Shown: positions 1-64,000 of the stretch, piece after piece | How positions within the stretch are numbered: the first letter of the stretch is position 1 | Layout of the letters: each line of letters starts with the position of its first letter | Source of the DNA: Methylophilaceae bacterium | Lineage (GTDB): Bacteria; Pseudomonadota; Gammaproteobacteria; Burkholderiales; Methylophilaceae | Direction: 5' to 3' | DNA length: 64,000 nt | Assembly: GCA_018398995.1 (NCBI GenBank) | Contig: CP073759.1 | Coordinates: 372,001 to 436,000 of the forward strand | Translations under genes and position numbers: made by a program | Notes under the pieces: generated by a model | The model's input: only the letters and a program-made list of their open reading frames with translations | Told to the model about the DNA's origin: nothing | Databases searched by the model: none

Positions 1-1
1 G

Positions 2-136
2 ATTAACCTGATGGCAGAAGCTAAGCTAAACCATCATACAAAGGTCACTGGCGGTGTATTAGCCGAAGAGTGCGCTGGTTTATTAACGGCATTTTTTAAA
101 GAACGAAGAAATAAAAAATGGCGTCATGATGCATAA
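2..136 (+). CDS. tadA: tRNA-specific adenosine deaminase, C-terminal end (partial)
   Basis: The reading frame is open from base 2 and ends at the TAA at 134-136, so only the last 44 codons are inside the window. The tail LNHHTKVTGGVLAEECAGLL followed by a basic helix matches the known C-terminus of TadA, which deaminates A34 to inosine in tRNA-Arg(ACG). The catalytic His/Cys zinc motifs lie upstream, outside the window, so activity cannot be judged. A strong hairpin terminator follows two bases after the stop. Confidence 0.82.
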   Translation: MNLMAEAKLNHHTKVTGGVLAEECAGLLTAFFKERRNKKWRHDA

Positions 137-137
137 A

Positions 138-161
138 AAAACCCGCCGAAGCGGGTTTTTG
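138..161. terminator. Bidirectional Rho-independent terminator
   Basis: Perfect inverted repeat AAACCCGC-CGAA-GCGGGTTT (139-158), flanked by A-run and T-run, so it can end transcription from both sides: tadA on the plus strand and the Bax-inhibitor-like gene on the minus strand, whose stop lies at 175. Confidence 0.9.
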
Positions 162-174
162 ATCAAGTTAGAAC

Positions 175-867
175 CTAATCTCTGCTACCCATTAATGCCA
201 TTAATAAATGCAATAAATGTGTAAACATATTGTGCAAGCTAATGTAAATACTTAATGTAGCCAATACATAGTTAGTTTGACCACCACGCACCACTTGGTT
301 AATCTCATATAAGATAAAACCAGCCATCAACAACACAACCACCGCTGAAATGGTTAGCGATAGCGCAGGTACTTTGAAAAAGAAGTTAGCTAAAATGGCT
401 AAAACAACTAACACAAAGCCAATTGTTAAAAATTTACCAAGGAAACTAAAGTCACGGTTAGTATTCGACGCAACAGCAGCCAGGGTTAGGAAGGAAGCCG
501 CAGTACCGCCAGCTGCCAATGCAATTAACTGTGGGCCATTACTTAAACTTAAAGCGACTTGTAAGATTGGTCCTAACAATAAACCCATGATAAAAGTAAA
601 GCCAAACAGTAGCCATACACCCGCTGGATTGTTTGCATTTTTAGTCACCAACCAACTCATGCCAAACACCGCTGCCATGATGCCGATAAAGGCAACGATT
701 GGGCTGGCAGCAAATAAGAAAGAAAAATTAATACTCATACCGACCATTGCGCCAATCACAGTTGGAATCATGGTCAAGCCTAGCAATGCGTAAGTATTTC
801 GCATTACTTTATTTGTAGCGCTAGAGACACTGCTCTCGCGACCTAATACTTCAATATTATCAGCCAT
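175..867 (-). CDS. yccA: Bax inhibitor-1/YccA family inner membrane protein
   Basis: A 230-residue protein with about seven hydrophobic helices from residue 25 to the C-terminus and a short polar N-terminus, as in the bacterial BI-1 (TMBIM) proteins YccA and YbhL; length agrees with the family (about 220-235). YccA binds and modulates the FtsH protease in E. coli; other members are calcium-leak channels. Membrane location is seen in the sequence, the family assignment rests on overall layout and the hydrophilic end MADNIEVLGRESSVSSATNK, and the exact role here is unknown. It is a single gene with its own terminator downstream at 138-161. Confidence 0.85.
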   Translation of the reverse strand: MADNIEVLGRESSVSSATNKVMRNTYALLGLTMIPTVIGAMVGMSINFSFLFAASPIVAFIGIMAAVFGMSWLVTKNANNPAGVWLLFGFTFIMGLLLGPILQVALSLSNGPQLIALAAGGTAASFLTLAAVASNTNRDFSFLGKFLTIGFVLVVLAILANFFFKVPALSLTISAVVVLLMAGFILYEINQVVRGGQTNYVLATLSIYISLHNMFTHLLHLLMALMGSRD

Positions 868-985
868 TAAATCAATTCCTTTATTAAAACTACCAAATGG
901 TATTACTATCTAAGATAGCGACTATTGTTAAAAGTTTCAAGTAACAAATTGTGAATGTTTGATTAAACCTTACCAATCAATCGTA

Positions 986-2038
986 TTAAGCAAAAAAATC
1001 GCCTTCCGACTGCCCTACCATGGCAACGCGTTTCACGGCATCTGCAAATACGCCGCTTTCTCGCAATTGCGTTATGCTTTGCGGATGATGACCGCCATGC
1101 ATACGCGTTAATCGGATGATGCTTTGTGCAGACATTTTCCAAACCAAATTTTCTAATAGCTCATCCGCTAAATCTGGTCGATTACATAATAAAATCATAT
1201 CGCAGCCAGCGTGTAGTGCAGCCAAACTACGTGTTGTCACATCGCCACCCACGGTTGCGCCTTCCATGCTTAAATCGTCACTAAAAATCGCACCATTAAA
1301 ACCTAAACGTTCACGCAATACTTTTTGCAACCATTTTGTAGAAAAACCTGCTGGCTTATCATCCACTTTGGGATAAATCACATGCGCCGGCATCATCGCA
1401 GGCAAACCCTCATCAATCATGTGTATAAAAGGCTGCATATCATTTTGTGCGATTTGGTCAAACTCGCGCTCATCAACTGGAATGCTGACATGTGAATCGG
1501 CGACCACATAACCGTGTCCTGGAAAATGTTTACCTACTGCAGCCATACCACCTTTTTTCAGACCTTGCATTAAGCTAAACGCCAATTCATTTATCGCACG
1601 TGGATCCAAATGAAAAGCGCGGTCGCCAATCACCAAGCTATCGCCATAGTCCATATCCAAAATAGGGGTAAAACTAAAATCCACCCCATGCGCACGCAAT
1701 TCAGCCGCTAGAATCCAGCCCGCTTCAACAGCTAATGCCATCGCTTTTTTGCGGTCTTTATCCCATATTTTGCCAAACTCACGCATCGGTGGGATTTTGG
1801 TAAATCCTTCTCTAAACCTTTGTACACGCCCACCTTCATGGTCAACTGCAATCAATAATGGCGGTTGCCGCACTTTATGAATACTTGCTGTCAATGCTTT
1901 TAATTGCGCGCCATGTTCAAAATTACGCGCAAACAAAATAACACCCCCAACTAATGGGTGTTGTAAACGACGAATATCATCAGCAGTCAACTCCGTGCCG
2001 ACAACATCTAACATGACTGGACCTAACGACATATTCAC
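986..2038 (-). CDS. nagZ: Beta-N-acetylhexosaminidase NagZ
   Basis: Cytoplasmic glycoside hydrolase family 3 enzyme that removes GlcNAc from GlcNAc-1,6-anhydroMurNAc peptides during peptidoglycan recycling. At 350 residues it is close to E. coli NagZ (341). The diagnostic KHFPGHG is at residues 170-176, the catalytic loop Asp-Ser-His at 181-183 and the nucleophile motif SDDLSM at 253-258; the N-terminus (GPVMLDVVGTEL) also follows NagZ. No signal peptide. It is the second-to-last gene of a minus-strand block that starts with a peptide ABC importer and a YkuD peptidase, consistent with murein recycling. Start at 2038 is chosen because GPVMLDV begins only six residues in. Confidence 0.94.
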   Translation of the reverse strand: MNMSLGPVMLDVVGTELTADDIRRLQHPLVGGVILFARNFEHGAQLKALTASIHKVRQPPLLIAVDHEGGRVQRFREGFTKIPPMREFGKIWDKDRKKAMALAVEAGWILAAELRAHGVDFSFTPILDMDYGDSLVIGDRAFHLDPRAINELAFSLMQGLKKGGMAAVGKHFPGHGYVVADSHVSIPVDEREFDQIAQNDMQPFIHMIDEGLPAMMPAHVIYPKVDDKPAGFSTKWLQKVLRERLGFNGAIFSDDLSMEGATVGGDVTTRSLAALHAGCDMILLCNRPDLADELLENLVWKMSAQSIIRLTRMHGGHHPQSITQLRESGVFADAVKRVAMVGQSEGDFFA

Positions 2039-2063
2039 TTTCTATCACGCAATGATGCGTATT

Positions 2064-3242
2064 TTAAACTACTTGTAAACGATAAAGGGAAGTCACTTCT
2101 TTTGAGCGTGCTTGATGTAGTGGGTCTGATGGATCGCTCGCTTTACCATGTTTAGGTGCAATGTCCAATTTCTCTATCACTGCTAAGCCTGCATTCGCAA
2201 TCCACTGCTGCAACTCCTCTTTTGTTCGCAATCCTAAATGCTCAGCAAAGTCGGAAAGAATTAGCCATGCCTCACCATTCACGGCTAAATAATTTTTAAC
2301 GCCTTTTAAAAAGCCTTTAAGCATTTGGCTGTCAGGATCATACACCGCTTGCTCAATCGTGCTATTCGCTTTGGCTGGTAGCCAAGGTGGGTTGCAGACA
2401 ATTAAGTCGGCAAGACCTGCATCGGTTGGTGGGAATAAATCAGCATTGATGATTTTAACTTGATCTGTGTAGCCTAGCTTTTGGATGTTATGTTTCGCGC
2501 AAATCAAGGCGCGCGAGGCGGTGTCCGTTGCAATAACTTTGTTCATGCCCCTTTTGGCTAAAATAGCTGCTAATACGCCTGTTCCCGTGCCAATATCAAA
2601 GGCAACGGACATATTGTTAAGTGGCGTCGTATTGACTAAGTCAATATATTCAGCACGCACAGGTGAGTAGACACCGTAACTTGGCGTAATACTCGCCTCT
2701 AATTGTGGAATTGCTACGCCTTTTTTATGCCACTCATAAGCGCCGATTAGCCCCAACACTTCGCGCAATGAAACCAAGCGTGAATGGTGGCTTTCACTTT
2801 TGCCATAAGCATGCTCGCATGCATCAGCAATATCAGGCGCACGATTGTAAGGTAGGCGATAATCACCTGTTAGCTCCACCAACAACATGCCTAGCGTCCG
2901 CGCACGCTCTATCTGACTTTTACGATATAAATGAAACTGATCTTTTGGATGAAGTAGCTCTCCTGTTTTCAATTCTTTATTGCGTTTATTTTTCGCTTTT
3001 GGCTTTAAATCACGGTTATCAATTCGCCGTGAAATCGCTTGCGATAAATGCTTGGCATTTTGAAAATCACCACGCCACAACAAGGCAGTACCTTCGCAAA
3101 CGAGCTTGTAGGCAGCGTCGGCTTTGATGGTGTCGTCAATCACTTGAATTCTTTTAGGTGGTTGATTATTTGCTGCAGATTGCCAAAGCGCTTCTTTGGT
3201 TTTTTTGTTTTCTTGCCAAGTGATGGTGGGTGCTTGTGTCAA
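2064..3242 (-). CDS. Class I SAM-dependent methyltransferase with NPPW motif
   Basis: A 392-residue protein whose C-terminal half is a Rossmann methyltransferase: SAM-binding DIGTGTGVLA at residues 216-225 and the catalytic NPPW at 284-287, typical of enzymes that methylate exocyclic amino groups of bases or glutamine side chains (HemK/RsmC-like). The N-terminal about 190 residues are charged and of no family I can name; they may bind the substrate. Its stop lies 25 bases from the nagZ start. The substrate cannot be told from the sequence; an rRNA guanine methyltransferase is one possibility. Confidence 0.7.
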   Translation of the reverse strand: MTQAPTITWQENKKTKEALWQSAANNQPPKRIQVIDDTIKADAAYKLVCEGTALLWRGDFQNAKHLSQAISRRIDNRDLKPKAKNKRNKELKTGELLHPKDQFHLYRKSQIERARTLGMLLVELTGDYRLPYNRAPDIADACEHAYGKSESHHSRLVSLREVLGLIGAYEWHKKGVAIPQLEASITPSYGVYSPVRAEYIDLVNTTPLNNMSVAFDIGTGTGVLAAILAKRGMNKVIATDTASRALICAKHNIQKLGYTDQVKIINADLFPPTDAGLADLIVCNPPWLPAKANSTIEQAVYDPDSQMLKGFLKGVKNYLAVNGEAWLILSDFAEHLGLRTKEELQQWIANAGLAVIEKLDIAPKHGKASDPSDPLHQARSKEVTSLYRLQVV

Positions 3243-3276
3243 AGGGTGTTCCTATTAGATGGTAGTTTTACAGATT

Positions 3277-3388
3277 AAAAAGCGTCTTCTTTCACAAATG
3301 CAGGCTGACTGGATAGCAAGCCGAAGACAGTTCATTAGTACGGCTAAGCGCAGCAACAACGTCAGCTTGCATTGGCGGAAGAAGACGC
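3277..3388 (-). terminator. Long nested inverted repeat, terminator of the ABC importer operon
   Basis: Two arms of 28 bases (3282-3309 and 3361-3388) are reverse complements at 24 of 28 positions and enclose a smaller hairpin (AGCCG/CGGCT around 3320-3352). Read on the minus strand the structure follows the second permease gene and ends in TTTTT (3277-3281), as a Rho-independent terminator would. It is unusually long, and one arm encodes the last eight residues and stop of the permease. It may be a mobile or repeated palindromic element that now serves as terminator. Confidence 0.6.
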
Positions 3389-4177
3389 AATGTCTAGTTT
3401 ATCACGGAGGTAATCCCCTCCTAAATTAATTGCCAAAATCAAGCTCATCAAACTCGCACCAACTAACAGCACATAATGCGGTGCAACGAGCATATAGCGT
3501 ACTGCATCACGCAACATTGCGCCCCATGAAGCATCGGGCGCTTGTATGCCCAGGCCTAGAAATGACAGGCTAGCCTCAGCAATCATGATGCTGGCTAAGC
3601 TATAGGTCGCTTCTACAATTAAAACAGAAAGCAAAAGTGGAAAAATATGATAACGCATCAAGCGCAGTGGCCTTGCACCTAAAGATTCTGATGCCAACAC
3701 ATGTTGACGATGGCGTAAGCTTAAAGTTTGCGCACGGGTTAACCGCGCATAGCTCACCCAACCAGTTAAACAAAGCGCCATCATTAAATTGACAATACCT
3801 GGCCCTAATACCGCAGCAAATGCAATGGCTAACAAAATGCCAGGAAAAGCCAAGAAAATATCTGTGATTTGCATCAATACTTTATCTAATTTACCGCCAT
3901 AAAAACCAGCCAATAAACCTATACTGACACCAATGCTCATCGTCACTACCGTCACACAAAACGCCACCACAAATGAAACCTCTACACCACGTAAAATACG
4001 TGAAAAAATATCACGGCCTAAATCATCTGCACCAAACCAATGTTGCCAGCTTGGGCTGGCCAATACGCGCGTTAGGTCAATTTCATTTCCATGCAAGCCA
4101 AATGCACGACCGATAATGACTGCAAACAGCCAGAAAATAAGAATGCTCAAAACGATTTTTTTTATCATGTTCGTCAT
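3362..4177 (-). CDS. Peptide-type ABC transporter permease, DppC/OppC family
   Basis: Inner-membrane permease of 271 residues with about six helices and the binding-protein-dependent loop (residues near 150-205, including ARLTRAQTLSLR and EASLSFLGLG) that contacts the ATPase. The N-terminal pattern, one helix followed by the short linker FGADDLGRDIFSRILRG, is typical of the C subunit of dipeptide, oligopeptide and nickel importers. It starts one base after the stop of the B-subunit gene, so the two are co-translated. Its C-terminal codons lie in an inverted repeat. The matching ATPase genes are not in this window. Confidence 0.88.
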   Translation of the reverse strand: MTNMIKKIVLSILIFWLFAVIIGRAFGLHGNEIDLTRVLASPSWQHWFGADDLGRDIFSRILRGVEVSFVVAFCVTVVTMSIGVSIGLLAGFYGGKLDKVLMQITDIFLAFPGILLAIAFAAVLGPGIVNLMMALCLTGWVSYARLTRAQTLSLRHRQHVLASESLGARPLRLMRYHIFPLLLSVLIVEATYSLASIMIAEASLSFLGLGIQAPDASWGAMLRDAVRYMLVAPHYVLLVGASLMSLILAINLGGDYLRDKLDIASSSANAS

Positions 4178-4178
4178 C

Positions 4179-5087
4179 TCAAGCTTGCCTCATTCTTGGA
4201 TCAACGAGCCGATAGACAACATCGGTTAAAAAGTTAATCACGACATAACTTAATGCAATGACCAATACACAAGCTTGTGTAACAGGGTAATCGCGTTTTT
4301 CGATACTCTCTACTAACAAAAGACCAATTCCATCCCAACTGAAGATGGTTTCAGTAATGACAGTTCCCGCCAGTAGGCTGCCCATTTGCAAGCCTACAAT
4401 CGTTATTATTGGCAACAAGGCTGCACGTAAGGCATGGCGCACAATCACTGTGCGCTCGCTTAATCCTTTGGCACGAGCAGTACGAATAAAGTCTTCATTC
4501 AGCACTTCTAACAGACTGGTGCGCGTCATTCTTGTCAGAATTGCGCTAAGACCAAACCCTAGCGTGAGGGCAGGTAAAATAATCGCTGCGGGTTCATCCA
4601 TACCACTCACTGGTAGCCAACCCAACCAAACAGCAAACACCAGCATAAGAATGGGACCTAGCCAAAAGACAGGCATGGCTGATAAGCGCACACTCACGAT
4701 AGTGACCACAATATCTTGCCACCGACCTGCTTTTAATGCGGCATAAACACCCAGCGGCACACCCACTAATAATCCAATTAACATGGATAATAATGCCAAT
4801 TGAATACTGGCTGGATAGCGTGTTTTAAACAACTCGATAATAGGCGTTTTTGTGTGTATCGATTGACCTAAGTCACCGTGAGCGAGGTTATTTAAATAAA
4901 TAGCAAATTGACGAATCAGTGACTGATTTAAACCTAATTGGTCACGTAAAGCTTCACGGTCTGCCATGCTAGCTGATTCACCCAGCATGACCTCAACCGG
5001 ATCGCCTGGCACTAGATGAATCAATAAAAAAGTGAGTACTAATACGCCAAAAATGACGGTGATAAACCCGAATAATCTGCTAATCAT
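4179..5087 (-). CDS. Peptide-type ABC transporter permease, DppB/OppB family
   Basis: Permease partner of the preceding gene. After a first helix it carries HLVPGDPVEVMLGE, the signature of B subunits of peptide importers, then five further helices and the ATPase-contact loop ARAKGLSERTVIVRHALRAA. The frame is open to 5168, but the ATG at 5087 (giving MISRLFGFI...) fits the family start and overlaps the stop of the L,D-peptidase gene by 8 bases (ATGATTAG), showing translational coupling. Protein of 302 residues with that start. Confidence 0.88.
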   Translation of the reverse strand: MISRLFGFITVIFGVLVLTFLLIHLVPGDPVEVMLGESASMADREALRDQLGLNQSLIRQFAIYLNNLAHGDLGQSIHTKTPIIELFKTRYPASIQLALLSMLIGLLVGVPLGVYAALKAGRWQDIVVTIVSVRLSAMPVFWLGPILMLVFAVWLGWLPVSGMDEPAAIILPALTLGFGLSAILTRMTRTSLLEVLNEDFIRTARAKGLSERTVIVRHALRAALLPIITIVGLQMGSLLAGTVITETIFSWDGIGLLLVESIEKRDYPVTQACVLVIALSYVVINFLTDVVYRLVDPRMRQA

Positions 5088-5562
5088 TATCAATTTGAAC
5101 GGTAGTGTTGACAGAAACCCAATCAAACAACTGGATGATGTCATTGTTATGCATACGCACACAACCATGCGAGCCAGCCACGTTCATCTGAGTTGTATCG
5201 GGCGTACCATGAATATAAATATAGCGCTGCATGGTATCCACATTACCTAAGCGATTTTTACCAATCTCTTTGCCTGATAGCCACAATATTCTGGTCAATA
5301 TCCAATCACGCTTTGGATGCGCAATCATGAGTGCTGGTGACCAAATTTCTCCAGTGGCTCTGCGGGCAACAAAGACCGTGTTTGGCGCTGCATTTTCTCC
5401 AATTTTGGCACGAATCACATGCGCGCCTAAAGGCGTACAACCACTGTCTTTTTCGCAACCAACACCGTTAGCAGCAGTAGACACTGGAAACTGTGCCATC
5501 AACTCACCATCATGATCGAACAAGGTGAGTGTTTGCTTAGCGATAGAAATATTAATGTGCAT
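5080..5562 (-). CDS. YkuD-domain L,D-transpeptidase or L,D-carboxypeptidase
   Basis: A 160-residue protein that is almost entirely a YkuD catalytic domain: His-Gly at 118-119 and SHGCVRM at 131-137 with the nucleophile Cys134. YkuD enzymes act on the L-Lys/mDAP-D-Ala bond of murein tetrapeptides. No signal peptide or transmembrane helix is visible at the N-terminus (MHINISIAKQTLTLFDHDGE), so a cytoplasmic enzyme is likely. Cytoplasmic YkuD L,D-carboxypeptidases of peptidoglycan recycling (the ElsL/LdcV type) are known, and the location between a peptide-binding lipoprotein (6 bases upstream) and its permeases (8-base overlap) fits such a role better than cross-linking. The activity is inferred, the fold and catalytic residues are seen. 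Confidence 0.85.
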   Translation of the reverse strand: MHINISIAKQTLTLFDHDGELMAQFPVSTAANGVGCEKDSGCTPLGAHVIRAKIGENAAPNTVFVARRATGEIWSPALMIAHPKRDWILTRILWLSGKEIGKNRLGNVDTMQRYIYIHGTPDTTQMNVAGSHGCVRMHNNDIIQLFDWVSVNTTVQIDND

Positions 5563-5568
5563 AGTTGC

Positions 5569-7023
5569 TTATTGTAGCCGACCTTTTGTAGCTAACCTTT
5601 GAACGCTTGCTAAATTATCCCAATTACCATCCGCTTGTGGGTTGTAATCACGGATATTGTTTTGCATCACGGCGACCTGCCCTTCATACCATAATGGAAT
5701 ATAAGGTAATTGCGCCTGAATACGCGCGGTGACTGCAGGCCAATTTTCTGCCGTTAAGAATGCATCAAGTTCGCCATCACTATAACCGCCACGATTAAAA
5801 CCTTTGGGTGGCATAAACTGTGAACCAAATACCTTGGTATAAATTTCAGGCGTTTTAATGCCCACCCAGGTTAAACCATATAATTGAAAGCGACCTTGTT
5901 TGACTTCTGCAAAAAAAGTACCCCAGTCTAAACTACGAATCTCTAAATCAATGCCAGCAGGTATCATTTGTGCCTGTAAAACAGTGGCTAACCGAACACG
6001 TTGTGCATCGGTGCTGGTTTTGTAAACCAATTTTAATGGCAGTGAAACCCCTGCCGATTGTAATAGTTGTTTTGCCAGCGCGGGGTTATATTCAGTATGC
6101 TGCAATGCGGCATTACCAGCGTAATGCTCAGGCGGCAGTATCACTTCTGCCAAACGGGTATCATCAACCATCACTTGCTTCACAATCGCTTCCCTATCAA
6201 TCGCATGGGCAATGGCTTGCCTAACTTTAAGCTGCTTTAAAACAGGATCTTGCATATTCAAGCCTAGATAAGAAAAATTAGTGCCTTGTGCTGTTTTTAC
6301 TTTCACATCAGATTTTTTTTGTAGATATTGCACTAACTCTGGCGGCAAATCACCTTGCAATAAATCCGTTTCCCCACGCATTAATTTAAGCACTCTTACA
6401 GTCGGATCTTTCACCTCTGTCAGTGTGATAAATTGATTGTCGCGCAAGCGCTTTAAGATTAACTGCCTGTGCCAAGAGATAAACTGAAACCCGCCATTAC
6501 CAACAGGTTGATGGGTAAAATTATGTTGTTGATCAATTAAATCTTTAGGCAAAATACCTATTATCAACTTTGCTGGGAAATCGGTATCGACTTCTGTTAA
6601 CTGAAAGTCCAACGTACGCTGATTAATGAGTTCAATACGATGAATATGGCGATACTCAGCGGCATGTGGCGCATCGTTTAACAACAATAAACTTTCATAC
6701 GTTGCTTTTACATCTACCGCTGTTAATGGCTTGTCGTGATGAAAAGGCGCAATATCTTGCCGTAACGACACCCGATAATGTGTTGGGCTAATCTGATGCC
6801 AATTGGCTAAACTAGGTATTGGTTTTGACGCAACATCAAACTCCACTAAACGCTGATAGATTAAGCGATTAACACGCTCCGAGGCGGCATCTGTTGCATA
6901 ACGCGGGTCTAGATTAATCGGCGCCTGTGCAACGGCAAAATGAATTGCGCCATCAGGCGATTGCTTAGCACAGCCGGCAAGCATCAATAAATACAATACA
7001 ACAATAAACGGTATCAACTTCAT
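5569..7023 (-). CDS. Peptide ABC transporter substrate-binding lipoprotein (SBP_bac_5)
   Basis: A 484-residue family 5 solute-binding protein, the OppA/DppA/MppA class. The signal peptide ends in the lipobox LAGC with Cys18, so it is a lipoprotein. Family features include the early strand with NLDPRYATDA and the cleft-lobe region VRQAIAHAIDREAIVKQVM. It is the first gene of the operon SBP, YkuD peptidase, B permease, C permease. The ligand is not readable from sequence; the neighbouring peptidase and nagZ suggest murein peptides. Alternatives are general di- or oligopeptides or nickel. Confidence 0.9.
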   Translation of the reverse strand: MKLIPFIVVLYLLMLAGCAKQSPDGAIHFAVAQAPINLDPRYATDAASERVNRLIYQRLVEFDVASKPIPSLANWHQISPTHYRVSLRQDIAPFHHDKPLTAVDVKATYESLLLLNDAPHAAEYRHIHRIELINQRTLDFQLTEVDTDFPAKLIIGILPKDLIDQQHNFTHQPVGNGGFQFISWHRQLILKRLRDNQFITLTEVKDPTVRVLKLMRGETDLLQGDLPPELVQYLQKKSDVKVKTAQGTNFSYLGLNMQDPVLKQLKVRQAIAHAIDREAIVKQVMVDDTRLAEVILPPEHYAGNAALQHTEYNPALAKQLLQSAGVSLPLKLVYKTSTDAQRVRLATVLQAQMIPAGIDLEIRSLDWGTFFAEVKQGRFQLYGLTWVGIKTPEIYTKVFGSQFMPPKGFNRGGYSDGELDAFLTAENWPAVTARIQAQLPYIPLWYEGQVAVMQNNIRDYNPQADGNWDNLASVQRLATKGRLQ

Positions 7024-7071
7024 CTTGGTGACAGTTTACTGTAAATCGCATTCATTTTTACATATCAATAC

Positions 7072-7713
7072 CTAAAGATAATCATGCAAATCCACATGAT
7101 GTGCTTTTGCCAACGGCTCAGCCGCTTTAACAGCCAACGCAAGCAACTGATCGGCCTGGACAGGACCAATATATTCGCAAATAGCAATGTACATTATATG
7201 AATGATGACTTGCTTTTGCTTATTATCAAACGCTGCGTTCAATGTCAGTATGCTTTTATCAGCCCACGCTTTTAACGCAAACATTTGCTGTGTGTTCAAT
7301 GCTAGATTAGCACCAATATGCGCTATCAAATAGCTGGTCACTTTCAAGTCCAAGTCATTTCCTAAATGGCCAAGCAAAGCATTGATCAACCCAACAAATA
7401 CTACATTATCGGCTTCAGGCAATTGTGGATGGCCAACCAAACTATCAAACTGATTGGTTTCATGATTAAGCGGATCTGGCAATAAATGCTGCTGTGGCAT
7501 TTCAAGCGCACCAAATATCGCTTTTAATAATAAAAGTCGACTATGCTTCTGTTCTGTTATTCGACAACATTCGGATAAAAACAATGTGAATGTATGCGTT
7601 GGCTTATTGGCATATTTTTCTTGCCAAATCATCATCGCCGTCAGTAAATCCATATCCGAAAAAAAAGGACGTAACGCAGTAAAAACCGCTCTTCTTGTAT
7701 ACACAACATCCAC
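7072..7713 (-). CDS. Protein of unknown function
   Basis: A 213-residue soluble, mainly helical protein with no family I recognise, no signal peptide and no membrane segment. It is rich in Leu, Ala and His. Codon use resembles its neighbours, so it looks like a genuine gene. It lies between the ammonium transporter (38 bases upstream) and the ABC importer operon on the same strand; it could be read through from amt. No function is proposed. Confidence 0.6.
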   Translation of the reverse strand: MDVVYTRRAVFTALRPFFSDMDLLTAMMIWQEKYANKPTHTFTLFLSECCRITEQKHSRLLLLKAIFGALEMPQQHLLPDPLNHETNQFDSLVGHPQLPEADNVVFVGLINALLGHLGNDLDLKVTSYLIAHIGANLALNTQQMFALKAWADKSILTLNAAFDNKQKQVIIHIMYIAICEYIGPVQADQLLALAVKAAEPLAKAHHVDLHDYL

Positions 7714-7751
7714 TTACATCCACTCCATTTCCATTTGCTTGACTATTTTTT

Positions 7752-9059
7752 TTATAATTTTTCTAAATTACTTAATGTTTCTGCCGTATAAGCCGCTTGA
7801 TGACTAAACTCTGGATAACCAATCTCACCATGCTCTGTAATATCCAATCCCCGTTGCTCATGCATCGTACTCACGCGCATACCCACCGTATTAGCAATTA
7901 GCCAATACATGACAAATGCCGTCACCATCACCCAGATAAAAGCTGCAGCAATGCCGATAAGTTGAACCGTTACTTGGTGCCAATCAAACAGATTACCCGT
8001 GAGGAAAAGACCCGCTGCCAACGTACCCCAAACACCAGCAAATCCATGAACAGAAACTGCGCCAACAACATCGTCTAACGTCATTTTTTCAATCCATTTG
8101 TTACCTATGACAGAAATAGCGCCGCCGATGGCGCCAGTTAAAACCGCATAAGGAATCTCCATCGTTGCACAACCAGCAGTAATCGCAACTAAACCTGCAA
8201 TACTGCCATTGACGCCGCTGGTCATTAAGGCCGGCTGTCGTAATATAAAATGAACGAAAAGCGCTCCCAGCGCGCCTGCCGCACCTGCTAAGTGCGTATT
8301 CAGCAATATATGCCCAACATTTGTGCCTGCTGCCAAAGTGCTGCCGCCATTAAAACCAAACCAACCAAACCACAACAACAAGCCGCCAATGGCAACATAA
8401 TTTAAATTGTGTCCTGGTAACTGTCTGGGTTTTTTGTCTGGCGTAAAACGTCCTAATCTAGGACCTAAAATAATGATTGCGGCAAGTGCTGCCCAACCGC
8501 CAACCGAATGTACAACGGTTGAACCCGCAAAATCAATAAAGCCCATTTTATTTAACCAACCACCTTCATTCCAAGCCCAACTACCAAAAATAGGATAGAT
8601 AAAAGCCGTTAACCCAATAGCGCCAAATAAATAAGCCATGTAATTAGTTCGTTCCGCAACCGCACCACTGACAATCGTTGCGGCGGTAGCAGCAAACATT
8701 GTTTGAAAAAACAAGGTGGTATATTCCCAATTACCCATATTTGATAAGGCAAACAGGTTGGTGCCAAATAAACCAGATGGGTTACTGCCAAACATGAGCC
8801 CATAGCCAATCAACCAAAACAAAATAGAACCAGCACATACATCCATAAAGTTTTTCATCATGACATTCACTGCATTTTTTGCACGCGCCATGCCCGACTC
8901 CAGCAAAGCAAAACCTGCCTGCATTAAAAACACCAAACAACCTGCAATCGAAACCCATAAGGTATTTATTATTTCAATGGTATTGTCCGTTTCAGCCGCG
9001 TATAAAGATGTTGAAAAAAATACCAAAGCAAAAGATAGAACGCCGCTCTTATTAATCAT
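7752..9059 (-). CDS. amtB: Ammonium transporter AmtB family
   Basis: A 435-residue inner-membrane channel with a cleavable signal peptide (about residues 1-21), eleven expected helices and the pore twin histidines at His184 (STVVHSVGGW) and His338 (VSVHGFAGVWG). It takes up ammonium or ammonia. The C-terminal tail (HEQRGLDITEHGEIGYPEF) is the conserved PII-binding tail, so control by a PII protein is expected; glnB is at 53.98 kb. Amt genes commonly sit beside glnK, but no glnK is adjacent here. A sigma-54 promoter match lies at 9110-9126, so induction under nitrogen limitation by NtrC is likely. A ribosome binding site (AGGAA) sits upstream of the ATG. Confidence 0.95.
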   Translation of the reverse strand: MINKSGVLSFALVFFSTSLYAAETDNTIEIINTLWVSIAGCLVFLMQAGFALLESGMARAKNAVNVMMKNFMDVCAGSILFWLIGYGLMFGSNPSGLFGTNLFALSNMGNWEYTTLFFQTMFAATAATIVSGAVAERTNYMAYLFGAIGLTAFIYPIFGSWAWNEGGWLNKMGFIDFAGSTVVHSVGGWAALAAIIILGPRLGRFTPDKKPRQLPGHNLNYVAIGGLLLWFGWFGFNGGSTLAAGTNVGHILLNTHLAGAAGALGALFVHFILRQPALMTSGVNGSIAGLVAITAGCATMEIPYAVLTGAIGGAISVIGNKWIEKMTLDDVVGAVSVHGFAGVWGTLAAGLFLTGNLFDWHQVTVQLIGIAAAFIWVMVTAFVMYWLIANTVGMRVSTMHEQRGLDITEHGEIGYPEFSHQAAYTAETLSNLEKL

Positions 9060-9109
9060 CGTTGAACTTTCCTAAAAGTGATGCGTGACACAATATATTT
9101 AGCTTATCC

Positions 9110-9126
9110 AGCAAGCTATGTGCCAA
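9110..9126 (-). promoter_or_regulatory. Sigma-54 (RpoN) promoter of amtB
   Basis: On the minus strand this reads TTGGCACATAGCTTGCT, an exact match to the -24/-12 consensus TGGCAC-N5-TTGC. It lies about 50 bases upstream of the amtB start, leaving a leader of roughly 40 bases. The expected NtrC-type enhancer sites further upstream were not identified with confidence. Confidence 0.82.
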
Positions 9127-9198
9127 CAAAGGTTATCAAAGAAAATAAAAATAGGTATGATGTAACCTTAATCGTCTATAGTTGAACAAGGAATTGAC

Positions 9199-9588
9199 AT
9201 GACCGCTTTATTGCAACCTTTAGGCAGACTCATGCTAGCTTTTATTTTTATTGTTGCTGGTATTGGCAAGCTTGCCGACATTGCTGGCACAAGCGCTTAT
9301 ATGGCAGCAATGGGTGTCTCTAGCACACTGCTATGGCCAACCATTTTATTGGAGCTACTTGGTGGTATTGCGATTGCAATCGGCTATAAAACAGGGATAG
9401 CCGCGTTTGCTTTGGCTATTTTTTCAATTGCGGCTGCTGTGCTTTTTCACAGTGATTTGGGTGACAAGATACAGATGGTTTTATTTCTAAAAAACATTGC
9501 CATCGCAGGCGGCTTACTCATGCTAGCGTCAGCTGGCACAACGGCTTATAGTCTTGATAGAAAGAAACAACAAGCGCGTTTCTTTTAA
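9199..9588 (+). CDS. DoxX family membrane protein
   Basis: A 129-residue protein with four hydrophobic helices and the DoxX-type opening LGRLMLAFIFIVAGIGKLAD, followed by YMAAMGV and a LELLGGIAIAIGYKTG segment. DoxX proteins are small quinone- or redox-linked inner-membrane proteins of poorly defined role. It is divergent from amtB and convergent with rlmD (12 bases between stops). An upstream AAGGAATTGAC gives the ribosome binding site. Confidence 0.82.
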   Translation: MTALLQPLGRLMLAFIFIVAGIGKLADIAGTSAYMAAMGVSSTLLWPTILLELLGGIAIAIGYKTGIAAFALAIFSIAAAVLFHSDLGDKIQMVLFLKNIAIAGGLLMLASAGTTAYSLDRKKQQARFF

Positions 9589-9600
9589 GATAGTATTAGT

Positions 9601-10971
9601 TTAAATCTTATCTCTTGTAAACAACGCAATCGATTCAACATGCGCCGTATGTGGAAACATATTAATGACACCCGCTGCGCTCAGCTTGTAGCCTTTTTCA
9701 TTCACTAAGACATCGATATCCCGCGCCAGTGTAGCGGGATTACAAGAAACATACACAATTGTATCAGGCGCATTATCTGAATTAATCGCTTTCACCAAAG
9801 CAAAAGCACCATCACGCGGCGGATCAATTAACCATTTATCAAACCGCCCTAAATTGGTTAGCGATTCATCAGTCATTTGAAATAAATCAGATACACCAAA
9901 TTGCGTCGTATGTTCTAAACCATTCAGTGCTGCACTTTCTACTGCACGAGCAACCAAATTATCTAAGCCTTCATAGCCCAACACGGTTGCACCACTGCGC
10001 GCAATCGGTAATGTAAAATTACCAATACCACAAAAGAAATCCGCAATACGTTCTCCGGCTTGCGGTTTTAATAACTGCATAGCACGACGCACCATCACTT
10101 GGTTAATCTGCGGGTTTACTTGGGTAAATTCATTCGGCTTAAACGGATACGTTAACGCAAACTCTTCTAAGGAATACTGTAAAGAGGGTGCATCTAATGG
10201 GTAAAATGGCTTGACCGTTTCAGGACCTTTGGTTTGCGTCCACACACTCACATGGTATTGGTCAGCGAATTGCTTTAGTAGCTGCTCATCTTCAGGTAAC
10301 AGCGCATCCATGATACGGAAAATCAACACGATATTTTTATGTGTAGTTTCAGTTGCCTCACCCACAGCCAATTCCAATTGTGGGATTTTATCGCGCAAAC
10401 TGAGATTAAAAATGAGCGCTTGCAATGGTGTAATCAATGCAGATACTTCTGGCGTTAGCACTTGGCAACTTTGCATATCGGCTACAAAACGTGTGCCTTT
10501 TTCGTTAAAACCAACCAATACGCGCTCTTTTTTGGCCACATATTTAACGCTCAATCGCGCTTTGTGACGATAACCCCAAGTTGGCCCAAATAACGGCGGT
10601 AACATATTCTCAGGCTTGGCTTTACCGATATGTTTAATATCGTTTTCTAATAAACGCTGCTTAGCAGCAACCTGCCCAACAGCATCTAAATGTTGCAACT
10701 TACAACCACCGCAATAGCCAAAATGCTTGCATTTAGGCTGCACCCGCAAATTAGATTGCTTAAGCACATCTACCACATTCGCAAACGCATACTTATCTTT
10801 ACTGCGCGTCACTTGATATGTCACTGTTTCAGTCGGCAACGCGCCATCAATAAAAATAGCTTTACCATCCACATGCGCAACGCCTCTACCCTCTTGGTCG
10901 AGAGACTCAACCATGACAGGGGAAGAGATTTCAACCGGAACTGATTGTTGACGACGAGAACGACGAGCCAT
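9601..10971 (-). CDS. rlmD: 23S rRNA (uracil-1939-C5)-methyltransferase RlmD
   Basis: A 456-residue RNA m5U methyltransferase. An N-terminal TRAM domain (about residues 15-72) is followed by the iron-sulfur cluster cysteines C81, C87 and C90 ([10 protein letters not shown]) with a fourth Cys in MQSCQVL, then the SAM fold with [18 protein letters not shown] and the nucleophile Cys in [11 protein letters not shown]. The Fe-S cluster and TRAM domain point to RlmD (RumA) rather than TrmA. RlmC is a close alternative, but the TRAM domain favours RlmD. A basic N-terminus (MARRSRRQQ) precedes TRAM. Confidence 0.94.
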
Positions 10972-11193
10972 AGAAAACTTTCAATTAATGCATGTGTTTA
11001 ACAGAAGGCGGCATTCTAACTGATTAAATGAATTGCTCAAAAGTGCTGGTTAATTGATGGTATTGATAAATAAGGCAGACGCGAGTAAAGCACGTCTAAC
11101 ATAATGCATAAGAAAGAAAATATCCTATATTCGCTTTTTATCAAAATATAGGGATATCAGGCAAACTATTTGATAACCTCTGTTAGAGAACAA

Positions 11194-11865
11194 ATGTGGA
11201 ACCGCCAATATCTTATCGCATTTGGGTTGTTATTAATTGCTGCAACTGTCGTTATATGTATAGGTAAATTCGAGTACTATATCTCTCTCCTTGTTGGAGT
11301 CTGAGCAACCATGTTCGGTGTGATTCTAGCACTTGATTTAAATAAACTAAAAGAACTACGCACCGATAAAGAGGAGTTTGACTCTGGGCTTGAGGTTCTA
11401 GACGTTGAGCTTGAACACAATCTTTCTATTTTAGGTAAGCATCGCACTGAAACGACTAGTAACAGTTTTAACTATGGTAGGCTCAACACCAGTCTCATAA
11501 ACTATTTTCTTGATAAACCAACAACAGTCAGACGAGGTGGGAAGGTTTTACGTCAGGCTTTACTGAGTTGTCGCGCTCGAGTCGACTCATACATGTTGAT
11601 CTACTCTCGATTTGAAAAATATGCCTCAGAAAGAAATGGCTTACCAGATACAGCTCTGGGACAACTTAAGGACTTAATTTCCCAAACTGAATTTATTATT
11701 ATTTTATTGCGTACTTTGATAACCAAATACCAGAATAATCCCCGCAGTCTGTTAGACGCCAAAATATATCAGCATTATGGTTCAGCTTTAGAGCTCGAGA
11801 AGAAATACCGAGCGATAGATATAACTTCTGCTTATGAAAAATTAAAGGATGAGGTTAGTCTTTGA
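11194..11865 (+). pseudogene. Membrane-anchored protein gene of unknown family, interrupted by an in-frame TGA
   Basis: An ATG at 11194, preceded by a GAGA-type ribosome site, opens a frame encoding a transmembrane helix (YLIAFGLLLIAATVVICIG) and most of a second one (YYISLLVGV), then a TGA at 11302-11304. The same frame continues without another stop to 11865: ATMFGVILALDLNKL completes the second helix, followed by a charged, helical cytoplasmic domain of about 180 residues. A single TGG-to-TGA change would explain this. Downstream translation could restart at the ATG at 11311, giving a 184-residue protein without a membrane hairpin. Family unknown; read-through, recent mutation or sequencing error are all possible. 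Confidence 0.6.
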
Positions 11866-11975
11866 CAATGCCGATTCCCTCCCTTCAATCAAGCAACCGT
11901 ATCACGTAATAAGTAGGACGACAATAAGCGATAGCGCATTGTGCCGTATGCATCTATTTTAAGTTGCCTTCCTTT

Positions 11976-12250
11976 TCGCCTTTAGGCGAGTTACTTTCTT
12001 TTAACTGCCTGAAAAGAAAGTAACCCAAGAAAACGGCACCCCGTCACCACGACCGTCAGGGTCATTCCCAACCTCGCTAGGCGCTGAAGCGCCAAGTCGG
12101 TTGAAACGCCCTTCGGATTCCCTGCGCTACTCAGTAAACAAGGCGTCTGCGGAACTCGCCCTAACAGACCACACAAAACGTGGTCTGTCGCGGTGCTCGG
12201 ACAGGTCCTCGACGAAATCCCCTTGTTCACCTCCGTTGCTCGGCGTGGCT
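11976..12250. repeat. Structured intergenic repeat, copy 1
   Basis: This is part of the 1.07 kb gene-free stretch 11866-12931. It begins with the small palindrome CGCCTTTAGGCG and a 12-base hairpin TTACTTTCTTTT/AAAAGAAAGTAA (11991-12023), continues with a hairpin GGCGC-TGAA-GCGCC (12080-12093), and ends with a hairpin made by ACAGACCAC/GTGGTCTGT (about 12168-12188). The same modules recur in inverted order and orientation in 12420-12700. Apparent open frames across it look like by-products of the repeat, not genes. Confidence 0.75.
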
Positions 12251-12310
12251 ACAGGGGGCTGAACACCATATGAATTTGTACGATTGCATCACTGAACAAA
12301 TATTAAATCT

Positions 12311-12385
12311 CGTCATTTCTGCGAAGGCAGGAATCCAAATTATGTTTTAAATTCAAAATGGATTCCCATTTGCATGGGAATGACG
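12311..12385. repeat. Nested palindromic repeat
   Basis: Arms CGTCATTTCTGCG...GGAATCC (12311-12336) and GGATTCCC...GGGAATGACG (12360-12385) pair at their ends, and each arm folds on itself (CTGC-GAAG-GCAG and CCCAT-TTGC-ATGGG). Short palindromes of this CGTCATTCC type are common between genes in many proteobacteria. It sits at the centre of the two large inverted copies. Confidence 0.7.
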
Positions 12386-12419
12386 GAAATGTAAACTCCA
12401 TCTACGTTGGGTTGCTTTA

Positions 12420-12700
12420 CCTTCCCTTTATCAAGCTGAGTAGCGCAGACAAAATAAGATGAAGGCGAGGACTGTTTGAGCAACGCGACAGACCATGATT
12501 TGTGTGGTCTGTTAGGGCGAGTTCCGTCTCAACTGACTTGCTGCTTTAGCAGCTAGCGAAGTTGGTGATGCCCTTTACGGGTACAGCCGCTTATTTTGTT
12601 GAGCAACGCAAGGGACCCGAAGGGCTTGATAGCAGGGTGTGTGTTTCTTTGGTTACTTTCTTTGGCACAAGCAAAAGAAAGTCACTCGCCTAGAGGCGAA
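12420..12700. repeat. Structured intergenic repeat, copy 2 (inverted)
   Basis: Inverted counterpart of 11976-12250. It holds the GACAGACCA/TGGTCTGT hairpin (about 12487-12511), the hairpin GCTGC-TTTA-GCAGC (12540-12553), and at its outer end the TTACTTTCTTT/AAAGAAAGTCA hairpin (12653-12684) and CGCCTAGAGGCG. The loops and some stem bases differ from copy 1 but pairing is kept. Confidence 0.75.
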
Positions 12701-12754
12701 AAAGATATAGCTTTAGTGAGATAAGTCGAGTGCATAACGGTACAGCCCCACCCG

Positions 12755-12800
12755 CAGGATGTCCCCAACCTCGCTAAATGCTAAAGCATCAAGTCGGTTG
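12755..12800. repeat. Short third copy of the repeat hairpin module
   Basis: CCCCAACCTCGCTAAATGC, a TAAA loop and GCATCAAGTCGGTTG repeat the module seen at 12067-12105. The stem here is ATGC/GCAT where copy 1 has GGCGC/GCGCC. Only this part of the repeat is present; the remaining bases to the PPK2 gene at 12932 show nothing recognisable. Confidence 0.6.
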
Positions 12801-12931
12801 TGAAAACTGACTAGCTGTCGGACCACCCCCGACTTGGTGAATACCTCAAAGAAGCTTCATACGGTGGATTACATTTCATTAATGCAGCCTATTTGCTAAA
12901 CTAGTTTCAACCATTCAAACAAGGCTAATCC

Positions 12932-13759
12932 GTGCATACCCCTAGCGATATTATTTTACAAAAACATCCACCTCTCTTAGCCAACGCTGATTTTGAATCT
13001 TCCATCATTGGCGATTTAAAGCTTTATAAAAAAGAGTTAAAAAAATGGCAGCAGAAAATTGTTGAGGTGCAGCAGGCTTATTATCATCAAAACCGCCTTG
13101 CGGTGATTGTGTTGCAGGGTTGGGATGCAAGTGGTAAAGGTGGTGCGATTAGGCGTTTGACTGAGAAGTTAGATCCTAGGGGATATACTGTGCACCCGAT
13201 TGGCGCGCCGACTACCGCAGAACTTCAACAACATTATTTGCATCGTTTCCAAATGCGTTTGCCAGCATCGGGCACAATTGCGATTTTTGATCGCTCTTGG
13301 TATGGACGCGTGCTGGTCGAGCGCGTTGAGGGTTTTGCCTCAGCACAAGCATGGCAACGCGCTTATCAAGAGATTAACGAGTTTGAGCGCACATTAATAG
13401 ATGATGGTGTGCGGATAGTTAAACTGTTTTTGCATATTACGCCAGAAGAACAGCTGATGCGCTTTGATGAGCGGTTAAATAATCTATCTAAACAATGGAA
13501 ATTAACCAGTGACGATATCCGCAACCGTGCTAAGTGGGATGATTATGTTGATGCGGTTAATGATATGTTTCGTTACACCTCTACCGAAGCCGCGTCTTGG
13601 CAATTGATTGCTGCTAATCGCAAGTGGTTTACACGTGTTGCGGTGTTAAAGCATGTTTATCATGTATTAGCTGAAGGGGTCAATTTAACGCCACCTCCAT
13701 TAGATAAGCAATTAATTAAAGAAGCTCAACAACAGCTGGGGCTAATTTATAATGATTAG
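12932..13759 (+). CDS. ppk2: Polyphosphate kinase 2 family protein (PPK2)
   Basis: A 275-residue single-domain PPK2. The Walker A segment GWDASGKGG is at residues 63-71, the Walker B/lid motif IFDRSWYGRV at 118-127, and the preceding HRFQMRLPASG also fits the family. PPK2 enzymes transfer phosphate between polyphosphate and nucleoside mono- or diphosphates; the class (NMP or NDP) cannot be fixed by eye. The start is a GTG with AAGG eight bases upstream. It stands alone after the repeat region. Confidence 0.9.
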   Translation: MHTPSDIILQKHPPLLANADFESSIIGDLKLYKKELKKWQQKIVEVQQAYYHQNRLAVIVLQGWDASGKGGAIRRLTEKLDPRGYTVHPIGAPTTAELQQHYLHRFQMRLPASGTIAIFDRSWYGRVLVERVEGFASAQAWQRAYQEINEFERTLIDDGVRIVKLFLHITPEEQLMRFDERLNNLSKQWKLTSDDIRNRAKWDDYVDAVNDMFRYTSTEAASWQLIAANRKWFTRVAVLKHVYHVLAEGVNLTPPPLDKQLIKEAQQQLGLIYND

Positions 13760-13924
13760 TCAGTTACTTGCGATGCATTATCATTGGTTAATACGCGCTG
13801 TTCTTAATCAATCCTACCACACTATCAAAATCACTTTACGCAGTGGTAATATTAGCAATTCGAATTCAATTACTTCATTTTATCGTTGAATTAATAGTTG
13901 AATAATCATTCTAAGAAGGACGCT

Positions 13925-14350
13925 ATGAAACGGTTACTGGCATGTATATGGCTCGCGTTACTGCTTATTTTAACGACACACTTAGCATTTGCTACTGAGA
14001 TTAAGTATTCGTCCAAAGGCTTTGCTTATATGACAGGAGGCATTGGTGCAGAGGAAACAGCTTTTCTTAAGCAACATCAAGGCCAGTTTAATTTGCATGT
14101 GTTGTTTTCTATTGGTGATGGTGAAGCGGTTACCAATGTAAACGTGCGTATTTTTGATAGCAACAATCAATTGGTTTTTAGATTATTTGGTGCATCCCCC
14201 AGATTGAACATCCGATTGCCTGGTGGAAGCTATCGCATTGTTGCCACGCTTGATGGCATAAAACAAGGCAGTCGGTTCACTTTACAAGAAAACAAAGCTA
14301 CTCGTGTTATTTTAAATTGGCAGGAAATCGATACAGAAGCGTTAAACTAG
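13925..14350 (+). CDS. Exported protein of unknown function, beta-sandwich-like
   Basis: The ATG at 13925 is preserved as start because AAGAAGGA lies four bases upstream and a signal peptide (MKRLLACIWLALLLILTTHL, cleavage near AFA-TE) follows directly; the frame opens earlier at 13898. The mature part of about 115 residues has alternating beta strands (LPGGSYRIVATLDG) resembling carboxypeptidase-regulatory-like or other Ig-like folds. Periplasmic location is likely. No function is proposed. Confidence 0.7.
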   Translation: MKRLLACIWLALLLILTTHLAFATEIKYSSKGFAYMTGGIGAEETAFLKQHQGQFNLHVLFSIGDGEAVTNVNVRIFDSNNQLVFRLFGASPRLNIRLPGGSYRIVATLDGIKQGSRFTLQENKATRVILNWQEIDTEALN

Positions 14351-14358
14351 ATTAACGT

Positions 14359-15132
14359 CTATTTCCAAGCCTTCAAATAAATATCCCAATGCTCACCTTG
14401 GTATCCTTCTAACGTTTCCCGTACCAATGCCACTTCTTGCTGATAAGCTTGTTCTGTTAAATGTCCACGCATGCGCTGAAAACGCAAATAAACAAGATGG
14501 GTATTAGCCACATCGGTCTCACAATAATCACGAATCTCCTTAAGCTTACCTGCTTTATAGGCGTCCCACACTTTGCTACCGTCCATACCTAACTTACCAG
14601 GAAAGCCACAAAGCTTGGCTAAATCATCTAATGGCGCATTGGCTCGGCCACCGTACATGGCCATTACGTCCATTAAATCCAAGTGACGCATATGGTAACG
14701 GCTGATGTAGTTATTCCATTTAAAGTCTTTGTCGTCCTCGCCTAAATCCCAATAACGACTGGCATTAACGCTATGGATTAAGCCGCGGTAGGTAAGTACA
14801 GGCAAGTCAAAACCACTACCGTTCCAAGAGATGATTTGCGGAGTATATTTTTCAATACCATCATAAAAACGTTGAATCATTTCTTTTTCTGAAGCGTCTT
14901 CATCACCCAACGTCCAGATGCTAAAGTGGTCTGCTTGGCGTAATGCGCAAGAAATGGCGCAAACTTTGTGTAGATGCAGCGGCAAAAACTCCGTGCCATT
15001 CTGTTGGCGGCGTTGGTGTAAAGCCAAGTTAACGACATCTTCATCTGAAATATCATTTGAGACATCAAGCAATACGCGAAGACCTTGCGCATCGGGGATG
15101 GTTTCTATATCAAAAACTAGCGTTGGTGTCAT
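14359..15132 (-). CDS. 3'-5' exonuclease, PolB-exonuclease-like family
   Basis: A 257-residue DnaQ/RNase H-fold protein of the predicted PolB-like 3'-5' exonuclease group. The first acidic motif is FDIETIP (residues 6-12), the second is SWNGSGFDLPVLTYRG, the third YCETDVANTHLVYLRF. These hold the metal-binding Asp and Glu residues of DEDD exonucleases. The role in vivo is not established; the gene is separate from any polymerase. It converges with the exported protein at 13925. Confidence 0.8.
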   Translation of the reverse strand: MTPTLVFDIETIPDAQGLRVLLDVSNDISDEDVVNLALHQRRQQNGTEFLPLHLHKVCAISCALRQADHFSIWTLGDEDASEKEMIQRFYDGIEKYTPQIISWNGSGFDLPVLTYRGLIHSVNASRYWDLGEDDKDFKWNNYISRYHMRHLDLMDVMAMYGGRANAPLDDLAKLCGFPGKLGMDGSKVWDAYKAGKLKEIRDYCETDVANTHLVYLRFQRMRGHLTEQAYQQEVALVRETLEGYQGEHWDIYLKAWK

Positions 15133-15149
15133 ATTCGTTAGAATACATT

Positions 15150-15179
15150 AAAAAGGGCTGGTGTTGCTAGCACCAACCC
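15150..15179 (-). terminator. Rho-independent terminator
   Basis: On the minus strand GGGTTGGTG-CTAGCAA-CACCAGCCC forms a nine-base stem with one mismatch, followed by TTTTTAAT. It ends the unknown gene at 15193-15669 before the exonuclease gene, whose start is at 15132. Confidence 0.75.
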
Positions 15180-15192
15180 GTTGTAATCGAGT

Positions 15193-15669
15193 TCAGACCG
15201 TTTCTATCTGATCGGCCGATATTTGCTCAGCCATCCTCAAGGTTTCTTTATCTGCTTTGTAGAGTCTTACTGGCGGATGCATTTCATCACCTGAAAAAAC
15301 CATAATTGCATGACAAACAGTATCATCTTGATCAGCTGGCGTAAATTTACCAAAACCAAACTTGGTGTTACGCATTACTTGCCAAGCGCCTCTTGGCTCT
15401 GCATATTCGGGTTTAGAAAAGTGCTGCCTAAGTTCGATAGATGGAATACTGATCAAAGCACCATCAACTTCTTCAGTCATCATAATCCAGCCCGCTTCGT
15501 CGGGCTGCCCTGTTTTTTGGAGTTGGAACAAGTACCACTCCTCGTCGTAAACCAATTGAATGATGCTATGCACTAACCCCGTACTTGGATTTAATGTGAA
15601 ATAAATGCCCTGATCATCAAGGCTAATGGCTTTGCCATATGTAGATAAATTAACAACATTACTCGTCAT
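15193..15669 (-). CDS. Protein of unknown function
   Basis: A 158-residue soluble, acidic protein without signal peptide or membrane helix and without a family I recognise. It contains aromatic-rich strands (EEWYLFQLQKTGQPDEAGW) and a conserved-looking central part around GAWQVMRNTKFGFGKF. The gene is monocistronic, bounded by the terminator at 15150-15179. No function is proposed. Confidence 0.65.
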   Translation of the reverse strand: MTSNVVNLSTYGKAISLDDQGIYFTLNPSTGLVHSIIQLVYDEEWYLFQLQKTGQPDEAGWIMMTEEVDGALISIPSIELRQHFSKPEYAEPRGAWQVMRNTKFGFGKFTPADQDDTVCHAIMVFSGDEMHPPVRLYKADKETLRMAEQISADQIETV

Positions 15670-15792
15670 AAAACCCCCTGTGCTAAACCCTAGCTTGGTA
15701 TAAGCTAGATTAAATAAAGTCTAGCGCAGAAACAAACCTGTGCAAGCAATAAACAACAAGGCGTTTACAGATTAATTCTGTTCACTGAGAGT

Positions 15793-15833
15793 AAAAGGCA
15801 GATGGTCTTAATTAATCATAAAAACACCATCTG
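15793..15833 (-). terminator. Candidate terminator of the ydbH operon
   Basis: CAGATGGT (15799-15806) and ACCATCTG (15826-15833) form an eight-base stem with a 19-base loop; read on the minus strand it is followed by CCTTTTAC. It lies 14 bases after the ydbL stop. The long loop and short T run make it only moderately convincing. Confidence 0.5.
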
Positions 15834-15847
15834 TTGAGAGGCCACAA

Positions 15848-16267
15848 TTACTTTTGGTTCCAACGACCAGCGGCTTGGTAATACCAACCATGTTGCGCCT
15901 TGTCTATCCAGCGACCAGCGAAAGCTGCTTTAACGCTGTCACTCCACTCTGGATGCCCATTAGCAACGGCAATTTCTTGATATAGCTTGTTACGGTCCGC
16001 ATTTTCTGACGCGACTAATGCATTAATACCCTGTCTATCTTTAAGTGGTAATGCTTTAGTATCCCGCACAGCAATCAAGCCATCGGCCGTTAAACCAATC
16101 GCCCCACTGTGATAATGAGGTGCCAACTGCACATGGCGCACTTGCATACTGTTTTTTAATGCATTAATTGCAGGCGTGTTAATTTCTAAATTAGGCGCTG
16201 AATATGCTAATTGCATTGAAGTTATAGCCATTAATATGACAAACAATTGAACCCATTTAAACGTCAT
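15848..16267 (-). CDS. ydbL: YdbL family periplasmic protein (DUF1318)
   Basis: Start taken at the ATG 16267, which has AAAGGGG at the right distance and begins the signal peptide MTFKWVQLFVILMAITSMQL (cleavage after YSA); the frame is open to 16423. The mature protein has the DUF1318 pattern: GAIGLTADGLIAVRD, a segment VASENADRNKLYQEIA and the C-terminus AGRWIDKAQHGWYYQ. In E. coli ydbH, ynbE and ydbL form an operon; YdbL is a periplasmic partner of the YdbH-YnbE envelope bridge. The gene starts 10 bases after ynbE. Confidence 0.88.
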   Translation of the reverse strand: MTFKWVQLFVILMAITSMQLAYSAPNLEINTPAINALKNSMQVRHVQLAPHYHSGAIGLTADGLIAVRDTKALPLKDRQGINALVASENADRNKLYQEIAVANGHPEWSDSVKAAFAGRWIDKAQHGWYYQAAGRWNQK

Positions 16268-16277
16268 GATTGCCCCT

Positions 16278-16469
16278 TTATTTGATTGGTGTTTCAGTGG
16301 TGTTAGATGGCGTGTCAACCACTTTATCCGTATTAGGTTCGTTAATTTTCCACACATCATCAATAATTTTATCTGCTGCTGCCTGGGCTGCTGCTGCCGG
16401 AAAATAAATATTAATTGTGACACATGCTGTTAACACTACTGTTAACAATACTATGATACTTTTTACCAT
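16278..16469 (-). CDS. ynbE: YnbE family lipoprotein
   Basis: A 63-residue lipoprotein: signal peptide MVKSIIVLLTVVLTAC with the lipid-bearing Cys16, then the family segment VTINIYFPAAAAQAAADKII. In E. coli YnbE is an outer-membrane lipoprotein that associates with the C-terminus of YdbH to span the periplasm. It lies 17 bases after ydbH and 10 before ydbL, the standard order. Confidence 0.87.
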   Translation of the reverse strand: MVKSIIVLLTVVLTACVTINIYFPAAAAQAAADKIIDDVWKINEPNTDKVVDTPSNTTETPIK

Positions 16470-16486
16470 GATTTTCCTATCACCAT

Positions 16487-18370
16487 TTATTGAACGATAA
16501 CGCTGGCATTGTTATCTGTTATGCGTTTAATCCTAGCGAGTAAATCAGACAAACTCACTTGCTTGTTATAGCCATTGACATTGAGTGCGGGAATACCGCG
16601 TCCTTTTACGATGATATATCCGCCAGGCGTTGCCGCTACGCCGCCCATTTCACATTGATCGTGTCTTAACTTGCAGCTCAGTCCTATTTTATCGTAGTTA
16701 AACGCATCAAAAAAACGTAAAAATGTCCGTTGCAAAGCGGCAGCAGTTCCTTCTCCACCCAAAGCAGCGATATTCTCTACAGCGCGTTGTGAGATTGTCT
16801 TAATTTGCTTATCTTCACTGGTTTGCAAAGCGGCATCAAATCTGACCGCTTTCCAATTTTGCAACTCTAAACCCTTAACATCACCATCTATTTTTCCTTC
16901 TATTGCGCCAAAACGGTAAGTGCGTGTTAATTTACCTAGGTCCAATTTCCGCATTGTCAAATCCGCATACAGTTTGGGTACAACACCCAAAGGGTCGTCT
17001 ATATGTAGATGACGCATAGCAACCGTGCCATCAAACATGTTAAATGTCATTACACCATCCATATTCAATTGCTTATTGGCATAAGTAACCAAGGGTACTT
17101 GTCCTGAGATATGGCCTGACAATGTTGGCCAACCAAGAGCCGCCGTGAACTGACTTAAGTCCATTGGCGTTAAATCCATGCGCAAATGCCAAACCCAGTG
17201 TTCACCAAGCCATGCTGCGGATATATCTTTAAAATTTAATGCACCATCCAATAAAGGCAATACCAGCTCAGGAGCAGTCAACGCATACCGATTCAGTTCT
17301 GCGCTTAAGTTCGCTTGGTCTAATGGTAACTGCAATAAGTGGCCACCTTGATAGGACAGCGAAATAGCTTGCGCAATATCATAATCCCAAGGAATATTGG
17401 CGTTCACTTGCGTAAAAGCAAATTTACCATTTTGGTCTGCAATATTGGTATCTATTAATTTCAAGTGAAAATTTGCTGGTTGCGCATGTTTAATCTCAAA
17501 TTGCCAACTCGCTGTGCCAGAAACAGCCAAATGACCAAAAGCTGACTTTTGCAAACTTGGCTTCAGCAATAAAGTATAAAGACCATTAAAATCAATCTGT
17601 TGCGCCGTTATTACTGCATCAGTCAATTGTTTGCTTTTCGCATCAATAATGGCGTGCGCATTAATCTCTCCCACGTTTTTAACCATTAAATCCGCATTGC
17701 TAATGGTTATTTTTTTTGCATCTGCAAAGCCATTTGCCGAAAAAGCACTCCCTGCATCGCCAAAATAAAAAGGTTGCCAAAACACTTCCCCTTCATCCCA
17801 ATTTAGCTCACTCTGCCATTGCCAACCAGTTTGTTTTTTATTGGCGGTAAACTGAATATCTCCAATCAACCCTTCGCCCGCATGCATGCCTGCAGCATCA
17901 CTAAATGTTGCGCCATTGAACAACACGTCAAAAGCAACTTGATTGGTTTGTTGTGCAATATGTACAGAAAAAGGGATATCCATTACCGCAGAAGTTAGCC
18001 TGCCATCAAAGCAATCAATATAACCCAGCTGATCACTAAACAAGGTGTCACACACCAGTTTAAATGGCGTAAAATCAGGTGAGTCAGCAGGTTTAACAGC
18101 GGCGGTTAAATTAAGCTTTGGCTTCTTGCCTTTTAAATCAATGTGTAATTTGGTGTCTTTGAGTTGACCAACAGGGGCATCGACAACGCCAATACTCATT
18201 TCTATGCTAGAAACGGCAAAAGCTGACTTACTCGATAAAATGAGAACAAATAACAATGCTTTGCGAAAAGTGCCGATACTATAATCGGCAACGGCTTTAC
18301 CACATCGCTTATCTAAATAAAGCTTATTTAAATACAGCTTATTTAAATAAAGCATAGCGGCAAAAGACAT
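16487..18370 (-). CDS. ydbH: YdbH family AsmA-like envelope protein
   Basis: A 627-residue protein with an N-terminal hydrophobic segment (about residues 36-51) and a long, beta-strand-rich body, as in YdbH, which with TamB and YhdP supports phospholipid transport between inner and outer membranes. The assignment rests on the operon with ynbE and ydbL and on the C-terminal AsmA-like part (LYADLTMRKLDLGKLTRTY). It is clearly shorter than E. coli YdbH (879 residues). The first 20 residues come from three copies of a 15-base repeat (18310-18354), so the true start may be a later codon. It follows cysM by three bases. Confidence 0.8.
   Translation of the reverse strand: MSFAAMLYLNKLYLNKLYLDKRCGKAVADYSIGTFRKALLFVLILSSKSAFAVSSIEMSIGVVDAPVGQLKDTKLHIDLKGKKPKLNLTAAVKPADSPDFTPFKLVCDTLFSDQLGYIDCFDGRLTSAVMDIPFSVHIAQQTNQVAFDVLFNGATFSDAAGMHAGEGLIGDIQFTANKKQTGWQWQSELNWDEGEVFWQPFYFGDAGSAFSANGFADAKKITISNADLMVKNVGEINAHAIIDAKSKQLTDAVITAQQIDFNGLYTLLLKPSLQKSAFGHLAVSGTASWQFEIKHAQPANFHLKLIDTNIADQNGKFAFTQVNANIPWDYDIAQAISLSYQGGHLLQLPLDQANLSAELNRYALTAPELVLPLLDGALNFKDISAAWLGEHWVWHLRMDLTPMDLSQFTAALGWPTLSGHISGQVPLVTYANKQLNMDGVMTFNMFDGTVAMRHLHIDDPLGVVPKLYADLTMRKLDLGKLTRTYRFGAIEGKIDGDVKGLELQNWKAVRFDAALQTSEDKQIKTISQRAVENIAALGGEGTAAALQRTFLRFFDAFNYDKIGLSCKLRHDQCEMGGVAATPGGYIIVKGRGIPALNVNGYNKQVSLSDLLARIKRITDNNASVIVQ
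18310..18354. repeat. Tandem repeat, three 15-base units
   Basis: Units 18310-18324, 18325-18339 and 18340-18354 differ at one to three positions from TATTTAAATAAAGCT. Read on the minus strand each encodes LYLNK, so the number of units does not disturb the ydbH frame. Repeats of this kind vary in copy number by slipped-strand replication. Confidence 0.85.
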
Positions 18371-18373
18371 TCG

Positions 18374-19258
18374 CTAAGCAGGAAACACACCTGAAGATAA
18401 GTAACGATCACCACGGTCACACGCAATACTCACAATCACGGCATTTTCGACTGTCTTCGATAATTCTAATGCTGCGTATAGCGCACCACCAGTTGAAACA
18501 CCAGCAAAAATACCTTCTGTAGTTGCTAATTTTCTAGTGGTATTTTCTGCCTGTTGTTGATTCACATACACCAATGAATCCACTCTACTTTTTTCAAAAA
18601 TAGTTGGCATATATTCTTCTGGCCATTTACGAATACCAGGAATACGCGCACCCTCTTCTGGTTGGACACCAATAATTTGAATGGCGGGGTTTTGTTCTTT
18701 TAAATAACGTGAAGTACCCATAATGGTTCCTGTCGTGCCCATACTAGAAACAAAATGCGTAACTTTGCCTTGCGTGTCACGCCAAATTTCAGGGCCGGTT
18801 CCTTCGTAATGCGCTTGCGGATTATCCATATTGCTAAATTGATCCAATACAATACCTTCGCCCTCTGCTTGCATTTTCATGGCAACATCGCGTGCCAATT
18901 CCATACTGCCATCAGCAGGCGTTAACACCAACTCAGCACCATAGGCTTTCATACTTTGCTGGCGTTCAATCGTTTGATTTTCTGGCATGACTAGTATCAT
19001 TTTATAACCGCGCATCGCCGCTACCATTGCTAATGCAATTCCCGTATTGCCACTAGTCGCCTCAATTAAGGTATCACCTGGTTGAATATCGCCACGCGCT
19101 TCGGCTCGCTTAATCATGCTATACGCCGGCCGATCTTTGACTGATCCTGCAGGATTATTGCCCTCTAATTTTAATAAAATGGTATTACTCGTTTCACCTT
19201 GCATGCGTTGCAAAGCAACCAGCGGCGTATTGCCGACAAAATCGTTAATCGTTTTCAT
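18374..19258 (-). CDS. cysM: Cysteine synthase B (O-acetylserine sulfhydrylase)
   Basis: A 294-residue PLP enzyme making cysteine from O-acetylserine and sulfide or thiosulfate. The PLP Lys41 is in GNNPAGSVKDR, the substrate loop is EATSGNTGIALAM, the phosphate-binding loop SSMGTTGTIMG. The N-terminal KTINDFVGNTPLVALQRM and the RWPEEYMP segment match CysM rather than CysK. The start ATG overlaps the dsbB stop by one base (TAATG), so it is coupled to dsbB. Confidence 0.95.
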   Translation of the reverse strand: MKTINDFVGNTPLVALQRMQGETSNTILLKLEGNNPAGSVKDRPAYSMIKRAEARGDIQPGDTLIEATSGNTGIALAMVAAMRGYKMILVMPENQTIERQQSMKAYGAELVLTPADGSMELARDVAMKMQAEGEGIVLDQFSNMDNPQAHYEGTGPEIWRDTQGKVTHFVSSMGTTGTIMGTSRYLKEQNPAIQIIGVQPEEGARIPGIRKWPEEYMPTIFEKSRVDSLVYVNQQQAENTTRKLATTEGIFAGVSTGGALYAALELSKTVENAVIVSIACDRGDRYLSSGVFPA

Positions 19259-19764
19259 TATTTGTTTAATTTCAATAAGTAAAGTGCATATACAGCAAAA
19301 GCAATAAAACTAATCAGCCCAAGCTGTGGCAATGTAAGGCCTAAAAACGTCCAGTCTATTGCGGCGCAATCGCCTGTTCCACGAAAAACCAACTTAAGGG
19401 CTTTTTCTAATGGAAAGTTCTCGAACATATAATCAAAACCCACACCGCAATCGGCAATCATACTTTCTTTGTTGGCTTGTAAATACCAATGACGCATCGC
19501 AACACCTGCGCCACCTAATGCAGTTAGCACCTGTAAAACTGTTAACCATTTGTTGATGATGCTTGCTGATGGAATGAGCGCAGCAATCAAAAATAACACA
19601 CCCAAGCCCATGAATATCATGCGTTGCGATATACACAGCGGACATGGATCTAAGTTGTACTTTGTCTGAATCACAAGCGCCAACCCCACGATAAAAAAAC
19701 AGCTGACAAACCCGAATAAGTAGCCTGTTTTGCCTTTTAACACTTCACATATTGTTTTAAACAT
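19258..19764 (-). CDS. dsbB: Disulfide bond formation protein B
   Basis: Inner-membrane protein with four helices that reoxidises DsbA and passes electrons to quinone. The first redox pair is C41/C44 (CPLC) and the second is C106/C133. The start is taken at the ATG 19764, giving 168 residues as in the family; GAGGA lies seven bases upstream. The frame continues upstream to 19875 but would run into xseA on the other strand. First gene of dsbB-cysM-ydbH-ynbE-ydbL. Confidence 0.93.
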   Translation of the reverse strand: MFKTICEVLKGKTGYLFGFVSCFFIVGLALVIQTKYNLDPCPLCISQRMIFMGLGVLFLIAALIPSASIINKWLTVLQVLTALGGAGVAMRHWYLQANKESMIADCGVGFDYMFENFPLEKALKLVFRGTGDCAAIDWTFLGLTLPQLGLISFIAFAVYALYLLKLNK

Positions 19765-19830
19765 CAACATTTCCTCACGCATCATTAAACAGTCTTCGTA
19801 TTTATGAGATTGTAATGGATAATAGAGACC

Positions 19831-21045
19831 ATGGCAGATTATGACAGCATAAACAACCCAAAAATTCCTCAGCAAATACTCTCAGTTAGCGAGTTAAATC
19901 GCTTAGCGCGTGATGTATTACAAGCAAGCTTCCCTTTATTTTGGGTATCTGGAGAAATTTCTAATTTGACGCGTGCCGCAAGTGGTCATTGGTATTTTTC
20001 ACTGAAAGATGCCAGTGCTCAAGTGCGTTGCGTGATGTTTAAAGGTCGTAATAGTTTTGTTGATTTTGTACCGCGTGAAGGCGATCAAGTCGAAGCCCAT
20101 GCAACCGCTACTTTATACGAAGCGCGAGGTGACTTTCAACTGACAGTTGCATTTTTAAGACAAGCGGGTTTAGGTGATTTGTTTGAAGCGTTTGAGCAAT
20201 TAAAGCGCAAACTGCAAGACGAGGGTTTATTTGAAGCTTCACGTAAGCGGCTTATTCCAACACATGCCAAAGCAATTGGTATCGTCACTTCAACGGATGC
20301 TGCCGCTTTACGTGACGTATTAACAACACTCAAACGCCGCAATCCAAATACACAAGTGATTATTTACCCCACGCCAGTACAAGGCAAAGGTGCAGCCGAA
20401 AAAATCGCAAGCGCCATTAATCGAGCCAACGCGCGACAAGAAGTCGACACCCTGATTATTTGTCGTGGTGGTGGCAGTTTTGAAGATTTATGGCAATTCA
20501 ACGAAGAGATTGTCGCACGTACAATTGCAGAATGTCGCATTCCAACCATCAGTGGCGTTGGGCATGAAACCGACTTCACTATTTGTGACTTTGTGGCTGA
20601 TGTACGTGCAGCAACACCAACAGCTGCAGCTGAACTAGCCTGCCAGGATAGCGCGCATTTAAAACAACAAATCAACAACCTCTATCAGCAACTCAGTCAG
20701 CAAATACAATCAAACTTAAACCAGCGTACACAGCGATTGGATTTTTTGGCACAACGTCTCATCTCACCAGCGCAAAAACTAAAAAACCAAATTGACTATA
20801 TGCAACAATTGCAAAACCGACTCCACTATGCCGTTAAACAGGTATTGCAGCAACATCACCTCCACTACAAGCAACTTAAAAGCAGTATCGAACAGCTAAG
20901 CCCGCAAGCGGTACTGGCTAGGGGTTATGCCATTGTTTCTCATGATCATCAAGCAATTACTAATAGCGCGCAGTTGGCGCTTGGGCAAGCTGTTCATATC
21001 CAATTACATATTGGCGAAGCAGAGGCGCACATAACCAAAAAATAA
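19831..21045 (+). CDS. xseA: Exodeoxyribonuclease VII large subunit
   Basis: A 404-residue protein: N-terminal OB-fold (about 15-110, with WVSGEISNLTRAASGHWYFSLKD), catalytic domain with RGGGSFEDLWQFNEE and GVGHETDFTICD, and a C-terminal coiled-coil that binds the small subunit. With XseB it degrades single-stranded DNA to acid-soluble oligonucleotides. Somewhat shorter than E. coli XseA (456). It is divergent from dsbB, with 66 bases between starts. xseB is not adjacent. Confidence 0.95.
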   Translation: MADYDSINNPKIPQQILSVSELNRLARDVLQASFPLFWVSGEISNLTRAASGHWYFSLKDASAQVRCVMFKGRNSFVDFVPREGDQVEAHATATLYEARGDFQLTVAFLRQAGLGDLFEAFEQLKRKLQDEGLFEASRKRLIPTHAKAIGIVTSTDAAALRDVLTTLKRRNPNTQVIIYPTPVQGKGAAEKIASAINRANARQEVDTLIICRGGGSFEDLWQFNEEIVARTIAECRIPTISGVGHETDFTICDFVADVRAATPTAAAELACQDSAHLKQQINNLYQQLSQQIQSNLNQRTQRLDFLAQRLISPAQKLKNQIDYMQQLQNRLHYAVKQVLQQHHLHYKQLKSSIEQLSPQAVLARGYAIVSHDHQAITNSAQLALGQAVHIQLHIGEAEAHITKK

Positions 21046-21242
21046 TCAGTCATGATTAATGCATAGTGACTTACTGATTCATGGCAATCTGTTGTAGCCA
21101 ATGCATGGCCGTTTGCTTGCATCAGCAAACATCAGTAAAATTTTTAAACGTCCCTCAACCAATTGCTAAAACATACGTTATGATGATGTGTTATTTTTAA
21201 TCTTATAATGATGTTTAATATTGAGATATTAAGGACGTAATA

Positions 21243-22058
21243 ATGAAAAAAATCATTGCCATTTTAGTGGCATCCATCACCTTACATCTAAGCGGATGTG
21301 CAACCACAACCAACAGTAGCGCATCAGGTGTTACCCGCTCACAATTCTTAGTCATGCCAGCATCAAAAGTTGATCAGATGTCAGCGCGGGCTTATTCTGA
21401 GACCCTATCTGTAGCAAAACAAAAAGCAACGCTCAATGTAGATAAGGCTATGTATAACCGTGTCAATGCTATTTCTCAGCGGCTGATTGCGCAAGTGGAT
21501 GTTTTTAGAGCCGATGCAAAAGCTTGGGCATGGGAAGTAAATATAGAACAGAATGACCAAGTCAATGCCTATTGTATGCCAGGCGGTAAAATCATGGTGT
21601 TTACTGGTCTTGTTGAAAAAATCAATGCAACTGATGACGAACTCGCTGCTGTGATTGGCCATGAAATTGCGCATGCATTACGAGAGCATGGTCGTGAACG
21701 CATGTCACAAGCCTATGTGCAACAATTTGGTTTGCGCGCACTCGCTGCGTTTGTCGGCAATGGCTTAGCGGGTGCCGCAACAATGCAAGGCGCTAGTCTA
21801 GGAAGTCAATTGTTTTTTGCTTTGCCTAATGGTCGTGAGCAAGAGCGTGAATCCGACAGAATTGGCTTAGAGCTGGCCGCTCGTGCAGGTTACAATCCAG
21901 ATGCAGCTGTCACACTTTGGCAAAAAATGACTGCAAACAACAACGGAGCACCTCCAGAGTTTTTAAGCACGCATCCTGCTAGCGAAAACCGAATTGCCGA
22001 TTTGAAAGCGTTGGCGCCAAAAGTACGTCCTTTATACTTGGCAGCAAAACGTCAATAA
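21243..22058 (+). CDS. M48 family metallopeptidase lipoprotein (LoiP-like)
   Basis: A 271-residue lipoprotein (lipobox LSGC, Cys19) with the zinc motif HEIAH at residues 140-144, followed by the ligand region ERESDRIGLELA near 202. M48 lipoproteins such as LoiP act at the outer membrane in protein quality control. The layout (M48 domain only, no TPR repeats) favours LoiP over BepA. A ribosome site AAGGACG precedes the ATG. No operon partner: 144 bases separate it from dapD. Confidence 0.88.
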   Translation: MKKIIAILVASITLHLSGCATTTNSSASGVTRSQFLVMPASKVDQMSARAYSETLSVAKQKATLNVDKAMYNRVNAISQRLIAQVDVFRADAKAWAWEVNIEQNDQVNAYCMPGGKIMVFTGLVEKINATDDELAAVIGHEIAHALREHGRERMSQAYVQQFGLRALAAFVGNGLAGAATMQGASLGSQLFFALPNGREQERESDRIGLELAARAGYNPDAAVTLWQKMTANNNGAPPEFLSTHPASENRIADLKALAPKVRPLYLAAKRQ

Positions 22059-22202
22059 TCCATTTTAGGTTATTGAAAGTCAGTTATTCAATCATGCCTA
22101 CATGCTCAATGTACGCATTTTTTGTTTTTTGGGCAGCCGCAGAGTTTAGGGTAAAATAACGCGTTTATGATTACTACTTTTAATTATTAATTTGGAAATT
22201 TT

Positions 22203-23030
22203 ATGGACCCACGTCAAAGTATTATTGAAGCGGCTTTTGAAGACCGCGCCAACATCAACCCGGCCAACGCATCTACTGAAATAAAATCAACTGTTGAAAG
22301 CGTGCTTGCCGATTTAGATTCTGGCAAGCTACGTGTGGCCTCTCGCATTAGCGATACCCAAAACTGGGAGGTGCATCAATGGCTAAAAATGGCAGTGTTA
22401 TTGTCTTTCCGTCTTGAAGATAACGTGCTAATGAGTGATGGCGTTGCAAAGTACTTTGATAAAGTGCCAACCAAATTTGCTCACTATTCTGAACAAGACT
22501 TTAAAGATGGTGGCTTCCGTGTGGTACCAAATGCAGTCGCACGTCGCGGTTCATTTATCGGTAAAAATGCAGTATTGATGCCTTCATACGTCAACATTGG
22601 CGCTTATGTAGGCGAAGGCTCAATGGTAGATACATGGGCGACGGTTGGCTCGTGTGCACAAATTGGTAAAAACGTGCATTTGTCTGGCGGCGTTGGCATT
22701 GGTGGCGTGTTAGAGCCATTACAAGCAGGTCCAACCATTATTGGTGACAATTGCTTTATTGGCGCGCGTTCAGAAGTAGTTGAAGGTGTCGTGGTTGAAG
22801 ATAATAGCGTAATTTCTATGGGTGTCTATATTGGCCAATCGACTAAAATATATGACCGTGAAACAGGCAGCGTATCTTATGGACGCATTCCAGCAGGCTC
22901 AGTTGTCGTATCAGGCAACTTGCCCTCTAAAGATGGTAGTTATAGTCTGTATTGTGCAGTCATCGTTAAAAAAGTGGATGCCAAAACACTGGGTAAAGTG
23001 GGAATTAACGAACTTTTACGCGGCATTTAG
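22203..23030 (+). CDS. dapD: Tetrahydrodipicolinate N-succinyltransferase
   Basis: A 275-residue enzyme of lysine and mDAP synthesis that uses succinyl-CoA. The left-handed beta-helix hexapeptide repeats run from about residue 105 to 235 ([20 protein letters not shown], then [11 protein letters not shown]-like turns), the N-terminal helical domain precedes them, and the active-site stretch [20 protein letters not shown] is present. Its product is used by DapC and then DapE, encoded 2.6 kb downstream. A GGAAATTTT spacer precedes the ATG. Confidence 0.96.
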
Positions 23031-23045
23031 TTTACAATCTAGATT

Positions 23046-23071
23046 GAGACGGGGTAGGCTAGCCCCGTTTC
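23046..23071 (+). terminator. Possible terminator of dapD
   Basis: GAGACGGGG (23046-23054) pairs with CCCCGTTTC (23063-23071) with one G-T pair and an eight-base loop. The T run is short, so termination may be weak. Confidence 0.55.
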
Positions 23072-23151
23072 TGATCAGCACTTGATCCCGCTTATGTAGC
23101 GAGTCATCATCTGGCCAGTAGCAATTGAGTCTATATGATTAATTAAATTAA

Positions 23152-25269
23152 ATGGCTTTACATTACGATATTTGGCTCATTCTACTTTCTGTCATCGCGA
23201 CTAGCAGCGCCATATTTATTGCTTTTGGCTTGATAGGTGCATTAAGCCAATCGTCCGCTAGGCTCAAAAAACCACTTACCCTTAGTCAACCGCTCATTGT
23301 AGGTACCACATTCTGGGCGAGTCATCTTTTGGCTTTTTATAGCACCCATACTCATCTCAGTTTTACTTTTTCTTTGCCATTACTATTGAGCTGGTTATTT
23401 GCCACCATAATAGCGGTTTGCTTTATGGCAGTTGTGGTTGTGCTCACACCGAAACTACGCCACTTTATCATCGGGGGACTATGTGCGGGCATTTGCATGT
23501 TTGGTCTTTTTTATACCAGTTATATTGCAATCAATCATGATTCAATCATATTACTCAGCTTGGTGATGGCAATCATTACTACTGTCATTGTGGTTGTGGC
23601 AATGATAGTCATGTTAATGATTACTTATTGGCTGAAAAACTACAGTGGAAAAAACAATACTCCCATTAAAATAGTACTAGCAATACTCATTAGTGGCATT
23701 CTATTAAGTATCAACTTTGTTTTTTATAGCGTTTTTTCGGAGGCTAACCCTAGTCTCTTACCCTCTGAACAAGGTCTGACTGGATTCAAAATAACAACGA
23801 TTGTCACGCTGCTCGGCTTGCTGAGTTTGTTATTAACGGCTTTTATGTTCTTTTTGCTCTATGAGCGATATGGTAAAAATGTATTCAAACTTGCTGGGGC
23901 GTTTCGTCCAATATCAGCATATAAATTTGATAAAACCAATCTTAGCGATCCGCTGACAAAATTACCTAATCGTCGAGCGTTCGAGTCACACTTACGTGCT
24001 GCAGAAAAGCGTCATATTCGTAACGGCAACGCTTTTGCAGTGGCTTACATTGATTTAGATGCATTCAAACCCATTAATGATACTTATGGCCATCATACTG
24101 GTGATAGGGTGCTTAGCATGACTGCTGACAGGCTAAATGCGGCGATACGCGGTTGCGATTTTGTGGCGCGTATTGGCGGGGATGAGTTTGTGGCTATTTT
24201 AGAAGAAATTCATTCGGAAGATGATATTCGCCCCGTAGTCAGCCGTATTGTCACTTCGATTAAAGAACCTTATTTTATTGACCATTTAAATATCGAGCTA
24301 TCTTGCTCTGTTGGCATCGCCATTTATCCAAAAGATAATCAAGACAATAAACTATTGGTGAACGCTGATGCTGCAATGTACAAAGCAAAAGACCAAGGTA
24401 AAAATCAGTTTAAATTCTATGATGAAGAAATCGAGTCCGCTAATATCTTAATTCAACATATGCAACGAGATTTAATGATGGCATTGCAAAATAAAGAGTT
24501 CTCGATTGCTTATATGCCAAAAATCAATTGCAAAACAATGGCTGCCGTTGGTGCAGAGGCCTTGATTCGCTGGAACCACCCAACCAAGGGTGAAATATTA
24601 CCTAATGATTTTTTAGGTATTGCTGAGCAATGTGGCTTGATTCAAGAGATTAACGCTTGGGTAGTGGATGCGTGTTGCCACACCTTAGTAAGAGCAAGGG
24701 AAACTGGTTTGGATCTCAACATTTCAATTAACCTCTCAAGTTATCAGTTCCGCGATGCCAATCTTGCGCAACAAATTGTGCGTATTATTAAAAATCACGC
24801 ACTACACCCCAATTGTCTTTCATTCGAAATCAAAGAAACCGCTGCTATTAATAATCAAGAGCAGTTTAAAGATTTACTGAGCACCTTTAAAGAAGCTGGT
24901 ATTAAAGTCATCCTGGATGATTTTGGTTTATTACCTGTCAGCCTGACCTATCTACTTGATTTAGATATTGATGAAATCAAAATTGATAAATCATTTATTG
25001 CCATGATTAATAAAGATGATGGTGCTAAAGCGCTGATTGATGCTGTTTTTAAACTCACCCATGCTTTAGGCTTTCAGGTGACAGCAGAAGGGATTGAAGA
25101 CAAAGCGCAACAAGAGACCATTATTAAGCTTGGTTGTGACTTTATGCAGGGCTACCTATTTACCAAACCAGTAAAAGAAGATGAGCTATTGGTTTTATAT
25201 AAAAAACTACAATACAAACAATTGCAGATTGACTTTGATATGCCAATTGAACCGACCCAAAAACCTTAA
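23152..25269 (+). CDS. Membrane GGDEF-EAL protein with MHYT-like sensor domain
   Basis: A 705-residue protein. About seven helices (residues 5-240) resemble an MHYT sensor, although the usual MHFIG motifs are degenerate. The diguanylate cyclase domain (about 262-425) has intact GGDEF at 342-346 and an I-site RGCD at 333-336. The EAL domain (about 435-680) keeps EAL at 469-471, Glu562, DDFG at 589-592, Lys613 and AEGIE at 645-649. The loop after DDFG, usually TGYSS, reads LLPVS, which may weaken phosphodiesterase activity. It controls cyclic di-GMP. Monocistronic after dapD. Confidence 0.93.
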   Translation: MALHYDIWLILLSVIATSSAIFIAFGLIGALSQSSARLKKPLTLSQPLIVGTTFWASHLLAFYSTHTHLSFTFSLPLLLSWLFATIIAVCFMAVVVVLTPKLRHFIIGGLCAGICMFGLFYTSYIAINHDSIILLSLVMAIITTVIVVVAMIVMLMITYWLKNYSGKNNTPIKIVLAILISGILLSINFVFYSVFSEANPSLLPSEQGLTGFKITTIVTLLGLLSLLLTAFMFFLLYERYGKNVFKLAGAFRPISAYKFDKTNLSDPLTKLPNRRAFESHLRAAEKRHIRNGNAFAVAYIDLDAFKPINDTYGHHTGDRVLSMTADRLNAAIRGCDFVARIGGDEFVAILEEIHSEDDIRPVVSRIVTSIKEPYFIDHLNIELSCSVGIAIYPKDNQDNKLLVNADAAMYKAKDQGKNQFKFYDEEIESANILIQHMQRDLMMALQNKEFSIAYMPKINCKTMAAVGAEALIRWNHPTKGEILPNDFLGIAEQCGLIQEINAWVVDACCHTLVRARETGLDLNISINLSSYQFRDANLAQQIVRIIKNHALHPNCLSFEIKETAAINNQEQFKDLLSTFKEAGIKVILDDFGLLPVSLTYLLDLDIDEIKIDKSFIAMINKDDGAKALIDAVFKLTHALGFQVTAEGIEDKAQQETIIKLGCDFMQGYLFTKPVKEDELLVLYKKLQYKQLQIDFDMPIEPTQKP

Positions 25270-25335
25270 CTGCACATCTATTGTTTGAGCTGTTAAAATG
25301 ATGATTAATTTATTTAACTGCAACTCAATATCCAT

Positions 25336-27709
<2,374 letters not shown>

Positions 27710-27720
27710 GGGGTTCATTT

Positions 27721-28761
27721 TTAACCTCTAATGCGACGATTTTTCGTTGGCTTTCTTTTTGTGTCTGCTGCTGACCGAGGCTTACGTTGTTCTACGGCTT
27801 TATGCTCGACGGTTTTACCATCTACTGACCTTCCTTTTGGCTGATGTTCTAACACACCGCCCCGACGCTTGCGTACTTTTGGCGTAAATACGGTCGTCAC
27901 TTTGTCTTTTTCTCGCTGATTAAGCTGTCTAGGTGGTGCTTTTGGCACTGCTAGCCCTGCCCACTCCATTAAACCAATAACCTGTTTAGTATCCAGTTTC
28001 AGCATACCGCCTCGTTTAACACGTGATGGCAAAGTCACAGGCCCAAAACGCACGCGCATTAAACGACTCACAGGCATCTGAAAAGCTTCGAACAACCGTC
28101 GCACTTCGCGGTTTCTACCTTCACGCAAAATCACTTGATACCAATGATTCGCACCTTCACCACCTTGGGCAACAATTGAATCAAACGCTGCTGGGCCATC
28201 TTCAAGCTCAATACCTTGCTTTAACATCTCTATTTGTTCATCGGTCAGCTCACCAAACACACGGACAGCGTACTCACGCTCTACTTCATAGCGCGGATGC
28301 ATAAAACGATTGGCTAATTCACCGGATGTAGTAAAAATCAGCAATCCAGAGGTATTCATATCCAAACGACCAATGGCAATCCACTTAGCATCTTTAATAC
28401 GTGGCAGTTTATCAAATACACTGGCACGACCTTCTGGGTCATCCGCACTCACAATTTCATCGTCAGGTTTATGATAAATCAATACTTGTGGTAGCTCTGG
28501 TGTAAAAGATAAGCGAATAGGACGATTATCCACTTTGACTTCGTCATATTTGGTAACCCCAGCACCAAGCTGTGCCACCTCACCATTCACCATGACGCGG
28601 CCGCTTTCAATGAGCTTTTCCATATCACGGCGCGAGCCTAAACCTGCCATCGCCAGCAGTTTATGCAAACGTTGAGATGGCTCCATTGCCACAGTATCGT
28701 CAGACACTGATCTGCGTGTAGCGATTTGTTTATCTTGAGGTTTTTTAAAGGGTCTGGCCAT
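27721..28761 (-). CDS. rluB: 23S rRNA pseudouridine synthase RluB
   Basis: A 346-residue protein. The S4 RNA-binding domain (about 30-80) is followed by the RsuA-family catalytic core with the Asp in GRLDMNTSGLLIFT (about 137-150) and the strand YEVEREYAV. A Lys/Arg-rich tail (about 290-346) is common in RluB of betaproteobacteria. It converts U2605 of 23S rRNA. Position next to scpB supports RluB over RluE or RluF. It converges with prmB, 11 bases between stops. Confidence 0.92.
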   Translation of the reverse strand: MARPFKKPQDKQIATRRSVSDDTVAMEPSQRLHKLLAMAGLGSRRDMEKLIESGRVMVNGEVAQLGAGVTKYDEVKVDNRPIRLSFTPELPQVLIYHKPDDEIVSADDPEGRASVFDKLPRIKDAKWIAIGRLDMNTSGLLIFTTSGELANRFMHPRYEVEREYAVRVFGELTDEQIEMLKQGIELEDGPAAFDSIVAQGGEGANHWYQVILREGRNREVRRLFEAFQMPVSRLMRVRFGPVTLPSRVKRGGMLKLDTKQVIGLMEWAGLAVPKAPPRQLNQREKDKVTTVFTPKVRKRRGGVLEHQPKGRSVDGKTVEHKAVEQRKPRSAADTKRKPTKNRRIRG

Positions 28762-28858
28762 GAAGGATCTTAATAATGAGTAATAATTGGTAAGTAGGTG
28801 ATTTTACAGCAACCACTCCATTCCGACTCAACATTCTGATTCTTAAGTGTGATAACAA

Positions 28859-29410
28859 CTAACTATCGAGTGGTATTTCAGTCTGGGCAAAATCTTCAAA
28901 CGGTGGCAATTCTGCTAATGAGCGTAAATTAAGATCATCTAAAAAATGTTTTGTTGTGGCATAAAGTGATGGCCTACCAGGCACCTCTCGTTGTCCAACT
29001 ACATCAATCCAATCGCGCTCAACCAACTGGCGAATGACATTTGGATTAACCGTTACACCGCGAATTTGTTCAATATCACCACGCGTAACCGGCTGACGAT
29101 AAGCAATAATGGCGAGTGTTTCCATCACTGCACGAGAATATTTTGGTTGTCGCTCAGGATTTAAACGGGCAATAAAAGCACTCAGTTCTGGCTTGGCTTG
29201 AAAACGATAACCGCTAGCCACTTGCACCAACTCTAAGGTTTTATCTTCCCAATCTTGCTTGAGTTCGTCCAACAACATTCTCAGCGTTGCGCGCTCCATG
29301 CGACCAGCAAATAGCTTTAACAAATCATCTAAACTGAGCGGTTGCCCAGCAGTTAACAAGGCCGCTTCGATAATTTGTTTCATTTCCGTTATGTTTTCGG
29401 GTTCCCTCAT
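28859..29410 (-). CDS. scpB: Segregation and condensation protein B
   Basis: A 183-residue winged-helix protein of the SMC-kleisin complex, with the family core ETLAIIAYRQPVTRGDIEQI and the C-terminal VPGRPSLYATTKHFLDDL. The ATG overlaps the scpA stop by four bases (ATGA). ScpA and ScpB bridge SMC heads in chromosome segregation. Betaproteobacteria with MksB or MukB lack this pair; here an SMC gene is expected elsewhere. Confidence 0.95.
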   Translation of the reverse strand: MREPENITEMKQIIEAALLTAGQPLSLDDLLKLFAGRMERATLRMLLDELKQDWEDKTLELVQVASGYRFQAKPELSAFIARLNPERQPKYSRAVMETLAIIAYRQPVTRGDIEQIRGVTVNPNVIRQLVERDWIDVVGQREVPGRPSLYATTKHFLDDLNLRSLAELPPFEDFAQTEIPLDS

Positions 29411-30189
29411 TCTGCATGACTCACTTGCAAATAAATGGTTGAAAAAGCCGTTTGCTGGGTGATCTTAATCAGCCCTTCTTTTGCTAATTCTAAAATGGCT
29501 AAAAAATTCACCACCAATTTAGGCAAGCCACCTTCGCGTAAATCAAACAGCTGAGAAAACTCACACATGCCATCCGTTTGCAAGCGGCGCAATACAGCAC
29601 TCATGTGCTCACGTACAGAAAGCTCTGCTCTGCCCAACTTGTGATGGGAGTTTAATTTGGCACGTTTGAGCACATTACGCCATGCTTCCACTAATTCATC
29701 TATGCTCACTTCTGGTGGTTTAATATCTGCAATATGTTGATAATAAGCATCGGCAACTTGAAACTGATCCCCCACTTTAGGCATATCCTCTAAGTTTTGA
29801 GCAGCTAACTTAATGGCCTCATACTCCATCAGCCGTCTAACGAGTTCAGCCCGCGGATCATCTTCTTCTTCAATCTGTGCTGGTTTAGGCAGCAACATGC
29901 GTGATTTAATTTCAATGAGCATAGCAGACATTAATAAATAATCAGCCGCCAGTTCCAGCTTAATCGCCTTCATTTTTTCGACATACTGCATATATTGCAC
30001 AGTCAAGTCTGCCATCGGAATGTCTAAAATATCAAGATTGTTTTTGCGGATTAGATAAAGTAATAAGTCTAATGGTCCTTCAAACGACTCTAAATAGACT
30101 TCTAGTGCATCAGGTGGAATATATAAATCATGTGGCAGCTCGTACAGCGCCTCGCCATTGATTTTAATGTCTGATGTGGTGATTAGCAA
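29407..30189 (-). CDS. scpA: Segregation and condensation protein A (kleisin)
   Basis: A 260-residue kleisin. The N-terminal ESFEGPLDLLLYLIRKNNLD is the diagnostic ScpA motif, followed by MADLTVQYMQYVE and AADYLLMSAMLIEIKSRMLLP; the C-terminal winged helix ends with QTAFSTIYLQ. It links the SMC heads and binds ScpB, whose gene overlaps by four bases. A start at 30189 is used; later Met codons lie after the family's start. Confidence 0.95.
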   Translation of the reverse strand: MLITTSDIKINGEALYELPHDLYIPPDALEVYLESFEGPLDLLLYLIRKNNLDILDIPMADLTVQYMQYVEKMKAIKLELAADYLLMSAMLIEIKSRMLLPKPAQIEEEDDPRAELVRRLMEYEAIKLAAQNLEDMPKVGDQFQVADAYYQHIADIKPPEVSIDELVEAWRNVLKRAKLNSHHKLGRAELSVREHMSAVLRRLQTDGMCEFSQLFDLREGGLPKLVVNFLAILELAKEGLIKITQQTAFSTIYLQVSHAE

Positions 30190-30282
30190 AGAAATCCTTT
30201 TAACAGCCGTTTAAACAATAAACCACATCATATAGCACTTTTAGTAAAGATAAAACACCAAATGTGCTTAACAATTCATTAA

Positions 30283-31485
30283 TTAACCATAATCCAAACC
30301 CATCACATCACGCACATCTCGCATGGTCTCACGTGCCAGTTTGCGGGCTTTTTCGCAACCCTCTGATACAATATTTTTGACCAAGGTTGGGTCTTCTGCG
30401 TATTGTGCAGCGCGCTCTTGAATCGGCTTCAACTCTTTTAATACGCCATCAATGACCGGTTGCTTGCATTCAATACAACCGATGGAACCGGCTTTACAGC
30501 CCATTTGCACCCAATCTTTGATATTGTCATCCGAATAGATTTCATGTAATTGCCATACTGGACAATGAGCTGGATCGCCTGGATCGGTGCGTCGCACCCG
30601 AGCGGGATCCGTGGGCATGGTTCTAATTTTCTTGGTGATATCCTCTGGCAATTCACGTAAAGAGATGGTGTTGTTATAGGATTTAGACATTTTCTGACCA
30701 TCTAATCCTGGCATTTTTGAAGCAGGCGTCAATTTATAGTCTGGCTCAATGAGAATGATTTTTCCACCGCCTTCAAGGTACCCAAGTAAACGCTCTTTGT
30801 CGCCCATACTCATGCCTTGCTGCTCTTCAATTAAGGCTCTAGCCGATTCTAATGCTTCTTCATCGCCACTTTCTTGATAAGCTGTGCGCAACTCGTTATA
30901 TAAATTACCGCGTTTATTGCCTAATTTTTTTATTGCCGCCTCTGCTTTTTCTTCAAATCCAGTTTCTTTGCCATAAATATGATTAAAGCGACGGGCAATT
31001 TCGCGCGTAAATTCAATGTGTGGAATTTGATCTTCACCAACAGGCACTTGCGTCGCTTTATACATCAAAATATCCGCACTTTGCAGTAGCGGATAACCTA
31101 AAAAGCCATAGGTTGATAAATCTTTACTACTTAATTTCTCTTGCTGATCTTTATAGGTTGGCACACGCTCTAACCAACTAAGCGGTGTAATCATCGATAA
31201 TAATGTATGTAGTTCAGCATGTTCAGGCACTTTTGATTGGATAAAAACGGTTGCGCTAGCAGGATCAACCCCTGCGGCAAGCCAATCAATCACCATTTCC
31301 CATACACTTTCTTCAATAATCTCTGGCGTATCATAATGGGTGGTCAACGCGTGCCAATCAGCAACAAAGAAAAAGCACTCGTGCTCGTGTTGTAAGCGCA
31401 GCCAATTTTTCAGCACGCCATTGTAATGTCCAAGATGTAAACTACCTGTAGGGCGCATGCCCGATAAAACGCGTTCAACCGCCAT
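30283..31485 (-). CDS. trpS: Tryptophanyl-tRNA synthetase
   Basis: A 400-residue class I synthetase. The HIGH-type motif is GSLHLGHYNG (14-23) and the KMSKS motif is GQKMSKSYNN (about 264-273). It exceeds E. coli TrpS (334) by an insertion between the Rossmann halves (about 180-250, with the glutamate-rich ESGDEEALESARALIEEQQG), a form also seen in other betaproteobacteria. Three residues of RPTGSLHLG start early, so the ATG at 31485 is secure. Confidence 0.96.
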   Translation of the reverse strand: MAVERVLSGMRPTGSLHLGHYNGVLKNWLRLQHEHECFFFVADWHALTTHYDTPEIIEESVWEMVIDWLAAGVDPASATVFIQSKVPEHAELHTLLSMITPLSWLERVPTYKDQQEKLSSKDLSTYGFLGYPLLQSADILMYKATQVPVGEDQIPHIEFTREIARRFNHIYGKETGFEEKAEAAIKKLGNKRGNLYNELRTAYQESGDEEALESARALIEEQQGMSMGDKERLLGYLEGGGKIILIEPDYKLTPASKMPGLDGQKMSKSYNNTISLRELPEDITKKIRTMPTDPARVRRTDPGDPAHCPVWQLHEIYSDDNIKDWVQMGCKAGSIGCIECKQPVIDGVLKELKPIQERAAQYAEDPTLVKNIVSEGCEKARKLARETMRDVRDVMGLDYG

Positions 31486-31540
31486 GAGTTAACCTAAAGT
31501 TGATAAATATTTAAAGATAACATTATTATACAAATAATTA

Positions 31541-32182
31541 TTAAGCGAAGAGACTTAAAATCAATTGCCCAAAAAAACCAATGATTGGTGAAATAATCTT
31601 ACCGAGTATGCCTGTAAACAATAAGACGATTAAAATAACGAAGCCATAACGCTCTAATTGTGAGAACTTAACCGCTATATTCATCGGCAGCAAACTGACC
31701 GCTATGCGCCCACCATCCAATGGTGGTAATGGCAGTAAGTTAAGTACCATCAACACCAAGTTGATCATGATGCCCACTTTACTCATTTCCAATAAAAAGA
31801 ACGCAGCACTTTCTGGCGCGCTATTCGCATATTTGAGCACCAACACCCAAACAATCGCCATGATAAAGTTAGAAGCTGGGCCAGCTGCTGCTACCCATAA
31901 CATGTCTTTTTTGGGGTTATTTAAATTGGCAAAATTAACGGGCACAGGCTTGGCCCAGCCAAATAAAATACCCCCTAACATCAAAGTGAGTGCAGGCAAA
32001 ATAATCGTGCCAATCATATCGATATGCTTAATGGGGTTAAGCGTAATACGGCCCATTTTTTCAGCGGTCAAATCACCAAAGTATTTTGCTACGTAGCCGT
32101 GCGCTGCTTCATGCACAGTAATAGCAAAAATAATAGGGATTGCCGAGACAGTAATTTTTTGTATTAAGGTCAGTTCCATCAT
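31541..32182 (-). CDS. Site-2-protease-like M50 metallopeptidase, membrane
   Basis: A 213-residue membrane protein with the zinc motif HEAAH at residues 24-28 and the second ligand motif PLDGG near 155, in six hydrophobic helices. This is the small S2P group without a PDZ domain, often found between yciO and trpS. The substrate is unknown. It begins 14 bases after the stop of the yciO-like gene. Confidence 0.9.
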   Translation of the reverse strand: MMELTLIQKITVSAIPIIFAITVHEAAHGYVAKYFGDLTAEKMGRITLNPIKHIDMIGTIILPALTLMLGGILFGWAKPVPVNFANLNNPKKDMLWVAAAGPASNFIMAIVWVLVLKYANSAPESAAFFLLEMSKVGIMINLVLMVLNLLPLPPLDGGRIAVSLLPMNIAVKFSQLERYGFVILIVLLFTGILGKIISPIIGFFGQLILSLFA

Positions 32183-32196
32183 GTCATTATTTCTAT

Positions 32197-32817
32197 TTAT
32201 AGTCCAAATGGCGAAGCATCGGCCACGCCTTGTCGAATCAATTGTGGCATCTCTTGTGTCAAATCAATGACGGTAGTAAAGCCAATATGATGAATATCAG
32301 AATCGATAACCAAATCTAATTGATGCTCTAGTTTGTCACGAATTTCCCATGCAACATTCATGGGCTCTTCTTCAGCAATCTGTAGCGTCATACTTAACAT
32401 AGGCTCACCTAATTCATCTAAAATCGCTTGCACTACCTGATGATTGGGCACACGGATACCAACTGCACTTCGCTTAGGATGTTGCAAACGTTTAGGCACC
32501 TCTCTAGTTGCATTGAGAATAAAGGTATAAGCGCCCGGCGTATTGGCTTTTAATAAGCGAAATTGTATATTGTCCACTTTGGCATAATTGGCAAGCTCAC
32601 TCAAATCACTACACACCAAGGTAAACAGTTGTTTATCACCGACTTGTCGAATCTGACGAATACGATCTTGTGCTTCTTTATTGCCCAAGACACAACCAAA
32701 TGCATAACTTGAATCAGTCGGATAAGCAATCACCCCACCGCCACGCAAGATTTCTACCGTGTGTTTGATGAGTCTTGCTTGAGGATTCTCGGCATGAATA
32801 ACAAAATATTGCGCCAT
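32197..32817 (-). CDS. yciO: YciO/TsaC/Sua5 family protein
   Basis: A 206-residue protein of the threonylcarbamoyl-AMP synthase fold, the same length as E. coli YciO. Family features are YPTDSSYAFGC, TLVCSDLSELANYA, GAYTFILNATREVPKR and VGIRVPNHQV. The gene order next to rnm matches E. coli yciV-yciO. Whether YciO makes threonylcarbamoyl-AMP in vivo is not settled, so I do not call it TsaC. Confidence 0.88.
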   Translation of the reverse strand: MAQYFVIHAENPQARLIKHTVEILRGGGVIAYPTDSSYAFGCVLGNKEAQDRIRQIRQVGDKQLFTLVCSDLSELANYAKVDNIQFRLLKANTPGAYTFILNATREVPKRLQHPKRSAVGIRVPNHQVVQAILDELGEPMLSMTLQIAEEEPMNVAWEIRDKLEHQLDLVIDSDIHHIGFTTVIDLTQEMPQLIRQGVADASPFGL

Positions 32818-32831
32818 AATAAATTATAGAC

Positions 32832-33716
32832 TCATCCATGCAAACATTTGGCTTCTTCCCAATCTTGCCAAACCGGAACACAATTTGTTGGCAAATCAGC
32901 AATCTGTCCCATTGGTATATAAGAGATGCCAGGGCCATGAAAATCGGAACCGATGGAGGCTTTTAAACTGAATTGATGCGCAATTTTTGCAAACTGTGTA
33001 TATTGTGGCGGCGTATGGCTGCCGGTTACTACCTCAATGGCTTCTCCACCACAGGTTCTAAACTGATGCATCAATAAAGGCATATTGGTTCTACCTAAAT
33101 CATAGCGTCCCGGATGTGCAATCACAGCAACGCCTCCACTGTCTTTAATTAAAGTAACCGCCGTCTCCAAGCTCATCCACTCGTGTTCAACAAATCCTGG
33201 TTTACCTTTGACCAAGTATTTTTTAAAAACTGTTTTGACATCTTTGACATGACCGGCTTCAACCAAAAACCGCGCTAAATGACTACGCGTTAAAATACTA
33301 TTACCCGCAATGGCTTGGGCGCCTTCAAAACAACCAGCAATACCAGCTTGCTCCAAGCCTTGTGCCATGCGCTTTGCGCGCGCTAATCGGCCATGTTTTA
33401 CCGCATCTAACGCTGTTTTTAATGGTGCGTATTCTGGGTCGACTTTTAATCCCACTATATGTAAAGTGCGATTTTTCCATGTAACGGAGATTTCAACGCC
33501 ATTGATAAATTGCATACCAAGCGCTTCAGCTGCTTTACGCGCCCTCTTTAAACCGCCCATATCGTCATGATCGGTCAATGCCAATACCTTAATACCTTGC
33601 AAATGTGCGTACGCAACAAGCTCTTCTGGTGAGTATAATCCGTCAGAAATGTTAGAATGGCAATGTAAATCGATAGTGGTTGGCATTAAAGCTTGTGCAT
33701 TACGTAATCGTTGCAT
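32832..33716 (-). CDS. rnm: PHP-domain 5'-3' exoribonuclease / 3',5'-nucleotide bisphosphatase
   Basis: A 294-residue PHP phosphoesterase of the YciV (RNase AM) type. Metal-binding motifs are DLHCHSNISDG (17-27), LALTDHDDMGGL (about 45-56), NGVEIS, VIAHPGRYD, GSDFHGPG and EVVTGSH. RNase AM trims 5' ends of RNA and dephosphorylates pAp. The ATG at 33716 is the first start; the Met at 33686 is also possible and closer to the family start. Its 5' region is divergent to yciB. Confidence 0.9.
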   Translation of the reverse strand: MQRLRNAQALMPTTIDLHCHSNISDGLYSPEELVAYAHLQGIKVLALTDHDDMGGLKRARKAAEALGMQFINGVEISVTWKNRTLHIVGLKVDPEYAPLKTALDAVKHGRLARAKRMAQGLEQAGIAGCFEGAQAIAGNSILTRSHLARFLVEAGHVKDVKTVFKKYLVKGKPGFVEHEWMSLETAVTLIKDSGGVAVIAHPGRYDLGRTNMPLLMHQFRTCGGEAIEVVTGSHTPPQYTQFAKIAHQFSLKASIGSDFHGPGISYIPMGQIADLPTNCVPVWQDWEEAKCLHG

Positions 33717-33815
33717 TTTACGTCATCCTGGTGCTTATTCCTATCGTTACTAGCCAAGCTATTTAAAAACTGCCCAAAAATAGGGTTCTTATACATAGAC
33801 AATACGAAAGTCAGC

Positions 33816-34352
33816 ATGAAAGTATTTTTTGATTTATTTCCTGTCATCTTGTTTTTTATCGGCTTTAAGCTATACGATATTTTTATCGCAACAGCTATTG
33901 CTATTATTGCGACTATTGCAATGATTATTTACAGCAAACTACGTCATGGCAAAGTGGAGAAAATGCTCATGATTAATGGTGTTGTCATTTCTCTTCTTGG
34001 CGGCGTCACACTGCTACTGCATGATAAAACCTATATCATGTGGAAACCAACCGTTTTATATTGGCTACTTGCCGGCACGCTCTTCATTTCCAATTTATTT
34101 TTTAAGAAAAATTTAATCCAACAAATGATGGGTAAAATGCTTAATCCACCAGCCCATGTTTGGCAAAAATTAAATTGGCTATGGATACTATTTTTAATTG
34201 TGCTTGGATTTGTTAACATATATGTTTTCAAACATTACAGTGAAAATACTTGGGTAAACTTTAAACTGTTTGGCGTGACATCCATGATGTTTATTTTTAT
34301 GATTGCACAAACATTGGCACTCAAAAGCTATTTAATAGAACCTACAGAATAA
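33816..34352 (+). CDS. yciB: Intracellular septation membrane protein YciB
   Basis: With the ATG at 33816 the product is 178 residues and begins MKVFFDLFPVILFFIGFKLY, as YciB does; the frame is open back to 33711 but that extension is not like the family. It has about five helices and the motif WKPTVLYWLL. YciB is an inner-membrane protein involved in septum and envelope integrity. It starts the run yciB-yciI-bolA-ppiC. Confidence 0.93.
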   Translation: MKVFFDLFPVILFFIGFKLYDIFIATAIAIIATIAMIIYSKLRHGKVEKMLMINGVVISLLGGVTLLLHDKTYIMWKPTVLYWLLAGTLFISNLFFKKNLIQQMMGKMLNPPAHVWQKLNWLWILFLIVLGFVNIYVFKHYSENTWVNFKLFGVTSMMFIFMIAQTLALKSYLIEPTE

Positions 34353-34367
34353 AGCAAAGAGAAAACG

Positions 34368-34667
34368 ATGTGGTACGCCATCATTGCAGAAGATATCCCA
34401 AACAGTCTTGAAAAACGTATAGAAGCAAGGCCAGCACATTTAACAAGGTTGGCTGCATTAAAAGACGCTGGTAAATTACTATTAGCCGGGCCATTTCCAG
34501 CCATTGACAGCAATGACCCAGGACCGGCAGGCTTTTCTGGTAGTTTGATCGTAGCAGAATTTGATAGCTTGAGCGCTGCTAAAAATTGGGCAAACGAAGA
34601 CCCTTATGTTCTAGCTGGTGTATACAATCGTGTATCTGTGCAACCTTTTCGCAAAACACTACCCTAA
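34368..34667 (+). CDS. yciI: YciI family protein
   Basis: A 99-residue YCII (dimeric alpha/beta barrel, ferredoxin-like) protein. The pattern starts [17 protein letters not shown] and has [30 protein letters not shown] and the active-site-like [13 protein letters not shown]. The reaction is not known. It follows yciB by 15 bases and precedes bolA, as in other betaproteobacteria. Confidence 0.92.
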
Positions 34668-34686
34668 TATTGAAAGCGACAACACC

Positions 34687-34953
34687 ATGAATATCGTTGA
34701 TACAATCAGAGACAGGCTCGCTGTTTTCAATCCAACAAGCTTAGAAATTGAAGACAACAGTGCTGCACATGCAGGACACGCAGGCAATAATGGCGGCGGT
34801 CACTTTACTCTTAAAATCGCTAGCTCGCATTTTGTACAAAAAACACCGATAATGCGACATCGTTTAATTTACCAAGCACTTGATGACTTAATTCCGCAAC
34901 AAATTCATGCTATAAGCATCATTGCAATTTTACCAACTGACCCCATACAGTAG
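34687..34953 (+). CDS. bolA: BolA family protein
   Basis: An 88-residue class II-fold protein with the BolA pattern: amphipathic N-terminal helix (MNIVDTIRDRLAVF), His-containing loop HAGHAGNNGGGHFTL, and KTPIMRHRLIYQAL. BolA proteins work with monothiol glutaredoxins in iron-sulfur trafficking and may bind DNA. The ATG at 34687 is chosen; the frame is open to 34618 and there overlaps yciI in another frame. Confidence 0.92.
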   Translation: MNIVDTIRDRLAVFNPTSLEIEDNSAAHAGHAGNNGGGHFTLKIASSHFVQKTPIMRHRLIYQALDDLIPQQIHAISIIAILPTDPIQ

Positions 34954-34984
34954 TAACAATCACTCTTAACAATTAAGGAAGCGC

Positions 34985-35779
34985 ATGAAAATGAACAAAT
35001 TATTAATCGCGACAGTAGCCTTGACTGCTTTTTCGCTTACTTCTATCGCCCATGCAGCAGATGCTGCAACGGTTAATGGCAAGCCCATTAAACAATCGTG
35101 GGTTGATTTCATTATGAAAGATGCCGGTGCGCGCGGTCAAAAAGGTGATGGGTTAAAAAATGCCGTGCTTAATGAACTGATTGGTTCAGAATTGGCATAC
35201 CAAGAGGCAGTTAAAAAAGGCTTTCATAAAAAAGCAGATATTAAAATTGCAGCAGAAATAGGTGAGAGAAAGTTAGTTGTTAATGCATTTTTAGCTGACT
35301 ATATGGATAAAAACCCAGTATCAGATGCCGACATCAAAGCAGCTTATGAGCAATATAAAAAAGAAATCGGCGATAAAGAATACAAAGCGCAACACATCTT
35401 AGTTAAAACTGAAGCAGAAGCAAAGGACTTAATTGCGCAATTAAACAAAGGCAGTGACTTTACAAAATTAGCAAAAGAAAAGTCGCTTGACACCGGTTCA
35501 AAAGAAAGTGGCGGCGATCTAGGCTGGTTTTCACCAGCAGGCATGGTAAAACCATTCGGGGATGCAATAGTAGGACTTAAAAAGGGCGCAACTACTGCAG
35601 CGCCAGTACAAACACAATTTGGTTGGCATATCATCAAATTAAATGACAGCCGCGCAACCCAAATACCAGAATATGATAAAGCAAAGGAAAGCTTAAAACG
35701 CACATTGCAACAACGCAAACTTCAGCAACTGATGTTGGGCTTAAAAGACAAAGCCAAAATAGTGGTGCCAGAAAATTAG
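34985..35779 (+). CDS. Periplasmic peptidyl-prolyl isomerase, parvulin type
   Basis: A 264-residue PpiC/SurA-like foldase with a signal peptide (cleavage after AHA, about residue 24), an N-terminal chaperone helix region and a parvulin domain (about 134-225; ILVKTEAEAKDL, GGDLGWFSPAGMVKPFGDA, QFGWHIIKL). It helps folding of exported proteins. The ribosome site AAGG lies six bases before the ATG. A strong terminator follows at 35798-35825, ending the yciB transcript. Confidence 0.92.
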   Translation: MKMNKLLIATVALTAFSLTSIAHAADAATVNGKPIKQSWVDFIMKDAGARGQKGDGLKNAVLNELIGSELAYQEAVKKGFHKKADIKIAAEIGERKLVVNAFLADYMDKNPVSDADIKAAYEQYKKEIGDKEYKAQHILVKTEAEAKDLIAQLNKGSDFTKLAKEKSLDTGSKESGGDLGWFSPAGMVKPFGDAIVGLKKGATTAAPVQTQFGWHIIKLNDSRATQIPEYDKAKESLKRTLQQRKLQQLMLGLKDKAKIVVPEN

Positions 35780-35797
35780 TCCGCACCATTTGGTGCT

Positions 35798-35825
35798 AAA
35801 AAAGCTTGCTGCGGCAGGCTTTTTT
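35798..35825 (+). terminator. Rho-independent terminator after the PPIase gene
   Basis: AAAAAAGCTTGC-TGCG-GCAGGCTTTTTT: twelve-base stem with one T-G pair, a four-base loop and a T run within the descending arm. It separates the yciB group from feoAB. Confidence 0.88.
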
Positions 35826-35863
35826 ATGGGCGTAACAATAGACATTATTTGATTATTTAGCCA

Positions 35864-35884
35864 TAATAAGAATTATTCTTATTA
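35864..35884 (+). promoter_or_regulatory. Fur box upstream of feoA
   Basis: A perfect 21-base palindrome around the central T at 35874, containing AATAAGAATTATTCTTATT. This agrees with the Fur-box form with GAAT/ATTC half sites and lies 14 bases upstream of the feoA ATG, so Fur would block transcription when iron is sufficient. Confidence 0.75.
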
Positions 35885-35898
35885 ACCAAAAACCAATC

Positions 35899-36132
35899 AT
35901 GAACCAGTTGTACAACTTAAGTGCTGGTGATTCTGCTACCATAACTGGCATTCATACTGCCAATGCAGATCAACCATTAAGGCAACGTTTATTTGCTTTG
36001 GGGTTTCATGTAGGAAAGCGTATTCAAGTAATGCGTAAGGCTAACTTTAATGGTCCTTTGCATGTCAGGATTGGTTCAACGGATATTATATTGAGAGAGT
36101 CAGAAGCCAATTTAATACAGATAGCTAATTAA
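35899..36132 (+). CDS. feoA: Ferrous iron transport protein A
   Basis: A 77-residue SH3-like protein: LSAGDSATITGI, RQRLFALGFHVGKRIQVMRKA and GPLHVRIGSTDIILRES match FeoA. It associates with FeoB in the cytoplasm. It is preceded by the Fur box at 35864-35884 and followed by feoB after 105 bases; no feoC is seen. Confidence 0.94.
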   Translation: MNQLYNLSAGDSATITGIHTANADQPLRQRLFALGFHVGKRIQVMRKANFNGPLHVRIGSTDIILRESEANLIQIAN

Positions 36133-36237
36133 CATTAGTGAGGTCAAATCATAAAAACCGCCCATTAAATGCCGACTGATACCAATGACGATGCATGATA
36201 ATATTCAACACAATACCCAACTAAGACAACATAGATA

Positions 36238-38028
36238 ATGAAAACAATCGCCTTGCTAGGCATGCCAAATACAGGCAAATCCACATTATTTAATCGCCTT
36301 TCAGGTGCATCCGCAAGAGTAGGTAATTGGCCTGGCATTACAGTCGATTTAATGAGCGCTAAAATTCTAGCTGGCGGTCATATTGCTGAACTCATTGATT
36401 TGCCTGGCCTTTATGATTTGCATGGGTTCTCAGATGACGAGCAAGTTGTCCGACATTTTTTGAGTCAAAATGAAGTTGATTTAGTCTGTATCGTTCTCAA
36501 TGCCACCCAAATTGATCGACAGCTTTCGCTCGCCTTGCAAATTCGCAACCTTGGTATTCCTGCTATTTTATTGCTCAATATGCAAGATGAAGCCAAGCGT
36601 GCGGGGATTACGATTAATGTTGAAGCAATGTCGACTCAGATTAATATACCCACCTTGCAGCTAAGCGCCAAATACGGTGAAGGCATCCCTGCGCTATTAC
36701 AAAAAATGGCAGAAGTGATTGCTAAAAACAGTCAGAAAGCCAGCGCTCAAGATATTGCAAAGCGCTTGGAAGATGACAATCAAATTGAATTAGAGATGCA
36801 AGCTATCATTCATGATACGGTGCAAATTCCAACAACGCTTAATAACGAAACCACTGATCGTATTGATAAAGTGTTATTACATCCGTGGCTGGGCTTACCT
36901 ATTTTCTTTGCTGCTATTTTCTTATTATTCCAGTTTATTTTTACGGTTGGGGCACCAATGCAGGATGCAATGGCTTGGTTATTTGATCAGACACGAACAT
37001 CTCTATTTGAACCGCTACTATCTACAGCGCCAGTTTGGTTAAACGGTTTATTGCTTGACGGTATCTACAATGGCGTTAGCACTGTCGCTGCTTTTGTACC
37101 GATTATTATTTTATTTTTCTTAGTGATGAGCATGGTAGAAGACAGCGGTTATCTTTCTCGTGCTGCTTTTTTGATGGATGCCTTTATGGCAAAACTTGGC
37201 TTGGATGGTCGTGGTTTTGTGATGGTGCTAATGGGCTTTGGCTGTAACGTGCCCGCGCTAATGGGTACGCGCGTGATGCGCTCAAGGGGTATGCGCTTGC
37301 TCACCATGCTCACTATTCCACTTTCTTTGTGCTCCGCTCGCTTACAAGTATTTATTTTTATGATCGCTGTACTGTTTAAACCTAACCAAGCTGCATGGGT
37401 TATGTTCTCGCTCTACATGATGAGTTTAATCACTATTTTTGTTACTGCACTTATCTTTAAAGGCCGCTTCGCGAGTCACGAACCTTTTATTTTAGAACTT
37501 CCGCCTTATCGCTTTCCTACAGCCCTTCAAATTTGGGCGAGAGGTTGGCATGAAGTGAAACACTTTCTAATTCGTGCGTCAAAATTCATTATTTTTGGTG
37601 TGGTAATGGTCTGGTTGTTAACCAACTTCCCAAGTAACGTCCCCGCTGCTAGCACACAAACTTATGCGGGCCAAATTGGTACTTTTTTTGCCCCCCTATT
37701 GAATCCAATCGGCATTGATACTCAACTCGCAATTGCACTTATTTTTGGCTTTGTTGCGAAAGAAATTGTGGTGGGCTCACTGGCTGTTATTTATGGCTTG
37801 CAAGGCGATGCACTCATGAGTCAAATGGCCCAAAATCTTGATTGGGTACAAGGGATGAGTTTTATGCTATTTAGCTTAATCTATACGCCTTGCCTTTCAA
37901 CCATCGCCACCCTTAAAAGTGAATCAAAAAGTAGTGGCTTTATGTGGCTATCCATCGTTTGGTCATTGTCGCTTGCTTGGGTAATTAGCTTTATATTTTA
38001 TCAAGGCGCAAGAATGCTGGGGCTATAA
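36238..38028 (+). CDS. feoB: Ferrous iron transport GTPase permease FeoB
   Basis: A 596-residue protein: N-terminal G domain with G1 GMPNTGKS (8-15), G2/G3 WPGITVD and DLPGLYDLHG, G4 NMQD (Asn-Met-Gln-Asp), then Gate helices with the Cys-bearing LMGFGCNVPALMGTRVMRS and SLCSARLQVF. It imports Fe(II). At 596 residues it is shorter than the E. coli protein (773), lacking the longer C-terminal part. FeoB and FeoA form the iron-regulated unit. Confidence 0.93.
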   Translation: MKTIALLGMPNTGKSTLFNRLSGASARVGNWPGITVDLMSAKILAGGHIAELIDLPGLYDLHGFSDDEQVVRHFLSQNEVDLVCIVLNATQIDRQLSLALQIRNLGIPAILLLNMQDEAKRAGITINVEAMSTQINIPTLQLSAKYGEGIPALLQKMAEVIAKNSQKASAQDIAKRLEDDNQIELEMQAIIHDTVQIPTTLNNETTDRIDKVLLHPWLGLPIFFAAIFLLFQFIFTVGAPMQDAMAWLFDQTRTSLFEPLLSTAPVWLNGLLLDGIYNGVSTVAAFVPIIILFFLVMSMVEDSGYLSRAAFLMDAFMAKLGLDGRGFVMVLMGFGCNVPALMGTRVMRSRGMRLLTMLTIPLSLCSARLQVFIFMIAVLFKPNQAAWVMFSLYMMSLITIFVTALIFKGRFASHEPFILELPPYRFPTALQIWARGWHEVKHFLIRASKFIIFGVVMVWLLTNFPSNVPAASTQTYAGQIGTFFAPLLNPIGIDTQLAIALIFGFVAKEIVVGSLAVIYGLQGDALMSQMAQNLDWVQGMSFMLFSLIYTPCLSTIATLKSESKSSGFMWLSIVWSLSLAWVISFIFYQGARMLGL

Positions 38029-38274
38029 AGCAACAAACGCATTGAGTGAGCCATCAAACAATCATTCATGCTTGATGCTTTGACTACAGTAGACAACAAC
38101 TCAACTTGTATTTAACTTACTTTTCTAATTTTTAGCCCTCTCCGACTAACTATCGTCATTGAGGGTTGCGTATGAGCGTGTCGTGCTTAATGTTAAAGTA
38201 ATTTTTTTGATGGGCTATTAGCCGCTTTCTGCTAAAATAAAGGATTGAAATTTAATTAAATTCCAACGCCTTCC

Positions 38275-41200
38275 ATGTCAAATCAAACGCACTTTTTAAG
38301 CCTACGCGGCAGCCCAGCCCTTTCACCATTTCGTCTCGATAAATTGTATGATGCACTGAAAGTCAATGCGCCTAGCATTCAGCATATTTACGCTGAATTA
38401 GTCTATTTTGCATTCAGTGAACATGCATTAAATACAGGTGAGAAAGCTACATTAACGCAAATTCTAAGTTATGGCCCAAGCGGTAATATCGAATCGCCAA
38501 CTGGAGAGTTGTTTTTAACCGTTCCACGTATTGGTACGATTTCACCTTGGGCATCGCGTGCAACCGATATTGCCAACAATTGTGGCTTAACGCGCATATT
38601 ACGTTTAGAACGTGGCGTCGCTTATTATGTCACCACACAAAATGGCAAACCATTAAATGCGCAAGAAAAAGCTGCATTGATTGCAGCGACGCATGACCGC
38701 ATGACAGAAACTGTGTTGTATTCAATCGATGATGCAGAAAAACTCTATCACCATGCCGATCCCAAACCACTGAGCACGGTTGATATTTTGCAAGGCGGCA
38801 AACTGGCACTTGACACTGCTAATAATGAAATGGGTTTAGCACTTTCTCCAGATGAGGTTGATTATCTGCTTGAAAACTTCATGAAGATGCAACGCAACCC
38901 AACCGATGTAGAGCTGATGATGTTTGCACAAGCCAATTCTGAGCATTGTCGCCATAAAATCTTTAATGCCGACTGGATCATTGATGGCGTGCAACAAGAT
39001 ATTTCGCTATTTGGCATGATACGCAATACCCACAAGCTCAACCCAGGGCACACAATCGTCGCTTATTCTGATAACTCATCTATCGTAGCAGGTCAAAAAA
39101 CCAAACGCTTTTACCCTGCCCAAGATCATCGTTATCAATTTATTGAAGATAATATGCACTACTTGATGAAAGTAGAAACGCATAACCACCCTACTGCTAT
39201 CTCGCCTTTTGCAGGCGCAGCAACAGGCGCTGGCGGCGAAATTCGCGATGAAGGTGCAACAGGCATCGGCTCTAAACCAAAAGCAGGATTAACTGGCTTT
39301 TCCGTATCGAATCTTAATTTGCCAAACTTGCCACAACCATGGGAAAAAGCCTATGGCAAACCAAGCCGCATTGCCAGTCCGCTACAAATTATGTTAGACG
39401 GTCCATTAGGTGGCGCTGCTTACAATAATGAATTTGGCCGCCCTAATATTGCAGGGTATTTCCGTACATTTGAGCTAGAAGTACCCGATAGTCAAGGTAA
39501 CCCAGAAGTGCGTGGCTATCACAAACCGATTATGCTAGCAGGTGGTGTGGGTAATATTTCGGCTAGCCATTCATTGAAAGACAACATCCCAGCAGGTGCC
39601 GCATTAATACAACTCGGCGGACCAGCCATGTTAATTGGGTTAGGTGGTGGCGCCGCTTCCAGCATGGACACAGGAGCGAATACTGAACATTTAGATTTTG
39701 ATTCGGTGCAACGTGGCAATCCTGAACTACAACGCCGTGCGCAAGAAGTGATTGATCGTTGTTGGCAAATGGGTGACAACAATCCAATTATCAGCATTCA
39801 TGATGTTGGTGCGGGCGGTATTTCAAATGCGTTTCCTGAATTAGCAAATGATGCTGAAGTTGGCGCAATATTCCAGCTTCGTGATGTACATAATGAAGAG
39901 CCTGGCATGAGCCCACGTGAACTGTGGAGCAATGAAGCACAAGAACGTTATGTATTGGCTGTTGCGCAACAAGACTTGCCATTATTTGAATCATTGTGTG
40001 CCCGTGAGCGCTGTCCGTTTGCGGTAGTTGGCGTAGCGACAGAAGCACGTCATTTAACCGTCGAAGATCGTCACTTTGCCAACAAACCTGTTGATATGGA
40101 TTTGTCTGTGCTGTTAGGCAAGCCACCTAAAATGACACGTGATGTTAAAAGCATTCGTAAACAATTAGCGCCATTTGACACCTCTAATATTGATTTAAAA
40201 GAAGCGGCTGAACGCGTCTTACATTTGCCAGGCGTTGCTGATAAAACCTTTCTCATTACAATTGGCGACCGCAGCGTTACGGGCCTGATTGCTCGTGACC
40301 AAATGGTTGGTCCATGGCAAATTCCCGTATCGGATGTTGCCGTTACATTAGCAGGATTTGAAACCAACGCAGGTGAAGCGTTTGCTATCGGCGAACGCGC
40401 TCCATTAGCTTTGATTGATGCGCCAGCCTCTGGACGGATGGCCATTGGCGAAGCAATTACTAATATTGCCGCCAGTCTGATTAGTGATATTGGCAATTTA
40501 AAATTATCTGCCAATTGGATGGCGCCTGCAGGCCACGAAGGCGAGGATGCCGCTTTATTTAATACCGTTAAAGCCGTTGGTATGGATCTGTGTCCTGCAC
40601 TTGGTATCAGCATTCCGGTTGGTAAAGATTCCATGAGCATGAAAACAATATGGGAAGAGGCCACTGATAAAAAAGCAGTGACTTCACCCATTTCTCTGGT
40701 CGTAACTGCTTTTGCCAACACCAGCGATGCGCGCAAAACGCTAACCCCTCAACTAAGAACAGACTTAGGCGAAACCACTTTAATTTTAATTGACCTTGGT
40801 AATAGCAAAAACCGCATGGGCGGCTCCGCATTGGCGCAAGTTTACGGTCAGACAGGTAATGTCGCACCTGATGTTGACAACCCTAGTCAATTGAAAGCTT
40901 TTTTTAGCCAAATACAATCTCTGAATCATGATGGAAAAATACTGGCTTACCACGATCGTAGCGATGGCGGTTTGTTCACCACGCTATGTGAAATGGCATT
41001 TGCTGGCCATTGTGGATTGCTAGCAGATATCAGTGCATTAGAAGGTGATGCTGCTAGCGCATTATTTAATGAAGAGCTTGGCGCTGTCATTCAAGTGCGT
41101 AAAAATGATACTGAAGCGATTCTGACACAGCTTAATAACGCACTTGGTCATTGCGCACATTGGATTGCTAACGTAATCACGCATTCTCAAGTGTCCATTA

Positions 41201-42186
41201 AAAAAGGTGACATTACGTTTAACGACACACGGATTAACTTGCATCGTATGTGGTCAGAAACAAGCTTTCACATGCAAAGCTTACGTGATAATCCAATCTG
41301 TGCACAACAAGAGTACGACCGCATTCTAGATAATACGGATGTCGGTATACAGCCCCACCTCACTTTTGACTTAAATGAAAATATTGCTGCCCCTTATATC
41401 AATAAAGGCGCTCGTCCAAATATAGCCGTGTTGCGTGAACAAGGCGTCAATGGTCAAACCGAAATGGCCGCTGCTTTTGATCGAGCAGGCTTTACCAGTG
41501 TTGATGTCCACATGAGTGATATTATTGCTGGCAAAGTCTCATTTAAAAACTTTAGTGGATTAGTCGCTTGTGGTGGCTTCTCGTATGGTGACGTACTGGG
41601 TGCTGGCGAGGGTTGGGCAAAGTCGATTTTATTTAATACCCGGGCGCGTGACGAATTTAGCGCCTTTTTTAATCGCAATGATTCGTTTGCACTTGGGGTT
41701 TGTAATGGCTGTCAAATGATGAGCAACTTGCACAGCATTATTCCAGGCGCTGACCATTGGCCGCATTTTGTGCGTAACAAATCAGAACAGTTTGAAGCAC
41801 GCTTTGTGATGGTGGAAGTTTTGCCTTCACCATCTATCTTTTTAAATGGCATGGCAGGCAGTCGACTACCAATTGCCGTCGCACATGGAGAAGGATTTAC
41901 GGAATTTCTTGATGCAAATGCTGTCAAAATGATGTTAGATAGTCAATTGGCAACAATGCGCTTTATTAATGGAGCGTCATCGCCAACTGAAGTATATCCG
42001 TTTAATCCTAATGGTTCGCCTCAAGGTTTAACGGGATTTACCACCACCGATGGGCGCTTTAGTATTATGATGCCTCACCCAGAACGTGTGTTTAGAGCAG
42101 CACAGCATTCATGGCATCCTGATGAATGGCAAGAAGATGGGCCTTGGATGCGGATGTTCCGTAATGCAAGGCGTTTTGTTGGCTAG
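38275..42186 (+). CDS. purL: Phosphoribosylformylglycinamidine synthase
   Basis: A 1303-residue single-chain FGAM synthase of the long proteobacterial type: ATP-dependent amidotransfer from glutamine to FGAR in purine synthesis. The synthase half contains [32 protein letters not shown] and the linker; the C-terminal class I glutaminase domain (from about 1030) has the Cys in [10 protein letters not shown] (about 1143) and the His/Glu pair in PHPERVF (about 1265). It stands alone, with a 246-base upstream gap showing no clear riboswitch. Confidence 0.97.
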
Positions 42187-42258
42187 TGGGGTTTAGTTAA
42201 TAAACCAACTAGTAAAATAATATTTTATAAAAATTAATTAGTTTTGGAGAATGACAAT

Positions 42259-42741
42259 ATGCAATGGATTAAAACAGCTTTACTAGCAATGGCTTTATGC
42301 TTATCTTTTAACGCTTCAGCCATGACGGACGATGATGAAGCTATCTGGAGAGAGGCGTTGATAAAAGGTGAACTACAAACTGTACAAAAGTTTGTTAAAG
42401 CCGACCCAAAGGTTGTCAATGACAAAATATTCGGCTGGAGTCCATTACAAATGGCAGCTAACACTAATCAAATAAAAGTCGTTGAATTTCTGATTGCTCA
42501 AGGTGCAGACCTAAACTATATCCAACCAAATGCCCAACATAGCGCATTCCATTTGGCCGCTTTTAATCGTTTTACTGACATGACAACGCTGTTGGCAAAA
42601 AGTGGAGCTGACATCAATATTAAACTAAGAAACGATTTATCTTTAATTCAATTTTTTCGTGATGAAGGCGATCAAAAAATGATGGATCATCTGATGGCGC
42701 TTGGCGTTAAAGATGATGGATGTAAAGGCGAATACTGTTAA
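42259..42741 (+). CDS. Secreted ankyrin-repeat protein
   Basis: A 160-residue protein. The ATG at 42259 with GGAG ten bases upstream begins the signal peptide MQWIKTALLAMALCLSFNAS (cleavage after ASA); a TTG start at 42244 would add five residues. The mature part holds ankyrin repeats (about 40-155): GWSPLQMAANTNQIKVVEFL, SAFHLAAFNRFTDMTTLLAK. A cysteine pair is at the C-terminus (CKGEYC). Periplasmic, probably protein-binding; partner unknown. It lies 57 bases after purL. Confidence 0.85.
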   Translation: MQWIKTALLAMALCLSFNASAMTDDDEAIWREALIKGELQTVQKFVKADPKVVNDKIFGWSPLQMAANTNQIKVVEFLIAQGADLNYIQPNAQHSAFHLAAFNRFTDMTTLLAKSGADINIKLRNDLSLIQFFRDEGDQKMMDHLMALGVKDDGCKGEYC

Positions 42742-42833
42742 TTAGCCATGTGACTTCGGGCACAAACTAATCGCAACTTTATGTTTTAGAATGGTGTTTT
42801 AATCGTAATTGCTCAAAAAAGGGTTGAAACACC

Positions 42834-43310
42834 ATGCTACCCAAAGTAACAATACTCACCTCACCACATGCCTTTGTCAGATCAATTTTCTTTAATCTCG
42901 GACATCATCAAAACACCATCATTTATTGTCAATCGCTCGTTGCATCTACATTAGCTACACTGGCAATAACCACTTTGGCTTTATCTCCTGCACATAGTGC
43001 AGAATCAGATATTTCCATATCGCAAAAACAGATTCATACCCGTACGCTAGCAGCGTCATGCGCAGCTTGCCACGGCACACTAGGCAACAGTTTGAGTATT
43101 ACCCCTGTGCTGGCAGGCTTAGATCCAACTTATTTTGTCAAGCAAATGCTAGCATTTAGAACTGGTGATCGTGATAGTACAGTCATGCACCACCATGCAC
43201 GGGGGCTAACAATCGATGAAATTGACGCGCTCGCAAATTACTTTTCCGTACAAAGACGTTCTGCAAATGCAGCAGTATCATCAGAAATTTTAAAGCACAG
43301 AGATGAGTAA
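42834..43310 (+). CDS. Class I cytochrome c, subunit of a flavocytochrome c
   Basis: A 158-residue exported monohaem cytochrome: hydrophobic segment at about 35-56 (cleavage after AHSA), haem site CAACH at 76-80, and a Met about residue 118 as the likely sixth ligand. Its last eight bases overlap the following flavoprotein gene (ATGAGTAA), which strongly suggests the two are translated together and form a complex, as in sulfide dehydrogenase FccAB. An N-terminal extension of about 33 residues before the hydrophobic core is unusual, so the true start may be different. Confidence 0.82.
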   Translation: MLPKVTILTSPHAFVRSIFFNLGHHQNTIIYCQSLVASTLATLAITTLALSPAHSAESDISISQKQIHTRTLAASCAACHGTLGNSLSITPVLAGLDPTYFVKQMLAFRTGDRDSTVMHHHARGLTIDEIDALANYFSVQRRSANAAVSSEILKHRDE

Positions 43311-44592
43311 ATCCAATCAACTACCATTGAATCGACGACATTTTATTAAGCTTGCTGGGCTGAGCCTAACTAGTTTACTCTCGCCAAGTTGTATGCTCAA
43401 TGGCAATATGCAACCTGTTATTGGTCATGTAGTGGTTATTGGCGGCGGCTTTGCTGGTACAACAGCAGCTAAATATATTCGACTTTGGAGTGGCGGCAGA
43501 ATTGCAGTGACCGTGATTGAAAAGCATACACAATTTGTTTCATGTCCAATGAGCAATCTAGTACTTGGTGGCGGGAAAAGTATCAATGATTTAACGTTTA
43601 GCTATGCTATTGTCAAAAAAAACTATGGCATTAACTGGGTGCATGATGAAGTGATTGGCATTCATACTGCCGATCAAAAAGTTAAAATGCAACGCGGCGA
43701 AATAAGCTATGACCGACTCATTATGGCGCCGGGCATTGATTTTATTTATGATGATTTGCCTAATTTACAAGATTCTGCTGCACAACAACAAGTGCCGCAC
43801 GCATGGAAAGCCGGTTGGCAAACTGTCAATTTACGCAAACAAATTGAAGCAATGCCAAATGGTGGCGTGTTTGTGTTAAATGTCCCTAAATTGCCCTTCC
43901 GTTGCCCGCCAGGGCCATATGAACGCGCATCCCAAGTGGCACATTACTTTAAAACCTATAAGTCTAAAAGCAAAGTGATTGTGTTAGATGCGAATCCAGA
44001 TATCGTATCCAAAAAGGGCTTATTCTCGGCAGTATGGCAGAGCGACTACAAAGACATCATTGATTACAGACCTGATAATCCTATTACGCATGTCGATCTA
44101 GCAACAAAAACGGTGACTACCGATTTTGAAAGCATCAAAGCGGATGTGCTTAATATTATTCCTCCACAACGTGCAGGCAAACCTGCCCAATTAGCCGATT
44201 TATTAGAGCCAGATTACCCATGGTGTGAAGTTGACTTTTTAAGTTATGAATCTAAACGGTCGCCCAACATACATGTCATTGGCGATAGTGTGGCCTCAGG
44301 CCTACCTAAATCAGCCCATATGGCAACCTCACAAGCCCGCGTCTGCGCTAGCGCTATTGTCGAACTGATGCAGGGTAGAAGACCAGATCCAGAACCTGTC
44401 TTTGCCAATACTTGTTACAGTTTTGTCGACAACAAACGTGCCATTCACGTTGCCGATGTTTATCGCTACAGCCCAGGCAAAAAAATCATGGTACCCGCAA
44501 ATGGCGGTGGTGTATCATTAGCACCTTCTGAACAAGAGGGTCAATACGCTAATGCATGGGCAACCAATATTTGGTCTGATGTACTAACGTAA
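43303..44592 (+). CDS. FccB-like flavoprotein, sulfide:cytochrome c oxidoreductase type
   Basis: A 429-residue FAD protein with a Tat signal (NRRHFIKLAG, Arg11-Arg12). FAD is bound at VVVIGGGFAGTTAA (43-56); Cys81 (VSCPMSNLVLGG), Cys200 (RCPPGPYERA) and Cys370 (NTCYSF) match conserved positions of flavocytochrome c sulfide dehydrogenase, and the family's C-terminal domain ends in NAWATNIWSDVL. It would oxidise sulfide or a related sulfur compound in the periplasm and pass electrons to the overlapping cytochrome. SoxF is a close relative; no other sox gene is near. Confidence 0.86.
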   Translation: MSKSNQLPLNRRHFIKLAGLSLTSLLSPSCMLNGNMQPVIGHVVVIGGGFAGTTAAKYIRLWSGGRIAVTVIEKHTQFVSCPMSNLVLGGGKSINDLTFSYAIVKKNYGINWVHDEVIGIHTADQKVKMQRGEISYDRLIMAPGIDFIYDDLPNLQDSAAQQQVPHAWKAGWQTVNLRKQIEAMPNGGVFVLNVPKLPFRCPPGPYERASQVAHYFKTYKSKSKVIVLDANPDIVSKKGLFSAVWQSDYKDIIDYRPDNPITHVDLATKTVTTDFESIKADVLNIIPPQRAGKPAQLADLLEPDYPWCEVDFLSYESKRSPNIHVIGDSVASGLPKSAHMATSQARVCASAIVELMQGRRPDPEPVFANTCYSFVDNKRAIHVADVYRYSPGKKIMVPANGGGVSLAPSEQEGQYANAWATNIWSDVLT

Positions 44593-44604
44593 AATGCGTA
44601 CATA

Positions 44605-45840
44605 ATGCTGAACATGTTTTTATACAAACTGAATAATTACTTGGGATTGGCGATGTGTAGTCTTTTACCTTCGTTGACCTGTGCTAGCGAAGCACCTGAT
44701 ATCTCAGCACTATCAGTACCCGAAGGATTTAAGATTAATATCTATGCCAAACTTGATATTGCCCCGCGTATGATGGCATTCTCACCTGATGGTAATTTGT
44801 TTGTTTCTTCTTATAAAAATAATACAGTCCTCATGCTCGCCGATACCAACCACGATGGTATTGCAGAAGCGCCTATCGTCATTTCTTCTAATTTAAACGC
44901 ACCTAATGGCTTAGCATTTATTAATGATGATTTACTGGTAGCAAATCAAGATGGCATTGTTAAAATGACCAGACAACATGATGCATGGTCTGACCCTGCT
45001 CCTTTTATTGGCCCTTTAGCAACTGGCGGTCATAGCGTCAAAACAATTAAGTTAGGTCCAGATAATCATTTATATATCAATGTTGGGTCAAGTTGCAATG
45101 TGTGTAATGAATCTGAGCCAACGCGTGCAACAATCTTGCGCTATACCATCGATGGCAAGCCTGCTGGGGCATTATCCATGACTGGTCGACATAGCCAGCT
45201 TCCGCCCATTTGGGCAAGCGGATTAAGAAATGCGCAAGGTTTTGCTTGGCATCCAATCACCCAAGCTATGTTTGCAACCAATAATGGTGCCGATATGCGC
45301 TCAGACAAAAAAGGTGGTCCAGTCAATGATCAGTTGCCGCCAGAACACATCAATCACATTCAACGCGGGAAACACTATGGCTGGCCACACTGCTGGGGCA
45401 ATATAAATGGTAGTATGACTATCGACCCTAATTTCCCGGGGCCAGACCAATTTTGTCAACTGGCAACCCCACCTGCGCTTATGCTCACTTCGCACTCCAC
45501 GCCGATTGGTATTACTTTTTTAGATAAAAGTCAGTTTCCCGAGGAATTTAATCAAGATGCGATTGTCGCATTACATGGGTCATGGAACCGTCAACAATTA
45601 AGTGGCTACAAATTGGTGAGACTTCAGTTTAAAGATGGTCAGCCCGTTAAAGCAACCGATTTTGTTACAGGTTGGCTGCGTGAAAATAAAGCGTGGGGGC
45701 GCCCAGTTGATGTCGTTGTTGGACCCGATGGTGCACTTTATGTTAGTGATGATAGAACTCGCTACATTTATCGTATTACTTATCAACCAAATGAAGCGAA
45801 TAAGATTGTAGAGGAAAAAAATGTTAAAACTAATCGTTAA
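44605..45840 (+). CDS. PQQ-type sugar dehydrogenase (sorbosone dehydrogenase-like)
   Basis: A 411-residue six-bladed propeller protein of the soluble aldose sugar or sorbosone dehydrogenase family. After an N-terminal signal-like segment (to about CAS, residue 27) it has SVPEGFKINIYAKL, RMMAFSPDGNLFVSSYK, GHSVKTIKLGPDNHLYINVG, WASGLRNAQGFAWHP, HGSWNRQQLSGYKLVRL and the final blade VVGPDGALYVSDDRTRYIY. Substrate and PQQ binding are family inference. It follows the flavoprotein by 12 bases and is followed by an overlapping gene. Confidence 0.85.
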   Translation: MLNMFLYKLNNYLGLAMCSLLPSLTCASEAPDISALSVPEGFKINIYAKLDIAPRMMAFSPDGNLFVSSYKNNTVLMLADTNHDGIAEAPIVISSNLNAPNGLAFINDDLLVANQDGIVKMTRQHDAWSDPAPFIGPLATGGHSVKTIKLGPDNHLYINVGSSCNVCNESEPTRATILRYTIDGKPAGALSMTGRHSQLPPIWASGLRNAQGFAWHPITQAMFATNNGADMRSDKKGGPVNDQLPPEHINHIQRGKHYGWPHCWGNINGSMTIDPNFPGPDQFCQLATPPALMLTSHSTPIGITFLDKSQFPEEFNQDAIVALHGSWNRQQLSGYKLVRLQFKDGQPVKATDFVTGWLRENKAWGRPVDVVVGPDGALYVSDDRTRYIYRITYQPNEANKIVEEKNVKTNR

Positions 45841-46405
45841 ATTAAGCATGTGGCTATTAGCCTCAATGTCCTTAAGCCTATCAGCGCATGCGCAAGTACC
45901 TTCAGACAAACAGCTTGCTGTGCATATTGCAGGCGTTCATTACAAACACCCAACTATTTTGTTTTTTCCCTATGTAACCATTTGGCAAATGCAAGGACCT
46001 TTAGTTGAAGCAGTAGCAATGTCTTCGTTAACATCACTTTTTAGCAATGTTAGTGAATGTCGTACCGACGCAGCCAAAGATGCCAACCTAGTCATGTTGC
46101 TTCAACCACATCTATTTTACAATCCACAATCTGCTATTTATTATGCAAAATTAACAGCCAGTGTTTATGGTGCGCAGGAGCAAGTGATTACCAGTATCAC
46201 GAAAGAAGCGCGGGTCGTTGGTCCTGTGAATATCAATCCCGATTTGTATAGTAAAAAAGTCTATAGTAAGGCGATTGATCACATCATCGAAGCGCTAAAA
46301 ACCGATGTAGCATTCCTATCAGCTTTAAAAGAGAAGACACCAATTAATACCAATCAAATTTGTAATAATTTAGACAATATACCTACAAATAGATTTTATT
46401 ATTAA
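45821..46405 (+). CDS. Exported protein of unknown function
   Basis: A 194-residue protein with a clear signal peptide (MLKLIVKLSMWLLASMSLSL, cleavage after AHA). The rest is soluble with hydrophobic strands and two Cys (SECRT, NQICNN). It overlaps the end of the dehydrogenase gene by 20 bases in another frame and is thus part of the flavocytochrome-dehydrogenase operon. No family is recognised. Confidence 0.7.
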   Translation: MLKLIVKLSMWLLASMSLSLSAHAQVPSDKQLAVHIAGVHYKHPTILFFPYVTIWQMQGPLVEAVAMSSLTSLFSNVSECRTDAAKDANLVMLLQPHLFYNPQSAIYYAKLTASVYGAQEQVITSITKEARVVGPVNINPDLYSKKVYSKAIDHIIEALKTDVAFLSALKEKTPINTNQICNNLDNIPTNRFYY

Positions 46406-46417
46406 AAGGCATCATGA

Positions 46418-46576
46418 ATGACAATTGACTTGTTACTCATCACAACAATCGGTATAAAAAGCGCATTGCATAGGGCATTATCGGCTTCTACTGTTGTTAG
46501 TGATCAATTATCATTGCCGCTCGTGACTAATCAAGCGGCAAGCATGGCCTACCTGTTGGTTTCTTCTGGTGAATAG
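46418..46576 (+). CDS. Small protein of unknown function
   Basis: A 52-codon frame starting at ATG 46418 with AAAAGG eight bases upstream and ending at TAG 46574-46576. It begins MTIDLLLITTIGIKSALHRA and is hydrophobic at both ends. Its stop overlaps the GTG start of the DUF455 gene by eight bases (GTGAATAG), the same arrangement seen at three other junctions in this window. This supports translation and coupling, but no homologue is known to me. Confidence 0.45.
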   Translation: MTIDLLLITTIGIKSALHRALSASTVVSDQLSLPLVTNQAASMAYLLVSSGE

Positions 46577-47405
46577 CTGTTTATTAGATGCGGTGGAGCT
46601 GCGTCAGTGCGCCCTTAATTGGCTGATGTCCGATAATCCACAGCGTAAAGTAAATGGCGTATTTGACCTGCAAAAAGCATTCACGAACAATCAAGTTTCG
46701 CTGGATACTGGGTGGAAAACCAGTAACGAAGTCGCTAACAACAGGCCTATTCCTGGACGCCCAAATAAACCAGAATTAGTACATCCTCTTTCTGTAAAAA
46801 AACGCTCCATGCGTTCACAAGAAGGCCGTGCTGCCCTTATTCATGCACTGTGCCATATTGAGTTTAATGCCATTAATTTAGCCTTAGATGCAGTATGGCG
46901 CTTTGCCAATATGCCCACACAATACTATTGCGATTGGTTAAAGGTAGCTGCAGAAGAGGCGCATCACTTTTCACTGTTAAACTGCCATCTCAACACACTA
47001 GGTTATGCATATGGAGATTTTTCCGGTCATAACGCGCTATGGGAAATGGTAGAGCGCACACAAGAGGACGTATTAGCACGGATGGCACTCGTGCCACGCA
47101 CTTTGGAAGCACGGGGTTTAGATGCTACCCCAGCTATTCGTAACAAAATCGCCCAAGCAGGCGATATACAAGCCGCGAATATTTTGGATATTATTTTGCG
47201 AGATGAAATTGGCCATGTCGCCATTGGCAATTACTGGTTTAACTACTTATGTCAACAACGTGACCTAGACCCAATTACTACTTTTGAACACCTATGCCAA
47301 CAATATAAAGCACCAACATTGCGCCCGCCATTTAATATGGAAGCTAGACGTAAAGCTGGCTTTACCGAGATAGAGCTTGCCTACTTAAATGGTGAAACGG
47401 TTTAA
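46569..47405 (+). CDS. DUF455 ferritin-like protein
   Basis: A 278-residue protein of the DUF455 group with a four-helix ferritin-like core. Metal-ligand candidates are in the pairs EEAHHF (about 135-140) and DEIGHVAIG (about 212-220), the E-x2-H pattern of di-iron proteins. Function is unknown in this family. The GTG start overlaps a short upstream frame by eight bases. It follows the flavocytochrome-sugar dehydrogenase group but its own stop is convergent with serB. Confidence 0.82.
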   Translation: MNSCLLDAVELRQCALNWLMSDNPQRKVNGVFDLQKAFTNNQVSLDTGWKTSNEVANNRPIPGRPNKPELVHPLSVKKRSMRSQEGRAALIHALCHIEFNAINLALDAVWRFANMPTQYYCDWLKVAAEEAHHFSLLNCHLNTLGYAYGDFSGHNALWEMVERTQEDVLARMALVPRTLEARGLDATPAIRNKIAQAGDIQAANILDIILRDEIGHVAIGNYWFNYLCQQRDLDPITTFEHLCQQYKAPTLRPPFNMEARRKAGFTEIELAYLNGETV

Positions 47406-47450
47406 AATGTGCTGGCATATTTGATTGTAGCCAGGCGTTGCTCAAACGCT

Positions 47451-48290
47451 TTAACCTGTTAGTAATGAAGCAACACCTTCCAACCCAACATAATTAATTG
47501 CGTATGTCGCTTGCTCTTGTACTACTGGCTTAGCATGGTAAGCAATACCCACACCTGCTACAGCCATCATTTTCAAGTCATTCGCACCGTCACCAATTGC
47601 TATCGTTTGGGATGCTGTTAAGCCTAATTGATCGCGCAGCTTAACTAACTCATGCGCTTTACGTTGGGCATCCACAATATCGCCAACAATCTTTCCCGTC
47701 AGCTTACCACCAACAATTTCTAAGACGTTAGACACGGCATAATCCAACCCAAGTAATTTTTTTAAGTGGTTGGCAAAGAAAGTAAAACCACCAGAAACAA
47801 CCATGGTTTTGATGTGATGTGCTTTGCAAGCTTTTATCCAATCTAATACGCCAGGGTTAAGCTTAAAACGCTCATCAATCACACGTTGCAAAGCACTTTC
47901 ATCCAATCCTTTGAGTAAGGCTACGCGTTTTTTTAAGCTTTCGGCAAAATCTAATTCGCCGCGCATCGCTGCTTCGGTAATCTCAGCTATTTGTGGCTTG
48001 ATACCCATCATATCGGCAATTTCATCAATACATTCAATGGCTATTAAAGTTGAATCCATATCCATGACACATAGTCCAAACCTGCTTAATACTTGGTTAT
48101 TTGGCACCATAGCACAATCAATCTGCTGCTCAACACAAAACGATTTAACCGCATCAATCTCTGATGTATGTATGGGTAGATAGTAAGCAAATTCACCAAT
48201 TTGCATAAACTGTGTATTGCCGCCAATTAAACGATGAATATGGGTAAGATGGGCCACGCTGATTGCGCGACCTTGAACGACTAAACGCAT
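47451..48290 (-). CDS. serB: Phosphoserine phosphatase
   Basis: A 279-residue HAD enzyme that makes serine from phosphoserine. The nucleophile Asp77 and Asp79 are in MDMDSTLI, the Ser/Thr motif is MVVSGGFTFFA, the third motif DGANDLKMM. The N-terminal about 70 residues form an ACT-like regulatory domain, as in E. coli SerB (322). It converges with the DUF455 gene. Confidence 0.95.
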   Translation of the reverse strand: MRLVVQGRAISVAHLTHIHRLIGGNTQFMQIGEFAYYLPIHTSEIDAVKSFCVEQQIDCAMVPNNQVLSRFGLCVMDMDSTLIAIECIDEIADMMGIKPQIAEITEAAMRGELDFAESLKKRVALLKGLDESALQRVIDERFKLNPGVLDWIKACKAHHIKTMVVSGGFTFFANHLKKLLGLDYAVSNVLEIVGGKLTGKIVGDIVDAQRKAHELVKLRDQLGLTASQTIAIGDGANDLKMMAVAGVGIAYHAKPVVQEQATYAINYVGLEGVASLLTG

Positions 48291-48446
48291 GAAATAATCT
48301 GCTAATTAAAAATAAAAAACAATTATAACAGCTTGCGCAATGCATGCTTTGTCGGCATAAACTAAGGTGCTTTTCATCCCTTATTTGTTTGGTTGATTAT
48401 CTGAATGAATGCTATTATTTCTTACTATTTTACATAAGGCAGAAAG

Positions 48447-49217
48447 ATGAAGCACACACCATCCAATATGACTTGGTTAAATCTACCCAATATGCCTGCG
48501 CCAATTAAAGCGCTATTTGCGGGTTATTTACTGGTTATTGGCATTGGCCTTTGCATGGCAGGCTTACAAATTATGCTAACGCACGGTATGGCAGATGGCA
48601 AATTAGGATTATCGATCAATGACATTGTCTACAGCTATTATGGCGACCGCTCTGGTAGCACTTTAGCGACTAAATTAAATGGATCCATGCAAGACAAAGC
48701 ACCGATAGAAGTACGTCAAGATATTATTAAATGGGCAGAAAGTGGAGCGCCTGAAGCACAGTGGGAAACCCACTATAAAGCCGTTTTTGCAAAACACTGT
48801 ACCATGTGTCATAGCCAAATTCCTGGCATACCCAACTTCACCAACTATCAAGAAGTACAAGATGTTGCTGCTACCGATCAGGGGGCAAGCATTAGCGGTT
48901 TAACGCGTGTTTCACACATACATTTATTTGGTATCAGTTTTATTTTCTTTTTTATGGCGTTTATTTTTAGTTTCGCTGTGAATATTCCAACACGTAGAAA
49001 ATTAATTGTCATTATCATTCCTTTTGCTTTTTTGATTGTTGACGTGTTGTCTTGGTGGCTGACCAAACTTAGCCCACATTTTGCTTGGTTTACGATTATT
49101 GGCGGTATTGGTTATAGCCTTGCTTCAGCCTATATGTGGTTCACCAGTATGTTCCAAATGTTTTTATATAAAAATGGTGATACCCATTATGGCAACGCTT
49201 GGGAGCAAGATTTGTAA
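48447..49217 (+). CDS. Membrane protein with a periplasmic c-type haem site
   Basis: A 256-residue protein with one helix at about 20-45, a soluble loop of about 100 residues holding a single haem c site CTMCH (118-122), then three helices (about 155-245). The layout, a cytochrome-like loop inserted in a four-helix membrane protein, suggests electron transfer at the membrane. No signal of a known oxidase is present. Such proteins are known in ammonia and methyl-compound oxidisers without a defined role. A terminator follows at 49244-49276. Confidence 0.75.
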   Translation: MKHTPSNMTWLNLPNMPAPIKALFAGYLLVIGIGLCMAGLQIMLTHGMADGKLGLSINDIVYSYYGDRSGSTLATKLNGSMQDKAPIEVRQDIIKWAESGAPEAQWETHYKAVFAKHCTMCHSQIPGIPNFTNYQEVQDVAATDQGASISGLTRVSHIHLFGISFIFFFMAFIFSFAVNIPTRRKLIVIIIPFAFLIVDVLSWWLTKLSPHFAWFTIIGGIGYSLASAYMWFTSMFQMFLYKNGDTHYGNAWEQDL

Positions 49218-49243
49218 AAGTCTCCTTAATCAAAAGCCACACC

Positions 49244-49276
49244 AAAGCCATAGTTTACATACTATGGCTTTTTGTT
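49244..49276 (+). terminator. Rho-independent terminator
   Basis: AAAGCCATAGT (49244-49254) pairs with ACTATGGCTTT (49261-49271) across a six-base loop, followed by TTGTTT. It ends the haem protein gene before sucC. Confidence 0.88.
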
Positions 49277-49356
49277 TAGATGCTTTTCACTAGCCTCAAA
49301 CGCACTTTTGCGAGAAAATACAGATTAGTATAAACAATCAAAAAATTGCACCCATC

Positions 49357-50517
49357 ATGAATTTACACGAATATCAATCAAAGCAACTACTGCAACAATA
49401 TGGCATCGCGACACCCATTGGTGAAACAGTGCAATCAGAAGAAGCCGCGGCGGCCGCAACAAAAGAAATCGCAGGTAATGCTTGGGTCGTTAAAGCACAA
49501 GTGCATGCGGGAGGTCGTGGCAAAGCTGGTGGCGTTAAATTGGTGACATCGGCACAAGAAGCGCAAGCAACTGCAGGAGCCCTACTAGGCAAAAACTTGA
49601 TTACCTATCAAAACGCACCAGATGGTCAAGCTGTTCATCGGGTACTGGTTGAACAAACACTACCAATTGCACGTGAACTTTACTTATCTATGTTGGTAGA
49701 TCGCGCGTTGGACCGTGTCGTCATGGTTGCTTCTTCTGCAGGCGGCATGGATATCGAAGAAATTGCCGCCAATCAACCCGAAAAAATACTGCAAGAAGTG
49801 TGTGATCCATTAAATGGTTTGGTTGACTTTCAAGCACGTAATCTTGCATTTGCATTAGCGTTATCAGGCGATCAGATTAATGAATTTACCAAACTAGCAA
49901 AAGGCTTATACAAATTATTTATTGAAAATGACTTAGCATTACTCGAAATTAATCCACTCGTGGTAACAACGGACGGACACCTTGTTGCACTCGACTGCAA
50001 AATGACTGTGGATGACAACGCTTTATACCGTCAAAAAACCTTAGCTGGCTTGCGTGATTGGTCGCAAGATGATGCAAAAGAAGCCGAAGCCCATCATTCT
50101 GGCCTTAATTATATTGCACTCAATGGCAATATTGGCTGCATGGTAAACGGCGCTGGTCTTGCAATGGCCACCATGGATTTAATCAAACTACATGGCGGCA
50201 TGCCAGCAAACTTTTTAGATGTGGGTGGCGGTGCCACAGCAGAAACGGTCACCAAAGCGTTTAAAATTATTTTAGCTGATCAGCATGTGAAAGCGATTTT
50301 AGTCAATATTTTTGGTGGCATTATGCGTTGCGATATTATTGCAACTGGTATTATCACCGCGGTAAAAGAAGTAGAAATGAACATTCCAGTTATTGTGCGG
50401 TTAGAAGGTACAAATGTGGAATTAGGTAAACAAATGTTACGAGAAAGTGGTTTGAATATTATCTCAGCTGAAAATTTAACAGATGCGGCAGTGCAAGCCG
50501 TGAAGGCGGTCGCATGA
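49357..50517 (+). CDS. sucC: Succinyl-CoA synthetase beta subunit
   Basis: A 386-residue ATP-grasp protein: [16 protein letters not shown] opens it, [14 protein letters not shown] carries the nucleotide loop, VDGHL-like and [13 protein letters not shown] the C-terminal CoA-ligase part. It pairs with SucD to interconvert succinyl-CoA and succinate with ATP or GTP. The ATGA overlap with sucD (50514-50517) shows coupling. In methylotrophs with an incomplete TCA cycle it may be anaplerotic; this is inference. Malate-CoA ligase is an alternative within the family. Confidence 0.94.
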
Positions 50518-51395
50518 GTATTTTGGTCAATAAAAACACCAGAGTGTTGTGCCAAGGCTTTACGGGCAAGCAAGGTACATTTCATTCTGAGCAAGCGATT
50601 GCTTATGGCACTAATATGGTTGGTGGCATCACGCCACGTAAAGGTGGTCAAAGCCACCTTGGCTTACCGGTATTCAACACAGTACGTGAAGCCGTTCGTG
50701 AGACACAAGCCAATGCCAGCGTCATATACGTACCACCACCCTTTGCAGCAGACTCTATTTTAGAAGCCAGTGATGCAGGCATTGAGTTAGTCGTTTGCAT
50801 CACCGAAGGCATCCCTGTGCTAGACATGATTAAGGTAAGAGCGGCATTAGATGCTAATGGAACTCAATTAATCGGCCCTAATTGTCCAGGCATTATTACA
50901 CCAGATGAATGCAAAATTGGCATCATGCCGGGCAGCATTCATCTAAAGGGGAAGGTGGGTGTTGTTTCTCGCTCTGGCACATTAACCTATGAAGCCGTGC
51001 AACAAACTACTGCATTGGGTCTAGGTCAAACCACCTGTGTTGGCATTGGTGGCGATCCCGTAAAAGGACTCAATTTTATTGAGTGCTTGGCTTTATTTGA
51101 AGCTGATCCTGAAACTGAGGCCATTATTATGGTTGGTGAGATTGGTGGCAGTGATGAAGAAGCCGCCGCAGATTATATTAAACATTATATTACCAAACCT
51201 GTTGCGGCTTATATCGCAGGCTTAACCGCACCAAAAGGGAAACGCATGGGCCATGCAGGCGCTATTATTTCCGGTGGGTCTGGTCGTGCTGAAGACAAAA
51301 TTATTGCTCTTGAGCGGGCAGGTGCAGTGGTTGCAAATTCTCCAGCCGGTCTCGGTGAGGCGGTTATTCAAGCCATGCAGCTTAAAGAAAGATAA
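50514..51395 (+). CDS. sucD: Succinyl-CoA synthetase alpha subunit
   Basis: A 293-residue CoA-binding protein with the phosphohistidine His247 in [12 protein letters not shown], the CoA-site stretch [19 protein letters not shown] and [18 protein letters not shown]. It forms the alpha-beta enzyme with SucC. It is followed after three bases by an ankyrin gene, so sucCD, the ankyrin protein and nadE may be one transcript. Confidence 0.95.
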
Positions 51396-51398
51396 GCA

Positions 51399-52340
51399 TT
51401 GAAAAAATACGCATTTACCATCTTATTATGCTTTGGCTTATTGAGCCACTCAGCTTTCGCTGAAGACATACCCTATTTATTAACCGCCTCAGCCAGTGGC
51501 GATATAGCGACGGTTAATAGCTTATTAGCTAGCGGCATGAGCCCAAACACGGCCGACAAAGACAATATTACTGCGCTCATGTATGCATCCAGGAAAGATC
51601 AGCCGATTATCGCCCAATTATTGATCAATAAAGGCGCCAATTTGAATGCGCAAGATACTGATGGCTGGACGCCCTTAATGTTTGCTGCAAAAAAAGATCA
51701 TATAACAACCATGAAAGTGTTATTAGCCAATGGTGCTGACTTAACCATACGGGATGAGAGCGGCTGGACAGCTTTTAGTATGGCCGCCACTTCAGGCAAC
51801 AGTGCGGCGTTAGCGCTGTTGATTAGCCATGGCGTAGATCCAAATGAAAAAAATGACGATGGTAAAACCGTGCTGATGTATGCAACCAATGCTGCCGACT
51901 TAGCAACGGTTGCTACCCTGATAGAGCAAGGTGCAAATATTGATATGCAAGACGCTTTTGGCGTCTCTGCCTTAATGTATGCGGCACGCAAAAACAACAC
52001 CGAAATCGTACAATATCTGTTAAAAAGTGGCGCCAATATTAAGCTAGAAGACCAATCAGAATGGACTGCGCTGGCTTGGGCCATTAACCAATCAGCCGTT
52101 GATGCGGCTAGCGTGCTTATCAACAATGGTGCCGATGTTAATCATAAAGATGCGCAAAGCACGCCCATGCTAGCATTAGCCATAGATAGCAATTCACTCG
52201 CACTAGTCCAAATGCTGTTAGACAATAAAGTGAGTTTAAAAGCACGTAATAAATATGGACTTACTGCTTATGTGTATGCGCTTAAGCAGGGAAACCCAGC
52301 GATTGTTAATCTGATTAAAAACGCTGGTGGAACCTATTAA
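51399..52340 (+). CDS. Secreted ankyrin-repeat protein
   Basis: A 313-residue protein starting at a TTG three bases after the sucD stop; the TTG start is accepted because a clean signal peptide follows (MKKYAFTILLCFGLLSHSAF, cleavage near AED). It is a solenoid of about eight ankyrin repeats (about 30-310), for example DGWTPLMFAAKKDHITTMKV and FGVSALMYAARKNNTEIVQY. Likely a periplasmic protein-binding scaffold; the partner is unknown. It lies 3 bases before nadE. Confidence 0.88.
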   Translation: MKKYAFTILLCFGLLSHSAFAEDIPYLLTASASGDIATVNSLLASGMSPNTADKDNITALMYASRKDQPIIAQLLINKGANLNAQDTDGWTPLMFAAKKDHITTMKVLLANGADLTIRDESGWTAFSMAATSGNSAALALLISHGVDPNEKNDDGKTVLMYATNAADLATVATLIEQGANIDMQDAFGVSALMYAARKNNTEIVQYLLKSGANIKLEDQSEWTALAWAINQSAVDAASVLINNGADVNHKDAQSTPMLALAIDSNSLALVQMLLDNKVSLKARNKYGLTAYVYALKQGNPAIVNLIKNAGGTY

Positions 52341-52343
52341 TTC

Positions 52344-53945
52344 ATGAAAATCGCTATCGCACAATTCAACGCGATTGTTGGAGATATGACTGGTAATGCA
52401 AATAAAATTATCGCGTTATCAAAACAAGCCAAACAACAAGGTGCGGATTTAATCATTACGCCAGAACTTGGATTATGTGGCTATCCACCAGAAGATTTAT
52501 TATTCCGGCAGGACTTTATGATTGCTAATCAGAAAGCGATTAATCGTATAGCAAAGTCTACCCCAGATATCACCGTGCTGGTGGGCCACCCGCATAATGA
52601 AAATAAGCAACTATTCAATGCCGCCAGCCTACTTCAAGATGGCAAAATCAAGGCCACTTATCATAAGCAAATATTGCCCAATTATAGCGTATTTGATGAA
52701 GATCGTTACTTTGAACCAGATACCAAATCATTGGTATTTGAGCTGGCCGGCATCAAATTTGGCATTCTGATTTGTGCCGATGGCTGGGAGCCTGCACCTG
52801 CAAAAAAGGCAAAAGATGCTGGTGCAGAATTTCTACTCTCACTCAATGCCTCGCCCTATCATATGGATAAACTAGAAACACGCTATCAAGTATTAATCGA
52901 GCGTGTTAAAGAAACTGGATTGCCACTGATTTATGCCAACCTTGTTGGCGGTCAAGATGAACTGGTATTTGATGGTGCTTCTTTTGTTTTGAATGCACAA
53001 GGTAAAGTAACGCATCAACTACCTGCATTTGTAGAGACGCTTGATTATGTTGTCATCGCAGATAAGCAACCCGTCGCGCGTCCGATCATCCCAGCCTTAA
53101 GCTTAGAAGCGATGGTCTACAACGCCCTAAAGCTTGGATTAGCCGACTATGTGAATAAAAATGGATTCCCCAGTGTTGTGCTTGGCCTGTCAGGCGGTAT
53201 TGATTCAGCACTTACTTTAGCTATTGCAGTCGATGCCTTAGGAAAAGATCGGGTGAAAGTATTGATGATGTCATCGCAATATACTGCCAGCATCAGTGTA
53301 GATGATGCAATAGCAATGGCGAAACTGGTGGATGTCGATTACAGTTTAATCCCAATAAAATCTTTATTTGAAAGCTTTAAACAAGCACTTTCAGCAGAGT
53401 TTAAGGGCAGAGAAGAAGATGCCACTGAAGAAAATTTGCAAGCCCGCATTCGTGGCATGCTGTTGATGGCGCTATCCAATAAGTATGGCAGTATTGTACT
53501 CACCACTGGCAATAAATCCGAAACAGCGGTTGGATACACCACATTATATGGTGATATGGCAGGTGGCTTTGCATTGTTAAAAGATGTGCCTAAAACCTTG
53601 GTTTATCGATTGGCGAACTATCGCAATAGCCTTTCAACCATTATTCCAGAACGTATTATCACGCGACCACCCAGTGCGGAATTGCGGGACAATCAAACTG
53701 ACCAAGACAGCTTACCATCTTACGAAATACTCGACGCTATTATGCAAGCTTATGTGGAAGACGACTTAAGCCCTGACGATATTATCAAGCTTGGTTACCG
53801 CGAAGCGGATGTTAAATGTGTAATAAAATTGATTGATAAAAATGAATATAAACGCCGTCAAGCACCCATTGGCGTGAGAATTACGCAACGTGGATTTGGT
53901 AAAGATAGAAGATATCCAATTACTTGTAAATTAAACTTTAATTAG
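52344..53945 (+). CDS. nadE: Glutamine-dependent NAD+ synthetase
   Basis: A 533-residue two-domain enzyme. The N-terminal nitrilase-type glutaminase has Glu in TPELGLCGYPPEDLL, Lys in YHKQILPNYSVFDE and Cys in ILICADGWE (about 143); the C-terminal synthetase has the ATP pyrophosphatase loop LSGGIDSAL (about 281-289) and TTGNKSETAVGYTTLYGD. It makes NAD+ from nicotinate adenine dinucleotide. The start is the ATG three bases after the ankyrin gene. Confidence 0.96.
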   Translation: MKIAIAQFNAIVGDMTGNANKIIALSKQAKQQGADLIITPELGLCGYPPEDLLFRQDFMIANQKAINRIAKSTPDITVLVGHPHNENKQLFNAASLLQDGKIKATYHKQILPNYSVFDEDRYFEPDTKSLVFELAGIKFGILICADGWEPAPAKKAKDAGAEFLLSLNASPYHMDKLETRYQVLIERVKETGLPLIYANLVGGQDELVFDGASFVLNAQGKVTHQLPAFVETLDYVVIADKQPVARPIIPALSLEAMVYNALKLGLADYVNKNGFPSVVLGLSGGIDSALTLAIAVDALGKDRVKVLMMSSQYTASISVDDAIAMAKLVDVDYSLIPIKSLFESFKQALSAEFKGREEDATEENLQARIRGMLLMALSNKYGSIVLTTGNKSETAVGYTTLYGDMAGGFALLKDVPKTLVYRLANYRNSLSTIIPERIITRPPSAELRDNQTDQDSLPSYEILDAIMQAYVEDDLSPDDIIKLGYREADVKCVIKLIDKNEYKRRQAPIGVRITQRGFGKDRRYPITCKLNFN

Positions 53946-53979
53946 TAGTACAATTTAATCCAGTATTCAGGAGAGGTAA

Positions 53980-54318
<339 letters not shown>

Positions 54319-54347
54319 TTGTCAAATAAAACACGAATCAATCTGAT

Positions 54348-54375
54348 AGCAACGCGTATAAGTTTTAGCGTTGCT
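54348..54375 (+). terminator. Possible terminator after glnB
   Basis: AGCAACGC (54348-54355) and GCGTTGCT (54368-54375) form an eight-base stem with a twelve-base loop. Neither strand has a long T run, so termination is uncertain. It separates the convergent glnB and kdsB. Confidence 0.5.
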
Positions 54376-54397
54376 GTTTATAAAGTATATTATCCAA

Positions 54398-55138
54398 TTA
54401 ACTCGAAAAAATAAGGCGCACAGCATCTAAATCTGCTTGGGTATCAACACCATTGGCAGGCGCGTTGCTGGTGGTGCTGACGGCTATTTTATAGCCGTGA
54501 TAGAGCACTCTTAATTGCTCTAGACTTTCTATCTGTTCTAGTGCTGTCGCTTCTAAATGCGCATATTGTTTTAGGAAACCCACACGGTAGGCATAAATGC
54601 CAATGTGTCGATGGGCTTTTATCTGCTGTTTATGCACATCGTCTCGCGGATAGGGGATGGGTGAGCGGCTAAAATATAACGCATTACCGTTGGTATCTAA
54701 CACGACTTTAACAATATTGGGATTGAGCATTGCGGCTTCATCATGGATGGCATGACAGGCAGTTGCCATCACGGCATCTTTGCTGTGAGCGAGCGTTAAT
54801 GCGACTTGTTGGATGAGCTGCGGATCAATTAATGGTTCATCACCCTGCACATTCACCACAATATCGTCGTCATGCCAATGGAGGGTTTGCGCGACTTCAG
54901 CAATCCTATCTGTGCCAGAAAGATGATCGACACGGGTTAATACCGCTTCTATATTGTGCGCTTGCGCGACTTCTAATATTTTTTCAAAATCGGTGGCGAT
55001 GATGACACTGGTTGCTCCGCTTTTGCTGGCTTGTTCTGCCACTCTTATTACCATGGGCTTGCCACCAATATCTAATAGTGGCTTACCTGGTAGGCGCGTG
55101 CTGGCGTAGCGGGCTGGAATAACAACTTTAAAAGACAC
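54398..55138 (-). CDS. kdsB: CMP-Kdo synthetase
   Basis: A 246-residue nucleotidyltransferase activating Kdo with CTP for LPS inner core. Signature PARYASTRLPGKPLLDIGGKPM, LTRVDHLSGTDRIAEV, NVQGDEPLIDP and HRHIGIYAYRVGFLKQYA. The start codon is GTG at 55138, overlapping the ycaR stop by one base (TAGTG). Confidence 0.96.
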   Translation of the reverse strand: MSFKVVIPARYASTRLPGKPLLDIGGKPMVIRVAEQASKSGATSVIIATDFEKILEVAQAHNIEAVLTRVDHLSGTDRIAEVAQTLHWHDDDIVVNVQGDEPLIDPQLIQQVALTLAHSKDAVMATACHAIHDEAAMLNPNIVKVVLDTNGNALYFSRSPIPYPRDDVHKQQIKAHRHIGIYAYRVGFLKQYAHLEATALEQIESLEQLRVLYHGYKIAVSTTSNAPANGVDTQADLDAVRLIFSS

Positions 55139-55320
55139 TATTCTACTTTCTCATCCGGTCCTAGTTTACGTGCTTCTTCTTCTAGCAAAACGGGTATTCC
55201 ATCGCGCACTGGATACGCCAATCGTGCCGATTTGGAGATTAATTCATTCTGCGCTTTTTTGTAGATTAATGGTCCTTTAGTAACGGGACAGACTAATATT
55301 GCCAATAATTTTGCATCCAT
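55138..55320 (-). CDS. ycaR: Trm112/YcaR family protein
   Basis: A 60-residue protein of the small Trm112-like group encoded between lpxK and kdsB in many proteobacteria. The ATG at 55320 ([18 protein letters not shown]) is taken as start because AGAGG lies eight bases upstream and E. coli YcaR starts alike; a GTG three codons earlier is less likely. Only one Cys remains of the zinc-like CPxC pattern. Function is unknown, probably in LPS biogenesis by context. Confidence 0.87.
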
Positions 55321-55344
55321 AATGGGCACCTCTTTCTTGTATGC

Positions 55345-56331
55345 TTAGTGTGACGCTGTTTTTAATTTTGCTAACAGCATCGGTAACAACGTCTTGTCTA
55401 TTTTAGCTTCTATTGGCAACACCCAGTAATGTGATTGTGCAAAAGACTGACATTTGACGGCGTCTTTTTCCGTCATTAGCAGTGCTTCACAGTGAATGGC
55501 CGCCAAATCTTGCTGGCTAAACTGATGGTGATCGTCAAAGCTTAAGCCTTCTACCGTTAAACCTAAATCACTTAGGGTATTAAAAAAACGTGCTGGCTTA
55601 CCAATGCCAGCGATGGCTTTTAATTGTTTGTTGCTAAAAAAGTCGGCTGTCACTGTTTTGGTTGTATCAGCCAGATTATAAAATGTTTGACCGCATAATT
55701 GCATTTGATAGGCATGTTGAATCGGCTGTTGGCTGTGATTAATCACTGCGTCAACTTGATTGAGCCGTTGCTGCGGTTCGCGCAAAGGGCCAGCCGGCAA
55801 GATATATTGATGGCCTATACTTTCATCATCGACCACTGCAATTTCTATTGTGCGCTGTAGATGATAATGTTGTAGACCATCATCGCTAATGATGACATCG
55901 CATGCTGGATGCGCTTCAAGCAACGCTTGCCCTGCAGCCACTCTATTTTTACCAATCCAAACAGGACAATTGGCACGTCTTGCAATGAGCAACGGTTCAT
56001 CACCCACTTGGTGAGCTAAGCTGGCTTGATTGACCGCTGTTGGTTGTAGCTGATTGCCCCCATAACCGCGACTAATCACCCCAGGTGTATAGCCTTGTTT
56101 AATTAATTGTTGCACCAGCCATATCACCACTGGCGTTTTACCACTACCGCCCATATTAATATTGCCAACGATAATCACCGGCACTGGTAAGCGTATTGAT
56201 GGCAATAGACCCACTTTGTATGCCCAATGTCGCAACGCAACAATGGCAGAAAACAAGTAAGAAATGGGGATTAAAACCAAATAGAAAAAAAAATTTTTAT
56301 GGTGCCAAGCGCGTAAGATAAAATCTTGCAT
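55345..56331 (-). CDS. lpxK: Tetraacyldisaccharide 4'-kinase
   Basis: A 328-residue inner-membrane-associated P-loop kinase that adds the 4'-phosphate to the lipid A precursor. The P-loop is NINMGGSGKTPVVIWL (about 57-72); also SRGYGG, VGDEPLLIARRA and DDGLQHYHL. An N-terminal amphipathic/hydrophobic segment precedes it. It lies 14 bases after msbA and 24 before ycaR. Confidence 0.96.
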   Translation of the reverse strand: MQDFILRAWHHKNFFFYLVLIPISYLFSAIVALRHWAYKVGLLPSIRLPVPVIIVGNINMGGSGKTPVVIWLVQQLIKQGYTPGVISRGYGGNQLQPTAVNQASLAHQVGDEPLLIARRANCPVWIGKNRVAAGQALLEAHPACDVIISDDGLQHYHLQRTIEIAVVDDESIGHQYILPAGPLREPQQRLNQVDAVINHSQQPIQHAYQMQLCGQTFYNLADTTKTVTADFFSNKQLKAIAGIGKPARFFNTLSDLGLTVEGLSFDDHHQFSQQDLAAIHCEALLMTEKDAVKCQSFAQSHYWVLPIEAKIDKTLLPMLLAKLKTASH

Positions 56332-56345
56332 GTCGAATCAGCCAC

Positions 56346-58106
56346 TTACTCACTAAACTCTTTTTGGTATAACTTGGTGTAATAGCCTTGCGCTTTTAAT
56401 AAAGCTTTGTGTGTACCAAACTCTACAATTTTGCCTTTATCCATCACTAAAATTCTATCGGCATTTTCTATGGTGCTCAATCGATGTGCAATGACTAAGC
56501 TGGTTCGGTTTTGCATTAAAACATCTAAAGCCGCTTGTACGTGTTGCTCTGATTCAGTGTCCAATGCAGATGTTGCTTCATCTAATAAGAGAATTGGCGC
56601 ATTTTTTAAGATGGCACGCGCAATGGCTATCCTTTGACGTTGGCCACCTGAAAGGCGCACACCTCTATCGCCAATTTCATTCTGCAAGCCATTAGGTAGC
56701 TGCTGGATAAAATCCCATGCGTTAGCTGCTTTTGCGGCTTCAATCACTTCTGCTTCACTGGTGTCTCTTAATACACCGTAGGCGATGTTATTAAAAATCG
56801 TGTCATTAAATAAAATAATATCCTGACTCACCAGCGAAAATTGGGCACGTAAATCTTTTAACGACAATGCGCGAATATCAATGCCATCTAGCAGAATAAG
56901 CCCTTGTTGCAACTCATAGAAACGCGGCAATAAATTGACTAGCGATGTTTTACCACCACCAGATCGACCAACCAACGCCACTTTTTCACCTTGTTTAACG
57001 GTAAAACTTAAATCATCTAACGCTAATCGCTTTGCATTTTCATAGCGCAAACTCACGTTTTTAAATTCAATACTGCCATTATTAACAGGTTGCAACTGAT
57101 GTTGACCTTCATCTACTTCAACTGGTGCATCAATCACATCAAACACACTTTGCGCTGCTGCTAAACCAATTTGAAAGTCTTCATTAGCCGCTGTAATATG
57201 TTTGATGGGTGAAATAAGCATCAATAGTGCGCCAATAAAAGCTGCAAACTCCCCTACCGTAAAACGGCCCAATGCGTAGTAAACCACCAATGCAAGCGCT
57301 AACGCCGCTAATACCTCAATCACAAAACTATTGAGCCCTGCAATACGCGCTGAACGCAATTCTAAATCGCGGTTGGCAATCACTACTTTTGAGAAGCGCT
57401 GGTCTTCATAATCTTGCGCACCAAAAATTTTAACAATGCGCTGACCAGAAATCGACTCTTCAGACACCTTGGTCATTTCGCCAACAGCCAGCTGCACTTT
57501 TTTTGCATTTGCGCGTAGTTTTGGCGTGGTTTTTCGTAGATAAAGCACCATAAGCGGTGCAACGATGGCAAAAATCAAGGTGAGGCGCCAATCAAGATAA
57601 AGCATATAGCCAACCAAGCCTACCACAGTCAAAATATCCCTTAACACGTTCATTGCTGTCCGCGTTGCTACACTAGACAGCCTTTCTGCATCATAGGTTA
57701 ATTTAGACACCATAATGCCAGTCGATTGCATATCAAAAAAACTGACAGGCATGTGCATCAACCGACTAAACGCTTGTCTCCTTAACGTTTCGACCACGTG
57801 CCGTGCTATCCAGCGCATGCTGTACATAGAAACAAAACCAGCAATGCCACGCACTGCCATTAATCCGAATAACATGAGGGGGAGAATAAACACTTGCTCT
57901 GCTGACTGGCGCATAAAGCCTTCGTCAGTCACTTTTTTGATCATCGCCAAAAAAGCAGTATTGCTAAACGACAAAACGGCGGTCGCTATCATCGTGATAG
58001 CAAAAACATACTTATAGCGCCAAGCATAAGAAAATATGCGTAAAAACAGCGCTTTAGTATTGTGGATTTGAGGTGATGCGTTTTTGTTACGCGAGCGTTT
58101 CGACAT
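56346..58106 (-). CDS. msbA: Lipid A export ABC transporter MsbA
   Basis: A 586-residue ABC half-transporter: six-helix membrane domain (about 25-320) and ATPase domain with Walker A LVGRSGGGKTS (about 377-387), signature RLSGGQRQRIAIA (about 482-494) and Walker B ILLLDEATSALD. It flips lipid A core across the inner membrane. Position upstream of lpxK is the conserved order. Confidence 0.95.
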   Translation of the reverse strand: MSKRSRNKNASPQIHNTKALFLRIFSYAWRYKYVFAITMIATAVLSFSNTAFLAMIKKVTDEGFMRQSAEQVFILPLMLFGLMAVRGIAGFVSMYSMRWIARHVVETLRRQAFSRLMHMPVSFFDMQSTGIMVSKLTYDAERLSSVATRTAMNVLRDILTVVGLVGYMLYLDWRLTLIFAIVAPLMVLYLRKTTPKLRANAKKVQLAVGEMTKVSEESISGQRIVKIFGAQDYEDQRFSKVVIANRDLELRSARIAGLNSFVIEVLAALALALVVYYALGRFTVGEFAAFIGALLMLISPIKHITAANEDFQIGLAAAQSVFDVIDAPVEVDEGQHQLQPVNNGSIEFKNVSLRYENAKRLALDDLSFTVKQGEKVALVGRSGGGKTSLVNLLPRFYELQQGLILLDGIDIRALSLKDLRAQFSLVSQDIILFNDTIFNNIAYGVLRDTSEAEVIEAAKAANAWDFIQQLPNGLQNEIGDRGVRLSGGQRQRIAIARAILKNAPILLLDEATSALDTESEQHVQAALDVLMQNRTSLVIAHRLSTIENADRILVMDKGKIVEFGTHKALLKAQGYYTKLYQKEFSE

Positions 58107-58145
58107 AATTAAGCTTGTGGAAACTGAACAAAAGAATGACAGTAA

Positions 58146-58565
58146 TTAATCGCTAGGTCCTGATCGTGTTGCAAAAGTGATGTGGGTGTAGTTTGCAATA
58201 CGCGCCGCCTCCATCACATTCACCACAGATTGATGAGTCGATTTAGCATCCGCATTAATCACAATTGTTGGGTCTTTACCATCACCAACCGCCGATTGCA
58301 AGCCGCTAGCAATCGCTTCCACGGTGTCTCCGGACTCTTTTGAGTCAATCATGTATTTGCCAGTCGCATCAATATCCACGGTAATAATCAATGGTTTATC
58401 TTGTGGTGCACTCGCCTCCGCTGTTGGCAAATTAATTTGCAGCTCACTGGTACGTGAAAAAGTAGCATTCACAATCAGAAAGATAATAATGACTAGCAAC
58501 ACATCAATTAACGGAATAAAGTTAATTTCAAGTTCTTCGCTTGCTTTTCCACGTTGAAAATTCAT
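58146..58565 (-). CDS. exbD: ExbD/TolR family biopolymer transport protein
   Basis: A 139-residue protein with one helix (about 15-38: NFIPLIDVLLVIIIFLIV) including the conserved Asp, and a periplasmic domain. The ATG at 58565 is chosen because AAGGA is seven bases upstream; the frame begins at a GTG two codons earlier. It forms a proton-driven motor with ExbB and TonB, or a motor with a TolA-type protein. Confidence 0.9.
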   Translation of the reverse strand: MNFQRGKASEELEINFIPLIDVLLVIIIFLIVNATFSRTSELQINLPTAEASAPQDKPLIITVDIDATGKYMIDSKESGDTVEAIASGLQSAVGDGKDPTIVINADAKSTHQSVVNVMEAARIANYTHITFATRSGPSD

Positions 58566-58596
58566 TGGCACATTCCTTTAAACTAATCTAATCGGC

Positions 58597-59199
58597 TTAG
58601 CGTTCGCCGTGCAGAATCTCAACTAATTTGATTGCCTGTTGTTCCATATCCAACAACAATGCATCTACTTTTGAGCGGAAAAAACGGTAAGTAATCATCG
58701 CTGGTACCGCCACAACAATACCAGCGGCCGTATTGTACAAAGCAACTGAAATACCACGAGCAAACTGTGCGACATCATGTCCAGAGTTGGTAAAAGCACC
58801 AAACAGTTCCACCATACCAATCACGGTACCCAACAAACCGAGCAACGGTGCTACCGTTGCAATTGTACCCAGTGTTGATAGATATTTTTCTAATTGGTGA
58901 GCCACTGCGCGGCCTGTTTCTTCTATTGACTCTTTTGTGATTTCTCTTGAATTTTTTTCATTTGCTAGGGCACTAGCAAATATCTTACCTAATAGTGAGT
59001 GACTTTCTAATTTGGCTAGACTATCTTTATTTATAACGCCTTGTCCCATCCATTTTTTCACTTCTGGCAGTAAATTGCTTGGCGCGACAATTTCACTACG
59101 TAGCGCCCAAAAACGCTCAACAATAATCGCCAGTGCAATAATTGAAGCAAAAATCAACGGCCAAATTGGCCAACCTGCGGCTATAATAATTTCCCACAC
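58597..59199 (-). CDS. exbB: MotA/TolQ/ExbB proton channel protein
   Basis: A 200-residue inner-membrane protein with three helices; helices 2 and 3 carry the proton-channel stretch TIATVAPLLGLLGTVIGMVELF and GISVALYNTAAGIVVAVPAM. It acts with ExbD, encoded 31 bases downstream. In betaproteobacteria this ExbBD pair near msbA is usual. Whether TonB or another partner is energised cannot be told here. Confidence 0.91.
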   Translation of the reverse strand: MWEIIIAAGWPIWPLIFASIIALAIIVERFWALRSEIVAPSNLLPEVKKWMGQGVINKDSLAKLESHSLLGKIFASALANEKNSREITKESIEETGRAVAHQLEKYLSTLGTIATVAPLLGLLGTVIGMVELFGAFTNSGHDVAQFARGISVALYNTAAGIVVAVPAMITYRFFRSKVDALLLDMEQQAIKLVEILHGER

Positions 59200-59281
59200 A
59201 GTGGTAGCTCCTTAATTAAATCCATCAAAACAAACTTTCGTTACTTTAGCTTAGATGCGTACCGTTGGGCAAGTTTAGACT

Positions 59282-61663
59282 TCATAAATATTGATCATGC
59301 CAATACTTTCTATGACTGAATCGCCAGGCATTGACTTGTAAATTGCCTACCTCTTTAAAATCAAACACGATTGCACCATGATAATCTGATCGATAGCTTG
59401 TTACTGCTTTGTTTCGATATCGATCAACCACATCAGACTTTGGGTGTTTAAACCGATTTAAATACCCAACGGTAAAAACAACATACTCAGCGCCAACTGC
59501 TTTAATAAAAGTGCTTGTTGAAGATGTTTTACTGCCGTGGTGTGGCGCGATGATGACATCACTTTTTAGCTTATTTTTGTAATTTTGTAGCAAAATCGCT
59601 TCCGCTTCTTTTTCAATATCGCCGGTGAGTAATACTGAGCCATAGCGACTAGTAACCTTCATCACACAACTGCTGTTATTGTCTGAAAGGGTAAGCGCTT
59701 CATCCGCGTCTAACATAGGGTGTATCATTTCAAACATCACATTATCCCATACCCATTTCTGCCCGCTATGGCATGTATATTGTGTTGGCATCGTGTTTGT
59801 TATTCTTGGCAGTGTGTAGGAACTAGCTAGCCATTTAGTTGGTATTTGCGCCAATACTGATGCAGCACCTCCACTGTGATCTTTATCATCGTGACTAATG
59901 ACTAATGCATCGAGTTGGTTAATCCCTTGGCTACGTAGATAGGGGATAATCACTTTGTTACCTGCATCGTTATCTGCACTATATCGGTCACCTGTTTCAT
60001 AAACCATGGTGTGGGTTGCGGTTTTGATGACAACCGATAATCCTTGCCCAACATCTAATACAGTGACTTGCATTTGCCCCTCAAACAGTTTGTCTGGTGC
60101 AACAAATATCATGGGTGTCATCAATATTAAACCTAACCATCGCTGAGGAAAGCCACGCGGTAGCAATAACCATAATGCACCAATAATTGCCAAGCCAATG
60201 GCCCATATTGGCGCAGATGCTTGTTGCCATGTTGAAAATGGAAAGCTCGCTAACCAAACTAGCGCTTGCATACAAACTGCAAGTATCCATTGAGCAGCTT
60301 GTAATATAAAATCGAACGGTAATAAAGCACCAACAATTGATAATGGTACAATCAATAAACTAATGGCCGGAATGGCGAATGCATTAGCAAGCGGCGAAAC
60401 CATGGATGCTTGTCCAAACATCAGGATGAGGAGTGGCAATAGCCCCAGTGTGACTGACCATTGGGTATTAGCCGCTTCAATAAGCCAATGCCTTAATTGC
60501 AAGCGATTAACAGTGGCATAAGCAATCACAGCAACAGCACAAAAAGATAACCAAAAACCTGGTGCAATAACCGCCCAAGGATCTAGCAATACCACTACCA
60601 GCAATGCAATCGTCAATATACGTGCTATTGATACCCGCTTGCTTAGCAAAAGTGCAAGGGCAAAAGTGGCTAACATATATAACGCTCGCTGGGTTGGGAC
60701 AGATAGACCAGCCAAACAAGCATAGCTTAAGGCGGCTAATACGCCAGCAATAGTAGCTGCTTTTTTGGTTGGCAATCTCACTGCTAAATAAGGAAATCGT
60801 CGCCAGATAAAGAACTTAAGACCAAATGCTAAACCTGCCAACATGCTGATGTGCAATCCAGAAATGCTCATCAAATGATTAACACCAGTGCGCAAAAACA
60901 CCTGCCAATCTTGTGCATGAATCTGGCTATGGTCGCCAATCACCAAGGCGCGAATGACACCTGCATAGGGTTGATGTGTTAATGATTGGGTGATGCGATT
61001 GCCGATTTTTTCACGGCAGTATTCAATCATATAGTGTGGTCGCCATACAAAATCGGCTAATTTCTCTCGTCTATTCTGATTGCGTATATAACCCATAGCG
61101 CGAATATGTTGAGCGAGTGCCCATGCTTCAAAATCAAAGCCATGCGGGTTATAAGTGGTGTGCGGACGTTTCAATCTCACGGTTAATCGCCACCGTTGCC
61201 CCGCACTAAATATTGAAGGTGTTAATAAAGGTAATTGATCGGCCTCCTCTGCCAATTGATGCCAAAGGTGACGTTGGTAATCAGTCAGCGCTATGTGTTT
61301 GGGGACTTGTGCGTTAGGCGTAATGACCTGCTCGACGTCAAAACGAAACTGCTCACCGCGATGAGTGACCTCTGATAGGGAAGCAACCACCCCAATTATC
61401 TCAATATCTTGCTGCTCCCACGACCTTGGCAAGGCGTCACTTAATCTGAGCGTGGCAAAGCCAGCCGCGTAAAAAAAGCCAAGCCAAGCTACTGTCAACA
61501 CAATCAGTATGCGTTTGATATGCCATTGCTGACTTTCAAACTTATATGCAATGACGATAAGCAGACAGGCTGGAACCAGAACCCAAGACATTGCAGGCAA
61601 ACTTGGTTGCTGCTGCAATAACCAAACACCAGCCACAAAAGCTGCAACAATGAATATGAGCAT
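59282..61663 (-). CDS. comEC: DNA internalisation protein ComEC/Rec2
   Basis: A 793-residue membrane protein: N-terminal helices and OB-like domain (to about 210), the competence domain (about 240-510, with VNHLMSISGLHISMLAGLAF) and a C-terminal metallo-beta-lactamase domain with HDDKDHSGG (about 588-596) and IAPHHGSKTSST. It passes single-stranded DNA across the inner membrane in natural transformation and may degrade one strand. Its start is at 61663. Confidence 0.94.
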   Translation of the reverse strand: MLIFIVAAFVAGVWLLQQQPSLPAMSWVLVPACLLIVIAYKFESQQWHIKRILIVLTVAWLGFFYAAGFATLRLSDALPRSWEQQDIEIIGVVASLSEVTHRGEQFRFDVEQVITPNAQVPKHIALTDYQRHLWHQLAEEADQLPLLTPSIFSAGQRWRLTVRLKRPHTTYNPHGFDFEAWALAQHIRAMGYIRNQNRREKLADFVWRPHYMIEYCREKIGNRITQSLTHQPYAGVIRALVIGDHSQIHAQDWQVFLRTGVNHLMSISGLHISMLAGLAFGLKFFIWRRFPYLAVRLPTKKAATIAGVLAALSYACLAGLSVPTQRALYMLATFALALLLSKRVSIARILTIALLVVVLLDPWAVIAPGFWLSFCAVAVIAYATVNRLQLRHWLIEAANTQWSVTLGLLPLLILMFGQASMVSPLANAFAIPAISLLIVPLSIVGALLPFDFILQAAQWILAVCMQALVWLASFPFSTWQQASAPIWAIGLAIIGALWLLLPRGFPQRWLGLILMTPMIFVAPDKLFEGQMQVTVLDVGQGLSVVIKTATHTMVYETGDRYSADNDAGNKVIIPYLRSQGINQLDALVISHDDKDHSGGAASVLAQIPTKWLASSYTLPRITNTMPTQYTCHSGQKWVWDNVMFEMIHPMLDADEALTLSDNNSSCVMKVTSRYGSVLLTGDIEKEAEAILLQNYKNKLKSDVIIAPHHGSKTSSTSTFIKAVGAEYVVFTVGYLNRFKHPKSDVVDRYRNKAVTSYRSDYHGAIVFDFKEVGNLQVNAWRFSHRKYWHDQYL

Positions 61664-61674
61664 CGTTATTTTTT

Positions 61675-61713
61675 GTTCTTATTATTCGTTCTTATTATTG
61701 CTTTTTAATTATT
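61675..61713. repeat. AT-rich short direct repeat before comEC
   Basis: GTTCTTATTATT occurs twice in tandem (61675-61686 and 61688-61699), followed by related GCTTTTTAATTATT. It lies in the 135-base gap between comEC and lolD. It is low-complexity sequence and may vary in length. Confidence 0.55.
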
Positions 61714-61798
61714 GCTTCTTAAATATTGAGTCGCGTCATAAAAGAGCTGACCAGCGCTCAATCTTAATGCGTTTGCTACAAAAACTGACTAAGAAGCG

Positions 61799-62473
61799 TT
61801 AAATCAATGGTTGTAAATAACCATCTTCTAATCGATATTGCCGTTGCATTTTACTTGCCAATGATAAATCATGGGTAACCACAATTAAACTTGTATTCAA
61901 TACCGCATTAATTTCAATCAACAAATCAAATACTTGGTTTGCCGTGACTCTATCTAAATTGCCTGTCGGCTCATCCGCTAATATACAAGCAGGCTCTGTC
62001 ACTAAAGCCCGTGCTAAGGCTGCGCGTTGACGCTCTCCGCCTGATAGTTCACCTGGCATATGCTCTAAACGATGCGATAACCCGACTTTTGCTAATAGTT
62101 GCTGCGCCTGTAACAAAGCTTGCTTGCGCGGCATGCGCCCTATCAGTAAAGGTAACGCGACATTTTCTATTGCCGTAAACTCGGGTAATAAGTGATGAAA
62201 CTGGTAGACAAATCCTAAAGAGTCATTACGGATTTGACCTTTTCTTGCCTCAGATAGGGTATGTAACGGATTACCAAGCAACGCCACCTCACCAGCCGTT
62301 GGTCTATCCAAGCCGCCCAGCAGATGCAACAAAGTGCTTTTTCCAGAACCAGAAGCACCAACAATAGCAATTTGCTCACCTTTGTTAAGGGTTAAATCAA
62401 TACCATTTAATACAGCGACATCTAGTCCTGCATATGTTTTTTTAAGCCCTTGACAGGAAACAATGCTATTCAT
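61799..62473 (-). CDS. lolD: Lipoprotein release ABC transporter ATPase
   Basis: A 224-residue ABC ATPase: Walker [19 protein letters not shown] (about 37-54), Q-loop [12 protein letters not shown] with the LolD-type FHHLLPEF, signature [15 protein letters not shown], Walker [13 protein letters not shown]. The ATG at 62473 is chosen; the frame extends to 62533. It overlaps the lolC stop by eight bases (ATGAATAG). It drives transfer of lipoproteins to LolA. Confidence 0.94.
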
Positions 62474-63749
62474 AACGCAAAGCCTCTGCTGGGTTAATCT
62501 TGGATGCTTTATAACTAGGGTACAGTGTGGCAATGAAACTTAATACTACAGAAGTCATGATAATGGTCACAGTGTCACGCCATTCTAATTTTGAAGGTAG
62601 CTCGCTAATGTAATACACATCTTTTGCTAAAAACTGTACTTGAAACAAGTTTTCTATAAACGGAATAATCGTATCAATATGCAATGCAATCGCAATACCT
62701 AAGATAGCACCAAAAAACGTGCCGATAACACCAATCAGCGCACCTTGAATAATAAAAATTTGCATAATGCTGGCTGGACTGGCGCCTAACGTGCGCATAA
62801 TTGCAATGTCAGCACGCTTATCGGTTACAGCCATGACCAAAGTAGAGACAATATTAAACGCAGCTACGGCAACAATTAACGTCAGAATAATAAACATGAC
62901 TCGCTTTTCTAATTGTATCGCTTTAAAAAAGTTTGCATGTTGCCGCGTCCAGTCAGTGATGTAATACGATCCTAGTGGCAATAAGTGTCTGTTTAGCTCT
63001 ATCGCCATCGCAGGCGCATCAAATAAATCGTTAATTTTTAAGCGCAAACCTGAAATCTGATCGCCCATACGATAAAGCTTGGCAGCATCTTGAATGTCAA
63101 TCAACGCCAAACCCGCGTCATACTCATACATCCCAATTTGGAACAATCCCACAACATTAAATTGCTTCAGGCGCGGAATGACGCCAGTCGGTGTAAACTG
63201 CCCTTGCGGCGCCATTAGCACTACTTTATCACCGACACTCACCCCCAAGTTGTAAGCTAAATCGGCGCCCAAGATAATATTAAACTCACCTGGCACCAAG
63301 TCTGACAGCTGTCCAACTTGCATACTTTTACCTAAATCTGCGACGTTATCTTCCTGCTCGGGCAATACACCGCGTATTAAGGCTCCTTGTACTGCTTGCC
63401 CATAACTCAACATACCTTGTGCCATGATATAAGGCGCACTTGCTTGTACATTGGGTTGTGCTGCTACTTGCTTGGCTAACGACTGCCAGCGACTCAGTTT
63501 ATTGGAATTTTCGGTAATCTCAATATGTGAGGCCACGCCAAGGATGCGATTGCGTAATTCCGCTTGAAAACCATTCATTACCGACAACACAATAATGAGT
63601 GCAGCAACACCTAAAGCAATGCCAATCATACTGGTCAAAGAGATGAAAGAAATAAAATGATTTTTACGTTTGGCGCGCGTATAACGAAAACCAATAAACC
63701 ATTCATATGGCAGACTTACTGTTGAAAAAAGTGGTCGAAAAAATGACAT
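62466..63749 (-). CDS. lolC: Lipoprotein-releasing transmembrane protein LolC/E
   Basis: A 427-residue MacB-type permease: first helix at about 35-58 ([20 protein letters not shown]), large periplasmic domain (about 60-260), three C-terminal FtsX-like helices (about 275-415). The N-terminal [20 protein letters not shown] is typical. Only one such gene precedes lolD, so it may work as a homodimer (LolF-type) if no second is present. The gap to ribE (divergent) is 111 bases. Confidence 0.92.
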
Positions 63750-63860
63750 TGCGAAATCTTAACAGCATATGGCTTGAAGATTTCAAGCGTTTTAAAAAAA
63801 ATTAAGGCTGACGGCTTTTAATGCATGGATAAAATAGAATGAGAACGGTAAAATGGCAGG

Positions 63861-64000
63861 ATGTTTACTGGAATTATTCAAGCGGTTGGTGAAATACAAC
63901 CAACCACATATTCAAATGGCGATATTCAAATCAGTATTGAAGCCCATCAACTTGACTTAAGCGATGTCAAATTAGGGGATAGCATTGCCGTTAATGGCGT
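63861..64000 (+). CDS. ribE: Riboflavin synthase alpha chain, N-terminal part (partial)
   Basis: The window ends inside this gene. The first 46 residues start MFTGIIQAVGEI and contain LGDSIAVNGV, the first lumazine-binding repeat of riboflavin synthase. The enzyme forms riboflavin from two 6,7-dimethyl-8-ribityllumazine molecules. No FMN riboswitch was seen in the short upstream gap. Confidence 0.9.
   Translation, partial: MFTGIIQAVGEIQPTTYSNGDIQISIEAHQLDLSDVKLGDSIAVNG

Follow-up and report, generated by a model that had tools for sequence, protein, structure and literature searches.

A candidate REP-like mobile repeat of Methylophilaceae whose two hairpins are kept by paired changes

Why would a non-coding palindrome keep its fold while the letters of its stems are replaced? 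The question arises from a locus within a 64,000-nt stretch (G000:C1:372001-436000, referred to as the window in the rest of the text) of a closed Methylophilaceae genome that consists of a single contig of 2,025,576 bases. A first-pass annotation had reported here two inverted copies and a third, partial copy of one hairpin with different paired bases, and had taken them for a folded RNA or DNA function rather than decay. Our reading, to which we give a probability of roughly 0.6 on comparative sequence analysis, is that the copies belong to a REP-like DNA repeat of the Methylophilaceae that is mobile and non-autonomous.

The unit and its setting in the window

A covariance model (R2) matched three full copies of one ~57-nt two-hairpin unit in the window, with E-values of 2e-16 to 1e-14, far beyond chance:

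12050 to 12106, plus strand: unit copy 1 (R2 match 12045-12108, 75.1 bits, E 1e-15; ends taken from empty and filled sites); hairpin A GACC-GTCAG-GGTC; hairpin B CAACC TC GCT A [GGCGC TGAA GCGCC] A AGT C GGTTG; tail AAA
12527 to 12583, minus strand: unit copy 2, inverted (R2 match 12525-12588, 78.4 bits); upper stem GCTGC/GCAGC, loop TAAA; lower stem CAACT/AGTTG, in which a C-G pair has become T-A
12749 to 12803, plus strand: unit copy 3 (R2 match 12744-12805, 70.7 bits); upper stem AATGC/GCATC with an outermost A.C, hence 4 of 5 pairs formed, loop TAAA; 2-nt deletion in hairpin A

All of the stem pairs claimed at first pass are present (GGCGC-TGAA-GCGCC, GCTGC-TAAA-GCAGC on the minus strand and AATGC-TAAA-GCATC). 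The described arrangement held for copy 2, which is inverted; copies 1 and 3 share the direct orientation. The third copy is not partial, as it fills all 64 model positions apart from the 2-nt gap in hairpin A.

The unit is laid out as hairpin A at the 5′ end, a short spacer, hairpin B and a tail ending in nGA. Hairpin A is exemplified by ACCC-GCAAG-GGGYG and is followed by a spacer such as TCCCC or TCACC; hairpin B reads CAACC, TC, GCT, A, a variable 5-bp stem, a TNAA loop, the stem partner, A, AGT, C and GGTTG, thereby combining a conserved mid-stem A/A mismatch and a conserved loop with a freely varying upper stem. Both strands fold, about equally.

The three copies are nested in a larger mosaic whose remaining palindromes include terminal hairpins, CGTC-1 REPs and long inverted arms. 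This non-coding composite spans ~11970-12860, between a 184-aa frame that ends at 11865 and another frame, with its start at 12932, which we take, from reading it by eye, to be a polyphosphate-kinase-2-type gene. Its other parts are as follows:

11976 to 12024, no strand assigned: left terminal hairpins, TCGCC-TTTA-GGCGA and GTTACTTTCTTTT/AAAAGAAAGTAAC (inverted repeats I5 and I6); the same hairpins occur at composites L022-L027
12150 to 12204, plus strand: left arm of a long imperfect inverted repeat (I1), CGGAACTCGCC...ACAG, 91% complementary to 12472-12526
12311 to 12337, plus strand: CGTC-tagged REP (CGTC-1/dRS3 type) in mid-composite, CGTCATTTCTGCGAAGGCAGGAATCCA, which fits the published CGTC-1 anatomy (PMC3733652)
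12359 to 12385, minus strand: second CGTC-1 REP, inverted, CGTCATTCCCATGCAAATGGGAATCCA (PMC3733652)
12472 to 12526, minus strand: the corresponding right arm (I1); unit copy 2 is inserted immediately at its end
12652 to 12699, no strand assigned: right terminal hairpins, GTTACTTTCTTTGGC/GCAAAAGAAAGTCAC and TCGCC-TAGA-GGCGA, in the opposite orientation to those on the left (I5 and I7)
12817 to 12833, no strand assigned: short hairpin at the right edge, GTCGG-ACCACCC-CCGAC, adjoining unit copy 3; also found beside the copies of L025-L027

The CGTC-1 anatomy consists of a CGTC tag, an 8-bp stem that begins with AT, a 4-nt loop and a CCA tail (PMC3733652). The two REPs of this type, at 12311-12337 and 12359-12385, face each other at the centre of the composite, and other composites in the same genome carry the same pair with different stems (e.g. 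CGTCATTCCCGCGAAGGCGGGAATCCA). The terminal GTTACTTTCTTTTGC...GCAAAAGAAAGTAAC hairpins (11976-12024 and 12652-12699), together with neighbouring parts of the composite, match G050 and G060 (same order, outside the family); since these matches extend beyond the family, the hairpins and the neighbouring parts seem to be separate, wider repeats. No empty orthologous site was found for the composite as a whole, and its downstream gene was unmatched in the five other genomes of the genus.

Paired changes in the stems

Copies were collected blind to their stems, by the flanks CAACCTCGCTA N8-24 AAGTCGGTTG with no constraint on the stem; the reversed pattern, run as a control, was empty in every genome. 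The copies obtained carry stems such as AGCAC/GTGCT, ACCGC/GCGGT, GGCGC/GCGCC, AATGC/GCATT and AGTGC/GCACT, among others. Together with copies from a scan of GTDB contigs with a pattern that constrains no more than the innermost pair and some of the loop, they form a set of 31 distinct copies whose alignment was not fitted to the model; 94.8% of its cells are paired, with 63 two-sided changes against 21.5 ± 3.3 when shuffled, and slid structures leave 22-38% paired. A second alignment, with 96 distinct copies taken from many genomes, was made by fitting to the model and therefore leans towards structure; in it 92.0% of cells are paired, 309 cells are changed on both sides yet paired against 99 ± 7 when shuffled, two-sided changes appear at 15 of the 18 pairs, and pairing falls to 26-34% in every slid control.

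This excess of double changes bears out the earlier claim that the structure is kept while the stems change in pairs. In the upper stem of the 96 copies, the departures from the modal pair, which are counts of sequences and not of independent events, comprise 86 two-sided Watson-Crick changes, 6 G-T pairs and 17 breaks, so that paired changes outnumber breaks by 86 to 17; the equal frequency of the two that would have spoken against the annotation is not what is seen. The lower stem of hairpin B varies too (CAACC/GGTTG, CATTC/GAATG, CAATC/GATTG). The mid-stem A/A mismatch is retained in 72 of the 96 copies across 21 different upper stems, and the loop is TNAA in most. At the level of these alignments, both hairpins are preserved by paired changes, while conservation of the letters themselves is seen in the A/A mismatch, in the TNAA loop, on either side of hairpin B and in the tail.

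Strong covariation would also fit a structured RNA, that is, an intergenic transcript that protects mRNA 3′ ends or acts as a processing signal or terminator and whose fold is selected as RNA. Consistent with this, RNA folds of two tested copies beat shuffled sequences (z of −5.0 and −2.2 on the plus strand and −2.9 on the minus strand), and the copies are intergenic, with 16 in convergent against 7 in divergent contexts, a placement that is likewise reported for REPs. Sporadic mismatches in the 96 copies, however, comprise 19 G-T and 27 A-C, and the two pairs with a habitual wobble favour opposite strands; given this near-balance and these opposite preferences, neither strand stands out as an RNA under selection. 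The roughly equal folding of the two strands, the lack of any Rfam match over the window at the gathering score, the nesting of many copies in other repeats in both orientations and the lack of a T-run after the hairpins argue in the same direction. As the exact insertions described below mark the unit as mobile, any role as RNA would have to come on top of that, and we judge the RNA explanation quite improbable.

Much the same holds for the view that the paired changes are a by-product of mutation, one arm of a near-palindrome being rewritten from its partner by template switching so that stems stay matched without selection, and that the copies are spread by recombination. Template-switch correction is established for palindromic DNA, and a process at the DNA level would agree with how evenly the mismatches divide into G-T and A-C. 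Yet such correction should erase both the A/A mismatch and the internal loop with its asymmetry (TC...A / A...C), and these are kept in the 72 copies and 21 upper stems mentioned above, and it leaves the insertion of an exact-ended unit at new sites unexplained. Part of the paired changes could still come from template-switch correction rather than from selection.

Exact insertion and distribution of the unit

Comparison of filled sites with empty sites (joined flanks) delimited the unit at five independent positions. The inserts measure 56-58 nt, nearly always 57, with no target base duplicated, and at all sites they start with NACC (or AGACC) and finish with nGA:

Between AAGCGGCTG and CGGAACTCGCC: empty in L022; filled in the window (copy 2), L026 and L237; insert of 57 nt
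Between TATCAAGCCCTT and CGGGT: empty in the window; filled in L023
Between CAATCGG and AAACTCGC: empty in L093; filled in L100, L187, L259 and L263, in several sequence versions
Between GGCGGATAAGCG and TAGCG: in L286, within the loop of a GTAG-type REP; intact REPs of the same kind adjoin
In L251: one unit copy within the TAAA loop of another copy

The strongest new result is that the unit has defined ends and, as these sites show by comparison, moves or has moved whole. Exact insertions of fixed length, taken with the keeping of the fold, indicate a mobile REP-like palindromic repeat and not decay. What stood of the initial suggestion of a folded RNA or DNA is thus its DNA side: the fold is kept, and the exact insertions point to mobile folded DNA; an RNA function drew no support from the mismatch counts (19 G-T against 27 A-C).

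The five junctions share no obvious target motif and no conserved target or guide tetranucleotide. A general bias to hairpin loops was tested and found no support, as the junctions equal the controls both in stem (3.56 observed, 3.56 control, p 0.72) and in unpaired value (0.59 against 0.59); only L251 and L286 are clear loop insertions.

The window's own genome (2.03 Mb) holds 10 copies of the unit, mainly in composites like that of the window, and a solitary copy lies at 1169257-1169322. The R2 model detected the unit in about a third of the Methylophilaceae genomes searched (65 of 187, belonging to 10 of 24 genera), at up to 24 copies per genome, and in 0 of 368 other genomes of the class, the large searches having run with stricter filters at which weak matches are lost. 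Plasmid and phage collections gave no match, and an exact-pattern scan of GTDB contigs returned 26 stretches, many of them titled Methylotenera, Methylophilaceae or Betaproteobacteria. Copies are intergenic (25 between tandem genes, besides the 16 convergent and 7 divergent cases), and 10 lie within mechanical frames, of which the majority are probably spurious; many sit within other repeats, facing either way. In the open literature, searches by exact sequence and by name turned up no earlier description of the unit in Methylophilaceae.

In G466 and G467 (L193-L215) the unit is accompanied by a third hairpin, either GCC-AGTATCCATGC-GGC or the inverse of it, and both are enclosed by an outer stem, for instance GATGCTCTG/CAGAGCATC. 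This assembly is cloverleaf-like, ~105 nt long and often adjoins a CTCGGG/CCCGAG motif, to which, and not to the unit, the orientation of the third hairpin seems to be tied.

Candidate movers and known systems

To account for a mobile repeat of this kind, we propose that an enzyme would recognise the folded single strand by the shape of its hairpins, the mid-stem irregularity and the loop; recognition by shape would leave the upper stem free to drift provided that pairing holds. E. coli TnpA-REP requires a mid-stem mismatch and recognises the upper stem half by its shape and not its sequence (PMC8266576). Recognition of folded DNA is favoured because the conserved parts, namely the A/A mismatch, the loop, the spacer and the tail, are those that a protein would read; the case for RNA is weaker, and template switching explains neither the A/A mismatch nor the insertions. 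Insertion would occur by strand transfer without a staggered double cut, most simply along a single-strand HUH (Y1) route, and the Y1 enzyme would either act from outside or have been encoded by a gene that the window's own genome no longer has. This route is known for REP and IS200/IS605 elements, and we consider it the most likely chemistry, albeit unproven.

The annotation had recommended looking for a REP-type transposase elsewhere in the genome. Searched with PF01797, the closed genome yielded no Y1 (RAYT/IS200) transposase, and neither did G002 or G005, so that three genomes of the window's genus hold 10, 12 and 12 copies with zero detected Y1 genes. This weighs against a classical REP moved by a RAYT since lost from the own genome, an explanation that we regard as possible if on the unlikely side. 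In its favour, Y1 genes occur in 34 of 65 unit-bearing against 27 of 122 unit-free genomes (Fisher p 4e-5, uncorrected for relatedness), and 23 nt past the stop of one RAYT gene (L274:3050-3592) lies a unit-like hairpin pair scoring 40 bits. Neither hairpin of the unit, however, has a GTAG tag beside it, the RAYT neighbourhoods inspected in relatives mostly carry GTAG REPs of their own, and only 4 unit matches over 40 RAYT loci reach 40 bits. A REPtron of the unit was rejected among these 40 loci, as only L274 has the unit near the gene and L274 also bears GTAG REPs.

The L274 RAYT is 180 aa long, with GTAG REPs GTAGGAGCGGCTATTAGCCGC and the unit-like hairpin pair just downstream at L274:2964-3027; L287 carries a nearly identical RAYT with a related hairpin ~330-390 nt downstream in the opposite orientation. 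In L276, L277 and L278, 182-aa RAYT genes have GTAGGGTGGGCAAC...GTTGCCCACGC REPs on their flanks, which makes them a canonical-looking REPtron family in Methylophilaceae. The two opposite-facing unit copies that lie 1.2 kb apart in L225 enclose no transposase-like frame.

That the mover is an enzyme unrelated to the Y1/RAYT family which reads a folded two-hairpin DNA by way of its mid-stem A/A mismatch seems unlikely to us; such a mover would agree with genomes of the window's genus that have 10-12 copies, no detected Y1 gene and no IS110 gene except one in the window's own genome. That gene, a 355-aa frame ~390 bp from a composite, together with the ability of IS110 enzymes to target REPs and leave no long duplications, would fit movement by an IS110-type recombinase, which is most improbable, an IS110 gene being found in 0 of 12 other unit-bearing genomes searched. 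This only IS110-type gene found in the own genome is L314 (G000:C1:965862-966296), beside composite L024.

GTAG REPs and BIMEs with their RAYT (TnpA-REP), such as the E. coli REP, are like the unit short intergenic palindromes that occur in many copies and in mosaics of inverted units, and both have a required mid-stem irregularity and an upper stem kept by shape (PMC8266576, PMC2817692). The unit differs in that it lacks the GTAG tag (the bases before hairpin B are CATCAC, CATCCC, CTTCCC, CGTCCC and similar, and the tail is nGAAA or nGACG) and has two dissimilar hairpins per 57 nt, in a host without a detected RAYT and with relatives whose RAYTs have other REPs. CGTC REPs, including Neisseria dRS3, share with the unit short palindromes, variable stems and the lack of a known dedicated transposase; they are defined by an unpaired CGTC (or TGTC/CCTC), an 8-9 bp stem starting with AT and a CCA tail (PMC3733652). 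In the unit, by contrast, CGTC-like letters are confined to a minority of copies (CGTCCC in 10 and TGTCCC in 4 of 96), the stem starts with CA (CAACC, CATTC), the tail is nGA, stem length and loop differ as well, and each unit has a pair of hairpins.

Bacterial MITEs (Correia/NEMIS, ERIC and others) resemble the unit in being non-autonomous, intergenic, nested and able to fold into hairpins, but the unit shows no target duplication at the five sites, its ends, NACC and nGA, do not form inverted repeats, and it is only 57 nt long. With the ends of IS200/IS605 elements it shares two hairpins, one near each end, a mid-stem irregularity and insertion free of duplication; unlike these elements, it carries no gene, and its five junctions lack the conserved target or guide tetranucleotide.

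By definition the unit is neither a GTAG nor a CGTC REP; judged by its sequence, it is a broad-sense REP with a two-hairpin unit. It is a short intergenic hairpin-forming palindrome with 10 copies in its own genome and up to 24 in relatives, its paired irregular stem is kept by covariation, and its exact insertion at five independent sites is that of a mobile element. Its copy number is well below that of usual REPs, which exceeds 100 per genome. Most work on REPs has been built on the GTAG-RAYT pair, and we know of no mover of CGTC REPs. An untagged family with exact insertion boundaries, family-wide covariation and hosts without the usual transposase at detectable level turns the movement of a REP in the absence of a RAYT into a testable question.
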